64,000 nt of DNA from Ustulina deusta. Its lineage: Eukaryota > Ascomycota > Sordariomycetes > Xylariales > Xylariaceae. The translations under genes were made by a program, and so were the position numbers. How positions within the stretch are numbered: position 1 is the stretch's first letter; each line of letters starts with the position of its first letter. Below the pieces are notes generated by a model that was not told the DNA's origin, ran no database searches, and worked only from the letters and a program-made list of their open reading frames with translations. Of the stretch, positions 1 through 64,000 are shown piece after piece. The stretch covers positions 620,001 to 684,000 of the forward strand of contig JAJNNX010000005.1 in NCBI GenBank assembly GCA_023159155.1. The letters run 5' to 3'.

Positions 1-1258
1 GCATCTTCTGCGGCTCTGTGTCTTCGCGCAAGACACGTCGCATCTCTTCCTCCTTTGGATCGTGCTCGTATTTTAGATTCATATCCGTCACCACTTTATC
101 CCAGTCCGGTCGTTTTGGTACCGGCACCCCCAGAACCTCATCGATCAACTCCCGGGATAGAATCGTAGCTACATCTCCCGCGTTGCCTGCGTTTCCAAAA
201 ATAGCACCACCGAGTTTGAAGTCTGGTACGAAGAAATGCCGGCTTCCAAAACCAGACACGGAACCATCGTGGCCAATCACCATATGACCTCGGTAGTAGA
301 ATATTTCCAACCCAGCAGCATAGACTATTGGCGAAGTCAGCGGCTCCCTGTCATCCGGGTCCTGGGATGCGAAAGTTCGCATTTTAACGAGTCCTTGGTA
401 GACCTCCTCGTCAATTGGAGGTTCCCGATTCATCATGGCCTTAACCCATTTGATATAGTCATTGACGCTTGTGATAATTGAGCCAGCTCCTTGAGCTTCA
501 GGGCAGTCCAAAGCCTCAAAACCAGTGTAATGTTCGCTTTCCTTATCCCACGAATACCCGGTGGCGATCCGATAACCAAGACCGAAAGATTGAGTGCGTT
601 CCAGTTGGAGGTGAGTTGAGCACATCCCGAGAGGTCCAAAGAAGTGCTCTTGGAGGAAATCGGCGAAGGTGAGCCCGCTTTTCTTTTCGACGAGGTACGT
701 CGCAACTGTGTACATCATATTATTATACATGTACTTTGAGCGGATCGGTGCCGTGACCGACAAGTTTCGCAAGTTTCTCGTCACAGATCGCGCATCATCC
801 GGCTGTGTCGCTCGTGGACCCAGATAAGAGTCATCGTGACTGTAAGTTTCAGCTAGAAATCACTCCCGGCATCTCTTTGCAGATCCTTACCGCGGCATAC
901 CTGTCCTATGGCTAAGGACGTCCTCGACGGTGACCCCTTCCGTATATCCCTGGCCTGGCATGACGAAATCCCCAGGGAGGAGGCTTGACATTGTCGCTTC
1001 GTATTGCACGTCGGGATATCTGTCGTTGTCACGGACTAGTAACCCCACCGATGCAGCCGTCATCGACTTTGAAGAAGATGCAATGTCGAAAAGAGTGTCT
1101 GCCGTGCATGGCTTCGGCGGATCAAGCGATGCTAGCCCATACCCTGCAGAGAATGTACGGTCGCCCTGTATGACTGCGACTGCAAGACCAGGCACATGGT
1201 GCTTTTCCATGAGCTCCTGGACGTGGGAAGGGAATTCTAGAGACTGAAGATAATCCAT
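1..1258 (-). CDS. Beta-lactamase-related serine hydrolase (C-terminus beyond window)
   Basis: Member of the class C beta-lactamase / penicillin-binding-protein-like hydrolase family; fungal members are esterases, transesterases or uncharacterised hydrolases. Exons are 1258-891 and 839-1, joined through a 51-bp intron (890-840, GTAAGG...ACAG) that restores the frame from ...SHRTGMPR into HDDSYLGP. The nucleophile motif is SSSK at residues 61-64 (SxxK), a YNN triad in KYMYNNMMY fits the YxN motif, and GHDG near the C-terminus takes the place of KTG/HxG. All three catalytic boxes are therefore present. The start ATG at 1258 lies close before the conserved HVPGLAVAVI strand, so an upstream exon is possible but not needed. 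The frame is still open at base 1, so the C-terminus is missing. No signal peptide is visible, suggesting a cytosolic enzyme. The substrate cannot be told from sequence. Confidence 0.88.
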
Positions 1259-2592
1259 TGCTCGACGACTATTCGTGCAAGCTTCCTATGAATCTCTGTG
1301 ACGAGCGAATTGGCTTAGAAGATGAGCTGTCGGATATCTGTCCCCAAAGTTCCTATCGTTCGTGTCGGTTTTAAATGCTTGAAACCCAACCGAAGACATA
1401 CTCGGACTCATTCTGAATCATTCACGTCCTTGATGGGTGAGTCATCGGTGAGGGTGCAGGTCAGATTGAAGGACGCGCGGCATCAGCCATGACAGCAAGA
1501 TATACATACAGTCGTATATAGCCAATAAAATATTGTCGACGTATTTGTACGCTATTTCTGCATATATATTATGCGTATGCGACGCGTAGGAGACGGCTGT
1601 TCGGCTATGTGATCTAGAAAACAGTTCTGCCAGTTGAGAAAAATGTGGTGGCAAGGGAGGATGCTCAAAGAATCGGGCGGGATCTGGCGCATACACTGGT
1701 ATTTCAGTCAAGAGACCAGGGTGACAGAGATGACTGTAGAGGATGGCGCTGGGATCGATGCTCGCTCATATCAACGTAAATGGGAGCAATGAGAAACTGT
1801 TGACACAAGTTGACTATATTCAGTTCCCATGTAACAACACCTTGTCCATATGTAATGCCGAATCGAAGATCTAGATAGCAAGTATTCCGACACTTGAAAT
1901 ATTCGACGGGAATCGCCTTTGACAAAATGCTTGATCAGGTTATGTACGAACAATGAGTAGGAATGGCCTCAATTTGGAGGTGATGGAATTGAAAATTGGG
2001 CATCTCGGGGGGTTGCACGCCGACACATTGCCTGAAATCTCCCGAGGTCCCTATTGTGGTAGATGCGACGGTTATCAGGCAGGTTTAGGTACCTAACTCA
2101 CTACATGTAGGTAGTACCATTCCCTGTTCAGCGCAATATTATAGCACCCACCTCAGTAAGTTAATCGCCAATCCGCTATAGCAAAGGGCTAGGTAAGTAA
2201 GTAGGTACGTAGAACTGCACGAATAATGCCCTCCTCCTTAGATCAGTCTTTAGACAGGTAAGTACTTACTCATCAGCTAGAACATATCGCTCCTGCAATC
2301 ATACGTCTACATCATGTACTTACCTCGTACACATCAAATGGAACATAAAGTGCATCTCCCTGCCGAAATAGGACCTGCTGTATGTCGTTCCACGACTACC
2401 CCTCTTCGTATTCCTGCCCCTCCTCGCACACTGTTGGCATCGGCAGAATTGAGGGTTGAGTACCCTACTTTCACCTACCAACCTAACCTCCAGATTATGC
2501 CACTCACACCGGGTCCCTGATAAGTTCCCTATTATATCTCGTTTCTTGAGTTCATCATATCTTGCTTCTGAGCAACTAGGAGACCTAGGACG
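1259..2592. other. Intergenic, divergent promoter space
   Basis: Separates the minus-strand hydrolase from the plus-strand beta-mannosidase, so it should hold both promoters. Several short GTAGGTA/GTAAGTA-type runs occur around 2090-2270. No coding sequence or RNA gene is recognisable. Confidence 0.5.
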
Positions 2593-5500
2593 ATGACTTG
2601 CTCTCGACATGATCTAAGCCATGGGTGGCAATTCCGAGAGGCGAACGATAGTTCGTCGAATGAAAACCCATGGCTTCCAGTGCAGAGTGTTCCTACTCAG
2701 GTTCATATTGATCTGCTGGCCAACAAGAAGTATGCTGGTGATCTAATTTTGCATAAGCTCTATCTCCGTTGCCCAGCAGGATCGTCTCAGATCCAGATTG
2801 TGACCCTACCACTTGCTTACGCTGCTATAGGATACCAGACCCCTTTTTAGACCTCAACGAGTTGGAGGTTCGATCACTCGCAGAGAAACGGTGGACATAT
2901 CGCACACAATTCTCCAAACCTGCAGGGCTGTCATCCGAGCGATCGACGAAGACACATCTAGTGTTTGAGGGCCTCGACACCTTTGCAACTGTCTTGTTGA
3001 ACGGCAACGAGATCTTGAAGTCTGATAACATGTTTGTCTCTCATCGAGTCGACGTGACTAGCCTACTCGAGGATACGAACGAGCTAGAAATCGATTTCGA
3101 TTCAGCTATGCTTCGTGGGAGAGAATTAGTGAAGGAGCATTCCCATGAGCATACTTTCTACGTAAGGCAGACCGAGGTTAGCCGCGTGCCCGTCCGAAAG
3201 GCCCAGTGTATGTGATTTTCAAGTTGTTTATTTCCTCCTTTTTCGGAATCCCAACTCTTAAAGAGTCGAATCCTTCAGCTCAGGAGAATTGTAGCCCCAT
3301 TTCTCTCGAGAACGCGAAGGGAGTGACTGACTGTCTACGATTGCAGACAACTGGGGCTGGGATTGGGGCCCCATATTGATCACTGCCGGTCCTTGGAAAT
3401 CCGTTTACGTCGAGCAGTATGCTGCTAAAGTCGAAGATGTTTGGACTGAGTGTGAGGTTAGCGAGGATCTGCAAACTTGTTCAGGCTGTATTTTAGCCAA
3501 GCTGTCCGAAGCAAATGGCCAATCGGTCAGGTTATCATTATCATTGAATGGATCTGCTGTTTTCGAGAAAGAATGCGCAGTCAATTCGAGCGGGATCGCG
3601 GAAGCACCATTCCTAATTACTCGTCCAGAACTCTGGTATCCGTCCACACACGGCGCTCAGACTCGATATGAGCTGAAGGCCAGTCTAGGATCCTACGATA
3701 CAAGATCTAAGATGGTTGGTTTCCGACGAGCCGAACTCATCCAACGAAAAGATAAGTTTGGAAAATCATTCTTCTTCAGAATAAACGGCAACGACGTATT
3801 CTGTGGCGGATCGTGCTGGATTCCAGCTGACAGCTTCCTGTCACAAATTCCGGAGCAACGATATCGAGATTGGGTCAAACTTCTGCTCGAGGGCAATCAA
3901 AATATGGTTCGTGTCTGGGGTGGCGGTATATACGAGCATGATACCTTCTACGATGCTTGTGACGAATTTGGGATAATGGTGTGGCAAGACTTCGCGTTTG
4001 CCTGCGCATCTTATCCTACATATAAGACTTTCCTAGACTCCGTCGAGACAGAAGCACGGCAGAATATTCGGCGATTGAGATCGCACCCTTCTCTGATTAT
4101 CTGGGCTGGCAGCAACGAGGACTATCAAGTTCAAGAACGATACAAGCTCGAATACAATTACGAGGACAAGGATCCTCAGTCATGGCTCAAGTCAACTTTC
4201 CCCGCCAGATATACTTACGAATATCTCCTCCCAAAGATTTTGTCCGAGGAAGACCGATTCGCCATCTAGTATGTACCCTTCAGCTTTATTCTCCGGGTTG
4301 TCTTATTCTGCACTCATATTTTCTATGTATTCCCCGAACTGTATGGACAATCATTGATTCCTGGCTTTCTCGATAGCCATCCTACCAGTCCCTGGGGCGA
4401 TGGCAAACCAACCTCAGACCCCACGGTTGGTGACAAACACCAATGGGACAGTATGCATTTCGCCAAGCTCTCGCTCTATACAGCCGATTTCTAATACACG
4501 CAGTCTGGCACGGTGAAATGAACAGGTATCAAGAAGCCTTCAAATTATCTGCTCGTTTCATCAGTGAGTTTGGAAGTAAGTACCAACAACTCGTTTGGGG
4601 CAGGGAGTACCCCAAGCTTTAACTTACATTTCTTCAGTGGAGGCATACCCTCATTTAGAGACCATCCGTAGTATGATTACTGTCGAAAAACAAAGATATC
4701 CTGGATCGATGATGCTCGATTTTCGCAATAAGGCCATTGACCACGAGCGCCGTGTGGCAACTTACGTTAACGAGAACTTCACGGTCAAATACGACATCTC
4801 GTCATACACGCATCTGACCCAGATCGTCCAAGCCGAGGCTATGCATTTTGCGTACAAGACGTGGCACCGAGAATGGGGCCAGAGAAAATGTGGAGGGGTT
4901 TTGGTCTGGCAACTCAACGACTGTTGGCCTACAATGAGCTGGGCAGTCGTTGACTATTATCTCGTGAAGAAGCCAGCATACTACGCGATTAAGAATGCTT
5001 TGAAACCATTAAGTATTGGGATATCGAAGGAATATCACGATTGGACATCGGGGCATGTTGATCCCACGGAGTCATTCAAGGATTCGAAGTTCGATTTGTG
5101 GATCGTGAGTGATCGAACTCAATCAGTGCAAGTTGAAGTGGCTGTAAGATTCATTTCTATCCAGTCCGGCCAAGATATAAGGCCGCCGATGAAGCTTGAG
5201 TCAGTGACTGCGACTCCTAATTCTACAACCAACATCCTGGAAGGTCATGATATTACTGAAATTAGGACGGGGATTCGAGACAATCTGCAGTCCTTCAATA
5301 TCGCCGAGTTCGATCCCTACGTGATTTACGCCATTGTCTCAATCGAAAACAATATCATGGCCTCCGACATCTACTGGCCGCAGCCCCTTAAATATTTGGA
5401 CTTTGGTGATCGCAACGTCACCGTCAAAGCTATTGGGGACAGTAAAGTCGTGGTCTCAGCCGCTCGTCCTACGAAAGGATTCGTGATTGAGGAAACACGG

Positions 5501-5638
5501 GGTGTGACGCTTAGTGATAACGGGTTTGATATTGTCCCAGGACAGGAGAAGGTAGTGGAGGTGGCAGGCACAAACATTCAGTCGCTCAGATATACGTATG
5601 TAGGAGCCCCTGAGGGTTCTATAGCCTTCTCAGCGTAA
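2593..5638 (+). CDS. mndB: Beta-mannosidase, GH2 family (intracellular B type)
   Basis: Hydrolyses terminal non-reducing beta-1,4-mannose from manno-oligosaccharides. Six exons are supported by frame and splice sites: 2593-2729, 2831-3207, 3347-4268, 4377-4450, 4504-4575 and 4638-5638, giving 860 aa, normal for type B fungal beta-mannosidases. The N-terminal jelly-roll domain starts with HGWQFREA and continues VPTQVHIDLLANKKIPDPF; the hallmark NWGWDWGP follows the second intron. The acid/base Glu is about residue 429 in WAGSNEDYQ, and the nucleophile Glu is about residue 525 in RFISEFGMEAYP, rebuilt across the fifth intron. LVWQLNDCWPTMSWAVVDY is also typical. No signal peptide is visible, which fits the intracellular type. 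It lies outside the terpene genes and is probably housekeeping carbohydrate metabolism. All splice junctions keep the frame, so the gene looks functional. Confidence 0.95.
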
Positions 5639-8276
5639 CAAGGTAAACTCTTCTCTTACGGCGGATCAGGTACTATGCAATGAAGAAAATGAGAACAAAA
5701 TAGGGGGTTTTTTTTTTGCCCCTTATAATAGAAAGGTACAGGTGTATGAACGCGAGAAAGGTAATGAAGTTGTGATCCCAATGTGAGATTTATTTTCCGA
5801 CAGAATTCGTATTCTCGTGTCAGGTATACGCTTCTAGCCGTCGTAGAATCGCTGCTATAGCGGATATGAGAGTCAAGATCTCGCTACATTGTCTATGACG
5901 ACAGGTTTATGTCTATGACGAAAAGACTACGCTATAGGGTAACGAAAATAAAGTGTGTAGATGACGAAATAGAAGTGTTATATACGAATTCGAGCCACAT
6001 AAGTTGTGTGCTAGACCTGTATAGTCCCCTCACTACTGGCGAAGGGGCCGGGAATCAATTGACTAGTTGATATATCCCTCCCGATACTTGAGTATTATGT
6101 TTCGCATACCACCTTACATCTCGTCACCTTATCGCTCTTATTTCTACCCGGTACGAATTAGTAGGGGACGAAGATGGATTCCTTCTCATTAACTGGATTC
6201 GCGAGCGTAATTATACGCCGAGTTAGCTCTTAAAGATCCCATAACCCCGCACTCCTCCCTTTTGACATCTTACCCGCTATGATGAGTGGTATGAGTTCTG
6301 AAATAACGTGCATCGCAGATTTAGAATGCCTTTAGTGTGCTGATATCTATGAGAACATCTGAGCAGGACGCACTATCTACGGTCGATAAAATGGCGGTCA
6401 ATATATTCAGACCGTTGTAATAGTTTTATCTGGGTATGAGTGAACTTGTTTCCACGTTAAGACGAAGGACCTACCTCTTCTAGATAGCCTCGGGCTCTTC
6501 TCGCTCTTGGCCGTGTCTGATAATATTAATGATATCTCAAGTGACTGTTGCTTTCTAGGAAATATCACTCTAGTGTAACGAATACATGCGATTGCTAAGA
6601 GTCTTGGCCATCATATCTTCGTGATGACAAATGTAGATGTTGTCGAACACTTGTTGGAGGCTAGTCATGAAGTATTAGAGTAAAGCCAAATTGGTCAATC
6701 GCAACAACACGTTCGTATCTCAACTCGTGTTTAGTGGAACTCCATTTTAGTCTACGTCTTAAGTCGCAATAGATTCAACTATGCTTACTATTGGGGGTTG
6801 GCTGTAGTGTATAGGATATAACGATGCGACGGTATTCCCGGCTGTATTTGTGCATCGTTATATCATATCAGTGCTGAAGCATAGGATTGGTGGAATTTGG
6901 AATTCCTCTCTCCTCGAAAAAGGTCTCGGCCCCGAATGTTCGAATTCTAGAAGACAAGGCATTGTAAATCATACCTAAATTAGGAGTCTCGATAACTTTA
7001 AAGGTATGTTGGTTGACCACAGGACGTATACTATTTGACGCTTATTTTGAACAAGGGCCAAGCACTTATCAACATTAGGAAAGTCAAGGTATTATGCTGT
7101 TTCATTGCATCGATGCGCATAACACAGCGATCTCACACCCCCCGTGATGAAACAACGGTCTTATGATATTCATCTATGAAAAGATACTCGAATCATACAC
7201 TAAACTCGTGCTTCATGCTACGTATACCTTTACGCATACCTTTACGCATACCTACCTTTAATCCTTCCGGTGTATTGTATGTTAAAGTCCTTGTCGAACC
7301 CGAAACTGACCAAGCTTAAATGATCCCTGACGTAGAACAAGACCGTTATAGTTTTCTAACTTGCCAGACAAATTCCTTGTGTAATATCAAATACCTACTG
7401 ACCCCGGCAGTATGGACTGGCTCAGAAGGGTGAAAACGAAGAACGTGGTATCTAAATAAGGGTGAAAGTGCTAGTTCCCGTTGATCGATGGAATTCTAGA
7501 CCTAAGGATCTAGATCTCTATTCCACCCGTGAGGCTCTTGGTATGTGTGTAGATACACTCCTGTTAGCGGCTACGGTCCCATTCCAAGGGATTGAGTAGC
7601 GGAACTTAACACATACGGCCTTGATCGACTGTTTTTGGTATTGTGACTAAATGGGTCCCGTCAACAAGACATCGTTGCATTTGCTTTGCGACCAGGCCTG
7701 CCTTCCTTCATTATTCAGCATTCGGTACGCCGCGACGCTGGGCTTGGCTGACACGGAATATGCCTTTGTGACCAACATTCAACTATTCTTATGTAAGTAA
7801 TGCTACTACTGCACTACATACACCACGCAACTTGGCTGATGGGTAGTGTATTTCGTTATTTTGATGACACTTGATGTCATCTGGTGCAATCAAGACGATG
7901 CCTAGTGTAGTCAAGCGAGCCCCATCGCGCCGTTGGAGATGATAACCAGGCAGATATATTGGACCTTTTATCTAAGGTTAGTGTCCTCTTTTATTTAGGC
8001 CTGATCTAGAACCAGAGGAGCACCCAGAGGTTGAACGTCGGCTTACTCCGTCAAAATGCCACGATTCCTTGCCTTCTCGAGTTTATCCCGAATCTATCTC
8101 AGGGTCGAAGATAATTGGCTAAGATGGATCCAAGCGTCAAACGTGCATGAAGTATTGGGCACCATTGTGGCAGTTTACCTTACCCTTTTAGAATACAGAA
8201 GCGGCCAATGTCTCGGCGTTTCGTCCCTCAGAGCCCCGTCTGTTCAAGGTGTGTACAGTACAGTCAGTAGCGTAAA
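5639..8276. other. Gene-poor intergenic region
   Basis: No conserved coding sequence is recognisable. It contains a small direct repeat of CATACCTTTACG (about 7219-7250), a run of T at about 5709 and scattered TAGTGTA motifs (near 6571, 6805, 7846 and 7902). Base composition is ordinary, not RIP-like. Confidence 0.5.
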
Positions 8277-8528
8277 ATGGGGATGGACACCCCTGGAGCT
8301 AGGGACTGGGATTATGATTAGTATTTGTGTAATGCCGGATGTGCCACCGCCACTCTTCGCAAAATCCCGACGGCGCAGGATTACCAGTACGGCGTGTATG
8401 CACATAATGGCAGGCCTTGGCAAACTCAGTCGGGATGTTGCGCACCGATCTTCGCTTGCTTTTCTTTTTATCCCATTCACGTGGATGAGATTGTTGACAT
8501 GATGATGGGTATCCATCTGACGAGTTGA
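8277..8528 (+). pseudogene. Possible small coding relic with in-frame TAG
   Basis: From ATG 8277 one frame reads MGMDTPGARDWDYD, meets TAG at 8319-8321, then stays open to 8528 with a natural-looking stretch (YLCNAGCATATLRKIP ... HNGRPWQTQSGCC). The TAG could be a mutated CAG. I recognise no family. An overlapping 148-codon frame starting at 8056 looks less protein-like. Weak call: it may be chance. Confidence 0.2.
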
Positions 8529-9923
8529 TCAGCCTGACATGAGGTTAGCTAAGTTTCAATACACTACACTACAAGACTGGACAAGATTATTCGCCTAGGG
8601 CGTAGACCCTACTGTACACTAACCTAGCCTAGATAATGAATCCCTAACCTCATGCAAAAGCTGACCTTTGTCTGTAAGCTGATGCGCGATCTGACCTGAT
8701 AACACATTGCCGCTTGAGGGGGGACGCTAACGCTAACCCGGCGTTACGTTATGCCAAGAAGCTATTTGTACGGGGCATTTACACGCCATTGACATGTGAA
8801 GTATGGTGTACGATTAGGTGGCGCTAATCTCACGGCTCGTCTTCAAGGTTGTATTTGTATACCTCTCCCTAGTGCATGAGTGTCCGCAGGCTTCGTCGAG
8901 ATCCGGCAGGCAAAAGGATGCAAAATCTAGTGTACCTAGCGCAGTCAACTGGCCCTAATGCTTATTTTATTATTTTCTTTTCCTGGTATTTTCCCAGCCT
9001 CACCGACCCGTCAGTGAAATGCCGTACCGGGATCCGGTGCCTGCACCTATAGCGTCTAATCCTGCACATTCCTTCCTTCCACTCGGTATTTACAATGCAA
9101 CGCTCGTATATCGCTGTGCATCGCTAGATGCTCGCTGAGTATCCTGCACGATGCCGTGGACAACGTCCCATGTCGCCCAGCGAGGATTGTGGTTTAGGTA
9201 GGTAGACACGCATACCTAGTTTAGGCCACGGCCACGGCCAAGTCGCTAGGGTTGAGGGTGAAGGGACAGGGGAGGGAAGTAGGGTTGATAAGAGGTTCCT
9301 TGGCGTGGGCAAAGGTTACATACTAGGGGTGAGGAGCCAATGAGTAAGTCGAACCGTCGCTTAGGCGGATCTTGTGATTGGGCATATTGGTGAGAGAGAG
9401 AAATGGTTCGAGAAGAGTAGTAAGACTACCTGCTCGACATGTTGACGGCTGCCAAGGAGGTGACCTCATTGGCGGGTAGGCTAAACCTATATGTTGCAAT
9501 TCGCAAACAATCTGTTGCAATCTGCAACTGGATGACAATTCTTTGTCTGACATGCCTTCGCGATGTGGGCAGGACCTTTCGTACACACTAAGCCTTATCT
9601 AAGACTGACCAGAGTCCCTGGCTCGCCTGCCGCCAGAGCAAGAGTAGCGCAGATTCGGCGCCACCGTCCCGTTATTTTCGAGACTACGATTCCCTCGTGG
9701 GGAGCTTCTGATAGTGGATGCAGGGAAGCTCTGGATCTCTGGATATCGCCGTGGTGTAGAACCCGTTTGGATAGCCAATGTGACCATAAGGATATTATAT
9801 ATAAGGTATACAACCCAAACTGCCGCGGAGCGGCATACAAGGGCATTTAGTTTCCGGATTCCGATACTCTAAATTCACCATCCTCTTGGCGGGTCTGATT
9901 TACATGAACGAGCCTCATCCACG
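8529..9923. other. Intergenic, upstream of the regulator
   Basis: No supported gene. Contains TACACTA/TAGTGTA motifs (near 8560, 8565, 8610 and 8928) and CGG/CCG-containing stretches at 9650-9680 that could serve the promoter of the Zn2Cys6 gene. Confidence 0.4.
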
Positions 9924-11214
9924 ATGTTCTGCACATTGAAACATAACGGTCTGTCTGATGAGGCGTATACCTTTGAGACGACGACACCTCCCTTCTCTAG
10001 GAAGCGGGAGGGAAGATTAGCCAAGATTGCCTGCACAAACTGTCGGATAAGCAAGGTAATTGAACCACTGCTGTGACTTGGATTAGCTGGTTCGCTAAAC
10101 GCTTTTTCAATAGTTGAAATGCTCTGGTGAGCCGCATGGTTGTCAACGATGTCTGGCGAAGAAAATCGATTGTTGCTATCCTAGCCCCCCAAGGGGAAAT
10201 AGCCATAAGAAAACACAATCACAATCACGAGCACGAGCTCCGGCTCCAGTTCCAACCCCACCAGAAACCCCTCAGTTCCAGTCCCAATCACGGCCTTCGT
10301 CGGCACCAGCGGATGCAACTACCGATGATGACTTCATCACTGTCATCTCGAATCAGGATACGACGTACAGTAGCACGATAGACGACTTGGACTTAAGCCT
10401 TGGCGGGTTCGAAGTGTCTGACTTCACCACACCCGAGAGCATTCCCAGGTTGCTTTCTGATGGAGAGTATATGGACCCTTCGGATGCCATGAGGTCATGG
10501 CAGCAACCATTTACCTTTACGCCTGATGATATCAAGTCGCCCTGGAATAGCACTCCGGAACGGGAGGATGTTGTCTTTGGTACCGATAACAAAATATCAC
10601 CTGTAGCATCGACACCAGACACATCCGATTCTAGTTGCTCCTGTTTCTTACAGGCCGTCAGCACATACGAAGCTATAGAGGTAGCCGTTTGGGGACAAAA
10701 CGAGCTATGGAGGAACGCCGACGATATGTTGCGATATCAGAAAAAGGCATTAATCGAATGCGAGGAGCTTCTCGAGTGCAGAAGATGCACGACACAGTCT
10801 GCCTACACAATGCTTCTCTTATCTATGTGTCGGAGGATCCTGACAACATTGGGGGATCTATGCCAGGGTACCTCGTGGGGAGGCTCCGATACAATGATAA
10901 ATCAGGAGCACGGCCCCGAAGACAGGAAGCGACGAAAGTACGGCGATGACGGCGAGGGCACAGACGAGAGCCGCAGCCGGGGATACGGCATCAGCATACG
11001 GAACAGGCAGCTCGATGACGATGACGAGCATCTCGTTCTGCAGAGTCTCCTCACAGCACGTGTCGCGCGATTGGGTCGCCTGCTTAGCAGTCTTGACAAG
11101 ATCGTCGGTGGGCATAGTTGGCCTGCTCACAAGGCCATAATTCGGGAACTGCAAACTCGCCTCACTGCAAATTCGTTTATTGTTGAAAAACTACGGATAC
11201 CCTGGACTGGATAG
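9924..11214 (+). CDS. AflR-like Zn2Cys6 transcription factor (probable cluster regulator)
   Basis: Two exons, 9924-10055 and 10114-11214, joined by a 58-bp intron that falls inside the DNA-binding domain, giving 410 aa. The binuclear zinc cluster is complete: C37-X2-C40-X6-C47-X6-C54-X2-C57-X6-C64 (IACTNCRISK then LKCSGEPHGCQRC). A basic segment (RKREGRLAK) precedes it, and a Gln/Ser/Pro-rich linker follows. The C-terminal half has a cysteine-rich helical region (SCSCFLQAVSTYEAIE ... KKALIECEELLECRRC ... MLLLSMCRRIL) resembling the AflR regulatory domain found in secondary-metabolite cluster regulators. ATG 9924 is the only start in frame with the first cysteine pair. It is transcribed toward the GGPP synthase about 3 kb away. 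Pathway-specific control of the diterpene genes is an inference from family and position. Confidence 0.88.
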
Positions 11215-14200
11215 AATCCCTATTCCAGCCCGGTAGACCTACGCACACTATAGACCTACCCTCTAGACATAGAACGATTAGATGCGACACATAGACACAC
11301 GCCCATGATTGGAAGGTTCACGATCAACAATATAGAGATGTTCAAGTCTTGATCACGAAATACCCCCTCGAATGACTGTTCTACCTGTAGGATACAGCGT
11401 GATTTTAGTTGTCTAGGTAACTTGATGAGCTGATGTTGTATTTCGGATAATTCCGTTCGCTGATCATCATTATATTATTCTATACTTAGTGTACTACAAG
11501 TGCGATGGGCGTGTGCCAGAACCCTGCCCAGCGCGGCCAGGGAACCTATTCCGTCCGGGTTCGCTAAACAGAACCCACCTTCACTGCCGATCGCTATCAT
11601 TTCCACTGCCATGGGTTACAAACACACCACGCTTACCACATTTTGTCAAATACTGAGCGCGCTAAGCACCAGACCGTGTTTTTTGCTGTCTTTCTAGAAC
11701 AACAGTACACTATAAGTTTAGTGTAGTCGATGCAGAACACGGGTACTCCGTGCAATGGTATGTCATGCCATCCCATCTCAACCTGGACTCTGGCTCGCTT
11801 ACTCACCTCCCCATCATAAGGCTAATTTTAGCACACCAATTCGACCGACAACAGAGATGTGGGTTCGTTCTCCTTGGAATCGGACAACAATTTATTGTTT
11901 TCCTGTACAGACCAGATGAGTGCTCACCGGTGGAGGAAATCAACTTCGAGTTTTGTTGATTTGGAGGCCATGTCCGTCCGCCGCCGCCTCCAGCGTAGGG
12001 TAGACTAGTGTAAGCCATGAATTAAGGCCTTGATTGGTCTCCCCTCTCCACAGCGCTGGATTAGTCAGACCACTCATGAAAATAAGCTTCTGGGACCATT
12101 GCCGTACGACGCCTGTGAAACAAGTCATCCTTCAAACTACCTACCGGTATGTGTCAGCCCATCTTCTAATCCCATCCTTCTAGCGTAGTGTGTTCCTACG
12201 GTACCTAGAAGTACGTGTATACACTAGACTAGTGTATTGTAAGGGTGAGGAACATACTTACTGTCAATTCCTCCAGAGTCTGGGGTCCAGCGATGAGATG
12301 ATTTTGCGAGCCAGGATGTAGTGTACACATGTAGACGTTGATTCTCATGATGACTAGCATTCCTACCGCATACTTAGCCAATACTATGTAGCGGGCTGCC
12401 ACAAGAACGATGGGCCTCCTCACCGCTGGCCGTCTAGATCACTAGAGAAAGAGGCAGCTAACCTCCAACAGGCACAGACTTGTTAGGCGCTGACGTGGTG
12501 CCATCATCAACCAGAGGCTTGTGTAACTGTCAGAAGGAATGCCAGAGAATGAAGGGAATGTCTAGGAACACTACCAATTATCAGCAGCGAAATCAAGAAA
12601 TAACTCCCACGACTGCAGTCCTACGTGATAGCGCCAGCATTAATATTTAAGGAATCCTCGGTGTCCACATATGCTCGCCCGGCTCGTTTATGAGAGTACA
12701 CATGTTCGGACTTTCACTTTTGGGTAGGGATCAAACCAAGCAGTTACTGGATATGTGCCTATGGCAGATATAAGCATTGAAGACCATCTGACTGCATTCG
12801 AATGCTGTTTCTCTCATGGGTCCTGTAATCAACTTGATGGCTCTCTGATACCCTTACACTAACTACTTCAACCGAGGTCTTACAAGCGTATACTAAACGC
12901 CGCTATACAGTTGAGGACTGTGCTATAAGCTGCTGTAGGCAGGACCGGAGTGAGACCCAAGTTTCAGCTACCACGTATATACACTACCGTTAGCGTACTA
13001 TGCCTCCAGCTGTCCACTGCACTACACTAGACAAGTTGACGAACTAACTTACCTAGTCTGGATAGGTGGCGCTTGGAAGGAGGTACCGGATTTTGCGCCA
13101 AGGAACGCCAAGGAACCCCAAGGGGAGCTTGGAACCCGACTGGCTATACTAGGTAGTATACTTACTTCCTGAAATAGTGGAGCCGGGTTCTTCTCGAAGT
13201 TGGCGTCTCGTATAATTTCCTTGTTGGGCACAGCGATAAATTCAAGTAAACCGTTGGTGGCGCCAACTCGTACCGAGGGATGTTTATGTTGCAACCGAGA
13301 TGTAGGTAGCGCATTTTCCATTTAATACGTTACATCGAGTCAGATATAGCTGAAAGGTGGCTTTTTATTCCCCCTGTTTAAACCTCCACTGGTATACTGT
13401 ATGTTGGTTGTACTCGACAATTATCATCAACTACAAGGAACTACCAAGCATACAATTCTGGTTGCAAATTTCTCCATATTATGCCTCATTAATTAGAGTC
13501 AAATGCGATGCTTTCTCCATGTTTCAAATTTCAATGACAATAATAGAAACAGGTTATAAGTCAGCATCTAGATCCCGCTCGCCCTTAATTCGGAAGGCCC
13601 GATCATAGGAACTAGATTTGGAATACCCGATTAGAGTCTCCAGCCAAGCGGATCTGACACCCATACCAGACCCCATACAGACCTATGCTGCCTAGCACAA
13701 CGCCTACAGCAGGTAGCCGCAGCGTCTGAGTACCTGTGGTGTACACTACAGCATTGGCATCGCGGTGGATCTGTATCCTAGCATACTTGGATGTGTAGGC
13801 TACTACAACACTACCGTCGATAGGGGGAAAATTTGAGACGAAAGCAGCGACAGGTCCAGCGGCCCTCCTGTCACTATGGAAGGTAGAAATGGACACTACT
13901 AGTGTAGGCGACGGAACTTGCCCCAGGCAGTACAGGCGAATCCTCGATTTGTCAACGAAGCCTACCAAGATGGCATGACAGGGAATAGGGTCTCTATTTA
14001 GAAAATTACTACATGTACCAGTCTGTGTTCATCATAGTTGAACAGGTAAGCAGCGGGTTCCTATTGCAGGTTTCCGAGGCATTGCCAGAGAGAAACTCGA
14101 TGAGTATCACATGCACTCGCCCTCTTAATGGATGACTAGCCTCATTGTTGCTCTTCTCATAGCCGACTAATCTCTTGACTTTCTCTTCTTCATCTTTATA

Positions 14201-14316
14201 TCCACCCTTGATCCTGGGCTTGCCGAAGTTGAAGTCCTATCTACTAGTGCTCGTCGACTCTTATCATTGATCCATCACCCGAATCCTCTCGTTTCTCCGA
14301 TCACCATTTAGTCACG
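11215..14316. other. Gene-poor intergenic region between regulator and GGPP synthase
   Basis: About 3.1 kb with no conserved gene. Dense in TAGTGTA/TACACTA motifs (near 11486, 11707, 11718, 12004, 12222-12236, 12857, 12980, 13020, 13741 and 13904). A 118-codon minus frame at 13612-13968 has no recognisable domain. The GGPP synthase promoter must lie at the right end, where a pyrimidine-rich stretch (14150-14310) precedes the start. Confidence 0.45.
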
Positions 14317-15525
14317 ATGGAATCAGGCACACAGAGTAAGTGAAAGGTGACAACTCATTCAGACATACGACTAACCATCCCCCGAGCCCCAGTTTCATCC
14401 CCATGGGCACCACTGAAGTCGTCGCTACGACCACTACTTGATTCAATCTATCCTCATCAACGCCGCCCAACAGGCCTCCTCACACCAACCCCTATGAGCT
14501 TGCAGAAGGGTCAACAGGTGGCATATCCAGGCTTGGCAAAGGACCATATACAGAAGAGCGCTCCAGAGACTTCTCAAGCCTCAGAACCAGCAGAGTCAGC
14601 TAAGGACGACATGGAGCTGGGCAACGGATGGACATGGACTTCTCAGAAGGAAAAAATCATTCTGAGCCCTTACGATTATATTGCCTCAGAGCCCGGCAAA
14701 GAGTTCCGAACACTTCTTCTCAATGCATTCAACACCTGGCTCGAAGTTCCCCAAGAAAACCTAGCCATCATCACCAAGGTGGTGCGCATGCTACACACTT
14801 CATCTCTGCTCATCGACGACATCCAGGATAACTCACAGCTGAGGAGAGGACGACCTGTGGCTCACAACATTTTCGGTGTTGCACAGACCATCAACGCTGG
14901 CAACTACGTTTATTTCCTTGCCCTGAAAGAATTGCAAAAACTCAACAACCCCGCAGAGGCCATGGACATTTACACAACGGAAATGCTCTACCTGCACCGA
15001 GGCCAAGGTATGGACCTCTACTGGCGCGATACCTTGACCTGCCCCACCGAGGACGATTATCTCGAGATGGTCTCGAACAAGACTGGTGGTCTCTTCCGCC
15101 TTGCCGTCAAACTGATGCAATCTCAATCCCCCACGTCATTTGACTGCTTGCCACTAGCCGAGCTTCTCGGTCAAGCTTTCCAGATTGCCGACGACTACAA
15201 GAACTTGGCCAACCTCGACTACACCCAAAAGAAGGGTCTATGCGAGGACTTGACCGAAGGCAAATTCTCCTTCCCTGTCATCCACAGCATACGATCAAAC
15301 CCCGACAACCAAGAACTCCTCCACATCCTTGCTCAGCGTCCTACCGATGTCGACACCAAGAAGTACGCTGTTCGATACATCGAGAGCACTGGCAGTCTAG
15401 AGTACACCAAGGAGCTCGTGTCGATATTAATTGCCAAGGCCAAGGAAGAGGCCGATGCTATTGACGCCGGATCGGACAAGAGCAAGGGAATTCATATGCT
15501 ACTGGCCAAGTTGGACTTGAAGTGA
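14317..15525 (+). CDS. Geranylgeranyl diphosphate synthase (cluster-type)
   Basis: Condenses FPP with IPP to GGPP, the substrate of the neighbouring cyclase. Exon 1 (14317-14335) encodes MESGTQ plus one base; a 57-bp intron (GTAAGT, CTAAC branch, CCCCAG) leads to exon 2 (14393-15525), giving 383 aa. No ATG lies in the long frame near its start, so the short first exon best explains the N-terminus. The first Asp-rich motif is DDIQD at residues 148-152 ([20 protein letters not shown]) and the second is DDYKN at about 273-277 ([11 protein letters not shown]). An N-terminal extension of about 90 residues precedes the catalytic core, as in secondary-metabolism GGPP synthases. It converges with the P450 gene and stands about 3.2 kb upstream of the cyclase. 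A dedicated GGPP synthase next to a diterpene cyclase is the classic sign of a diterpenoid cluster. Confidence 0.94.
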
Positions 15526-16325
15526 ACTTGACTGAACGGAGGAGATTGACTTCACGTGTTCGTGCTACTGATGGTAGGGTTTATGGGCATATCAAGGAAG
15601 GTCATTGGGGACACATTGTTCAACTGTGCGGCTTGTTGATCCTGCGGGCGTTGGGGTGTTGATATCCAAACTCGATTCGTTTCATAGATTATTTGGGATG
15701 AGTCCACAATGAGAATTTTGAGAAGTTTAAGAGCAATGCGTTTTGTGCTTCGTGATCGTTTAATCGGTTGAGAACCCTGACTGTCGCAGCGCCCTGGGTG
15801 GCTTGGTCTACCGACCCCTGAGACCTATCTATGTGTATCTTCAACATAGGAGCTAGTGTATTTCTCCATGTTGAGAGACCAATCAAGTCATGAATTAATG
15901 CAGCCATTTATCGGTTATAGTTTGGGTCTTGCTAGCTTCCGGGCTCTGTTCCAGGTAATGAACTGTGTGGCGGCGCCCCCCAACTCCCCTGGATTAGTGA
16001 TCCTCGGGTGGGCGTACAAACTATAAAAGGGACGACACGTGGGCGCCACAATAGCCCATACCACTGTTCTCCAAGAGGACAGCAGGTAAAACCGGTTCAA
16101 GTCAAAATGATCGTCGTCATAATTGCTAAGTTTATACGTCCACATGGAAAGGTAGCATCGTGGATGAAATTTGAAATGTCAAATCTTTGAAGACCCTAAC
16201 CTCTAGTGTAGATAGTCTATCTAGTATACCTACTCCAATTGGCCACCCGCGCGCCTTGCCAAAAGATAAAAAATAAGAAATCAATTAATGCAACTATTTC
16301 TGTAATAACAACATTTCGATCGTCA
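15526..16325. other. Convergent 3' region between GGPP synthase and P450
   Basis: Both flanking genes end here, so terminators and polyadenylation sites are expected. A TATAAAAG string at about 16023 and TAGTGTA motifs (15851, 16202) are present, but no coding sequence is supported. Confidence 0.4.
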
Positions 16326-18106
16326 TTATTTGCGCGGGGTAAAGATAAGGGTCTGTCTCGGATCTGGGCGGACTAGACCACCCTTGTGGAGGTTCTTGGG
16401 TCGTTCCGTCTGTCCAGGAGGGAAGGAGATGTCGAAGTTCAGGAGGAGGTTGGCGAGGACCACCTTGATGTTCGAGGCGGCGAAGAAGCGACCGGGGCAT
16501 GCCGTCTTTCCTTGGCCGAAGGCCAGACTTTCGGGCCCAGTTGTCGCGAATTGGTGGCGGTTCGCCTCGACCTTGGAGGACATTCTCTTATCGTAGAAGC
16601 GGAAACCGTCGAAGGTCTCGGGGTTGGAGTAGATATCGGGATCAGTTGCTACGGCGTGACTAGGCATGGTGATGTAGGTTCCGACGGGGAGGGTGGTGCC
16701 ATCCTCGAACTTCAGGGGTCGGGCGACTTTGCGGTTGAAGGTCACTGTCCGTCACAGTCAGCATCTCCAAAAAAAAAATAATGTGGGTTCGGGTAGGACA
16801 CTTACTCAGCACCGCCTGGTTCATCCGCTGCGACTCTTTCATGAAACTGTCGATCTTCTTCATTTTGGCAATGCCAGCTAGTGTCCAGCCGGACTCGTCG
16901 ACGGCCTGTTGCACGTCTTGGCGCAGTTGCTCCATAAATTCGGGGTTCGCGCAGAGATCAAACAGGACATGGATGATGGTCGCTGAACTGGTGTGTACTG
17001 AAGCCAGGGCCATGAACAACATGTTGTGAGCGAGAACGTCGGGATTCCGGTCGCTTCCACGGGCTGAATCCGCAAGCCACTGGAGCATGTCGACGGGCTT
17101 CTCATCCGTGTCCTTCAAAGCCAGGCGTTCCGCAAAGATGTGACTGAAGGTCTTCTTGGCAACATGGAGATGGTGGTCGAGGGTCTTTGACCCCTCGAGG
17201 AAGGGGTACATTAGGGGGCGCACGAAAGCAGGGTACGGGCGCAGCTTGACAGCAACACTGACAACGTCCATCGAATAGTCGGCCGCGGATTTGAGCCATT
17301 CTTCATTTCGGCTGATCGTGGTTCCACCAAACATTCGAGACGCATTCTTGGTGATAATTCCGACCATCGTATCATATGCCTTCAGTTCGACCTTGTGAGG
17401 AATGAGTGTGGATAGAGTGTGGTTTGCTTCGTCGTGGAGTGGTGCGATCAAGTGGTCTATCGCATGTTAGCAACACTGCTCGGCCGGTTTGAATGTCATT
17501 GGGTTGTAATTACGGAGGTTACGAGTCAGCTGGTCCTTGCAGACATCGATGTGGAGAGGACTCCTGAACACGACATCGAGGTTGGTTTGGGCGCTAAGAA
17601 GTCGCTTCGATGCTGTCAGTGATGAATCCCGAGAATGCCTCTGTCAAACGTACCTCGCGCAGACCTTCGACCATATCCAGTGTTCCGTCGGGGACCTTGC
17701 TGTTGATTTCCTCAATATACTTGGGACTCAAGACAACGCGTTCCACATTCAATGTCTGCACCAAGAACATTCCATTCTTATTCTGCAAGTAGAGTGTTAG
17801 TCAATTTCTCTTGTTCGGCCGAATAGCCTGTCGACACCTTACCTTTCGGTAACCTTCGTTAATGATCTTGGTACCATTTTTGGCGAAGTCCCGTTTAACA
17901 TCGTTGATACCAAATCCCAATGGGCCCGGCGCCTTTCCAGCTCGTGGAATGAAGCTCAAGTCTGGTGTCGCAATGAAGCGATAATAGGCCCAGACAAGAA
18001 ATACCACGGTTAGACCAGCTGTGCCTAAAATTTGAGTCGAGTCATCGCGCTGAAGGATGTCTTGTACAAGCTGCTGAAGCTTAGGCAAAGCGTCTGCCGT
18101 CGACAT
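16326..18106 (-). CDS. Cytochrome P450 monooxygenase (diterpene oxidase candidate)
   Basis: Five exons on the minus strand, 18106-17843, 17782-17654, 17604-17514, 17456-16806 and 16744-16326, give 517 aa with every junction in phase (introns 49-61 bp). An N-terminal anchor (LGTAGLTVVFLVWAYYRFI) places it in the ER membrane. The I-helix reads LASVHTSSATI, the K-helix ExxR is ESQR (KESQRMN), and the haem loop is FGQGKTACPGRFFA with ligand C461. The I-helix HT(T/S) and the haem loop resemble the P450s of gibberellin-type and related diterpene clusters (CYP503-like kaurene oxidases), but I cannot assign a CYP family. It shares a promoter region with the cyclase, fitting co-regulation, and probably oxidises the cyclase product. 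The substrate and oxidised carbon are unknown. Confidence 0.92.
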
Positions 18107-18694
18107 CTTGACATGCGTTTCGACAGTAAAGTCGTAGATTTGATGATCAAAAAACCGACCAACTTGAAGTACCAAGCCTGACTTTTTAGATCTTGAAGAT
18201 GTGACTTAGCGTCACTAACGGATCATTAAATCGAAATTAGAATGCACCGTTTCAGCCCTTGTGGTCCCCTAATAATAGACGGAGGCCCTGATGGGGGGGA
18301 CCCCGGTACGGCCATTGCCGATTTTGGCGATCCGACTGTCGGTCACGGATTTTATTTTTGGATCTTGACTATAGTATGGAGCGTGTACAGTCAGACGAAT
18401 TGACAAATCGCAAGCCGTGGATTCTAATCCTTCTGGGGGTTCAAACAACTAGTGGAATAGTCCATCAGCGTGTGCTTACCTAGTCTAACCTGGCTTGTCA
18501 TATTAAGGACTCCGAATCTTTGGTTTGCATACGGTTTATAAGTGGCATGACAAGGGCAAAATAAGTAAATCGGCGCAATAGTGAGTCGTAGATAACACCA
18601 CCATCGTACGTTAATTATCTTGAATTTCAACATTCATCATTGGAACGAAGAGGAAGATTTTCTCTCAATTTCGGGTTCATCACAGCTGACCATC
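18107..18694. promoter_or_regulatory. Bidirectional promoter of P450 and diterpene cyclase
   Basis: 588 bp lie between the start codons of the divergent P450 (18106, -) and cyclase (18695, +), so one region must drive both genes. It contains a CG-rich stretch at 18290-18350 with several CGG/CCG triplets, including CCGACTGTCGG, while the flanks are AT-richer. The frame upstream of ATG 18695 lacks another in-frame ATG, which supports that start. Confidence 0.6.
18332..18342. promoter_or_regulatory. Candidate Zn2Cys6 site CCG-N5-CGG
   Basis: CCGACTGTCGG is an inverted repeat about a central T. CCG/CGG half-sites spaced by a few bases are what Zn2Cys6 dimers bind, and the site sits mid-way in the shared P450/cyclase promoter. 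That the regulator at 9.9 kb binds it is an inference. Confidence 0.35.
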
Positions 18695-21600
18695 ATGGGG
18701 GACGCTAACCGCCTTGCCGACGATGCGAAGTCGTTGATTCGAACAGCTTTGGAGAACTATACCGACAAGTATGGCTTAGGGGCAATGAGTGTTGCTGCCT
18801 ATGATACGGCCTGGGTTGCGATGGTGACCAAGGTCGTAGATGGGCAGAAACAATGGCTCTTCCCTGAGTGCTTCGAGTACATCCTATCTACTCAGTCAGA
18901 AGAAGGTGGTTGGACGATTGGCTGGGGTGCTCAAATCGATGGCATCTTGAATACAGCTGGCCCTCTGTTGGCTCTTAAACGTCACCACGCGGAGCCCCTT
19001 CAACTTCAACACAATCCTCAGGATCTTGCCAACAGGATTGAAAAGGCCACATCATCTTTAAGATCGCAATTGGCTGCTTGGGATGTATCAACCACGGAAC
19101 ATGTCGGTTTCGAGATCATTGTCCCGGCCATGCTCGAACAGCTGGAGAAGGAAGATCCGTCGCTGGTTTTCGAGTTTGCTTCCAAAAAGCTTTTGATGAA
19201 GATCAACAACGCCAAATTGTCGCGTTTCCAGCCAAAGTTCCTTTACGGCTCTCGGAGATTCACGGCACTTCACTCGTTGGAGTCGTTCATAGGCAAGATG
19301 GACTTTGACAAGGTCAAGCACCACAGAGTCCATGGCTCTATGTTGGGCTCACCTTCTTCAACGGCGGCATACATGCTGCACGCTTCGGAGTGGGATGACG
19401 AGTCTGAGGAATATATCAGACACGTGATCAAGTATGCTGCTGGTCGCGGTAGCGGAGCTGTTCCCAGCGCCTTCCCCTCAACACATTTCGAGATTACTTG
19501 GGTAAGTGTTTTTTGAAGAGGCGGTTAAATCAGGATTCTGACTCGAATTGCAGATGCTATCGACTTTACTTAGAGCTGGTTTCACTCACGCCGACTTGGA
19601 GGGTCCTGAACTGACCAAGATGTTGGATATCATGAGCCACTCCTTTGAAGTCGAGAAGGGGGTCCTTGGATTTGGTATGATTCTCACAGCCTGGTGTTGT
19701 CTTAAGAATAATCTTACTAATACCAATCATTAGCTCCTTTCTTCGAGGCAGATGTCGATGACACCGCCAAGACTATTTCTTCGTTAAACATGCTTGGGCG
19801 ACCTGTTAGCCCGAACACCTTGATCGAAGTGTTTGAGGCAGATACTCATTTCCGCACCTACGCAGGAGAGAGAGATCCCAGCCCGACAGCTAACTGCAAT
19901 GCACTATTGGCTCTTCTTCATCAGCCAGACGTATCTCTATTCTCCACCCAAATCCACAAAGTTGCCAAGTTCCTTGTCGACTTCTGGTGGAAAGCTGATG
20001 GTAAGATCGTCGATAAATGGGTACGTAATAACATCATAAGACTGAAGAGAATATGAAGACTAACGCAAATATCTAGAACACATGCTATCTGTATCCATCG
20101 GTCCTCATAGTAGAGGCATTCGTGGACATCCTAAGTCTTATTGAGCAAGACAAGCTACCCGGCGTATTTGACGAGGATCTACAGGCCAGGCTTGCAGTTG
20201 CCCTATTCCAGGCTTGTTTCAGACCCTTACTCGACCAACAGGCAGACGGGTCATGGAACTCGTCAACTGAAGAAACTGCTTATGCCGTTCTAATTTTGAG
20301 CGAAGCTCGACGCGTCTGTTTCTTCAATGATCTCCGTCAGCCTCTAGATGCCGCGATTGAGCGCGGTATAGCTTACATCAAGTCCATTGGCGAGCGCCCT
20401 CTGAACTATATATGGATTGAAAAGGTCAGCTATGCATCTCGCCTCTTGACCGATTCATACGTACTAGGAGCACTCAAGGCTGCTAGCTCTACACTCACAG
20501 TTGAGGGCACGATTGGTTCCAGTCTTTGGCAGCATGTGTCCACCTCAACTCTGGACAAGCACGTCAAATTGTTTTCAAAGGCAGAGCTCTTCAGCCCACA
20601 TCCCGAATGGGAGCTCCAAGGATCAATGATCGAGGCCGTGCTCTTGAAACCATTATTACTCAAGCGTAGACTAGAGGTGTTCCAGCGCCAGGGAATGCAG
20701 GAGGACAAGTACTTCGATCTCATCCCACTCTTCTGGACAAGCCCCAACAACCGCGCCCGAACTTTCGCGTCTGCCTCTTTCCTATATGAGGTGTCACTTC
20801 TTTCCATGCTGACCTACCAGGTTGACGAGTTCATGGAGGCTTCAGCAGCACCCGCATTCCAGGGCCGTATGTCTGAGCTCCGTCAACTGGTTTACTCCGT
20901 GCTTCCCGAGGAGGAGGAACCAGCCGCCGCAAGTGGTGCTAAGGAACAGAATGGTCATTCCAATGGCAACGGCAGTGCCTCTCCCCAGGAAGAAGTCCTC
21001 GCCACTCTAAAGGGATTCAAGAAGTATTGTTTTGAAAACCCCTTGGTCAAGACAGCTAGCGCTGCGGATCAGAAGACCCTCGAGCGCGAGCTCCGAACTT
21101 ACCTCTTGGCCCAAGTTCAACAAGAAGAAGATAGTGAGCGATTCCGACAGCAACGACAGAGCGGAAAGCCCGGGGCAGGATCTACCAACACCTTCTACAA
21201 CTGGGCACGCAGCACAGGTGCAGACAACGTGTCTGGCCCCTTTGCCTGGGCATTCATCGGATGCCTTCTCAGCTCCACGCTAACCCCTGGAGGCGGCGGC
21301 AAGGATGTTTTCCCCACTGCCGGCGAGAAGTACGTGGCAGCTGATGTGTACCGACATCTCGCTACCATGGCCCGTATCTACAACGATCTCGGATCAATAC
21401 GGCGAGACGAAGAGGAGGGTGCCCTCAACTCGGTCAATTTCCCCGAGTTCAAGTCCCACGAAAGCGTTGAGAGCAAGAAGAACGTATTACATGCCATTGG
21501 CGAATACGAGTATAACTGTCTGATGCTCGCCTTCAAGCAGCTCGAAGACTTGAGAACCCAAGGGGCTACAAAGGACGTTGCTGCGGCGAGGTTGAGCAAG

Positions 21601-21708
21601 CGGAGGATGGATATCTGGTCGATGTTCCTTGACCAGGTCGTCCTATTTGATCAGATTTATGTCATTAAAGATCTCTCTAGTCATCACATTGTGCAGGATA
21701 AGGCGTAA
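18695..21708 (+). CDS. Bifunctional diterpene cyclase (fungal CPS/KS type)
   Basis: Cyclises GGPP in two steps: a class II domain makes a copalyl diphosphate and a class I domain ionises it to the final hydrocarbon. Exons 18695-19501, 19554-19674, 19734-20020 and 20077-21708 give 948 aa, the usual length for fungal ent-kaurene and pimaradiene synthases. The class II acid motif DVDD is at 316-319 ([11 protein letters not shown]), rebuilt across an intron. The class I metal motif is DEFME at 655-659 ([11 protein letters not shown]), with the second position E as in other fungal CPS/KS enzymes. The second metal site is [12 protein letters not shown] from N841. [11 protein letters not shown] near the N-terminus is also typical. 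A low-complexity insertion ([20 protein letters not shown]) follows the DEFME helix. Both active sites look intact. Product stereochemistry and skeleton (kaurane, pimarane or other) cannot be read from the motifs. Confidence 0.95.
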
Positions 21709-22532
21709 ATAAGCATATAAATTTAGATAGATTAAGGATTGGTAGAATAGACCACTTGACTTTAGCTATGAATTTTTGGATACTCCGTGATTGTTCCTGT
21801 ATTTGCATTCTGCTAACTAAGGACGAGAATACGGTTATGTAATGACTCACGACTATATAGTGCTCATCATGGCAGACAATGTTCTTTATGCTATATATTG
21901 AAGCACGTCTATCAACATTTCACTCAGCAGCATCTACATCCTAATGATTGATAACGACATGTTGGTCTTAATCAGCATGAAGTACCCCTTTTCACTCTGT
22001 ACGGAGCGCCACAGACGTTGCAGGAGCTGGCTGAGTTGTCGCCTGGCACGGCCAATTTCCTCATCCCGAGGCGACTCTATAGATGTTGAAGTAGGCTATT
22101 AGATGACCCGAAATGCAGGCGTACAGATATAACCCATATCGTAGCCTAGTAGTCCTGGTCAAAAACACTATCATATGAGTTTCCCATATCATTGTAATAG
22201 AGGTTTCACCACCGAAGTTGGACACAAGATCTATTCATCTCAATCCGCCGATGACACATAGCCACGCTTAACTGACCCAATTAAACACAACTTTTCCTCG
22301 ACCAATGTAGAGTGTCATGCGTATAGTTGAAAAGGCTGCTAGACAAGTCAGAAGCCTCCCTATTTAATAGCCTTTTGTGCCTCTCGACTTCTCTGCCAAC
22401 TGCAAATATTTCGTTAGCCCCCTGCTACTATTATGGCGACGTGCCTATCTTTACGTTAAAACTAATCCCCCCATACTGTAGAATAGATCCACGAGGATGC
22501 GCGTGGGCGTGATCTTGTGAAGGAATTGCCGA
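21709..22532. other. Intergenic after cyclase
   Basis: 3' flank of the cyclase with AT-rich stretches suitable for polyadenylation. No supported gene. Confidence 0.4.
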
Positions 22533-22982
22533 TTAGATCAATAATGGGAGTGTTCGTCCATCGCCGCTACCACGGTCCTCATTGCTGAGTATGTTCTTGT
22601 CGGTGAAAGGATGGCCGCCGGATTGCGCAGCCTCCACGTTAGGACTGGCGCTCTGTTGTTTCCCATCCAAGACACCATACTCGAGGTCACAAACTCCCCT
22701 CGATGTTCTCCTGTGCCCCAGGCCCCAGAGTGCTTCCCAATCGATGCATCCGATGATGATACCAATGGCGAGTCAGAGAATGAATACTGCAGCCAGAGAG
22801 CCGATGATGATCCTAACTAGTTGAACTGTGTCGATTTTTCTCAGGTCTCCTTCAATCACGATTATCGCTCTTCGAGTGATGCTGGCGACCGCAGTGGTGG
22901 TATTGGTGAGGTCGGAGGTCGTAGGGTTCATCGCGTTTGCTCCCGCTGCGCACGTGGCGAGTAGATGGATCGCAACCTCCAA
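22533..22982 (-). pseudogene. Small membrane-protein gene interrupted by TGA
   Basis: A 150-codon minus-strand frame from ATG 22982 to TAA 22533 is open except for one TGA at 22773-22775. The stop falls in the middle of a single strong transmembrane segment: VRIIIGSLAAVFIL, stop, LAIGIIIGCIDWEALWG. The N-terminal part is Thr/Ala-rich and looks extracytoplasmic; the C-terminal tail is hydrophilic and Gly/Ser-rich. CACTTACAG just upstream (about 22988) could be a splice acceptor, so an upstream exon may exist. I recognise no family. The single stop could be a nonsense mutation, a sequencing error or part of an unrecognised intron (a GTATTC donor lies just before it). Confidence 0.4.
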
Positions 22983-23644
22983 CCTGTAAGTGATTTTTAC
23001 CTACAAAGCTTGTTTTATACCATCACGTAGTTACTAGGGGGGTTTCCGGGAACATATATACAAATAGCCTGCTTGGGTTGGAAGAAACAAATGGGAAAAC
23101 AGTTGTCGTTGTTTGTATTGCCACAACACTTGCTTTATGTACTAAATAATTTGTGTTCGGCCTCCGGATGCCGACGCCAAAACAAATCTAGAATAGATGC
23201 AGCCAAATTGACCCTTTTCATTATTACATTGATGATACATGGCTACGGGGTAGCTAGTCTATCCAAAGTTAATATATGGGCTGACATATTGCCTCTCAAA
23301 AAAGCCGTTCGTGCGGCTTCTATTTGGTTCTCGTCTGACCAAGACAGAGCGCTAGTTATGTGAGCTGCATTATCCGTATCCAACTTTGGTTGAGGTATGA
23401 AGTCAACTGCCCCTTGAAACAGGACCGCTTATTGATACCATCGTGGAACAGCAGGTCAGTTTAGAGAATGGTTGCTTGGGTAGCATATTGGTGCATCTTT
23501 CGACTAGAGGCATAGTTTTCGAAACTACGAGGGCGCTTGAAGCCCGGAGAAATCGTTGATGCGGTCATCTCAACACTTTGAGCGACCGTCTTATGGTTCG
23601 GAATGTAGTACACGGTTCGTTGACTTGTTTCTCAGACCTAGGTG
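22983..23644. other. Intergenic
   Basis: No supported gene. It separates the damaged membrane-protein gene from the 3' end of the glycosyltransferase. Confidence 0.35.
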
Positions 23645-25037
23645 TCACTGTGGCAAAACCCAATCTCTGTTGTTGCATTTCGACTCCATTCGCTCAATGA
23701 AAGCATCGATACGGTTTACCATCCATCCGGACTTCACTTGCGCAGCAGCGGAAGCTTTACGGCCGAGCTTCAACGCAGTAGATGTCTTGCATGAATAGCC
23801 GGTTACCGAAAACTGCATGCAAGCGGGATCATTCTCACAAACAGTCCGGCAAGCCTTAAATGAGCTTGCTGTAGATTCCTCTTTGTCTGCGTGGTTGTCC
23901 CAATCGTCGCGTTCAGCAGCCAATCGTGGCAATACGTAGTTGTAGAAGATATCTTTATGTCGCAATAGAGTATCGTTCTAGAAAATAATCAAGGTCAGCT
24001 TGGTCGTAGTCTCCAATGCATTTGCGCCAGAGGTGAACACTAACCGTTTGATACCACTTCTGCTCGAAAGAGTAGAACACGGGGTACTCGGAAGGCGGAA
24101 GATGGTGATAACTCGCTGCATAATAACACCACGGATGCCTCTCAGGACCTCCAAAACCGGATTCGAAGTCGGTGTCTGCCGGTTCTTCGCTCGAGAGCGT
24201 GGGGAATGCCCATTGAAGAGGCACTCCAACGTCGGCCAGGGCTTTGCCCAGGACGCAATCGCCAGCCCAATGACGGGCAGTGAAGTCGTCATAGAATTTG
24301 AGATTCGTGTTGCGATGCTCGACAACCTTCTTCAGGGCTGGTTGAGAGATGACAAACCCAGCTCCACCATATGCGAAAACGACATCGCCGATCTGCATCT
24401 GTTGGCCCATATACCAAGGTTTGGATGGGTCAAAATGTTTGAGCCAGGCGAGCAATGACGGCCAGAGTACGTATGTATCCGACTCGATAAAAACGAACCA
24501 CTTCGCATGAGGCCGGATTCTCAATGCCTTGTCGGCCAGCGGGAGGAACTTCCACTTATCCAGCCTCCAGCCGGGACTGTCGCGCCCACCGTTTGTATTC
24601 TTCGCTGCGGCCCATTCTGCCATCTCTTCCGTCGTGAAGGCATCTCTACCTTTTCCTCTAAGTTTATTATAGTAATCGAAATCGGGGTGCGTCGCTATGA
24701 TCTCTGGATTCACCTCATCTAGAACGTCGTACACGTGCTTGCCTTCTATAACCTCTTCGAAATCCGAATAGAGCTCGTAGTGCGGGACACAGCGTAAAGT
24801 TGTCTTGTAATGTGCGGGGAGTTTCTTAGGCGCTTCTGTGGTACCGGTTCTTAGGGTTACGAAAATATCGTCAAGGTCTTCGAGGCCAACACATGGCTTG
24901 TGGTTTGCTGTACGACTGCCGAGGTTTTCTGCTGGCTGGGATCGAATACTGAACAGTTGGAATATCACGAGTGTGATTAGGATTACGACGAATACTCGGC
25001 TCGGAGATCGTGTCAACCTCGACGGTAAGGTTGGCAT
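23645..25037 (-). CDS. GT31-like (fringe/DUF604-type) glycosyltransferase
   Basis: Two exons, 25037-24045 and 23977-23645, with a 67-bp intron (GTTAGT...TTCTAG) joining KWYQT to NDTLLRHKDIF, give 441 aa. An N-terminal anchor (VFVVILITLVIFQLF, residues about 15-29) suggests a type II Golgi/ER membrane protein. The catalytic domain contains WFVFIESDTYVLW with the metal-binding Asp about residue 187, followed by WYMGQQMQIGDVVFAYGGAGFVISQPAL, which is characteristic of fungal fringe-like GT31 proteins. The C-terminal 80 residues are Cys-rich (FKACRTVCENDPACMQFSV ... CKTST) and resemble a PAN/apple-like tail. The enzyme should transfer a sugar from a nucleotide sugar; donor and acceptor are unknown. 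It lies 2 kb past the terpene cyclase, but membership of that cluster is not shown. Confidence 0.88.
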
Positions 25038-28000
25038 GGTTATTCGGGAAATTACGCGAATAGGGGCTCAGAATTGATCGACATCAAGCAGGGTGAAGAA
25101 ATATGCTTCAGAGGGAAAACGCAATAACTTGAGCAGAAAGGATACGCACGAATCGCGGCGTGGCCAAGACTTCGCGCGTGAGACAGGGAGATTCAGACAA
25201 AGCAATTTTCTAAAGGGAGGATGGGCTCTGTGAAAGTGGCCGCCAGCAACATGGAGGGTTATATCGCATTGTGATAGTGAACGAAGGCAAGAATGAAACC
25301 ATTCTGCGGTGCCAGAGGAATAAGAGGCTATTCGTGCCACACGTCAGCCAGTCTGCAGCTTTCCGGAAGAGGGCCACACTGGTTGCGACAGTCTCGTACT
25401 ATTCAGAGCTATTTGGCTGGGGCGCTAGAGCAAAGACCATCGAGAGGGTCTTCAATCATTTTCTGAACGTTTAACTGGCTGTTGGCATACAAGGATAGAT
25501 GATCCCTGCATTCCTTGTTTAGTGTAGTGTAGTGTCTTCGGGTTCTAGACCCAGTGATTGGAGTTCTTATGGTAGTTGTCGGTAGTCACATGAAGCATCT
25601 CAGAGTGAAGAAAAGTATACAATTACTTTGTGAGTTGGAGTAGAGATAATATTCGTAATATTCCATTCCTCTTGATGACCGCACGAACAAGATTAAGCGG
25701 ATGGCTTATCTGTCTACGATATATAAAGCAGCACGCCCTGGCCAGTACCCCATGTAAATCATCATCCTCACGTCTTAATCCAGTACGATCTCCACATCGC
25801 GTTAGTAGTGCCAATACACGGAATTTTGCAGACCGTGCGCCGCACTACAGTCATACTGTTAAGACCCCAAGACTGACTTGCCTCAGACTGACCAAGCCTG
25901 TTTTAGATTAGCAAAAAACCCGATCCAATTTTAAAGATATTATACGGGTTAGGTAAGTACACTAACCTACGCTAGATATATGCGTATGCACTCCGAACAA
26001 CGGTGCTTCGTACAGTACACACAGTGGGACAAAGCCCCCGCAGGGCTGAAGAGAAGGATGTGAAAAGGGCATGGATCATCTCGCGAGGGAGTTTCTGTTA
26101 GAAAGGTTAACCCCCTTTCTTGGTGTCCCAGAGGTCCGGTGGTATATAGTCCCTAAGTATAGCAGAAGAGCCTATGGCTAGGACACGCGAGATTTGTTTG
26201 TTGCTATGGTAAGTGTGATTGGTTTCTTTTTAAACCTTCATTCTGTGAAGAACATGCTGCTGGCTATCGCCTCGTCACTCGACTCCCCGCTCGTGGCAAG
26301 AATGAAAATAACGCCAGTCCATCAGTAGGGTTACATGTATACAGTCTTGCCTTTGTACGATGTAGTAGTGCCTATCGGTTGCGAGTCTCAAGTAGTTACT
26401 TATATATCTTACATAGTATTGGAGGAGTCTAAGACTTTCTCGGGTAGCATCGGTGTCTAACTCAAGACACACACTAACGAATATTGATTGGCTTATCACG
26501 CTATCTCGAAGATGATGAATCCCAGCTTCATAGCCAACTCTTTACCGGTATTAGCGCAGGGAGTACACGATACACTTCATGCATAGCCACCTTTTCAGTA
26601 CTTTTTATGATGCATTCTGTCTATATCGTAGCTCCTGTTGTATACTACTTAGATAGATATCTGACTATGCGGCGTACTGGACTACCTCTACATAGTGAGA
26701 GTGGGGTGGCTCGAGGTCCGTCGTAGGATCTGCGGCTTAGTATCTCAAAGAGTCTAGTGTAGAGAAATCCCTGACTAGGATTGCAGAATCCCCAAATAGC
26801 CTCCTCTAGCCCCGCGGGTCTGAAGTGAAACAGCCTCTGCTACTTCCGGGCAATGAGCGTTGGGCAACTCGGGTGTATTGGGTCTGCTTAACATACCACT
26901 TATTACTCCTTGACTTTCACTTGAGTCAGCCTGCTTGCGCCGAGCCACTCTTGGTTTTTCTCTGTTGTGTGCCTTGTAAGTGTTTTGAGGCGACTTCGCC
27001 CAAAATGCGATTTCTCTCGCTAGGCATTACCTGTCTGTCCCCCTTCTTGCTGCTTTTGATCCCGGACTTCAACCCGCGCAAGTAGGCTAGTTTCTCATAA
27101 GGTTAAAATATAGAGATACTTGAGAACTATACTGAACGAGCCGCCAAAGGTGGGCGATTTTAAGCGTCGGGCCCGAATCTGAAGACTGTAGGCTGGGTTA
27201 ATAAAGCAACTGGAAATTCCTATAGTTAGACGTCAGGGTCATAGTATATTTCAAATATAAAGGTCGAGGTAGTGGAGATACACTGTTCGAAGAGCGATTT
27301 CAAGGGTCCCTAGACCTTAGAATAAGACCGTCTACCGGTTCAAGGGATACTGGTTCATGTGATAGCGATTTGGTCTTGTTGTTCTTCGGCAGAGGATGAT
27401 TCGGAGGTGTGGTTAGAGGTGCGATCATTAGAGGTAACTAAGGTAGAAAGAGGAACGGACGGCGATATGGCATCAACCCATCGGAGGGATAATATAATAA
27501 AATATGGTTTAATAGCGCATATTATTGTGCGCTCATGTGATGAGGGTAAACGAGCTTAGCTACTGTGCAGAATAATATTTATTCGCAAATTTGAGCACCA
27601 ATGCAAATCTAATACCCCCTAGGTGGAATACCTAAACTATTCGTATACGTGCAAATCTCCTATGAGGGTCTCGATTTATAGAACAACTAGGAGGGCAGTC
27701 ATTAATTAGGCTAGCGGTACTATTGCTGGGAGTATCAGTTTCCGTGCTACCCAAGGAAGTAGGCCTTGTAAACGTGACTGTACTAGCCGGTGAGGTTTCT
27801 ATAATGGCGGTGCTAGACTCGGTTTTTGTGGTAGTATGAGCTGGAAACGCCTGTGTGGTGGCTATTTGCTGTTGCTATTTGCACTACCTTTCTCACTCGT
27901 GTTCCCTTTTCTTTTCGGATTAGCGAGTGTTTACGTTGCAGCTGTGCATAGTGTGGTTTGTCCAACACGCGGGCACTAAGAATAATATACGAGAAGTTTT

Positions 28001-28767
28001 TATCGTAAAATTTCATGTGACGTTATGTTGTACAACCTACGCGAAGGTCATACGCGTGTTAACGCGCTGAAAGCTGTGGAATAGAGGCCTCGGTGATAAT
28101 CTCCGCATGTCTCGGTGAGGCTATTCAGTCTTCGCTAATCTCAGACATAATAGCAGCTATCGGAGGTTAACAAGACCGATAGGGTTGCATATATAGACCT
28201 CAGGCTAGCCCAAAGGACTGGGAGGCTTCGAAAGGAGCAGATGGACCTTGGCAACCTTAGTAGATTATTGCAATATTGAGACCAATCTCCAAGCCCTTAT
28301 CTAAGCCCTTGTTATACGTTATGAACATGTTTTACTCATCGCTATCATCATTATTATCGTCGTCGTCGTCATATCTTCATCATTATCGTCACCATAACCA
28401 TCAGGGTCACCAGTACCGTCGTCGAACAGGAAGACGAGGGTAAAAGATCTTATCATCGTGAGGTCGACAACTTGGCTGAGAATGTCATCAAGGAGACAAA
28501 GGAAATCCAACCTATTTACTAAGGAGGAGAACCCATCGAGTAAGTCCTCAGCCAGAGAAGTGTAGATCCCAGGTAACACCATCTCTCTAAAGTGACTACA
28601 CGCAACGTCACGATAGGAAACGGAGGTTCTTTGCCTTCATCACTGAATTCAGCGATCGGTCGATTGCCGGACCTAGCCGCTCGCAGGACATCCCTGAACA
28701 ACCGATTTCTCCTCAATGCAGTGATGTAATATTACTAAAACGGCAGCTCTGGCATGGGATTTTGGAA
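25038..28767. other. Gene-poor region
   Basis: No conserved gene. Contains TAGTGTA motifs near 25523 (overlapping copies), 25961 and 26751, and a CAT/CGT-type trinucleotide stretch at about 28335-28395. Minus-strand frames at 28319-28716 look partly protein-like but shift frame and match nothing I know. Confidence 0.4.
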
Positions 28768-29618
28768 CTAGATGAGTCTGGTTTGAGTGATCGATATCCC
28801 CTTTCGATCAGTGTCAATTGAACTATCGCTAGTTATCACCTTATATGTCATTCCATCTTTCAGACCGTGTCAACCGCCGACTTTGATATACCCCGTAAAG
28901 TCGCCCTCATTTAGTTGCTCTCCAGTTGCAAGGTTGTAGCTTTAGGCCCCAACAACCTCAAGAATAGTATTCGCCCGTCTCGGAACTGTTCTGGTAGTTG
29001 AATCCCCAGGTCGTGACATTGACGGCGCCAATGTACACCCCAGGCTGTCTCACGCCGTCGATCTCATGTATATAAGGCCCAAGTTCGTAGTTCGGATCTG
29101 GCAGATTTGGCAATCCAAACCCGAAGACGGACTCAGCGGGTGTCCCGGCGGCAACCAGTGTCTGCCATCGAAGGCCATTAAACCTGTGTTCAGCTACGCC
29201 TGCAACGAGCCATTGCCGCAGCGCATTGGAACCGCTGTCTGATTGGCGGAGGCGTCTAGTGGTATTGTTATCTGTCTAGAAAGCTGATTAGCCATGCACG
29301 TAGCTTGAAATGCTAGATAACCGAAAGAGAGACTAGATCCATTCCACTAGTTTTGCAGAGGGAAAGAACATACAAATCCCCATATCCACCTCCTACTGCT
29401 GTTGCGTACTTGGGGACGAAGCTACCCCCATCGATTCCCTTCCCAGTAGAATCTGCGACGACCTTAAGAGGAGTGGCTATTCCAGTGCCATTATCGTAGC
29501 CAGGAAACGATGTGCAACTACTCGGGAGAGGTGTCACTGTTACATTCGGTACTGTGCATACGAGCATCACGAAAACGAATATCCACACAACATGGGGGAA
29601 TTGGGATCCCGACACCAT
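28768..29618 (-). pseudogene. Decayed gene for a secreted protein
   Basis: Exon 1 (29618-29374) starts with a clear signal peptide (MVSGSQFPHVVWIFVFVMLV) followed by a Ser/Thr/Gly-rich mature part. A 98-bp intron (29373-29276, GTATGT...TTCTAG) leads to LQITIPLDASANQTAVPMRC. The frame then breaks: after GNGSLQA the text resumes one frame over as VAEHRFNGLRWQTL, as if one base were lost. It runs to VTTWGFNYQNSSETGE, shifts again to NTILEVVGA, and has TAA and TGA stops before SYNLATGEQLNEGDFTGY and HGLKDGMTYKVITSD, ending at TAG 28768. Several independent lesions with preserved amino-acid texture identify a pseudogene. The family is not recognised. Confidence 0.6.
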
Positions 29619-29904
29619 TGTTTTTAAGGACAGGAAAACACTGAACACAGGTAGATGTAGAAAGGAAATGACAAAACACAACTCACATGAGAGATTTCTA
29701 TAGAAGAAGCACCCGTAGCGTCGCTTCTAGAGCTACTTTCCCGAACCAATTGGAAATGACACCGAAGAGGTGTACTCAGCAATTTAGCCGGGGTTTGGTT
29801 TCAAGCGGAAACGAAGGCCACAATGATATTAAAGCGTGAAGAAGTAAGGCAATAAGGGCCAATACTTCTACGGTAGTGTGATCGGGAAGGTAATTTAGAA
29901 AAAA

Positions 29905-32117
29905 TCACAAAGAAAGTATTTTTACAGCCCATATGATTCTCCTCTTTTCATTAACAGTATTGAAACTAAAGCGGGCCATACCAGTCAGTAGATATACAAG
30001 CTGGCCATGCTCTGTAGTGACTCTCAGCTGGGTTAAAGGAACAGGACGGGAGTTTCCAGTATTGAGATCGAGCAGCGGCCGTGGGAAGGTCCCGCAAAGT
30101 GAACACATATTACTGCACGCATGCACATAGCGATGACTACGCGGTCTACCAATATCGGGGAAAGCTTCGTAATCACTTAACTCACGGTTATTGCGCTGGG
30201 GTCTTTCCGTAACGTCTGAATCCCTCTGCAGGTCGAGCCAAGAGAATAAGTCCTCACTCTCCTTGAGTAGCCCCACGGAAACACTTTTGGCAAAATCTCT
30301 TGGGGTGTCTCCATTCTCGTCCCTAGCAACATCTACCCATAGCTGAAGTAGAGCTATGATGGAGAAAATTCACTGCTCTGCGTTTCTAACCAAGATGCCG
30401 TGCTCCTCCCTCACAAATTGCTCCGAGCAGATAGATAAAATTGAATTTAATTCGTGGTTTCGATATTGAGCAATGGTTTCTAGGACGGCTTCTAGGGCGA
30501 GCGTACCTGGGAGCACACTCCTTGCCCGTTTTTACAGGGTTCACCGTATGGAAAGGTAGCTCAGTCAAATGTTTCAAAAACGAGGACATAACACATTGCA
30601 CAATAGGGCCGTTACAAGGAAAAGGTTTGCCAAAGGCATAGTGAGTTGGAGTTGCGCTGTTAACCTGTTTAGCGGGATTTGCACCAAGCTCAATCAACAG
30701 CTAGACAGAATTGAAATCGCCATAAAGTATCGCGTAATGAAAGGGTGTTAGTCCCCTACTATCAATAGTATCAAGATCCGATCCTGCCTTAACAAGGGCT
30801 CGTAATAGATTAGGCTTCCAAGACGACCATTGAAGGCTGTTTCCCCCACACTGCCGGAAATCAATTTGGGCCAGCAAGGTCTGGTCAAATCTATTGCGGC
30901 GATGAACATCAAACACACTGTTGGTCCTAATAAGAGTAGCCCATAGCTCACTGGAATCTGTCCTTAGTAGAGCACAATAAAACTCGGCATTCACAAGTAC
31001 ATCCTGATGTTTGGAATGGAAACGGCCTTGCGGCCCCAAAAGTCCGTGGTCGAACAGTACCTTGGCTGATTTACAGATCCTTTTCATGTTTTGATCCCAC
31101 CACTGACGCGAGCTGGGACGGTATGTAAAACGAGTTTCAGAGAGAAGGTCAAGAAGAGTCCCCTGTGATATCATCTATCATGGCCCCTTGAACCGCGGCT
31201 CCCATTTCTAGCAAGGTTTGAATCAACACAGGTTCAGCACGCACTCAGGCATAGTTTAGAGGTGTGCGTTCTCTCCATCGAACGCGAGATGAACTGTGAA
31301 TGTGCTCATGACTAGATAAGTTGACTCCGGCTCCAGTTTTAACGAGGGTCTTGATGATTTCGCTAATTTCCGTTGAGGCTTCCGTTGAGGCCTGGCTTAC
31401 AAACTCAATGAATGACTGAAATGAGACAAAAGCGAATAACCAATAGCGCTGTCGGGAATCGAACCAAACTCACCAGATAGCTTACCAGTAGGCAAGACTG
31501 TCGCCGTTGATTTCATTTAGGTTAGAACAGTATGGTAGTAGCGTTTCGACCATTTCGACTGTGGTAGCTCGACCAATAATATCCAGTACGGGTATGTTTT
31601 CAGTTTGATTGGGTGCATTATGGGCTCTATTATGAATCTTGAGATAAGGCTGGAGAGCGCCATGCTCAAGCAACAACCTGGTTATATGAACGTCACCGCC
31701 GTCTATGGCCCTGCTAAGTGGGTGGCAATGATCTCCACAAGTAGTGTTCCCCGAAGGGTCGGCTCCCGCTTGTAAGAGGAATTCGACTACTGACGCAGCA
31801 CCTGCATCAACAGCGGCGCACATAATGGAGCCGAATCCCGAATAAGGAGTGTTGATATCGATGCCTGCACAGTCTAGGAACAACGCCACAAGTGTAGCAT
31901 TGTCGGATTTGATAAAGAAGTCCAGGATTTCGGATTTGAGGCGAATGACATCCCCCTCTAGAGTGACCGAAGTATTGGCTCGTAGGATCGGACGATAAAC
32001 AGCATCGTATACGACTTGCGACACCAATGATAACTCCATAGCAGCTGTAAAGTTTCGAGCCGCTGTTAACTTATCGGTGACAAGTCGCAAGATGTCCAAA
32101 TTCAGTTGTGTAGTCAT
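29905..32117 (-). pseudogene. F-box-like/ankyrin-repeat protein, decayed
   Basis: Exon 1 starts at ATG 32117 (MTTQLNLDILRLVTDKL), an F-box-like helix pair, then ankyrin-type repeats such as GAASVVEFLLQAGADPSG and VHITRLLLEHGALQPY. Exon 1 appears to end near 31485 (GTAAGC donor). Downstream text continues the repeats: SEIIKTLVKTGAGVNLSS, then an in-frame TGA after TPLNYA, then VLIQTLLEMGAAVQGAM, a frameshift into ISQGTLLDLLSE at about 31174, SRGLTPFHYAILYGDFNSV followed by TAG (30701-30703, probably CAG), LLIELGANPAKQ, another shift near 30530, and a hydrophilic tail to 29905. Ankyrin proteins mediate protein contacts. The stops and shifts mean that only a truncated protein of about 210 aa could be made. 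Confidence 0.65.
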
Positions 32118-33477
32118 TGCGAAAACTGAGGCCTGTTTTGTATTGTTTTGGATTGGTTTGTTTTGTTCTGAGTTTGCTAGATAATATGCCCTCAAGCGAG
32201 ATGCACGACGAATTTATCGACACGGCTACAGAGTTAGTGAAAGACGATGTTTGAAATTGTGAATGGCAAGGGATGAACACGTGAGCCTTGAACTAATTCG
32301 CGGCTGCTTTGAGTAGGGATCTCGAAAGAGCACCTGAATGGCATTGTATGTGTTCAAAGACAAGGGCGACGCTACTACGGCTCTTTCAGCACATGTAGGT
32401 ACATAATAAACTTTTGATGACGCGCTTTTGGTCTGTGCGCCTGCAGACCAGCCGAGCGCCAGCCGAGAGTTGCCGGTCGGGGTAGCTCCGTCCGTGTGAC
32501 CCACCTCCGGGCAGGTCAATGCATTTTGTCCAATCAAGGTTTTTGTACATTGTACTGCCCCACAAATTCTCGCGATCACGTGACAACCCCCACCAACCAC
32601 AAGACCGGCGCTAACAGGACTTCAGAAGCCCTTAAAAGAGACCTACTCCTATCAGACTAGTCGGCTCCGTAATGCCCGCAGCGCCGGGTCCTAGTCATAT
32701 TTCAGTATCCTTTCTATTTCTGGCTGACGAGACGCGTCGACGTGCTCGATGCGCCATCGCCATATTAGATTCTGAGAACGACCGCCCGAGTACCCCCCAG
32801 CTGAAGTAGAGGTTATCCGGCTAGAGCCTGCAGGATTTCTACGAGAGAGGCTCATGGGAACAAGATCTTAGAGAAATACCAAAATGATGGAGAGGAAGAT
32901 GAAGATCATCGTACCTCAACGTTCAAACTCGTATATACTAAAACTTAGCTTCCGTAGCGGGATTACAGCAGCCGCTCTGTTCAGCATGATTCGCCCCTCC
33001 GACCGAAGCAGGCCGACTACTCTGCGCCAGCAACTATCGCTGAATGTAGGTAATACTGTAGGTGACACTGACGGAGAGAACCCTCACTTCGAGTGGGACT
33101 GTCAGGCTAGATGGAATGTGATTATACGTTGTTGCGCAAGGAGCGTATAACGACACTGGTGGTGTATGCCAACAATATACAGAACAGTCTCTTTGATATA
33201 GTTGTCACATGGAATGCACAATTACAAGATGAATTTGCCTTCTCTCCGGGCGGAAGCATATAAATCCCAAGATGCTATTATTGATGGGAAATAGACGGAG
33301 AATATCAAGCGTTCCACATTCTTCCAGCGTCGTTAATATCCCGCTTATGGTTAGCCCAGTGATGCTTGGAATGACTGGTGGGAGGGACTCAAGCTCAGGT
33401 TAGTCTTGATGCCGGATGCTGCGTTGTTGATAAGATGGATTTGCTTGAGAGCACAAGAAAACGATAAAGTCACGTTA

Positions 33478-33685
33478 CGAATATCAGATTGGTTCGTTGT
33501 CCAACTTGTATATATACCCTCCCATGCCTCAGAGGATTCTAGCTCCTTAAGCTACAAACTATCACAAGGGGGAAGAGTATTGAAGTACTAGGTATGTATA
33601 GGATAGCCTAAGGAGCTAGAATACCCCTGGGGTATGGAAGGGTATATGCATATACAAGTAGGACAACAAACCAATTTGATACTCG
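33478..33685. repeat. Imperfect inverted repeat, arms about 75-80 bp
   Basis: Left arm 33478-33552 and right arm 33605-33685 are imperfect reverse complements (for example ATTCTAGCTCCTTAAGCT versus the complement of AGCCTAAGGAGCTAGAAT, and GATTGGTTCGTTGTCC versus the complement of GGACAACAAACCAATTT). They flank a 52-bp spacer. This could be a MITE-like remnant or a hairpin formed by inverted duplication. No target-site duplication was identified. Confidence 0.6.
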
Positions 33686-33756
33686 TGGTATGGTTAATAA
33701 CCAGAGTAGTAAGACAATTGCCGCCAAGCCCTTACTGACAGCACTACCCAGAGCAA

Positions 33757-33865
33757 CGATGAATGGACACGATGGATGGACACGATGGATGGACACGATG
33801 GATGGACACGATGGATGGACACGATGGATGGACACGATGGATGGACACGATGAATGGACACGATA
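33757..33865. repeat. 13-bp minisatellite, about 8 copies
   Basis: Tandem copies of GGACACGATGGAT; the first and last copies carry GAAT in place of GGAT. The 13-bp period rules out a conserved protein repeat. Similar but diverged sequence (AGAGTARTAAGAC...CTACCC) lies on both sides, near 33700 and 33885, suggesting a local duplication. Confidence 0.9.
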
Positions 33866-34066
33866 GCGATTACAAGGTAATGGCTAGAGTAATAAGACTG
33901 CTGCCTACTGGTTACCGCTAATTGGTGATACTACCCGAGTATACAACAACACAATGGACTAACCGAGAGTTGTCCTCGGTACTGGCGGTATAGTGACCAG
34001 TGGTGGTTGGCGCTACTACGGTTGCGTAGCCAAAAGTTTTGAATCTCCCAACCTCGCAGCTGGCCC

Positions 34067-34075
34067 TATAAAAAG
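34067..34075 (+). promoter_or_regulatory. TATA box of the HMG-box gene
   Basis: TATAAAAAG lies about 118 bp before the proposed start at 34185 and is followed by long pyrimidine-rich tracts (TCTCCCTCTCTC, CTTCTCCCCCCTTTCC), a common fungal promoter arrangement. Confidence 0.5.
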
Positions 34076-34184
34076 ACCCATCTCCCTCTCTCATTTTGAA
34101 ATCTTCTCCCCCCTTTCCACAATTTCTTTTCGCACACCTGGCGAATTAACTTCACACAAATTGCAAATTCGTACTTCTCTCAAC

Positions 34185-35915
34185 ATGCTTCCGAATCCTT
34201 TGAACCATGCTAGGTAAGCAGACCTGACCTTTTTCATCACGATCGCCGCTAGCAACCCACTCCAATCTCATCTACCCGCTTGCTCTCACGCTCTTCATTA
34301 TTCCACTGCCGCTACGTTATGTATCAAGGCCTACATTGTTAGGATTCACGTCACAAAACATTCCATCGCCTTCCCTTATCATGCCTTCGTTCTTCTTGGT
34401 ATTATCGTTCCTTGCCACCCTGTTCCTGATATGGGCTTGCTGACTATGAGAATATAGCATGGTGCTTAGAGAGCCCACCGACTTCTCCGCTGAGAGCAGC
34501 ACTACACACCACACATATGAGGCTGGTCACCAAGATATCCAGGCTCATACAAGATTCGCCCTAGAGAATACTCCCAACACACCTTTGCCGATGGTTCATC
34601 CAACCCAGCTTGGGCAGCCAGAATCCATAGCACCTAATGTCCTGAATTCTATCAACACGGCTCCCATGATGTTCTATACTCCAACTCAGGTTGGACAATA
34701 TGGACTTATGGCACCTAATGCACCGGATTTGAACAATATGGCCCCCATCATGTCCTACGCTCCAACCCAAGCTCAGCAACCTGAATATATGGCGCCTAGT
34801 GCCCATAACTTCGACATCACGTCCCACCCGACTTTTCAATTTCATGTCCCAACCCAGGTCAGTACTATGTATTCTCTAACATCTCATTTCAACGTGTCTC
34901 TGCTAACTCTTGTTTCCGAAATAGGCACCGACTTACGCTGCGCCATATTTCGGCTCCGTACCGAGCTCTGTAGGCTACTTGACCGGCATGCCCCAGTCAT
35001 CGCATCCCAGCATTTCCGCAGGACAGACCAGGATGGGCTAGAATCCCCCTGTCTTCCAGCAAAACATGCTCATGCAGAACAACAGCTTGAACGAAGTCAA
35101 CGGTGAACAACATGGTAGTGATGAGCGCCCGCGCAAGAGGACCAAGAAAGTCAAAGACCCGAAGAGAGTCGGGAAGCCAAACAGTTTCATGTGTTACCGA
35201 AGGGCTCATTCGCAACAAGTCAGGGCTGAAATACCTGGTATTACAAACGGGCAAATCTGTAAGAGAGCTAATCTTTCATCTGTCTTCACCTATGGATGTT
35301 GGTAAACTAACTTGATCTGTGTCATCAGCTTCTGTTCTCGCTACAAGATGGCACGCCCTGTCGGATGCCGAGCAGCAGCAATGGAAAGACCAGGCAGCCA
35401 GGCTCGCTAGTGGCCAAGATCAACTTGCTTCTCTTTCATCGCCACAACCCGAGGCAGGTCGTCAACAGGCCAGCGAACCAGAACCACAACAACCACAGGA
35501 GCAGCAACTGGCAACCCAGCACGCACAGGAAGTCCCGAACAATCTTTCCATAGCTGGTGCCGTGGCCGGAGAGAACACCTTGAACCCGAATGCATTTATC
35601 AATTATGTGGTTGCTGAAGATATCTTTGGCTTGAATGCTGAGAATACTCCCATCGACCAGAACATCTTTGCAACAAACTTCGACGACAATGCCAATGCCC
35701 AGGGCGCCAAAGAACCGCCCGGCGTGGAACGAGATGTCGAGAATGTTTCTGGCGCAGATCCAGTTGATTCCAATCTTCCCAGCCAATTTATTACCGAGGG
35801 ACTAGATCTTGATCAAGATATTTTCTCAGATCTGGCCCTGGATTTGAATGACCTTGGTGGAAATCTATCTGGCCAGAACGACGATAATTGGAACTTCGAC
35901 CTAGGTGGCAACTAG
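34185..35915 (+). pseudogene. HMG-box (MATA-HMG-like) transcription factor with in-frame TAG
   Basis: Exons 34185-34213, 34458-34857, 34925-35258 and 35329-35915 join in phase (introns 244, 67 and 70 bp) to 450 codons. Residues about 225-290 form an HMG box: RVGKPNSFMCYRRAHSQQV, IPGITNGQISSVLATRWHAL, then EQQQWKDQAARL, rebuilt across intron 3. This is the sequence-specific DNA-binding type seen in MAT1-2-like regulators. The N-terminus has degenerate Pro/Gln/Met repeats (PTQ..QPEYMAP) and the C-terminus is Gln- then Asp/Asn-rich, suggesting an activation domain. Codon 182 is TAG (35039-35041), where CAG would fit GQTRMGQNPPVF. The stop lies before the HMG box. A 72-nt segment from GTAGGC (about 34970) to GGGCTAG could instead be an in-frame intron that removes the stop, so the gene may still work. 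Confidence 0.65.
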
Positions 35916-36846
35916 GTGATGCGGAACGGGAGTAATGTACTACATCGATCGCTACACTACTGAACCTTGAATGTTGTTACGTCGGGCTACTGGACTGCTT
36001 ACAACTGGTTCTACGTGTGGTTATAGTTGGGATTGTAACACTAAGAAGCTCTAGTACTCATGTATTACCGGGGTTTTGATGTATTGGCGATGGAGAGATT
36101 TTGAGGACCCGGCCGGGTTACTCGAGGGTATGAGTTAATACTGGCAGACTTGGAGTGATATCAAGGGCTTGGTAATGAGGAAATGCGGGACGTTGACAAG
36201 GATGATGTTGACGAGGACGATGATGGTAATGATAATGGTAATACCAATTAATGGCAACGATAATAGTAATGATAATATTGCTCCCCGACACTGGTTTTTT
36301 AATGTTTGGGATTTGTGTCTGTCACCTTTGTAGTTGTATCTTCGCCTATCTTAAGTCTGGCAAAGTGGTTAGAAAGCCCGGGGATATTGTTATCACCCGT
36401 TAGCTCATCAGAACCCGCACGTGTAGTCGGCCGAAAGTCCGCAGCGCACCACATGTTCACCAGCTGTGCTGACTCTACCTATAAGCTGTCAGACACTGCG
36501 TTATTTGGCCAATTGGGGATTGATAATGTTCTTGTTGCAGAAGATTCTCTCCACACTTCAAAGCTACTATAAAACATGTGACGCAAGCTTACCGCCTTCC
36601 ATAAGTATAGCCCATGTATCTAACATCTTGGATGTTATTGTCACAGTCCCTATATAGACTGCAGACGAGGTCAAGCTCCCGACTTGACTACGTTCTACTT
36701 TTGGTAGTGTTACGGTATGGTGCTGCAGTTCTGTTCCGCGACAGTTATAATGGATGCTTATACGTGTCAATATGCTTCATGGGTTTTTAGCGGAGAACCT
36801 AAGGGCATCCATCTCTGAAGAATAGTGAAAATACACAAACCCACCC
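35916..36846. other. Intergenic
   Basis: 3' flank of the HMG gene and of the minus-strand STAND-like gene. A GATGATGGTAATGATAATGG-type trinucleotide stretch lies at 36200-36275. No supported gene. Confidence 0.4.
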
Positions 36847-38636
36847 TCACATACGTTGTCCCTGTTCCAGTGTCCAAAACACAATGCTTTCCTTCTTCGT
36901 TTGGTCTATTTCATCGTGCTGCTCTTCAGCCCTCCAGTCAACACCATTCACAACTGCCAAAATTCGTACCCGTACTCTCAGCCTCTCATCCTCAACTAAC
37001 TTCACCAAAAACTTCAAGAGCGTCTTTCGGTGGAGATTCCTAGATTCGTGTCCTCGGCACTGATCCAAGCGGTCAAGTATTATCCAAACGGTCTTTGACG
37101 AATCGAACAAGTTCAATACTCTAAGAGCCACCTTGCCGAGCGACTCTTGGATGATATGTGGCTTAGACCCTGTACGAATCGCGTTCTTATAACTTTGAAG
37201 CTCTGCCTGCAATTCGGCATATTGTTTCTCATCCCGGAGCGCATGTCGATTCATGCTCAACAGACGGAATATCAAAGAAGACGCGACGTGGTCAAAGGTG
37301 TCATCCACTGTCCGGGTTCCAAGTATGTAGAACACGCAAGGGTCCTTTCGTTTGGGCATCCCACATTCCGCAATGAAGTCTAGCGCAACTGGCGACAACC
37401 AGCAGTGTGTTGCCTGCCTAACTCTATTATGACCAATCATGAGTAAAATGCGAGAGCCGACCGAGGTGCGCCACGACTGGAACTTCTGATGGTTCCTGAC
37501 GGAGGCGAGGGGGTCTCTTGGTGTTGGTTGGCGAGAGTACCAATCGTTGAACTCCGCTACAATATTGCCGCGGTGCTTTTTCAAGTTGGCAAGTTCGGCC
37601 TCGGAGGAATGAGAGTCAAGTTTCAATAACCTGCCTATCAGCTCCAATTTTTGCCCGTCGAGTCCGCGTTGTAATTCTTTTGTCATGTGTTAATATTGAC
37701 GAGAACAATGCTAGAGAAGCTATGAACTTGCCCCCAACCTGCCTACTTAGACCTTCAACGGTGACGATTAGATTCTTCTTCGACCTGGGGGTAGTTTCTT
37801 GCAAACTCACGCTCTATCTTTTTAGCTTGCTCTGTTTTTTGGGGAGTCAGTAAAGTCTATCTTCAGCTCCCAGGGATACTCTCACCTTCATTGAGCCTTT
37901 TGACATCAGCAACGTTCTTATTTAGTAGTTCTTCGCACACGAGTCGAACATTCACTATCGCTTGCTCAACTCCTGACACTTTCTCATCTAGGGACGTCGA
38001 ATGACCCATCGCTTTGAGCCAGCGGGCTAGGACATACAAATTTCAGTCTGGAGTTCCGAATCAACGGGGATGTTTGGCAAAGCAACTCACAGAAACTACC
38101 CTTGGTGTAAAAGGTTACCGCCGCAATGCAAAACTCAATAAAACAATCATATGCGTCAATGATAGTTAATTTCAGTCGCTCATCGGGCTCACCATTTTTC
38201 TGGTAGATACGCTGGTATGTTTCGATTCCTGGAAGCCGGGCTTGGATAGACTTCAATGTGGCACAGATCTGGCTCTCCATTTTTTCTCGGTTTTTCGCAA
38301 CCTACGCGGATCATCAACAAACCAGGTTTTCTTTTGCTATGGGCAGCCATAACCTCATACCGTAAACACGAAGGCTATTGTTCCGATTGCAATTCCGGAA
38401 AATGGGCTCCCAACATCCTTAACGATGTCTAGGATTGGGGCGATATCCGACCAGGCTATTGCGGCCGAATTTACAAGCTTTGTTGCCTTCCCAGCAATCT
38501 TTGCGACTCCGTGATCATTTCTGACCTCAAACTCCCTCTCTGCAGCTACTGTGGTGTACCAGAAGCTTTCAAAGGCGTCCTTAGTGTCAAGTTCGAAAGC
38601 TGATCTCTCTTGCTGCGAGAATTTCGAATTCTTCAT
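36847..38636 (-). CDS. Fungal STAND/NLR-like protein lacking C-terminal repeats
   Basis: Five exons, 38636-38361, 38301-38091, 38026-37886, 37831-37811 (21 bp) and 37676-36847, join in phase to 492 aa. The N-terminal helical domain (DAFESFWYTTVAAEREFEV ... SGIAIGTIAFVFTVAKNRE ... CFIEFCIAAVTFYTKGSF) is of the kind found at the front of fungal STAND proteins. The second half looks like a NACHT-type NTPase core: SRILLMIGHNRVRQAT, HCWLSPVALDFI, a CVFYI strand and a Walker-B-like VWIILDRLDQC. A classical GxxxxGK[ST] P-loop is absent. No ankyrin, WD or TPR repeats follow, and the protein ends at GQRM. Fungal STAND proteins act in non-self recognition and regulated cell death; that role here is inferred. 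The 21-bp exon and 134-bp intron 4 are the least certain parts of the model. Confidence 0.7.
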
Positions 38637-39701
38637 GGACTGCTCCCGCAGCTGACTTTGATTTTGTTCTGATTTGCTAAGCTTTTCACTAAAACTTTAC
38701 GTCAAAGGTTGCTCCGTTGATAGCGATAAGGAAGAGATAATATACTTGGGTTCGGCGGTTGACGGCCGTGTGTCGCCAGAGGTAATGACCAGATGGACCA
38801 TCTTCTAAGAGAGTGCAGAAGGCTTTTACAGGTGTTGATCTGTACGATGGTGGCAGACCAGGATAGACGATGAGGATTCACGGCTAAATCCACCGTGGGA
38901 GTGCAACCTTGCAAAACTTGGGAAATATCACCGCAAAAGCTTGCACTCAGCGCATTGATGCCCAAGAGCTTTCTGCGGAGGTATTAGATAGAATATATTT
39001 ACTCTGACCTGTGATGTACGAACTTGGGGAATAGCCGGTGTCGTTGGCGATGCTGTAGTGGAATTAGTTTCAAGGTTCTAGTTTGAATATAGCACACCCG
39101 CAAGAATTTGTGATGAGGGGTATCATAGACACGGTTCCTACTGACTGCTTACAGCCACTCATTCAGTAGCTTTGCATTGCAGGTCAGTATGGCCGAGGAC
39201 CACGCTGATACGCAGATGAATCGCTACTACCGTAACCAACCGGGCTGCTTACTACCGTGGAGTAACCAGAATGCTACGTGCGATAATCAAAAACCAGTCA
39301 GAAGATAGACCGTAACGCTAAGATGCTACCCCATTGCAACCATTTTTTTGACACTTTGACAGGATCCGTGCAGAAATGCTGAAAACCCGCATGAAACGTG
39401 TGTCAGACTGCAGATATATTGATTTATCCTTGTTTTCTAAGAGATATATATAGCAACAGTTCAATTTCAGCTCGGCAAGCCCGGAAAATGAAGAGGGGTC
39501 GAGTTCCTTCAGCGTAATGTTGACGACGTCTGACCGACCGCCGTTGGACATGTCTGGTTCCTACTATGGACAGCGATAGTATAACAAGACTCCCGTTTAT
39601 ACAACCCTTCTAACGTCTGGTCAAGTCTCTAATTGCCTCCTAACGCCCTTTGCTTCCAACCCTAATACATGATCCATTGCTAAGAATTGCATATACCGCT
39701 A
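38637..39701. other. Divergent intergenic region
   Basis: Promoter space between the minus-strand STAND-like gene and the plus-strand AAA ATPase gene. No supported coding sequence. Confidence 0.4.
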
Positions 39702-41617
39702 ATGACTATGGGGGATGCACAAGAGGACCCTCTGGTGTTGGTGAGTCCCACGAAGTCGCTAGTCCGATACTTGGCGAATCTGACAGGCAAAAGAGGTTGG
39801 TGGCGCAGCTTGAATCTCTGGAAAAGAGATGTGTTGAGCTCGAAGCAAGGTGTAATAAATTGGAAGCCCCAAGTAGCGCTGCGACGGTAGTGACTGCTAC
39901 GTCTGTTGTTGTTGATAAACAGACCAAAGACCCCGAGGTAAGGAGTCACTCCTTTCAGAGGACTAGAATGAGCGCGCTTCCCTTTTCATTAGCCCACGTA
40001 CTCCGCCGGACGAGTGTCGAATGGCGATCAAGTACGACTCTACGTATTTTTATGCGCTGGATTTCGCATCATAATAATAACGACCCTTTGTAGAAAGAAA
40101 ACAAAGGTCCTCCCTCGAGAGTCAAGGTAATCATCAGCAAGAGGGACAATGAGGGCGAGCCTATTGAATCCGAAGGAGAGCTGCCAACGACGAAAGAGGA
40201 AGATACCAGCACACACGCATTCGTTTTGAAGAGGATTATTTTTGACAGCACCTCTAGGAGGGACAATGAATCCGAGATCAACATAACCAACCCAGATCTC
40301 TGGAACTTGTTGAAGATGCATCTCCGATGGTATCCATACCACATCTTCAGCGACTCGCCAGTTACTCTGTCTTCGCCATATGAGCCTATTGTCTTTTCCT
40401 GGGATCAGCTTCTTGAAGTGGCTTCCAGTCCTGGAGCGGATAGCGATAGACAGGCCAAGGATGATCTGAAGCTTCTCCTGGACACCATTTCAGGTGGCTC
40501 GTCCGGTGATGAGAAGCTTGACAAATTCTTTAAGATAAGAGACAACTACAAAAACCAACAGCAAGAGACAATTCAGTTCGATGATTTGTGGACCATATTC
40601 CCCCCAGGGACTTTGATATATGGCAAGCCGTTCCAGAACGAGGACCAAGTATTTGTGGTGAGAGATAACAACATGACTTGGCCAAAATGGAACGATGACA
40701 CCAGTGAACACTTCCCATGGGCGCTTGAGGCTTGGTCATATGACTGGAAGGAGGGCTCATTCGGACGAAGTAGCTTTATCTTGAGCTTCGAACACTTCGA
40801 TGGGCACCGACCCGTCACAGCCTTGAAATATTACCCTTTCAAGATGCATAAGGACCGTGAGGCGGTTCAATCCAAACTGATCGAACGAGGAAAGCTTTTC
40901 CAACAGTATTGTAACGCCAAGGATGAGTCGCGGATGTTCGATTACAAGGGCGACGCAATTCCCGAGAAGAAGGGCTTCTCCGGGATGAAAGGCGACGAGG
41001 TTAGTTGTACCCAAAGAGACTTAATCGGATCGTATGCTAACCTATACACAGACAGACAATCAGCATGACTCTCACAGCTCATCAGACTATGATTTCAGCT
41101 TTTTCCGTCGTTTCATGTTCCGAAATTCACGTAGAGACGTGCTTCCAAACGCCAATTCTTCTCGTGTACGTACTCCCTGCTAGGAAAGAGCACGGGTGCG
41201 GACTGACCCATCAGTAGGTAGACGGCAGGGTGATGGTTGACTATGCGTCGTTTTACCAGTACGGGTCAACTAATGGACGCAATGGTCCTTTGTCACGAAG
41301 CGAAACAGGACCAGAATGCGGATGCTCAGATTGCCAAGGTAACGAAGCTTTGGCAGAAAGATACAGGACACGTTTTGATAGGATGCCAAAAAATCAGGAT
41401 TGGGAGGACGAGCAATATCTCCTTTGCCCTCCAAGGGTCCTCGGATACATTCTTGCGGAGAAACAGTGGGCACAACTACAGGTCACCCATCTCAAGGTAA
41501 TCCCCCATGGCGATGACCAGAATGCTTGGAGTTCTCGGTTGAAACTCGCCGATGAGGACTCGAAGAATTTGCTTTTCGATCTTGTGAGATGTCATATATC
41601 TTTAGAGACGCGGGAAA
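39702..41617 (+). pseudogene. AAA ATPase, 5' half (DUF7025-like domain), cut by transposon insertion
   Basis: Exons 39702-39740, 39794-39937, 40094-40999, 41052-41165 and 41218-41617 join in phase. A coiled coil (RLVAQLESLEKRCVELEARC) is followed by the conserved region that precedes AAA modules in a large fungal family: LWNLLKMHLRWYP, LWTIFPPGTLIYGKPFQ, a DWKEGSFGRSSFILSFEHF box, and YLLCPPRVLGYILAEKQWAQ before LLFDLVRCHISLETRE. Family members continue at once into VDDIVPGKGKGL-type sequence and a Walker A loop; here the frame runs into the LINE tail and stops at TGA 41623-41625, leaving at most a 536-aa protein with no ATPase domain. The missing part lies at 60336-61285. With the insert and one duplicated copy removed, both halves share one open frame of 788 codons, so no other lesion is visible. 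The first exon is the least certain. Confidence 0.85.
41604..41617. repeat. Left 14-bp target-site duplication of the LINE
   Basis: AGAGACGCGGGAAA, identical to 60322-60335. Together the two copies bracket the whole transposon island and mark the original insertion point inside exon 5 of the AAA ATPase gene. Confidence 0.9.
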
Positions 41618-41634
41618 TTGATTGATTGATTGAT
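41618..41634. repeat. (TTGA)n tail of the LINE
   Basis: Four tandem TTGA units directly beside the TSD. On the minus strand this is a (TCAA)n tail, typical of simple-repeat 3' ends in fungal LINEs. Confidence 0.75.
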
Positions 41635-44600
41635 TCTGTTTAACGTTGGTACGGGGCGAAAATACTACTTTGTAGACTTCCCTAGGGGTATAAAACGTGG
41701 CAAGCTTTATTTATTATATTATATATTCTATATTAAATATTATTATAGATATAATGCCAGATTATGTTTTGTAAGCTTAATATTTTAATGCTTATAGTTG
41801 CTACAACTTAATCTTCCAAGCTAAAAGCTATGCTTTTTGTTTTTAAGCTAGGTTTTCTAGTAGTATTAGTAAGTTCTAGCTTTTGCTATTTTTTTTATAA
41901 GTTTAAGTTAGTATATTTATTAAAGTAAATAGTTATTTAGTACTATTATTATAGCTTATTTTTATTATTTTATATTTTATATATGTTTTAGGTTTTTTGA
42001 TTTTTTGTTATTATTATTATTATTTAAACGCTATAATTTTATTATTTTAAAAAAAGTTAATAATTGTATGCTTTTGTTTTTTAAGCCGCTAAAGCTTAAA
42101 GTAGAACTATTTTTAGTTTTTTTTTTTAGTTTTTTTTTTTTATAAGTTTTTATTTTTTTTTTTACGTTTTTTTTTAAGCAGTACTACTTTTTTTTTAGCT
42201 AAAAAAGTAAGCATATTTTATTATAGTAGCCTATTGCTTAATAAAACTTTTAAAAAACTATAAAATATTTAACTAGCTAGACTTAATATTTATATTTATT
42301 TATTATATTTTTTAGCTCTAGTTTATATAGTTTTGCTAGCTAGCTATTTATTAATTATTTTATATTATTATATTTTTTATTTAGTTTAAATAGCTTAAGC
42401 TATTTATTTTTATAAATTTTTATAATTTTGTAATAAATTATATATTCTAGGCTTTTTTTAAATATTCTTTTAAAATAAAAAATATAAATATAATAAATTT
42501 TTATATTATTATAGTTAAATTTATTATAGTACTATTTATAGTTTTTATAAACTACTATAATATTTAAATATTAGCTTAAAATCTTTTAAAATAAATATAG
42601 TATTTCTAAGTATTTTTTTAGCTTATATTTAACTTTTATTACTAAAAAGCTGCTAAAAATATTAATATTTTTATTTTTAAGCTAGTTTTTTATTATTTGC
42701 CTAACTTTTAGTTTAGTGTTATGCTTTAGGCCAGCTACTATAAATATTATATTAAAGTTTTAAAATCTTTTTTTTGTTTTAAGTTTTGTTTAAATATTTG
42801 TTTATTTATTACTTTTAATATTATAATGCTTTAAGCTTTAGTATATTTTAATATTATAACGTTTAATTAGTTTATAAATTTTTATAAAAACTTATTATAA
42901 TATTATTAGAATATTTTTTTAGGCGTTTTATAATATTACTATATTATTTATATAAAAAATTATAATAGTATTATTTAAATATTATTTTAAAGTTTTTTAA
43001 AGTTTTTTTAATACTTTTAAAGCTTTTATATTAAATACTACTTTATAAAAATCTAAGCTTGCTTAGTTTTTTATAATTAATATTTATTTTTTATATATAG
43101 TATATTTATATTTTAAGCTATTTTTAGTTTTTAATCTATTTAAAAAAATTATAATATTAAATATTAATTAGTTAGCGAACTATTTTTTAAATTCTTTTAT
43201 TACTATTTTTTTATTAATGCTTATAGTTAGGTTAGCTTTTAAACTTTTTAAGTACTTAAATAAATATAATATTATTTTTTTAATATTTAGTATAAAACTG
43301 GCTATTATTTGTAAGTTTATATAAACATATTATTAATTATTGGCTTTTTTGCTTTATTAGATTATTTTTAGTGCTGTTCGGAATACTAATAAATAGGTTT
43401 TATAAACTATTTTAATCTTAAAAACATATCTATTTCTAGTTTGTTTTAGGGCTATATTTATTATTAAGATTTTATTAGCTATAAAAAAACATATTTAAAA
43501 AATATTTTCTATATTAGTAGTACTCCTTTTGCTATTTTTAGTAGTGCTTATTAGACTATTTATATATAGTTTCCTAGCTTTGTACTAATTGTTTAGTATT
43601 AGCTATTTATTGTTTTGCTTGCTAGTTTTTTTTGTTTTTTATATTAGGTTTTATATTTATATAAAAATACTAATAATAAAACCAAATTAATTATTTTTTA
43701 AAATCTTATAGCTAGGAGGCCTTATATTACTACTAAAATAGCTTTAATATAATTAGCTATTTTTGTTCTTTTGGCTGCTTTTTCTTTTACATACTAGTAG
43801 AACTATAGTTTTTTATCTAGGTATACGCCTAGCCAGAGCAGTACTAAAGTTTGTTTAGGTTTAAAAAAGTTATTTAATAGAACTAATATAATTCGGGTGC
43901 TATTTTTAAGCTTAATAATAAAATTAGCTCTAGTTTAGCTTTTTATAAAATAAATAGCTTTTATTTTTTTAGAAATAAATGCTATTTTATTAGTTTATTT
44001 ATATTTTAAAATCTTATTTACTTATTTTTTAGCTTTTTTAGTGCTTTATTCTAAAGTTTTTTTTATAGTTAGCACTACTACATTATTAGCGTAGCCCTAT
44101 CTACTTAGGTTTTTTTTTACTAGTTTATATAAATATAATATATAAAGTATTAATAATATTAAAAAATTTTATAGTATACTATAATTAGCTATTTTTAGTA
44201 TTATTGCTATATTTTCTAAATATATAGTAATTATTTATTTTATTAAAAAGCTTTTTATAATTTTTATAACTAAAGCAGGCCAGCTCTATTTTATTATTCT
44301 AGTTATAAGTCTATTTTTTAATAAAATATTAAATATTTTTTATATATTTAGTATAACTAATATAGCTATTATTCTGTTTGTTAAAGCAAGCTTAATATTA
44401 TATACTAAGCTAATTATTAGATCTATTACTAATTTTTTAAGTATTACTTTAGTATATTATAAGCTTATTAAACCGGTTTAAAAAGCTATCTAGATTATTT
44501 ATTATATAATAAATCTTTTAAAGCTTTTGCTTATATATAAAAATAAAGCGATTAGTTTTTAAAATTTATATAATATAAAGTTAGTTTTGTTTACTTTTAA

Positions 44601-47600
44601 GAATAAAACTATACTAGCTTTTTTTTAAACTTTTAAAAAAATACTATATTTAAAGCATTTTTTTAGTAAGTTTTAATAATATTTTTTTATTATAAGCTAT
44701 ATTACAGTAAAATATTTTACTATTACTAGGTCTTTTTTTAATAATATTAATATTATTTTAGTAACATATTTCTGGGCTTTTTTTATAGTTATTTTATAGC
44801 TTTAAAAAAAATATGCTTAGTTTTTGGGTTTTAAAAGTTTAACTATTAATAAGTTGTTTTTTAAATTAAATCTTTTTAAAATACTTTAAATAAAATATTT
44901 GGTTTTTTATTTTATTTTAATTATTATTTTATTTCTATTTATAAATAGCAGCAAAATAATTATACCTTTTTGTTTGTATTAATTTATTATTTCTAGTAGC
45001 TTTTTGTCTAATTTTATATTATTAATTTAGTTTTTTTAATATTTTTTTTTGCTTTTCTAACCGTAATAAATAGTTCTTGCCAAATAACCTTTGCATTTTT
45101 AGTATTAAATAACCTTTTAAAGTTAGTTTATATTTTTATATATTTTATTGTTTATTATAGTACTACTTTTTTCTATTTCTATTTTTTTGTTCTAATAATC
45201 TTTATATATATTAATATTAAAATTATTAGTATTTTTATAACTTTTTTTATTTGCTTTGTACTAGTAGTTTTTTTTATATTTAGTAATATATTAGTTTTTA
45301 TATTAACTAGATCTTTTAGCTATACTAGTTTTTTATTTTTAATAAAGATTTTTATTGCTTTTTTTAAAAAATATATTAGGTTTTTTTAAAGTAGTATTAT
45401 TTATAATAGCCTATAGTCTAATAGGATTTCTAGCTTTTTAATTATTTAGTTTTTAATAAAAAATATATTTAAAAATAATATATTTATAATATACCTTATT
45501 TAATATATTAGCTTTTTTAATATATTTATAAAGTTTATTTTTATTTTAGCTAACTAGTTTATAACTTTTTATTTTTTATAAAATATTATAACTTTTAGTT
45601 TTTAATCCAAATATTTAACGTTTAGATCTTTTATTACTAGGTAATTTTTTAATAGTTCTAATATAATAATATATTTTACTACTATATTTATATTTAAAGC
45701 TTTATAATATACTAGCAGCTTATAGCTATTAATATTAAGCTATATTAAGTTTTTATAATAAATTAAAGCTTTTCTTTTTACTTTTAGTTTTTTTTATATT
45801 TTTATATATATTATAACTTTAAGCCTATTAATTTTTTAAATATTTTAAATATTTATTAGCCTAAAATTCTAATATTTTTAGTATATTTATATTTTTTTAA
45901 TTTTTTTTTATTAATTTATAGTTCTATAACTATTACTATATTTATATTTTTGTTTTAGTATTTCTATAAAAATACTAAATAGTTATCTGTTTTATATTTT
46001 ATATTATAGGCTGCTATATTTATTATTTTAGAGGCCTAAGCTAGGGTTTTTTTTTTATATTATTTAGTTATATTTTTGCTCCGCTATTTATTTGATTGTT
46101 TTTTAGTTTAATAGGTTCGCTAGGTTAGTTCTTTAGCTTTTTAGCTCTTTTTTAAAAGTTTTTTAGTATTTTAGCAAGTTATATAGTACTAGTTTATACT
46201 ACTTTTACTAGTCCTTGTATTTTTAAAAAAAAAACTAGTATTATATAAAAAAAAGTTATTAGACTTATAGTAGTAATTTTGTTTTTTATTTTATTATTTT
46301 CTGTTTTACTAAATATTAGCAAAGCTTTTTTATTATTATTATTACTTTATTGTTTTAGTTTTTCTATTATTATTGCTTTTTTTTTATAATAATAATTATT
46401 AATAAAAAGTTCTTATTATTATATTTTTTGTTTTTTATTTATTTTATAGCTTTTATTTTAGTTTATAATAAAAAGATCACTATACTATTTATTTTCCTAA
46501 GCTTTAATAAGTAGTTATTATAGTTTATTAAATAAAAACTATAATAGTTCGTATATTTTAGTAGTAATATATACTTTTTATTATTTATAAGGTTATAAAA
46601 GTTAATTTATATATTATAGTTTTTATATAATAGTTTTTTATTATAAAACTTTGCTATATAATATTTTTAGTATTTTAAGTTATAATAAATAATATAATTT
46701 TGTTTTTTTTTATAAGATAGCTCGCTAGCTAAAAATACCCTAAATTTTTATATAAGCTCTTTAAAAGCTACTACCTAAGTTGCTTTTTTTATTTATAAGT
46801 TAATATTTTTATATAATATATATATATTAATTAAAATAGTTCCTATTTATATTTTAATTTTTATAGCTACTATTTTTTAAATAATATTTATTAAAATATT
46901 TATAAAATAGTCTGTTATAAATAAAAGCACTTTTAAAACTATATAAACTATTTATTCTTTTAGTAGTTTTATTATATTAGTATATAAAGTCCGTTTAATA
47001 ATATTTATGTTTTATTTTTTAAGCAATTTATTTTTTGTTATAAAATTAATAGCTTTAATTGCCTATTTAGTTTTAATAAGTTAAATATTTTATATTATTT
47101 TAAGAAATAGTTATAAATTTTTAAATAATACTATTCTAGCTATATAAACTATTGCTTAGCAAAATTTTATTGCTTTATTACTTAAATAAACTAAAATATA
47201 AATATTTTTGTAAGTTTTTAAAAAAAATATTATTATACTAGCGTTATAAACAATATATATACTAGTTAATATTGAAAATACTATTTTTTAAGCTGGTTTA
47301 AAAAGAAATTTAGTGCTTTATTTAGTTATTTTTATATATAAGAATATTAATATTTAAAATATTAGTTGTTTTAATATTTTAGTTTATATTTATATATTAG
47401 CTAGGTATAAAAGTACTATAATATTACCCCTAGATTATATATATATTAACGTATTAAAATATTGCTTTAGGATTTTTATATATTCTTGGGCTATTTATTT
47501 ATAACTAATATAAATATTTTTTTAAAAAGATTAAACAAAATTATCTAGCACTATTACTAGTATTATTATAACTTTTCTATAGATTTTGTTTTTATAATCG

Positions 47601-47653
47601 ATCCAAGCATATTGCTTAGTTATTATATCTTAAAACAAAAAATCAAAATTATA

Positions 47654-47658
47654 GTTAT
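47654..47658. repeat. Left TSD (GTTAT) of the Ty3/gypsy element
   Basis: GTTAT lies directly before the left LTR and matches 52711-52715 directly after the right LTR. Confidence 0.85.
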
Positions 47659-47901
47659 TATAACGGTTAGTACAGTCTGTACAGTCTTAGCAAAACCCGT
47701 AAGAACTCCAGACCTACATAGCGATAAAATAGAAAATCTACGTACGGACCAACCTAACTCTGCAGCTATACATATAAAGTCTATATCTACCTACCTTATA
47801 AACTCTAACTTTTTTTTTTTTTTTTTTTTTTTTTAGCTTAAAGTTTTTATTTATAGTATTAATAAACTAGCTATAAAAGCTTTATTTAACTAATTATAAT
47901 A
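47659..47901 (+). repeat. Gypsy left (5') LTR
   Basis: 243 bp, starting TATAACGGTTAG and ending CTAATTATAATA. It has a run of about 24 T. Its first half keeps C residues that the right LTR has lost, while its last 60 bp have lost both C and G relative to the right LTR. Confidence 0.88.
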
Positions 47902-50900
47902 CTACTTTAAGCTTACTAATTATTTATTAATAAGTATTTAATAAATATATATTTTTTATTTTATTATAGTTAGCAAAATATAAATAAATTTTTTTTATTA
48001 GTTATATATTTAATATAAAAAATTATATATTTTATAATATAAATCTAACTTTAATATAACTTTAATAAAACTTTTAACTTTTATATTATTTAAAAATTAA
48101 TAATTTATAAAAAACCTAATTTTAAATAATTTTATTTTATTTTTAGCTTTTAAACAATTAAAATAACTTTAATTTTTAAGTATAACTAGCTTTTTATTAT
48201 TAGATAATTTTAAAATCTTTTTTTTTATAAAAAAAAAGAAAATTAAACACTAAATTTTTTTATAAACGCTTTAGGCGAACTAATATTTAAAAAAAAATTT
48301 AAAAAAAACAAAAAATTAAAATTTAAAAAAGCAAAATTTAAACTAGAACTAGAACTATTTAAAATAAGTAATATATTTAGAAATATAGCACTAAATATTA
48401 TAGCTATATAAGCTTGCAATTTTACGTTAGTTCTAATAAAACTTTTTTAATAAATAAAAAAAGTAAAGCGCTAATTTTTTAATATATTTATTTTAATATT
48501 TTTAAACTTTTTAGTTTTGCTACTTTATTTGTTTTTTATTTTATTAGCTTATTTTTTAATGTTTTAAATCTTGTTTATATTAAAAAAGCTAAAATATAAA
48601 AAATTAATTTTAGTAAGTTTATAAACTAATAAAAAAACTAAATAAAAATATTATTATATTTTAAACTAAAAATAGCTAATTTTAGTATATTATAAACTAA
48701 TTAAAAAAATATATTAAAAAATTAATAAAAATATATTTTTATTTAACTAAAAAATTATTTAATAATATTACTAAAATAATTTAAGTTTTATTAATAGTTT
48801 ATTATAACTTTAATTAAATAATTATTATTTATAAAATATTTTAAATTTATATATATAAAACTAATAAAAATATTAATAAGTTTATTTTTATATTTAATAG
48901 TTTAACTTAAAAATATTAACTAGCTAAATTATAATAAAAATATAAATTATAAAACTATTTTTATATAAACTTAAAAAAAAACTTATATAAAATTTTTATA
49001 AATTTAAATATTTTTTATAAATTATTTATTAATAAAATTATTAAATTAATATATAATATTAAGTAAACTTATAAAAACTATTAATAAATTAAATTTATTA
49101 GTTTAATTAAGCAAAAATCTAATTTAAATAACTAAATTTTTAGCAAACTAGCTTATTAATTTTTAGCTAACCTTAAAAGTTCTAAAATATTTATTTTAAA
49201 ATAATTAAAATAAGCGCTAACTATAAAAAAAAAAAAAGCTTATTAAAATAATAAAACTTGCTTTATTTATAGTAAAAAAAAAAAAAATTTTAGTATATAA
49301 AATTAATATAAAACTTTTTGTTTTTTTAGCTATTATATTTAAAAAAGTTCTTTTTAAAAAAAAAAATCTAAAATTTTACTATTATTATAACTAAAATTTA
49401 ATATAATATTAAAATTTAATAATAAAAAATATATTTTTAGCTTTTATTAATATTATATATTTATATAATTTATTTTATTTAAAAAAAAAATTATAAATAA
49501 ACTGCTAGCTATAAATTTTATTAAATAAAATATAAACTTAAATATTACTTTTGTTTTATTTATATTTAAACTTAAATTAACTAAATATAAATTTATAATT
49601 AATTATTAATAAAAAAATATATATTTAAAAAATTAAATTATATTAGTTCTAAATATTAATTGTACTATATTTAATTATTGCAATACTATTTGATTTATAA
49701 AATTAAATATTATTAAAACTTTTTATTAATTATTATTAATTATAAAATTATATTATTTTTTTTTTTTAAACTTATAAAAAAATATTTTAATAAAAAGTTT
49801 TATTATTTAGTTTAAAAATAAAACTTATTTAGTAGCAAACCTTTATTAATATATAAATTTAAAAATTTTTAAATAAGTTTATAAATATTTATATAAATAA
49901 TATTTTAATTTATTTTAAAACTAAAAAATAATACTAGACTTATTATAAAAAAATAATTTATTGCTTATATTAAACTAAATATTAAAAAAATATTAAAAAA
50001 TTTTATTTTAATATATTTATTATTAATTATTTAAAAATAATTATAAAAACTAAAATAAAAATTAAAATTAACTTTATAAAAATCTAAGCGATCCTAAATT
50101 AGAACTTTAATAATTTTAAAAATACTAAGTTAATCTAGTTGTTTTTTAAGCTTTATAATTACGTTCGTATGTTTACTTATTATACTAATAAAATCGCTGC
50201 TCTTTTAAATTAATTACTAAAAAAAAATAAGCTATTTATAATAGAACTAGAACAAAAACAAACTTTCGAACATATAAAACTGCTAGCTTATAAAACACTT
50301 GTTTTAGCTTTTTTTAGACCTGGCTAACTAATATAAATAAAAACAAATATTTTACGTAATATAATAAAAAAAGTTATTTAGTAGTAATAAGAAAATATAA
50401 CCTAAAAATCTATAAAATATTTTTTTAAAATAATAACGCTAATTAAACAAGCTTACTTAATTTAAAACTATAAACTTTTAATAATAATACAAACTTTAAA
50501 ATATTACTACTTAAAGCTTTTTAGAACTAAGTTTTTTGTAATAACTAATTATTAAACTTTATTATATTTTTTAAATAAATAGATTTTATTAATATAATAA
50601 ATATACTAACCTAACTTTTTATTAAACTTTAATATTACTTTTTAATACTAACTAAAACAAAAAAATATAATAGCTAACGTTTTATTAAAAAAAATAGCTA
50701 AGCTTTTTATAATTAAAACTAAAAAAACTAAAAAACAAACAATAGTATTAGTCCTACTTAATAAAATATTAAATTTTATATTAACTATAGACTTTTTATT
50801 TAATATTTTCTAAAAAACTAATTTAATAAACCTAATTAAATAAAAAAATTAGCTATAAAAACTAAAAAATAAAAACAAAAAGCTATATATATTTAAAGTT

Positions 50901-51035
50901 ATTTTAAATAGGATTATTTTTTTTTATATAGTTTTAATTTAAAAAGTTTATATATTTTTAATTGCTATATACTAAAATTAATACAAAACAATTAAAATAT
51001 TAAAACAAAAATATTACTAGTTTTATTTAAAATAT

Positions 51036-51140
51036 AATTATAAATAATATATATATAATTATAAATAATATATATATAATTATAAATAATATATATATAA
51101 TTATAAATAATATATATATAATTATAAATAATATATATAT
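51036..51140. repeat. 21-bp AT tandem repeat, 5 copies
   Basis: Five exact copies of AATTATAAATAATATATATAT inside the gypsy integrase region. With no C or G left it is immune to further RIP, and it probably arose after or late in decay. Confidence 0.9.
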
Positions 51141-52468
51141 AATTATTATAATTATAAAAAAAATAAAATATTATAAAACAAAACTTCTAGCTTTTTTTAT
51201 TTATTATTTATATTAGCTATAGTATAGTAATATATAATAATAAATAGTAAAAATATATTACTTAACTAATAAAATTATAATTATATATAAATATTTATAA
51301 ACAAGTTTAGCTGTCTAATTATAACTTTATTTAATAAAGAAATAAATATAATAAAATTATTAGCTATATAATATTATAAAAGTTTATATAGATTTTTTAA
51401 TATATTAAATATATAAATATTAAATAATATAAGATTATTTATTTTTAAGTTTATAGTAATAATTAATAGTTTTATAAGTACTAAATACTATTTTAGTAAT
51501 ACTTACTATTTTTAGATCTAAAAAGTAGTAAAATTAATTAATTAAAAACTAAACTAGTAATTTTGTTTTTATATTAATAAATACTAAAACAATTAAAATA
51601 TTTATTTTTTTATTTTAACCTTAATATATAATTTTTTATAATATTTATTAATTAATATATTATTACTAAAAATAATAATAAAAATTAAAATATAAAACTT
51701 TTTAATAATAAATATTAATAAAACTATTATAAATTTTAATACTAAATAACAAACGTTTAAACTAATCTATTAAACTTAAAACATTTAAAAAATAATATAT
51801 AATATAATAATTTTTATATAAAAATAATACAAATTATAAACTAATAAAAAAAATACTTAATAAATTTTAAAATAAAAAATAAAGTTTTTTTAAAAAAAAA
51901 AAAGTTTTATAATATAAGTATTAACTATTAGATTGGATTTTTAGTTAGTTAAACTTTTTAAAATTTTAAAAAAACAAAAATTTAGCTATATTTTTAATTT
52001 GTTTAACTTTTATAAAATAAAAACCCTATTTTATACTAACTAATTATAAAAAATAAACAATAACTTTTTATTTTAATAAATCTAATTATTATTTTTAGCT
52101 AAAAATATTAATAATAAAACAAAATTTAAAATTAAATAAATCAAACAATTAAAAATATATAAAAAAAATAAAAAGTTATAATACTAGGTTGCTTAAAAAA
52201 GCTATAATTTTAATAATACTTAATATATAGCTTAAAATTATAAAAATATATTAATTAAACTTAACTAATTTTATAAAACTTATAAAAAAACTTTTAAACT
52301 TTTTATAAAATTATAAAAATAAATATATATAGTAATAGTTAATAAGTTTATAAGCAATTATAAAAATAATAATAAAGTAGTATAATATAAAAAAACTATA
52401 TAAACTTAATATTATTAGTAACTTTAAGTTAAAACTATATTTAAACTTTTGGGTTTAAAAAAAAGTAG

Positions 52469-52710
52469 TATAACGGTTAGTATAGTTTATATAGTTTTAG
52501 TAAGACCTGCAAGGATTTTAGACCTATATAGCAATAAAATAAGAAGTCTATGTACGGACTAACCTAATTTTATAACTATACATATAAAGTTTATATCTAC
52601 TTACTTTATAAACTTTGATTTTTTTTTCTTTTTTTTCTTTTTTAGCTTAGAGTCTTTGTCCATAGTATTAATAAACTAGCTATAGAAGCTTTACTCGATT
52701 GATCGTGATA
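52469..52710 (+). repeat. Gypsy right (3') LTR
   Basis: 242 bp, starting TATAACGGTTAG and ending GATTGATCGTGATA, followed by TSD GTTAT (52711-52715). It keeps GC in its last 60 bp (CTTTACTCGATTGATCGTG) but has C-to-T losses in its first half. Confidence 0.88.
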
Positions 52711-52818
52711 GTTATTTTTTCCGGCTATTTTAAGCTTTGGGAATAGGTTTGTTACTTAAATTTTAGTCCGCTTGGCTTATTATAAGTTAGTTCTTAATAA
52801 TATATCTATAGCTGTTGC

Positions 52819-53062
52819 TGTTAGATTCAGTGTTATAGAGCGTACCGCATATATATATTTAGATCGCTTTATCTATTATTGTTTTTTATAGGTCCTATTT
52901 TGCCTTTATAAAATATTTATCTATAAGCTTGCTAGTAAGTATAGCCTAGCCACACTTATTAAGCCACATTATTAAGCCATAATACTTATATAACCAAGTA
53001 ATCCTGCTATCTATATTTAATTAGCTCTTTTTATAGCTACTAGCTATAAACTAAATCTAATA
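52819..53062 (-). repeat. Copia left (3') LTR
   Basis: 244 bp, TGTTAGATTC ... AAATCTAATA; the terminal CA has become TA. Preceded by TSD GTTGC at 52814-52818. Confidence 0.88.
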
Positions 53063-56000
53063 TACCTTTTTAAGGAAAATTATTCTAATAACTCTTTTTA
53101 TATATATATTATTATAGTTATAAAAATAGTTATAAATAAATATTAAAATATAAATAATATATAAATAATTATATAAGCTAGTTTTAAATATTATATATAT
53201 TACTATATAACTATTTAAAATATAATATAGCAAACTTAGTAGGCAAAAATATTTATAAAAAAGTACGCTTATAAGTATAATATATATAAGCTTACTTTTA
53301 ATATTACTAGAGTTTTCTTTTTTATTTTTTTTTATTTTTAGTTTTTATAAAATTTTTATAGTAAGTTTTTAAAACTAAAATATTAAATACTTTACTTTTT
53401 TATAATAAGATCTATACTAATTTTTTTTTTAGTTTTAATTATAAAAATATTTTTTGTTAGTATATTATTAACTATTAAAAAAAAATTTATTTTTATTATA
53501 AGTTTTAAAAAAATTTTAAGTTGTTTAATAAAAAGCTTACTAATATATATAAAAAAAACTATTATAATGTTTTTTTTGTTTTTTTTTTACTTAAATTATA
53601 ATAGCTAGCGCTTTTAACTAAGCTAAAACTTATAAATATAATATATAATTGTTTTTTAAGTTAATAATTAATAAGTTTATTGTTAGTTTAGAATTATTAT
53701 TATTAAATAATAATAATATTTTTATATGCTTTTTGCTTTGCTTTTTATTTATTATAAAGCTTTTAATATATTATATCTTTATTACTATTACTGCTATTAC
53801 TATTTTTTTAATACTTTTCTGCTAAACTTTTACTACTATTACTACTACTTTTAAAATAACTAATTTTTTGCTAGCTTTGCTTAGTACTTATTATTTAGTT
53901 TTTAGCTAGGTTATTCTAGTTATGCCTATACTACTACTAGTTCTGCCTAGTCGAACTTTTAGTAGCTAAAATATTATGTTTACTACTGTTGCTTTTTATA
54001 GTTATAGCTATGCTTTGTTTTTATAATAAGCTGGTCCCTACTTATAGCTAGTATTTTTAAAGATTTTTTAAAAAATACTATATTTATAGTATACTTATAG
54101 TACTTTTTAGGGTTGCTTAGATAGTAACTATATTAAAACGCTTAATAATAAGTTATAGTATTTATAGTATACTTTTAAGCATATATATAAGTTTTTATAA
54201 GTATATTTTTTAATAATTAGTAATAAGTACTAATTATAAATAGTTTTATTAATATTAAGCTTTATATTTATTATTTTTGGGATATTTTTATAAGAAGCGC
54301 TAGCAATACTACTATTTAAGCTTTATAAACTATAATCTATACTATATTATTTTTTTATTGCTTAAAAAAAAATATTTTTTATAAGCTTTTTGCCATTTTA
54401 TAATAAAATTAATATTTTTTAAAATAGTTAAGTTTTTATATTATTAGCTCTAAAGCTTTTTAAACATATAAAAATACTTTATAATCTTTTTATTAATATA
54501 TTATAAGCTTATAATTTATGTTTAAATAATATTTAAACGTTTTATTTTATAAATTTTTTTTTAGGTAGTAAATTTTTGATTTTTTTTTAAAAAACTAATA
54601 TATTTTACTAAACTTTTTAGTTATATTTAAAAAACTTATATAATTTAAGCTATTTTAAAAAAATTATTTATTTTAGTATAAATAAAGCTTTTATAAGTTT
54701 ATTAGTAATTATATTATTAATAAATATATATTTTATTATAATAGTTCTATTTTTAACTTTTTAGTATAACTAGTAGTTATAAATATTAATATATTATAGT
54801 TTAATATATAACAAAGCTACTTTTTTTATAATAAGCTTTATAGTTTGCTAATTATTATATTATATTTATATTTGCTAATTTTATAATACTACTTTAAGCT
54901 TATTAATAAACTAATTAATAAATATTACTTTTTTAGCTACTTGGGCTAAAACTAAAAGTTCTGCCTTAGTTATAGATATAATAACTATATTTTATTTATT
55001 AGCTCGCTAGCAGATTATTTCTTTAAAAAATTTTATAATATAAGCTTAAGAGCTCTTTTAGTTAAAAATATTATTTATAAAAAACATATTGCTAGCTACT
55101 ATAAAATTATTCTTATTTTTAAATTATAATATATAGTACTATATAAAAAATAAATATAATAAAAGTTTATTAGTAGCTTAGTAATACTTAAAAAAAAGAT
55201 TATAGTTAAATTATATAAGCTTAAAAATTTTAAACGCTATATTTAAATATATTATTACTATAATATATAAAATTAACCCTATTTTTTATTAATAATATTT
55301 AATACTAGCAAATATAAAATCTTTTTATATAAAAAAAGCTTTTAAGTTTTTATTAAAGTAGTTATATAAGCTATAGCTATAATATTTTATAGCTTAATAA
55401 TCTTTTTAATATAAAAAGCTTATAAAAGCTAAAAAAAGCCTTTTTTTTTATTTCTAATTATTTTAATACCTAAAAACTATTATAAGTTTTTATTTTTAAT
55501 AAAGTTATAATATATTTTAAGTATAGCAATTGCTTTATTTATAACTTTTTAGTTCTTTTATTTATATGCTATAACTATATTATTAATATATATAAACAAA
55601 AATATACTTTTTAAGGAATAGTAGTAGGGTTTATAAAGTATTAGCTTAAAGCCTATTTTTTATAATAACTTAGTAAGCTTTTTTTGCTATAGCAAAAAAA
55701 ACTTTTAAAACTTATATAAAGCTTATAGTAGCTTAACTATAATATTTAGTTTTTAGTAACCTAAAAATATATATATATAAATCTTTTTATTTAATTTAAT
55801 ATTTATAAAAATATTTATAATATTATATTGCTTAAGTTCTAAATTAAACTTAGTAGCAATAGTTATTAATATTTTAAAAGATTTTTTTGCTAATATATTA
55901 GTATAAGTATCCTTTTAGTTATTATTTAGTTACTAATCTCCTTATACTATTAGATAAGTTTTATATTTTTTATAGTACTTATATTTATTAAACTTATAAA

Positions 56001-59000
56001 TATAAACCTATATATAATCCAAAATAATCTTTTTTTATAAAAAGCTTTTAAGTACTTTTTTTTAAATACTTATTTTTTTATAGCTTTATAAATAAATAAA
56101 TTCTATTTCTTTAAAGTAATCTTTTAGCAAATAGTTTATAAAATCTTTATACTACTTTAATAATTATAATAAATCTTATTAATATATATTTTTTTTTAGT
56201 TTAGAAAAGTTTATAATTGAGCTTTTAAACAACTAGTATTTAGCTTAAGGGCTTTTTTTTTTTTACTAGCAAAACTTTTAATAAAATTTATTAGTTATAA
56301 TTAGTTGTATAATAGCTAATAAGCTTTTTTAAAAGCTTTTTTCTTTTTATTAATAGAGCTTTTAATAAGATTTAATAGCTATAATTAAATATATAATAAA
56401 TAATAGGCTTTTTTAAGGGGTTTTTTTTTTTTACTAATAAAGCTTTTAATAAGATTTAATAGCTATAATTGGTTATATAATAGTTAATAAGCTTTTCTAA
56501 AGGCCTTTTTTTTTTATAAAGCTTTTAATAAAATTTAATAGCTATAATTAGTTATAATAGATTTTTAAAAAACTTTTTAATAGCTTAGCTTTTTTGTTTT
56601 TAGTTATTAATTTGCTATTAATAATTATTACTTTTTATAATCTAGCTATATTAAAGCTAGTTGTTTAATAAGCTATAATTAAAACATTAAAAGTTAATTT
56701 AATAAAAATTTAATATTAATTATTAAATAGCTTTTTATTTAAGCTTAGATCTAGCAATTTAGCTTGTAGTATTACTAAATATAATAAAATAACTTTTAAA
56801 CTTTATAATAATATTAGTAATCTAAAAACAAACTATAAATTAGTATAAAGATAAAAGTCTTAATAAAAAACTTTTGCTTTTTTTTTTATAAGCTTGTTTT
56901 TATTAGAATTTTTTTTAGATTTAGATTTATTAGCATTTTTAGTATTGCTTTTTAAAAGTTAGCTAATAAGCTTATTATTTTTTTGTTTGTTAGCTATATT
57001 CTTTTTGAAATTAAAAATATTTTAATAACTAATATTATTTATTAATACTTTATATATTTTTAAAATTATTTTTATTATTACTAAAAAACTTATTTTTATT
57101 AAAAACTACATTTTTTATTACTATAATTTTGTTTTTTTTAAAAAACTAGATATAATAAGTATTAATAAATTAATAGCTTATTAAATAGCTTATCTAAACA
57201 TTAAAATTAAGCTTTTTATGCTTTTATTTTTTAAGTTTAGTTTTAATAGTTATAATAAATATTATATACTTAAATATTTTTAAATAAAATATATAAAATA
57301 TTTGATTATAACTAATAAACTTTTATAAATAATTAAAATATAAATAGAATTTTTTATATAAAGCTTGCTAGTAATTAATTTGCTTAAATATTTAATTATA
57401 TAAATATATTACTATTTAAACTATTTTAGGCCAAAAAAAAACAAAAAATTTATAACTATTATATATTAAGCTTGCTTAACACTTAATAATACTTTTTATT
57501 TTTTTAACTGCTTTATTAAAATCTTAAATATATAATAATAAAATTTTAAAATTTATTTTATAAGTTTATTTTATAGCTATTACTAAATATATAATTTTTT
57601 AATTATTACTAGCAATTTTATTATTATATTTATAATTTTTATTTTATTATTATAGTATATTTAAATATATTAAATATAATATTTATAATTTTTTTAAATA
57701 GTATTAATATATTTATTATTAATATAATAGTTCTAAATATAACTTAAGTATTAATTAATAACTAATATAATATGTTATAAGTACTTATTTTTATTAAAAG
57801 TATTAAATTTATAAAAATTAACTATTAATTAAATATTAGCTTTTATAACTTTTAAATAAACACTTTATACTATTTTATAATAAACTTTAGATTTACTATA
57901 TATTATATAGTTTATAGTTTAGATCTTATTATTAAAATATAAAATAATTACTACTTTTTTTATATAATTAAATAATTATTTTAAAAGTTTAAAGCTTATA
58001 TATTTTAAATATTAGTACTACTTATAAAAGCTAGCTTAAGATTTAGAGCGCTTTATATAAAAGTTTAATATATTTTTTTATATATAAAATATTTGCTTAG
58101 TTAAACGTTCTAAAAAATATTCTATAATATATTAGCTATATATTTAGGTTAAAGAATATAGGAGCTCTTTTTATTAGTATTTTAAAAGATCGGACTTAAA
58201 TTTATTATTTTAGTATATGCTTGTTTAGTTTAGAACTTATAAAAAAACTAAGTTAGTAGCTATATCTAAGCAAAAAGTAATATTATATAGCTAATATATA
58301 ACTATACTTTTTAGGCCCTAAGCCTTAATATTAATCTTGCTATAGCTATATATATAAATTGCACTATTTCCTACTAGTACTATATTATCTAAGTTAGTAT
58401 TTTTTAAATATATAAAATAATATGCCTAATTAAATATATAAATAATTAATCTAAAATCTACTATAGCTAAATTATATAATTTATATGTTTTAATAAACCT
58501 TTAGTTAATAATAAACAAACTTACTACTTTTGCTATAAAAAACCTTAAAAATTAATTATTTTAAAAATTATTTTTTAGAACTTTAAATTTTACTTTTTTT
58601 TTTTTTTATTACTTCTATGCTTTTTTTACTGCTTATTTAACATTTTTTTTATTTGCTATATATATTTTAGCTATTCTATTAATACTTTAATTAAATTTTT
58701 AGCTTTTTAGTTAAAGCTTTATAAATATAAGCTAGTAGCTTAATATATAATAATAATTATAATATATAATATAATTCTTTATATTTAGGTTTTTTTTTTT
58801 TAGCTTTAGTTTTTATATTAGTACAAAAATATTTAATAAAAATATTTTTAAAGCTTTTTTTTTAATTATTTTAATAATTTTTGCAACTATTATTAGTTTA
58901 GTATTATTAGTAGTTTTTATAATTTTAATAATTTTATTTAAAATAATCTTTTTTTTAATTGTTTATAAAATTGTTTAAATTATTTTAATTGTTAAAAAAT

Positions 59001-59857
59001 TCAAAAGTATTAAAAATACTTCTTTTAACAATTTTTCTAAAAATATAAGTTATACTTAGAATTATAGCTTTTTAGTATAGTTCGGTAGTAATAGTCTAGT
59101 ATTATAAAATATTATTTATAATAGTATTATAATAAATATTTTAAAAAAAAATAACCTAAACTAAATAAATATTTTATAAAACTTTTTCCAAATCAATAAT
59201 AAACTTAAATAAATTTATTATTTTAGTACTTTTTAAATAAGCTTTAAAAACTTTATTAAACTACTTATTTATTTATTTAATTAAGTTTTTAATAAGTTTT
59301 CTAATTATAAAATTAATAAAAACTTTATATTTTAATTTATATTTAAACTTTAAAACATATTAGGCTATATTTTTAAGTTTCCTAAAGTTATTATATTACT
59401 TATCGATTGTTTAATTAACTTTTATTTATATTAAATAATAGTTTAAATAAATCGTTTTATATATTTATTTAGTAAACTTAGTAAGCTTAATTTAGTAGTT
59501 AATATAATACTTAAAAGCAATTTTATAGCACTATTTAATGTTTTAATATAGCGCTTTTCTAATAACTATTAGCTCTATATATATTATAGTATTAAAATCA
59601 GTAGCTCCAATAAAAAAGAAATTGTTTATTAGTAGTATGCTTAATAGCTAAAGCTATAAAGCTTGCTTTTTTTCTAAAACTATATATTTTTAAAAGTTGC
59701 AATTATAAGCGCTAATAATAAAATCTTCTTTTTATAATAAAAAATCTTCTAAAAAATTAAACATAATAATATATTGTTTAAATATAATAGCAATTTTTAT
59801 ATATTTCTAGCTAAAGATCGCTTATAATAAAGTATAAAAATTAATAAAACTTTTAAT

Positions 59858-60101
59858 TATTAGATTTAATATTATAAAGTGTACTATATATATATGTTTA
59901 GATCGCTTTATTTATTATTATTTTTTATAAGTCTTATTTTGCTTTTATAAAATATTTATTTATAAGTTTGCTAGTAAATATAGCTTAGCCATACTTATTA
60001 AGCCACGTTATTAAGCTATAACGCTTATATAACTAAGTAATCCTGCTATCTATACCTAATTAGCTCTTTTTATAGCTATTAGCTATAGGCCAAATCTAAC
60101 A
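59858..60101 (-). repeat. Copia right (5') LTR
   Basis: 244 bp, TATTAGATTT ... AAATCTAACA; here the terminal TG has become TA while the final CA is kept. Followed by TSD GTTGC at 60102-60106. Same length as the left LTR. Confidence 0.88.
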
Positions 60102-60321
60102 GTTGCTTCTATATATATATCTTTGAATATTATAGCTAGGCATAACAGTATTGCTAGGTCCTATATTAGTAAGGTTTTTTAGCCGGGGCTAAATATTATT
60201 ACTAATCAAACCTTTAGTATTTTGTAGAAATTAGCTAAAATTTAGCGCTATTAGTGTTTTTGGTATATTGTCCGCAATACTACTAACAGTAGCTTGCGCA
60301 CGGATGATAAATAGAAGGAAG

Positions 60322-60335
60322 AGAGACGCGGGAAA
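60322..60335. repeat. Right 14-bp target-site duplication of the LINE
   Basis: AGAGACGCGGGAAA, identical to 41604-41617. The codons that follow (AC AAC GGT GAA AAC) continue the AAA ATPase frame. Confidence 0.9.
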
Positions 60336-61285
60336 ACAACGGTGAAAACCCACTTTCGGTAGATGACATAGTTCCTGGAAAGGGAAAAGGCCTAGTGATA
60401 CTGCTTTACGGTACGAATCAGTGCGCCTTCTGATGCCCACCGCTAACAGTAGACAGGTCCGCCCGGAGTCGGCAAATCTTCGACCGCAGAAACCATCGCA
60501 GTAGCCGCACGGAAGCCGTTGTTCTCAATCAGTGTTGCCGATGTCGGTACGAAAGCCAAACATGTTGAGTCGAACTTGTCAAAGATATTCTCCCTCGCAA
60601 CCTATTGGAAAGCAATCCTTCTTATGTTTGTGATGCCTTAATAGATTGTGTATATATATGCGCTAACTTGTAATTAGAGACGAGGCCGACGTTTTCTTAG
60701 AGAGTCGGGGACGGGGAGGGATAGTCCAGTCAATGGATAAGAATGCTCTAGTTTCGGGTAAGCCAAATTCAATCACCTATTTCCAGTGCTCCGCGTTACA
60801 GCCATGGACTTGGCATGGAAGTGGCAACGCTAATTTTAACAATGACAGTTTTTCTCCGGGTGCTCGAGTACTACCGAGGCATCATGTTCCTTACAACAAA
60901 CCAGATCGCCGAGTTTGATGTTGCAATCCCGTCTCGAATACATATCGCTATCAAGTACGAAAGTCTAAGAACCGATCAGATGGAAGCCATATTCAAGGGA
61001 TTCCTCGACAACCTACACAAGCGGAATCTGGTTGACGATTACAATGGGATCATGGACTGGCTGAAAGAAGACGTCTATTCGGAAGGACTCGACGGCCGCC
61101 AAATCCGCAATACTATCACTACGGCATTAGATTTAGCTAATGCAGACGCGAAGTACAACAATGGAAATAACAAGTTGCGAAAATCCCATATCAAGAGGAC
61201 GTTTAACAATGCCAAGAAATTCAAGCGAGACTTCGATACACAGATGCAACGATACAAGGATTCTCAGAGCAAGATGATCCAGTAA
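60322..61285 (+). pseudogene. AAA ATPase, 3' half (Walker A to C-terminus)
   Basis: Continuation of the gene begun at 39702. Exon parts 60336-60410, 60457-60625, 60678-60757 and 60849-61285 are joined by introns of 46, 52 and 91 bp, each with a recognisable acceptor and in phase. In order: LSVDDIVPGKGKGLVILLYG, Walker A GPPGVGKSSTAETIA, Walker B ILLIDEADVFLESRG (rebuilt across an intron), sensor-1-like IMFLTTNQIAEFD, and an arginine-finger region IPSRIHIAIKY, ending in a basic helical C-terminus. All catalytic AAA features are present, so this half is not decayed. Cut off from its promoter and N-terminus by 18.7 kb, it is probably silent unless transcribed from within the insert. Confidence 0.88.
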
Positions 61286-62239
61286 GGACGAGACATAAGT
61301 TAAACTACTGTCACAAAGCTTGAAGATTTCGGTTAAAGTGATTAGGCTGGAGACTGCAAAACAGAAGAGATTTGTGTGTATAGGTCGGCCTAGTGACGGA
61401 GGTGTTTTAGAACCCTCTGCGCAACAACGAGTATTATGTGAAGGATATCCTATAATATATTGGATGGCATAGAGAGATATAGGAGGGTTCTGATGGAGAC
61501 TGTTTTATTCATGACGAGCCATTCAACTGGGTTTCATTTTCGTCTTCGTTCCTATCAAATAAACACTGTGCAGTTACTGCCAGTAATTTTGCACGGTATT
61601 ATCTTTAGACCTATGTCGACGGGATTTCGAATAGGAGTTGCTGTATTCTGTGGTCCCTAATTCACCCTCTGCTGCGTGCTGGGTGGCAGACTAACGAAAA
61701 ATGGGGGCAGACTGTAGCTCTTGTCAGAGTTAAGCGAGCCGATAATATATGAGGGCTGTATTCGTGTGTACTGCTGTGCAAGCGAGCGTTGCTCCAACTC
61801 TGAAGGATATCGTAATAAATCTATAAAATGAACAGGGCGGGGAACATATACCCTTGTTTGGGAATGTTATACCAAAGGCACTAATCTGGGCGGCGAAACT
61901 TTCGAGGGAGAAGAGTTTAATAATCGTTGGCACAATCCAAACGCCATGGCTTTCCGTAGTTAAATTACACGCTAAGGCACGCAGACTTTTTGATACTATG
62001 AACTCAGGGGCTAGTGATAGCCGACAAAATAGGAAGACTTTCCTCGGTAGCGATGCAGCAAGATATTGATTATGTCCTAACCTGATAAGACACTGCCGTA
62101 CCGGGTTTACTAAACCAATAGGTTGAGATTCATTATGTCTGCTATTGTACCTCCAGATCGATGGAAATGGGGGATATCGTGGCGCCGACCATCCTATACG
62201 TGTCTGGCGCGTTCGGCAGCGCCTCCTTATGCAGGGAAA
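61286..62239. other. Intergenic
   Basis: 3' flanks of the AAA ATPase and SAT4-like genes. Base composition is normal again. No supported gene. Confidence 0.4.
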
Positions 62240-63305
62240 TTAAGTTGAGCTCTCGAAGGGTGAATCTTTTCTGCGGTTGAACAGTTGCTTGTAGAGGCGC
62301 GGGAATAAGGGAAAGCAGGCGGCTAGGATGACTGCGGCGAACTCTACAATCCTGCATATCGGAAGTGTATACTGTTAAAGCAGAAAATACCCAGGCGCAT
62401 TGAGGCAGTATAAAACTTATGCCCAAGTACCAACACTCTCAATGAGCCATGCGCCGTCCTCGCTGCTTGTCAACTCAACAGTGTAGTATATTCGAACAAT
62501 ACAGGCGATAGTGGCACTTGAATATTTCCCCTTTCATTAGCAATTGCTTCTCCGTTATTCAAGAACATGGAATCGAAGAAGTAATACGAGGGAGTATAGC
62601 ATACAATATACCGACAGCAAAGACGATTGAAACTCCAAACTTTGCTCTTGGCCGCAATTGAAGCTGCCACACCGCCACGAGTGGAATTATGAGAATTGTA
62701 AAGTCGGAAACGAAGTTGATAACACTAGTCACGACGAGGGAAGCGTGTATATCAATGCAGCGGCCATCGAGGCTCGGGTTGTATATTTTGGCTCGAGGGA
62801 TACACGCAAATGTGGCTACAAAGAATATGACCGTGTAGAAGATCGAATTAGCCAAGATCAGGCCCCAAATTACCCTGGAGGCGGGCTTTTTTTGCTGGTG
62901 ATTGTAGAAAATGTGTTCGATCTTCCGGAGAACGGTATACTTGGCGCAAAGCATCGTTGGACAATAGACAATTTCGATCAAGTTTTGCATCTGTATAGTG
63001 TTGTTAAGGTCCAAATAATGAGATTTAAATATTCCATTTCTTATGGCTGTTACCCGATAGTCTGACCCTATTATCCTGTATTAAAAGCAACGAAAAGAAC
63101 TGACGTACCAGGAGGAGATGCTGTATAGTGATAAGGTTTACATCCCACTGATGATACCCCTGACCATACGTGTTCGCGACAAGCTTTAACGCAGTAAAAA
63201 CTACAAACAACAGCTGATATTAAAATCAGCTAGGCGCATGTCGTGGCTAGGAGGGGGCAAACATACTAAAGCGAGTATGAGGATCCCTTAGAGTTCGTTA
63301 GCCAT
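62240..63305 (-). pseudogene. SAT4/rhodopsin-like integral membrane protein, damaged
   Basis: Minus-strand pieces read in order as the fungal SAT4-type seven-helix family: ILILALLLFVVFTALKLVAN, GQGYHQWDVNLITIQH, MLCAKYTVLRKIEHIF, VIWGLILANSIFYTVIFFVA with TFACIPRAKIY, LVVTSVINFVSDFTILIIPL, AKFGVSIVFAVGIFATIACI (across an intron), YYTVELTSSEDGAWLIESVG and IVEFAAVILAACFPLFPRLY, then a basic tail ending at TAA 62240. Introns are evident near 63266-63220, 63103-63020 and 62615-62530. Damage: TAA directly after MANEL near the N-terminus, the first helix region looks shortened, and no clean splice joins GTWA to IVEF. Such proteins are plasma-membrane sensors or of unknown function. It might be rescued by an unseen upstream exon. 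Confidence 0.55.
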
Positions 63306-64000
63306 ATGTAATTTAGTGCGCCTTATACGTGTGGCAACTACTAACAGTCACTGAGGTCGAATTGCTTCAGAATACGTGCCCGTGTGTAGCTCCTCGCGAG
63401 TACTCCGCCAGTAGATAGCGCCAAGAGAACGGTCGCCAGTGCAACCCGCGAACCCTCGATGGGATAATAGTCGCGGAACTTGGGTTCGACCCCATCCGGC
63501 GGACGAAGAGCTGGTGTGTGATATGGGTCCGTATCATCTCGGAAGAGTGCCGATGAGAGATTTGGGCTTCTCTAGGAAACACACGTATTTACTAGGGATT
63601 TTCTCAATAGCGATCACCAGCGAGGTGAAACATCGAGCATATGAGGGGTTCTAATAGTGAGGTGCATAAAGCCCTTATGTTTTAGAGCTCTCAGTTAGAA
63701 CTCAAGGGACTGGCGAGGATTAGGACACTACATCTGTGCGGGTACTCCAAATATAGGTAATCTATGATGCGCTATTTACAACGGTACGTCGATCCTCCAT
63801 GTGCTACCAATAGAACTTGAAATACGCCGTGATCACATCGGTCTAGCGCAGGGCGTATCACAGACGTTTCTGCCTTTTAGGCAGGCGGAGGGGGCGCAGT
63901 CACGCTCAATAGCGCAGATACCAGATTGCCAAGCTAGTTGCCATCATCTAAGGGATCTCTAGTAACCGTCGAATGCCACCCTGGTGTCATCAATTCTCCA
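63306..64000. other. Intergenic, window end
   Basis: No supported gene. A GGGTTCGACCCC string at about 63481 resembles a tRNA B box, but no full cloverleaf could be built. Confidence 0.35.

What the first reader, a model, noticed from the sequence alone, without database searches (positions are those of the whole stretch)
39702..61285. AAA ATPase gene split by an 18.7-kb nested transposon island with the host reading frame preserved
Both halves of a DUF7025-like/AAA ATPase gene sit on either side of the AT-rich block. A 14-bp direct repeat marks the breakpoint inside one exon, and removing the insert plus one repeat copy gives a continuous frame across nine junctions (2,364 nt, divisible by 3). 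The inserted elements are reduced to TA-rich rubble, yet the host exons have no stop. Either RIP stopped sharply at the element edges, or the disruption is recent and decayed elements were RIPed in few sexual cycles. Alternatively, the halves are still expressed separately.
Basis: partly seen in the sequence, partly recalled or inferred. Interest (0 to 1): 0.85.

Follow-up and report, generated by a model that had tools for sequence, protein, structure and literature searches.

The report
Gene split by nested mutated retrotransposons
In the wood-rot fungus Ustulina (Kretzschmaria) deusta, a jumping element landed inside an ATPase gene, two more landed inside it, and the fungus's own repeat-mutating defence wrecked all three while leaving the gene halves readable; it is a clean, datable example of a known process rather than a new one.

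Summary
Confirmed. A DUF7025/AAA+ ATPase gene without a close paralogue (39702-61285) is cut inside exon 5 by 18,704 bp (41618-60321) flanked by a perfect 14-bp repeat. Both halves keep the same phase; exon lengths sum to 2,364 nt, and relatives carry both halves in one ~790-aa protein. The insert has three layers: a full-length 6.36-kb antisense LINE with a (TTGA)n tail, from a dispersed family (ten fetched sister copies, each with a 12-16-bp duplication), and two elements with LTRs (5,052 and 7,283 bp, 5-bp duplications GTTAT and GTTGC) in its 5' end. The low GC is repeat-induced point mutation: 1,415 transitions but 14 transversions in 6,032 sites against a sister copy. Transversions private to this copy number 7 in 5,925 sites, so the insertion is recent and open exons are expected without selection. 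The element's outermost 25-42 bp carry no such mutation, and the gene is free of it beyond perhaps 22 bp. The left half is the annotated protein, stopping three codons past the break; the right half has no in-frame ATG before its P-loop. Most likely an ATPase null allele. One sister copy is mutated almost wholly on one strand, suggesting that about four or five rounds sufficed here.

The parts
39702..41617 (+). 5' half of the host gene (five exons: 39702-39740, 39794-39937, 40094-40999, 41052-41165, 41218-41617); DUF7025 domain; annotated in public data as a 536-aa protein ending three codons after the break
   Evidence: Pfam PF22942 E 1.3e-23; 100% identical to P0001, Ustulina deusta F4824DRAFT_448835; splice sites and phases
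41604..41617 (+). 14-bp target-site duplication, left copy
41618..47658 (-). LINE (non-LTR retrotransposon), 3' part with (TTGA)n tail at the left edge; 15.5% GC
   Evidence: BLAST alignment from the left edge to 8 of the 10 fetched copies (L050-L054, L056, L057, L059); L055 and L058 align from 42.1-42.3 kb on; RT-region match on the minus strand, E 4.6e-26; RIP indices
47659..52710 (.). LTR element 1, 5,052 bp, nested in the LINE; LTRs about 47659-47901 and 52469-52710; TSD GTTAT at 47654-47658 and 52711-52715; 11.4% GC
52716..52818 (-). LINE remnant between the two LTR elements
   Evidence: matches L050 6690-6807; boundaries
52819..60101 (.). LTR element 2, 7,283 bp, nested in the LINE; LTRs of about 240 bp, outer ends TGTTAGAT...ATCTAACA; TSD GTTGC at 52814-52818 and 60102-60106; about 14.7% GC
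   Evidence: LTR pair 88% identical, 30 transitions and 0 transversions over 240 sites; ends
60107..60321 (-). LINE 5' end, weakly RIPed
   Evidence: 84-92% identical to 9 of the 10 fetched copies (all but L058); 27 other matches in the genome
60322..60335 (+). 14-bp target-site duplication, right copy
60336..61285 (+). 3' half of the host gene (exons 60336-60410, 60457-60625, 60678-60757, 60849-61285); AAA+ core with Walker A and B and fungal lid domain
   Evidence: Pfam PF00004 E 5.3e-18, PF23232 E 1.1e-8; phases and splice sites

Best explanation
A full-length LINE inserted by target-primed reverse transcription, antisense, into exon 5 of a DUF7025-AAA+ ATPase gene of Ustulina deusta, making the 14-bp duplication (shown: anatomy; inferred: priming mechanism). 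Two LTR elements then inserted into the 5' end of that LINE, 103 bp apart (shown). All three were hit by repeat-induced point mutation (shown for the LINE by its substitution spectrum, for the other two by composition and LTR pairs), apparently independently of the sister copies, in probably four or five strand-wise rounds (inferred). RIP kept to the repeats apart from perhaps 22 bp of exon, so both host halves stayed open. The left half ends at a stop supplied by the LINE tail and the right half lacks an in-frame ATG before its P-loop, so the allele is most likely null for the ATPase (inferred; no RNA data).
For: One gene: P0002-P0009 (8 of 8) are 779-821 aa with DUF7025, AAA and lid domains; identity to the left half 0.61-0.76 and to the right half 0.84-0.93. 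Founder LINE: the block's two ends recur in 41 other left-end and 27 other right-end matches, lower bounds, some being pieces of one copy. Ten fetched copies run 6,335-6,500 bp with similar ends. All 10 carry a duplication of 12-16 bp with 0-2 mismatches, all transitions; 0 of 100 shuffled flanks reached the observed score in any of the 10 (the stricter first script found exact 13-15 bp in 5 of 10 only). Nesting and 5-bp duplications. RIP: 1,415 transitions against 14 transversions in 6,032 sites versus L053; CpA 80%, CpG 74%, CpT 55%, CpC 49% mutated. Recent: 7 private transversions in 5,925 sites; expected stops over the gene 0.34-0.66, P(no stop) 0.52-0.71 (stop fraction from 1,995 of the 2,364 nt). 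Boundary: 0 of 6 C/G sites changed in the first 25 bp, rising to about 60% inside; 0 of 16 in the last 42 bp. Independent RIP: site sharing between copies is alike on both strands, L053 included. Null: break followed by ATT GAT TGA; TGA and TAA upstream and no in-frame ATG in 60323-60412. DNA-methylase domain at three loci of the genome.
Against: No reads, RNA or second isolate could be examined, so the empty site is inferred. A spliced or otherwise started product of the right half cannot be excluded. Absence of both stops and indels has P 0.07-0.26 under neutrality with an assumed indel rate, so weak recent constraint is possible. One conserved left-half residue and a neighbour differ next to the break by changes of the RIP kind, so RIP may have leaked up to about 22 bp. 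LTR1's pair shows 4 apparent transversions in 252 sites, some in a poly-T run. More sites than expected are mutated in all four heavily RIPed copies (615 observed, 500 expected). The RIP methyltransferase itself was not identified; only the domain was found.
Confidence: 0.9

Rival explanations
1. The two halves are still expressed and used as separate proteins (a DUF7025 protein and a free AAA+ ATPase), so the break is a gene fission under selection.
For: Both halves are open. At columns invariant in the 9 relatives, the left half has 2 unique substitutions of 140 and the right half 0 of 135, among the lowest of the 10 sequences. The left half is annotated as a protein.
Against: The transversion clock makes open frames expected without selection. 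The right half has stops directly upstream and no in-frame ATG before the P-loop. Among the best 120 of 744 matches to it, the highest identity is 85% over 59% of its length, so no stand-alone U. deusta protein was found; the search sees only proteins of 0.55-1.75 times its length.
Confidence: 0.05
2. Assembly artefact: unrelated AT-rich repeats were wrongly placed inside an intact gene.
For: Highly repetitive AT-rich DNA is prone to misassembly; no reads were available.
Against: The insert parses into three elements, each bounded by its own target-site duplication (14, 5 and 5 bp), with the LINE pieces in the right order and orientation. The ten fetched copies of the LINE have similar ends in different flanks, each with its own duplication.
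Confidence: 0.03
3. The LINE arrived already RIPed, by trans-mobilisation of a dead copy, so the decay says nothing about the time spent in this gene.
For: Mutated sites coincide between copies beyond trinucleotide context (Mantel-Haenszel odds ratio 3.6-4.0 on the + strand, six pairs); 615 sites are mutated in all four copies where 500 are expected.
Against: The same kind of excess is seen on the - strand (2.2-4.5 over six pairs and two context depths, 2.2-3.9 for the pairs with L053), although L053 has almost no + strand mutation; site hot spots explain this for every pair and strand, a shared mutated ancestor does not easily. Fetched copies range from 14% to 35% GC.
Confidence: 0.05

Closest known systems
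Nested transposon clusters with base-element target-site duplications in Mycosphaerella graminicola, PMC4522978 (passages seen)
   Same: Class I base element with later insertions, recognisable TSD of the base element, GC drop over the cluster
   Different: There 78 clusters, 7.5-63 kb, and the TSD table seen is for LTR base elements; here the base element is a LINE and it sits inside a coding exon
Repeat-induced point mutation as measured in Neurospora crassa, PMC7296669 (passages seen)
   Same: Clustered C-to-T changes on one strand per round, mostly in duplicates with a weaker effect in 400-bp flanks
   Different: Here seen as standing copies in another genus, with CpT and CpC also changed at about half of the sites over the whole history
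RIP leakage into single-copy DNA, Cladosporium fulvum, PMC9453070 (passages seen)
   Same: RIPed repeats next to single-copy DNA
   Different: Here leakage, if any, is limited to about 22 bp at one edge

Membership tests
Non-LTR retrotransposon (LINE) | Target-site duplication of variable length | tested here: met
   14 bp here; 12-16 bp with 0-2 transition mismatches in 10 of 10 fetched copies, shuffles reaching it 0 of 100 each
Non-LTR retrotransposon (LINE) | Simple-repeat or poly-A 3' tail, no terminal repeats | tested here: met
   (TTGA)n or its RIPed form TTAA at the left end of 10 of 10 copies; the two ends are not repeats of each other
Non-LTR retrotransposon (LINE) | Endonuclease and reverse-transcriptase ORF | tested here: met
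   Sister copy L053 matches residues 80-1191 of the L065 ORF, E 4.7e-105; the window copy matches its RT part, E 4.6e-26; that ORF has PF14529, PF03372, PF00078 and PF00075. Distant relative, about 23-26% identity; no open ORF was sought in the RIPed copies
Non-LTR retrotransposon (LINE) | Clade (Tad1 or other) | not tested
   No tree was built
LTR retrotransposon (two nested elements) | Direct terminal repeats and 5-bp target-site duplication | tested here: met
   Both elements
LTR retrotransposon (two nested elements) | TG...CA termini | tested here: inconclusive
   LTR2 outer ends TGTTAG...CTAACA fit; LTR1 reads TA...TA, as expected if RIPed
LTR retrotransposon (two nested elements) | gag-pol coding region | tested here: inconclusive
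   Ten RVT_1 ORFs of the genome (of 56 matches) gave no tblastn match to the nested bodies, but the one scanned is a LINE type and the bodies are 11-15% GC; no LTR-type pol was queried. The name rests on termini and duplications
Repeat-induced point mutation | Near-exclusive C-to-T transitions in repeats with CpA preference | tested here: met
   1,415 ts to 14 tv; CpA highest
Repeat-induced point mutation | Single-copy flanks spared | tested here: met
   RIP indices and frames of the flanking exons; possible leak of about 22 bp
Repeat-induced point mutation | RID-type DNA methyltransferase | tested here: inconclusive
   PF00145 found at three loci, not classified
DUF7025-AAA+ fungal ATPase | DUF7025, AAA core with Walker motifs, AAA_lid_13 in one protein | tested here: inconclusive
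   All domains found, but on two halves in this genome; in one protein in P0002-P0009

The most novel reading that the evidence does not exclude
This LINE family is a natural series of copies frozen after different numbers of one-strand RIP rounds. L053 was mutated essentially on one strand (440 of 1,175 against 32 of 1,368 sites), so it may calibrate a single round; together with the transversion clock, the number of sexual rounds since each insertion could be counted in a wild fungus, about four or five for the split gene.
Probability: 0.4. Interest if true: 0.5.

Novelty: new member of a known kind. Interest (0 to 1): 0.35.

Why it matters
It is a well-resolved case showing that heavy RIP decay (15% GC) does not mean great age: change other than RIP is near zero. 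That warns against dating fungal repeats by GC or identity and explains how open gene halves can lie beside ruined elements. It also shows that the annotated 536-aa protein (P0001) is the front half of a broken gene. The one-strand copy may offer a way to count RIP rounds in nature.

Tried and rejected
Gapped self-comparison of the AT-rich block gave mostly compositional noise; boundaries were taken from sister copies and the repeat pairs. RVT_1 ORFs did not match the nested LTR elements. Fission with separate function was set aside for lack of a start codon and because neutrality suffices. Pre-RIPed arrival was set aside after the strand test. Whether nesting shielded the short LINE remnants from RIP was tested: 25 of 117 C/G sites changed here against 47 of 127 (L050, p 0.008), 56 of 127 (L052, p 0.0002) and 30 of 127 (L051, p 0.76) (run with boundaries 2 bp off those); suggestive of early nesting, not settled. 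Literature searches: (listings). No paper was listed that holds DUF7025 or that holds Ustulina deusta with Xylariaceae and genomes; the library covers open papers only. PMC12543289: passages only, no occurrence of Xylariales.

Full report
Organism and gene. The window is G000:C69:620001-684000 of a 56-Mb, 123-contig genome. The left half is 100% identical to a 536-aa protein named from Ustulina deusta; Kretzschmaria (Ustulina) deusta is the naming in PMC5658485 (whole text). Pfam finds DUF7025 in the left half and AAA plus AAA_lid_13 in the right half. The best relatives, P0002-P0009 (8 of 8), are single proteins of 779-821 aa with all three domains. R. necatrix P0002 has 787 aa, the length implied by the 2,364-nt sum of exons here. 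In the same genome the next-best match by score has 29% identity to the left half and 46% to the right half, so no intact close paralogue was found.

The break. The 14-mer AGAGACGCGGGAAA lies at 41604-41617 and 60322-60335 and nowhere else in the window on this strand. Left and right frames pass through it in the same phase. The cut exon continues with matching phases through three more introns to the stop at 61283-61285.

The insert. The two edges are the two ends of a dispersed family: 42 left-end and 28 right-end matches, the window's own included; lower bounds, some rows being pieces of one copy. Ten copies with both ends 6,335-6,500 bp apart were fetched. All 10 begin with TTGA or TTAA repeats; flank GC was 0.36-0.55 on both sides in 9 of 10 and 0.47 and 0.24 in L055. 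All 10 have a 12-16-bp duplication with at most two transition mismatches. Aligning the window to L050 leaves two gaps: an LTR element at 47659-52710 with GTTAT duplicated, and another at 52819-60101 with GTTGC duplicated. The LINE pieces sum to 6,359 bp. Reverse-transcriptase homology lies on the minus strand, so the repeat tail at the left is the 3' end. First-look candidates in the genome were 1,133 for the LTR of element 1 and 115 for that of element 2, 40 scored in each case.

Decay. Against the sister copy L053 (35% GC, the highest of the ten) the window LINE shows 1,415 transitions and 14 transversions in 6,032 sites, with all C contexts hit and CpA most. Against L050, L051 and L052 the transversion share is 0.20-0.42%. 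Among five copies, private transversions were window 7, L050 8, L051 3, L052 17, L053 3 of 5,925 sites. If the window copy has accumulated 0.12-0.23% transversions and non-RIP transitions are twice as frequent (an assumption), the gene would carry 8-16 changes and 0.34-0.66 stops. Open exons therefore need no selection. No absolute date is claimed.

Edges. RIP-type change is 0 of 6 C/G sites in the first 25 bp, 9 of 39 in the next 75 bp, and about 60% inside; at the right edge it is 0 of 16 in the last 42 bp. Host RIP indices on the left are ordinary (TpA/ApT 0.44 in 41400-41617); on the right, 60322-60520 gives 1.29 and 0.77, RIP-like by themselves, but at 53.8% GC and with few dinucleotides. 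Of two left-half residues that differ where all 9 relatives agree, one lies about 22 bp from the break and its codon difference is of the RIP kind; a neighbour is similar but less conserved: possible slight leakage. In N. crassa, duplicates and their 400-bp flanks differ about 14-fold in rate (PMC7296669, passages).

Rounds. L053 has 32 of 1,368 + strand sites changed but 440 of 1,175 - strand sites (sites changed in all copies are missed). PMC7296669 reports that about 91.9% of mutation clusters were one-stranded and takes this to mean that one round acts on one strand (passages). Taking L053 as one round gives 39% per round (369 of 947, sites where L051 has G) or 29% (192 of 671, sites where L050 has G); the window copy then needs about 2.4 + 1.5 or 3.5 + 1.6 rounds, four to five in all. 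This is an inference with a rough assumption: several rounds on the same strand in L053 would mean more rounds here, and hot spots blur the figure. Site sharing between copies is similar for all pairs and both strands, which fits hot spots and independent RIP after insertion.

Consequence. The left frame runs GAA ATT GAT TGA over the break, matching the ...TREID end of P0001. The right half has TGA and TAA directly upstream and no in-frame ATG up to the P-loop, and no stand-alone database protein was found (744 matches at E up to 1e-40, best 120 listed, highest identity 85% over 59%). I therefore read this as a recent ATPase-null allele in the sequenced strain, at about 90% confidence for the anatomy and cause and less for the expression claim.

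Noticed in passing
L061-L069 (C65, C40, C30, C49, C113): Nine reverse-transcriptase frames of 881-1,293 aa are open, four with identical RVT_1 scores on three contigs (C40 twice, C49, C113); L065 is LINE-type by Pfam. A family that seems recently active and has escaped RIP in the same genome.
   Followed up: partly
L053 (G000:C57:384600-392250): A LINE copy mutated almost only on one strand along its whole aligned body, a possible snapshot of one or few RIP rounds.
   Followed up: yes
window 41718-60099: Remaining cytosines sit mostly in ACT and GCT (1,459 of 2,548), showing what RIP spares in this fungus.
   Followed up: partly
G000 C1:1114335-1128215, C80:1212448-1233878, C107:13938-27260: Other pairs of LINE ends lie 13-21 kb apart, suggesting further nested clusters built on this LINE.
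   Followed up: no
G000 C71:69865-70901, C24:88571-89842, C106:72419-73111: Three loci with a DNA-methylase domain, candidates for the RIP and DNA-methylation enzymes.
   Followed up: no
whole genome: DUF7025/AAA genes form a large divergent family here: beyond the gene itself, 12 exon matches to the left half and 52 to the right half.
   Followed up: no
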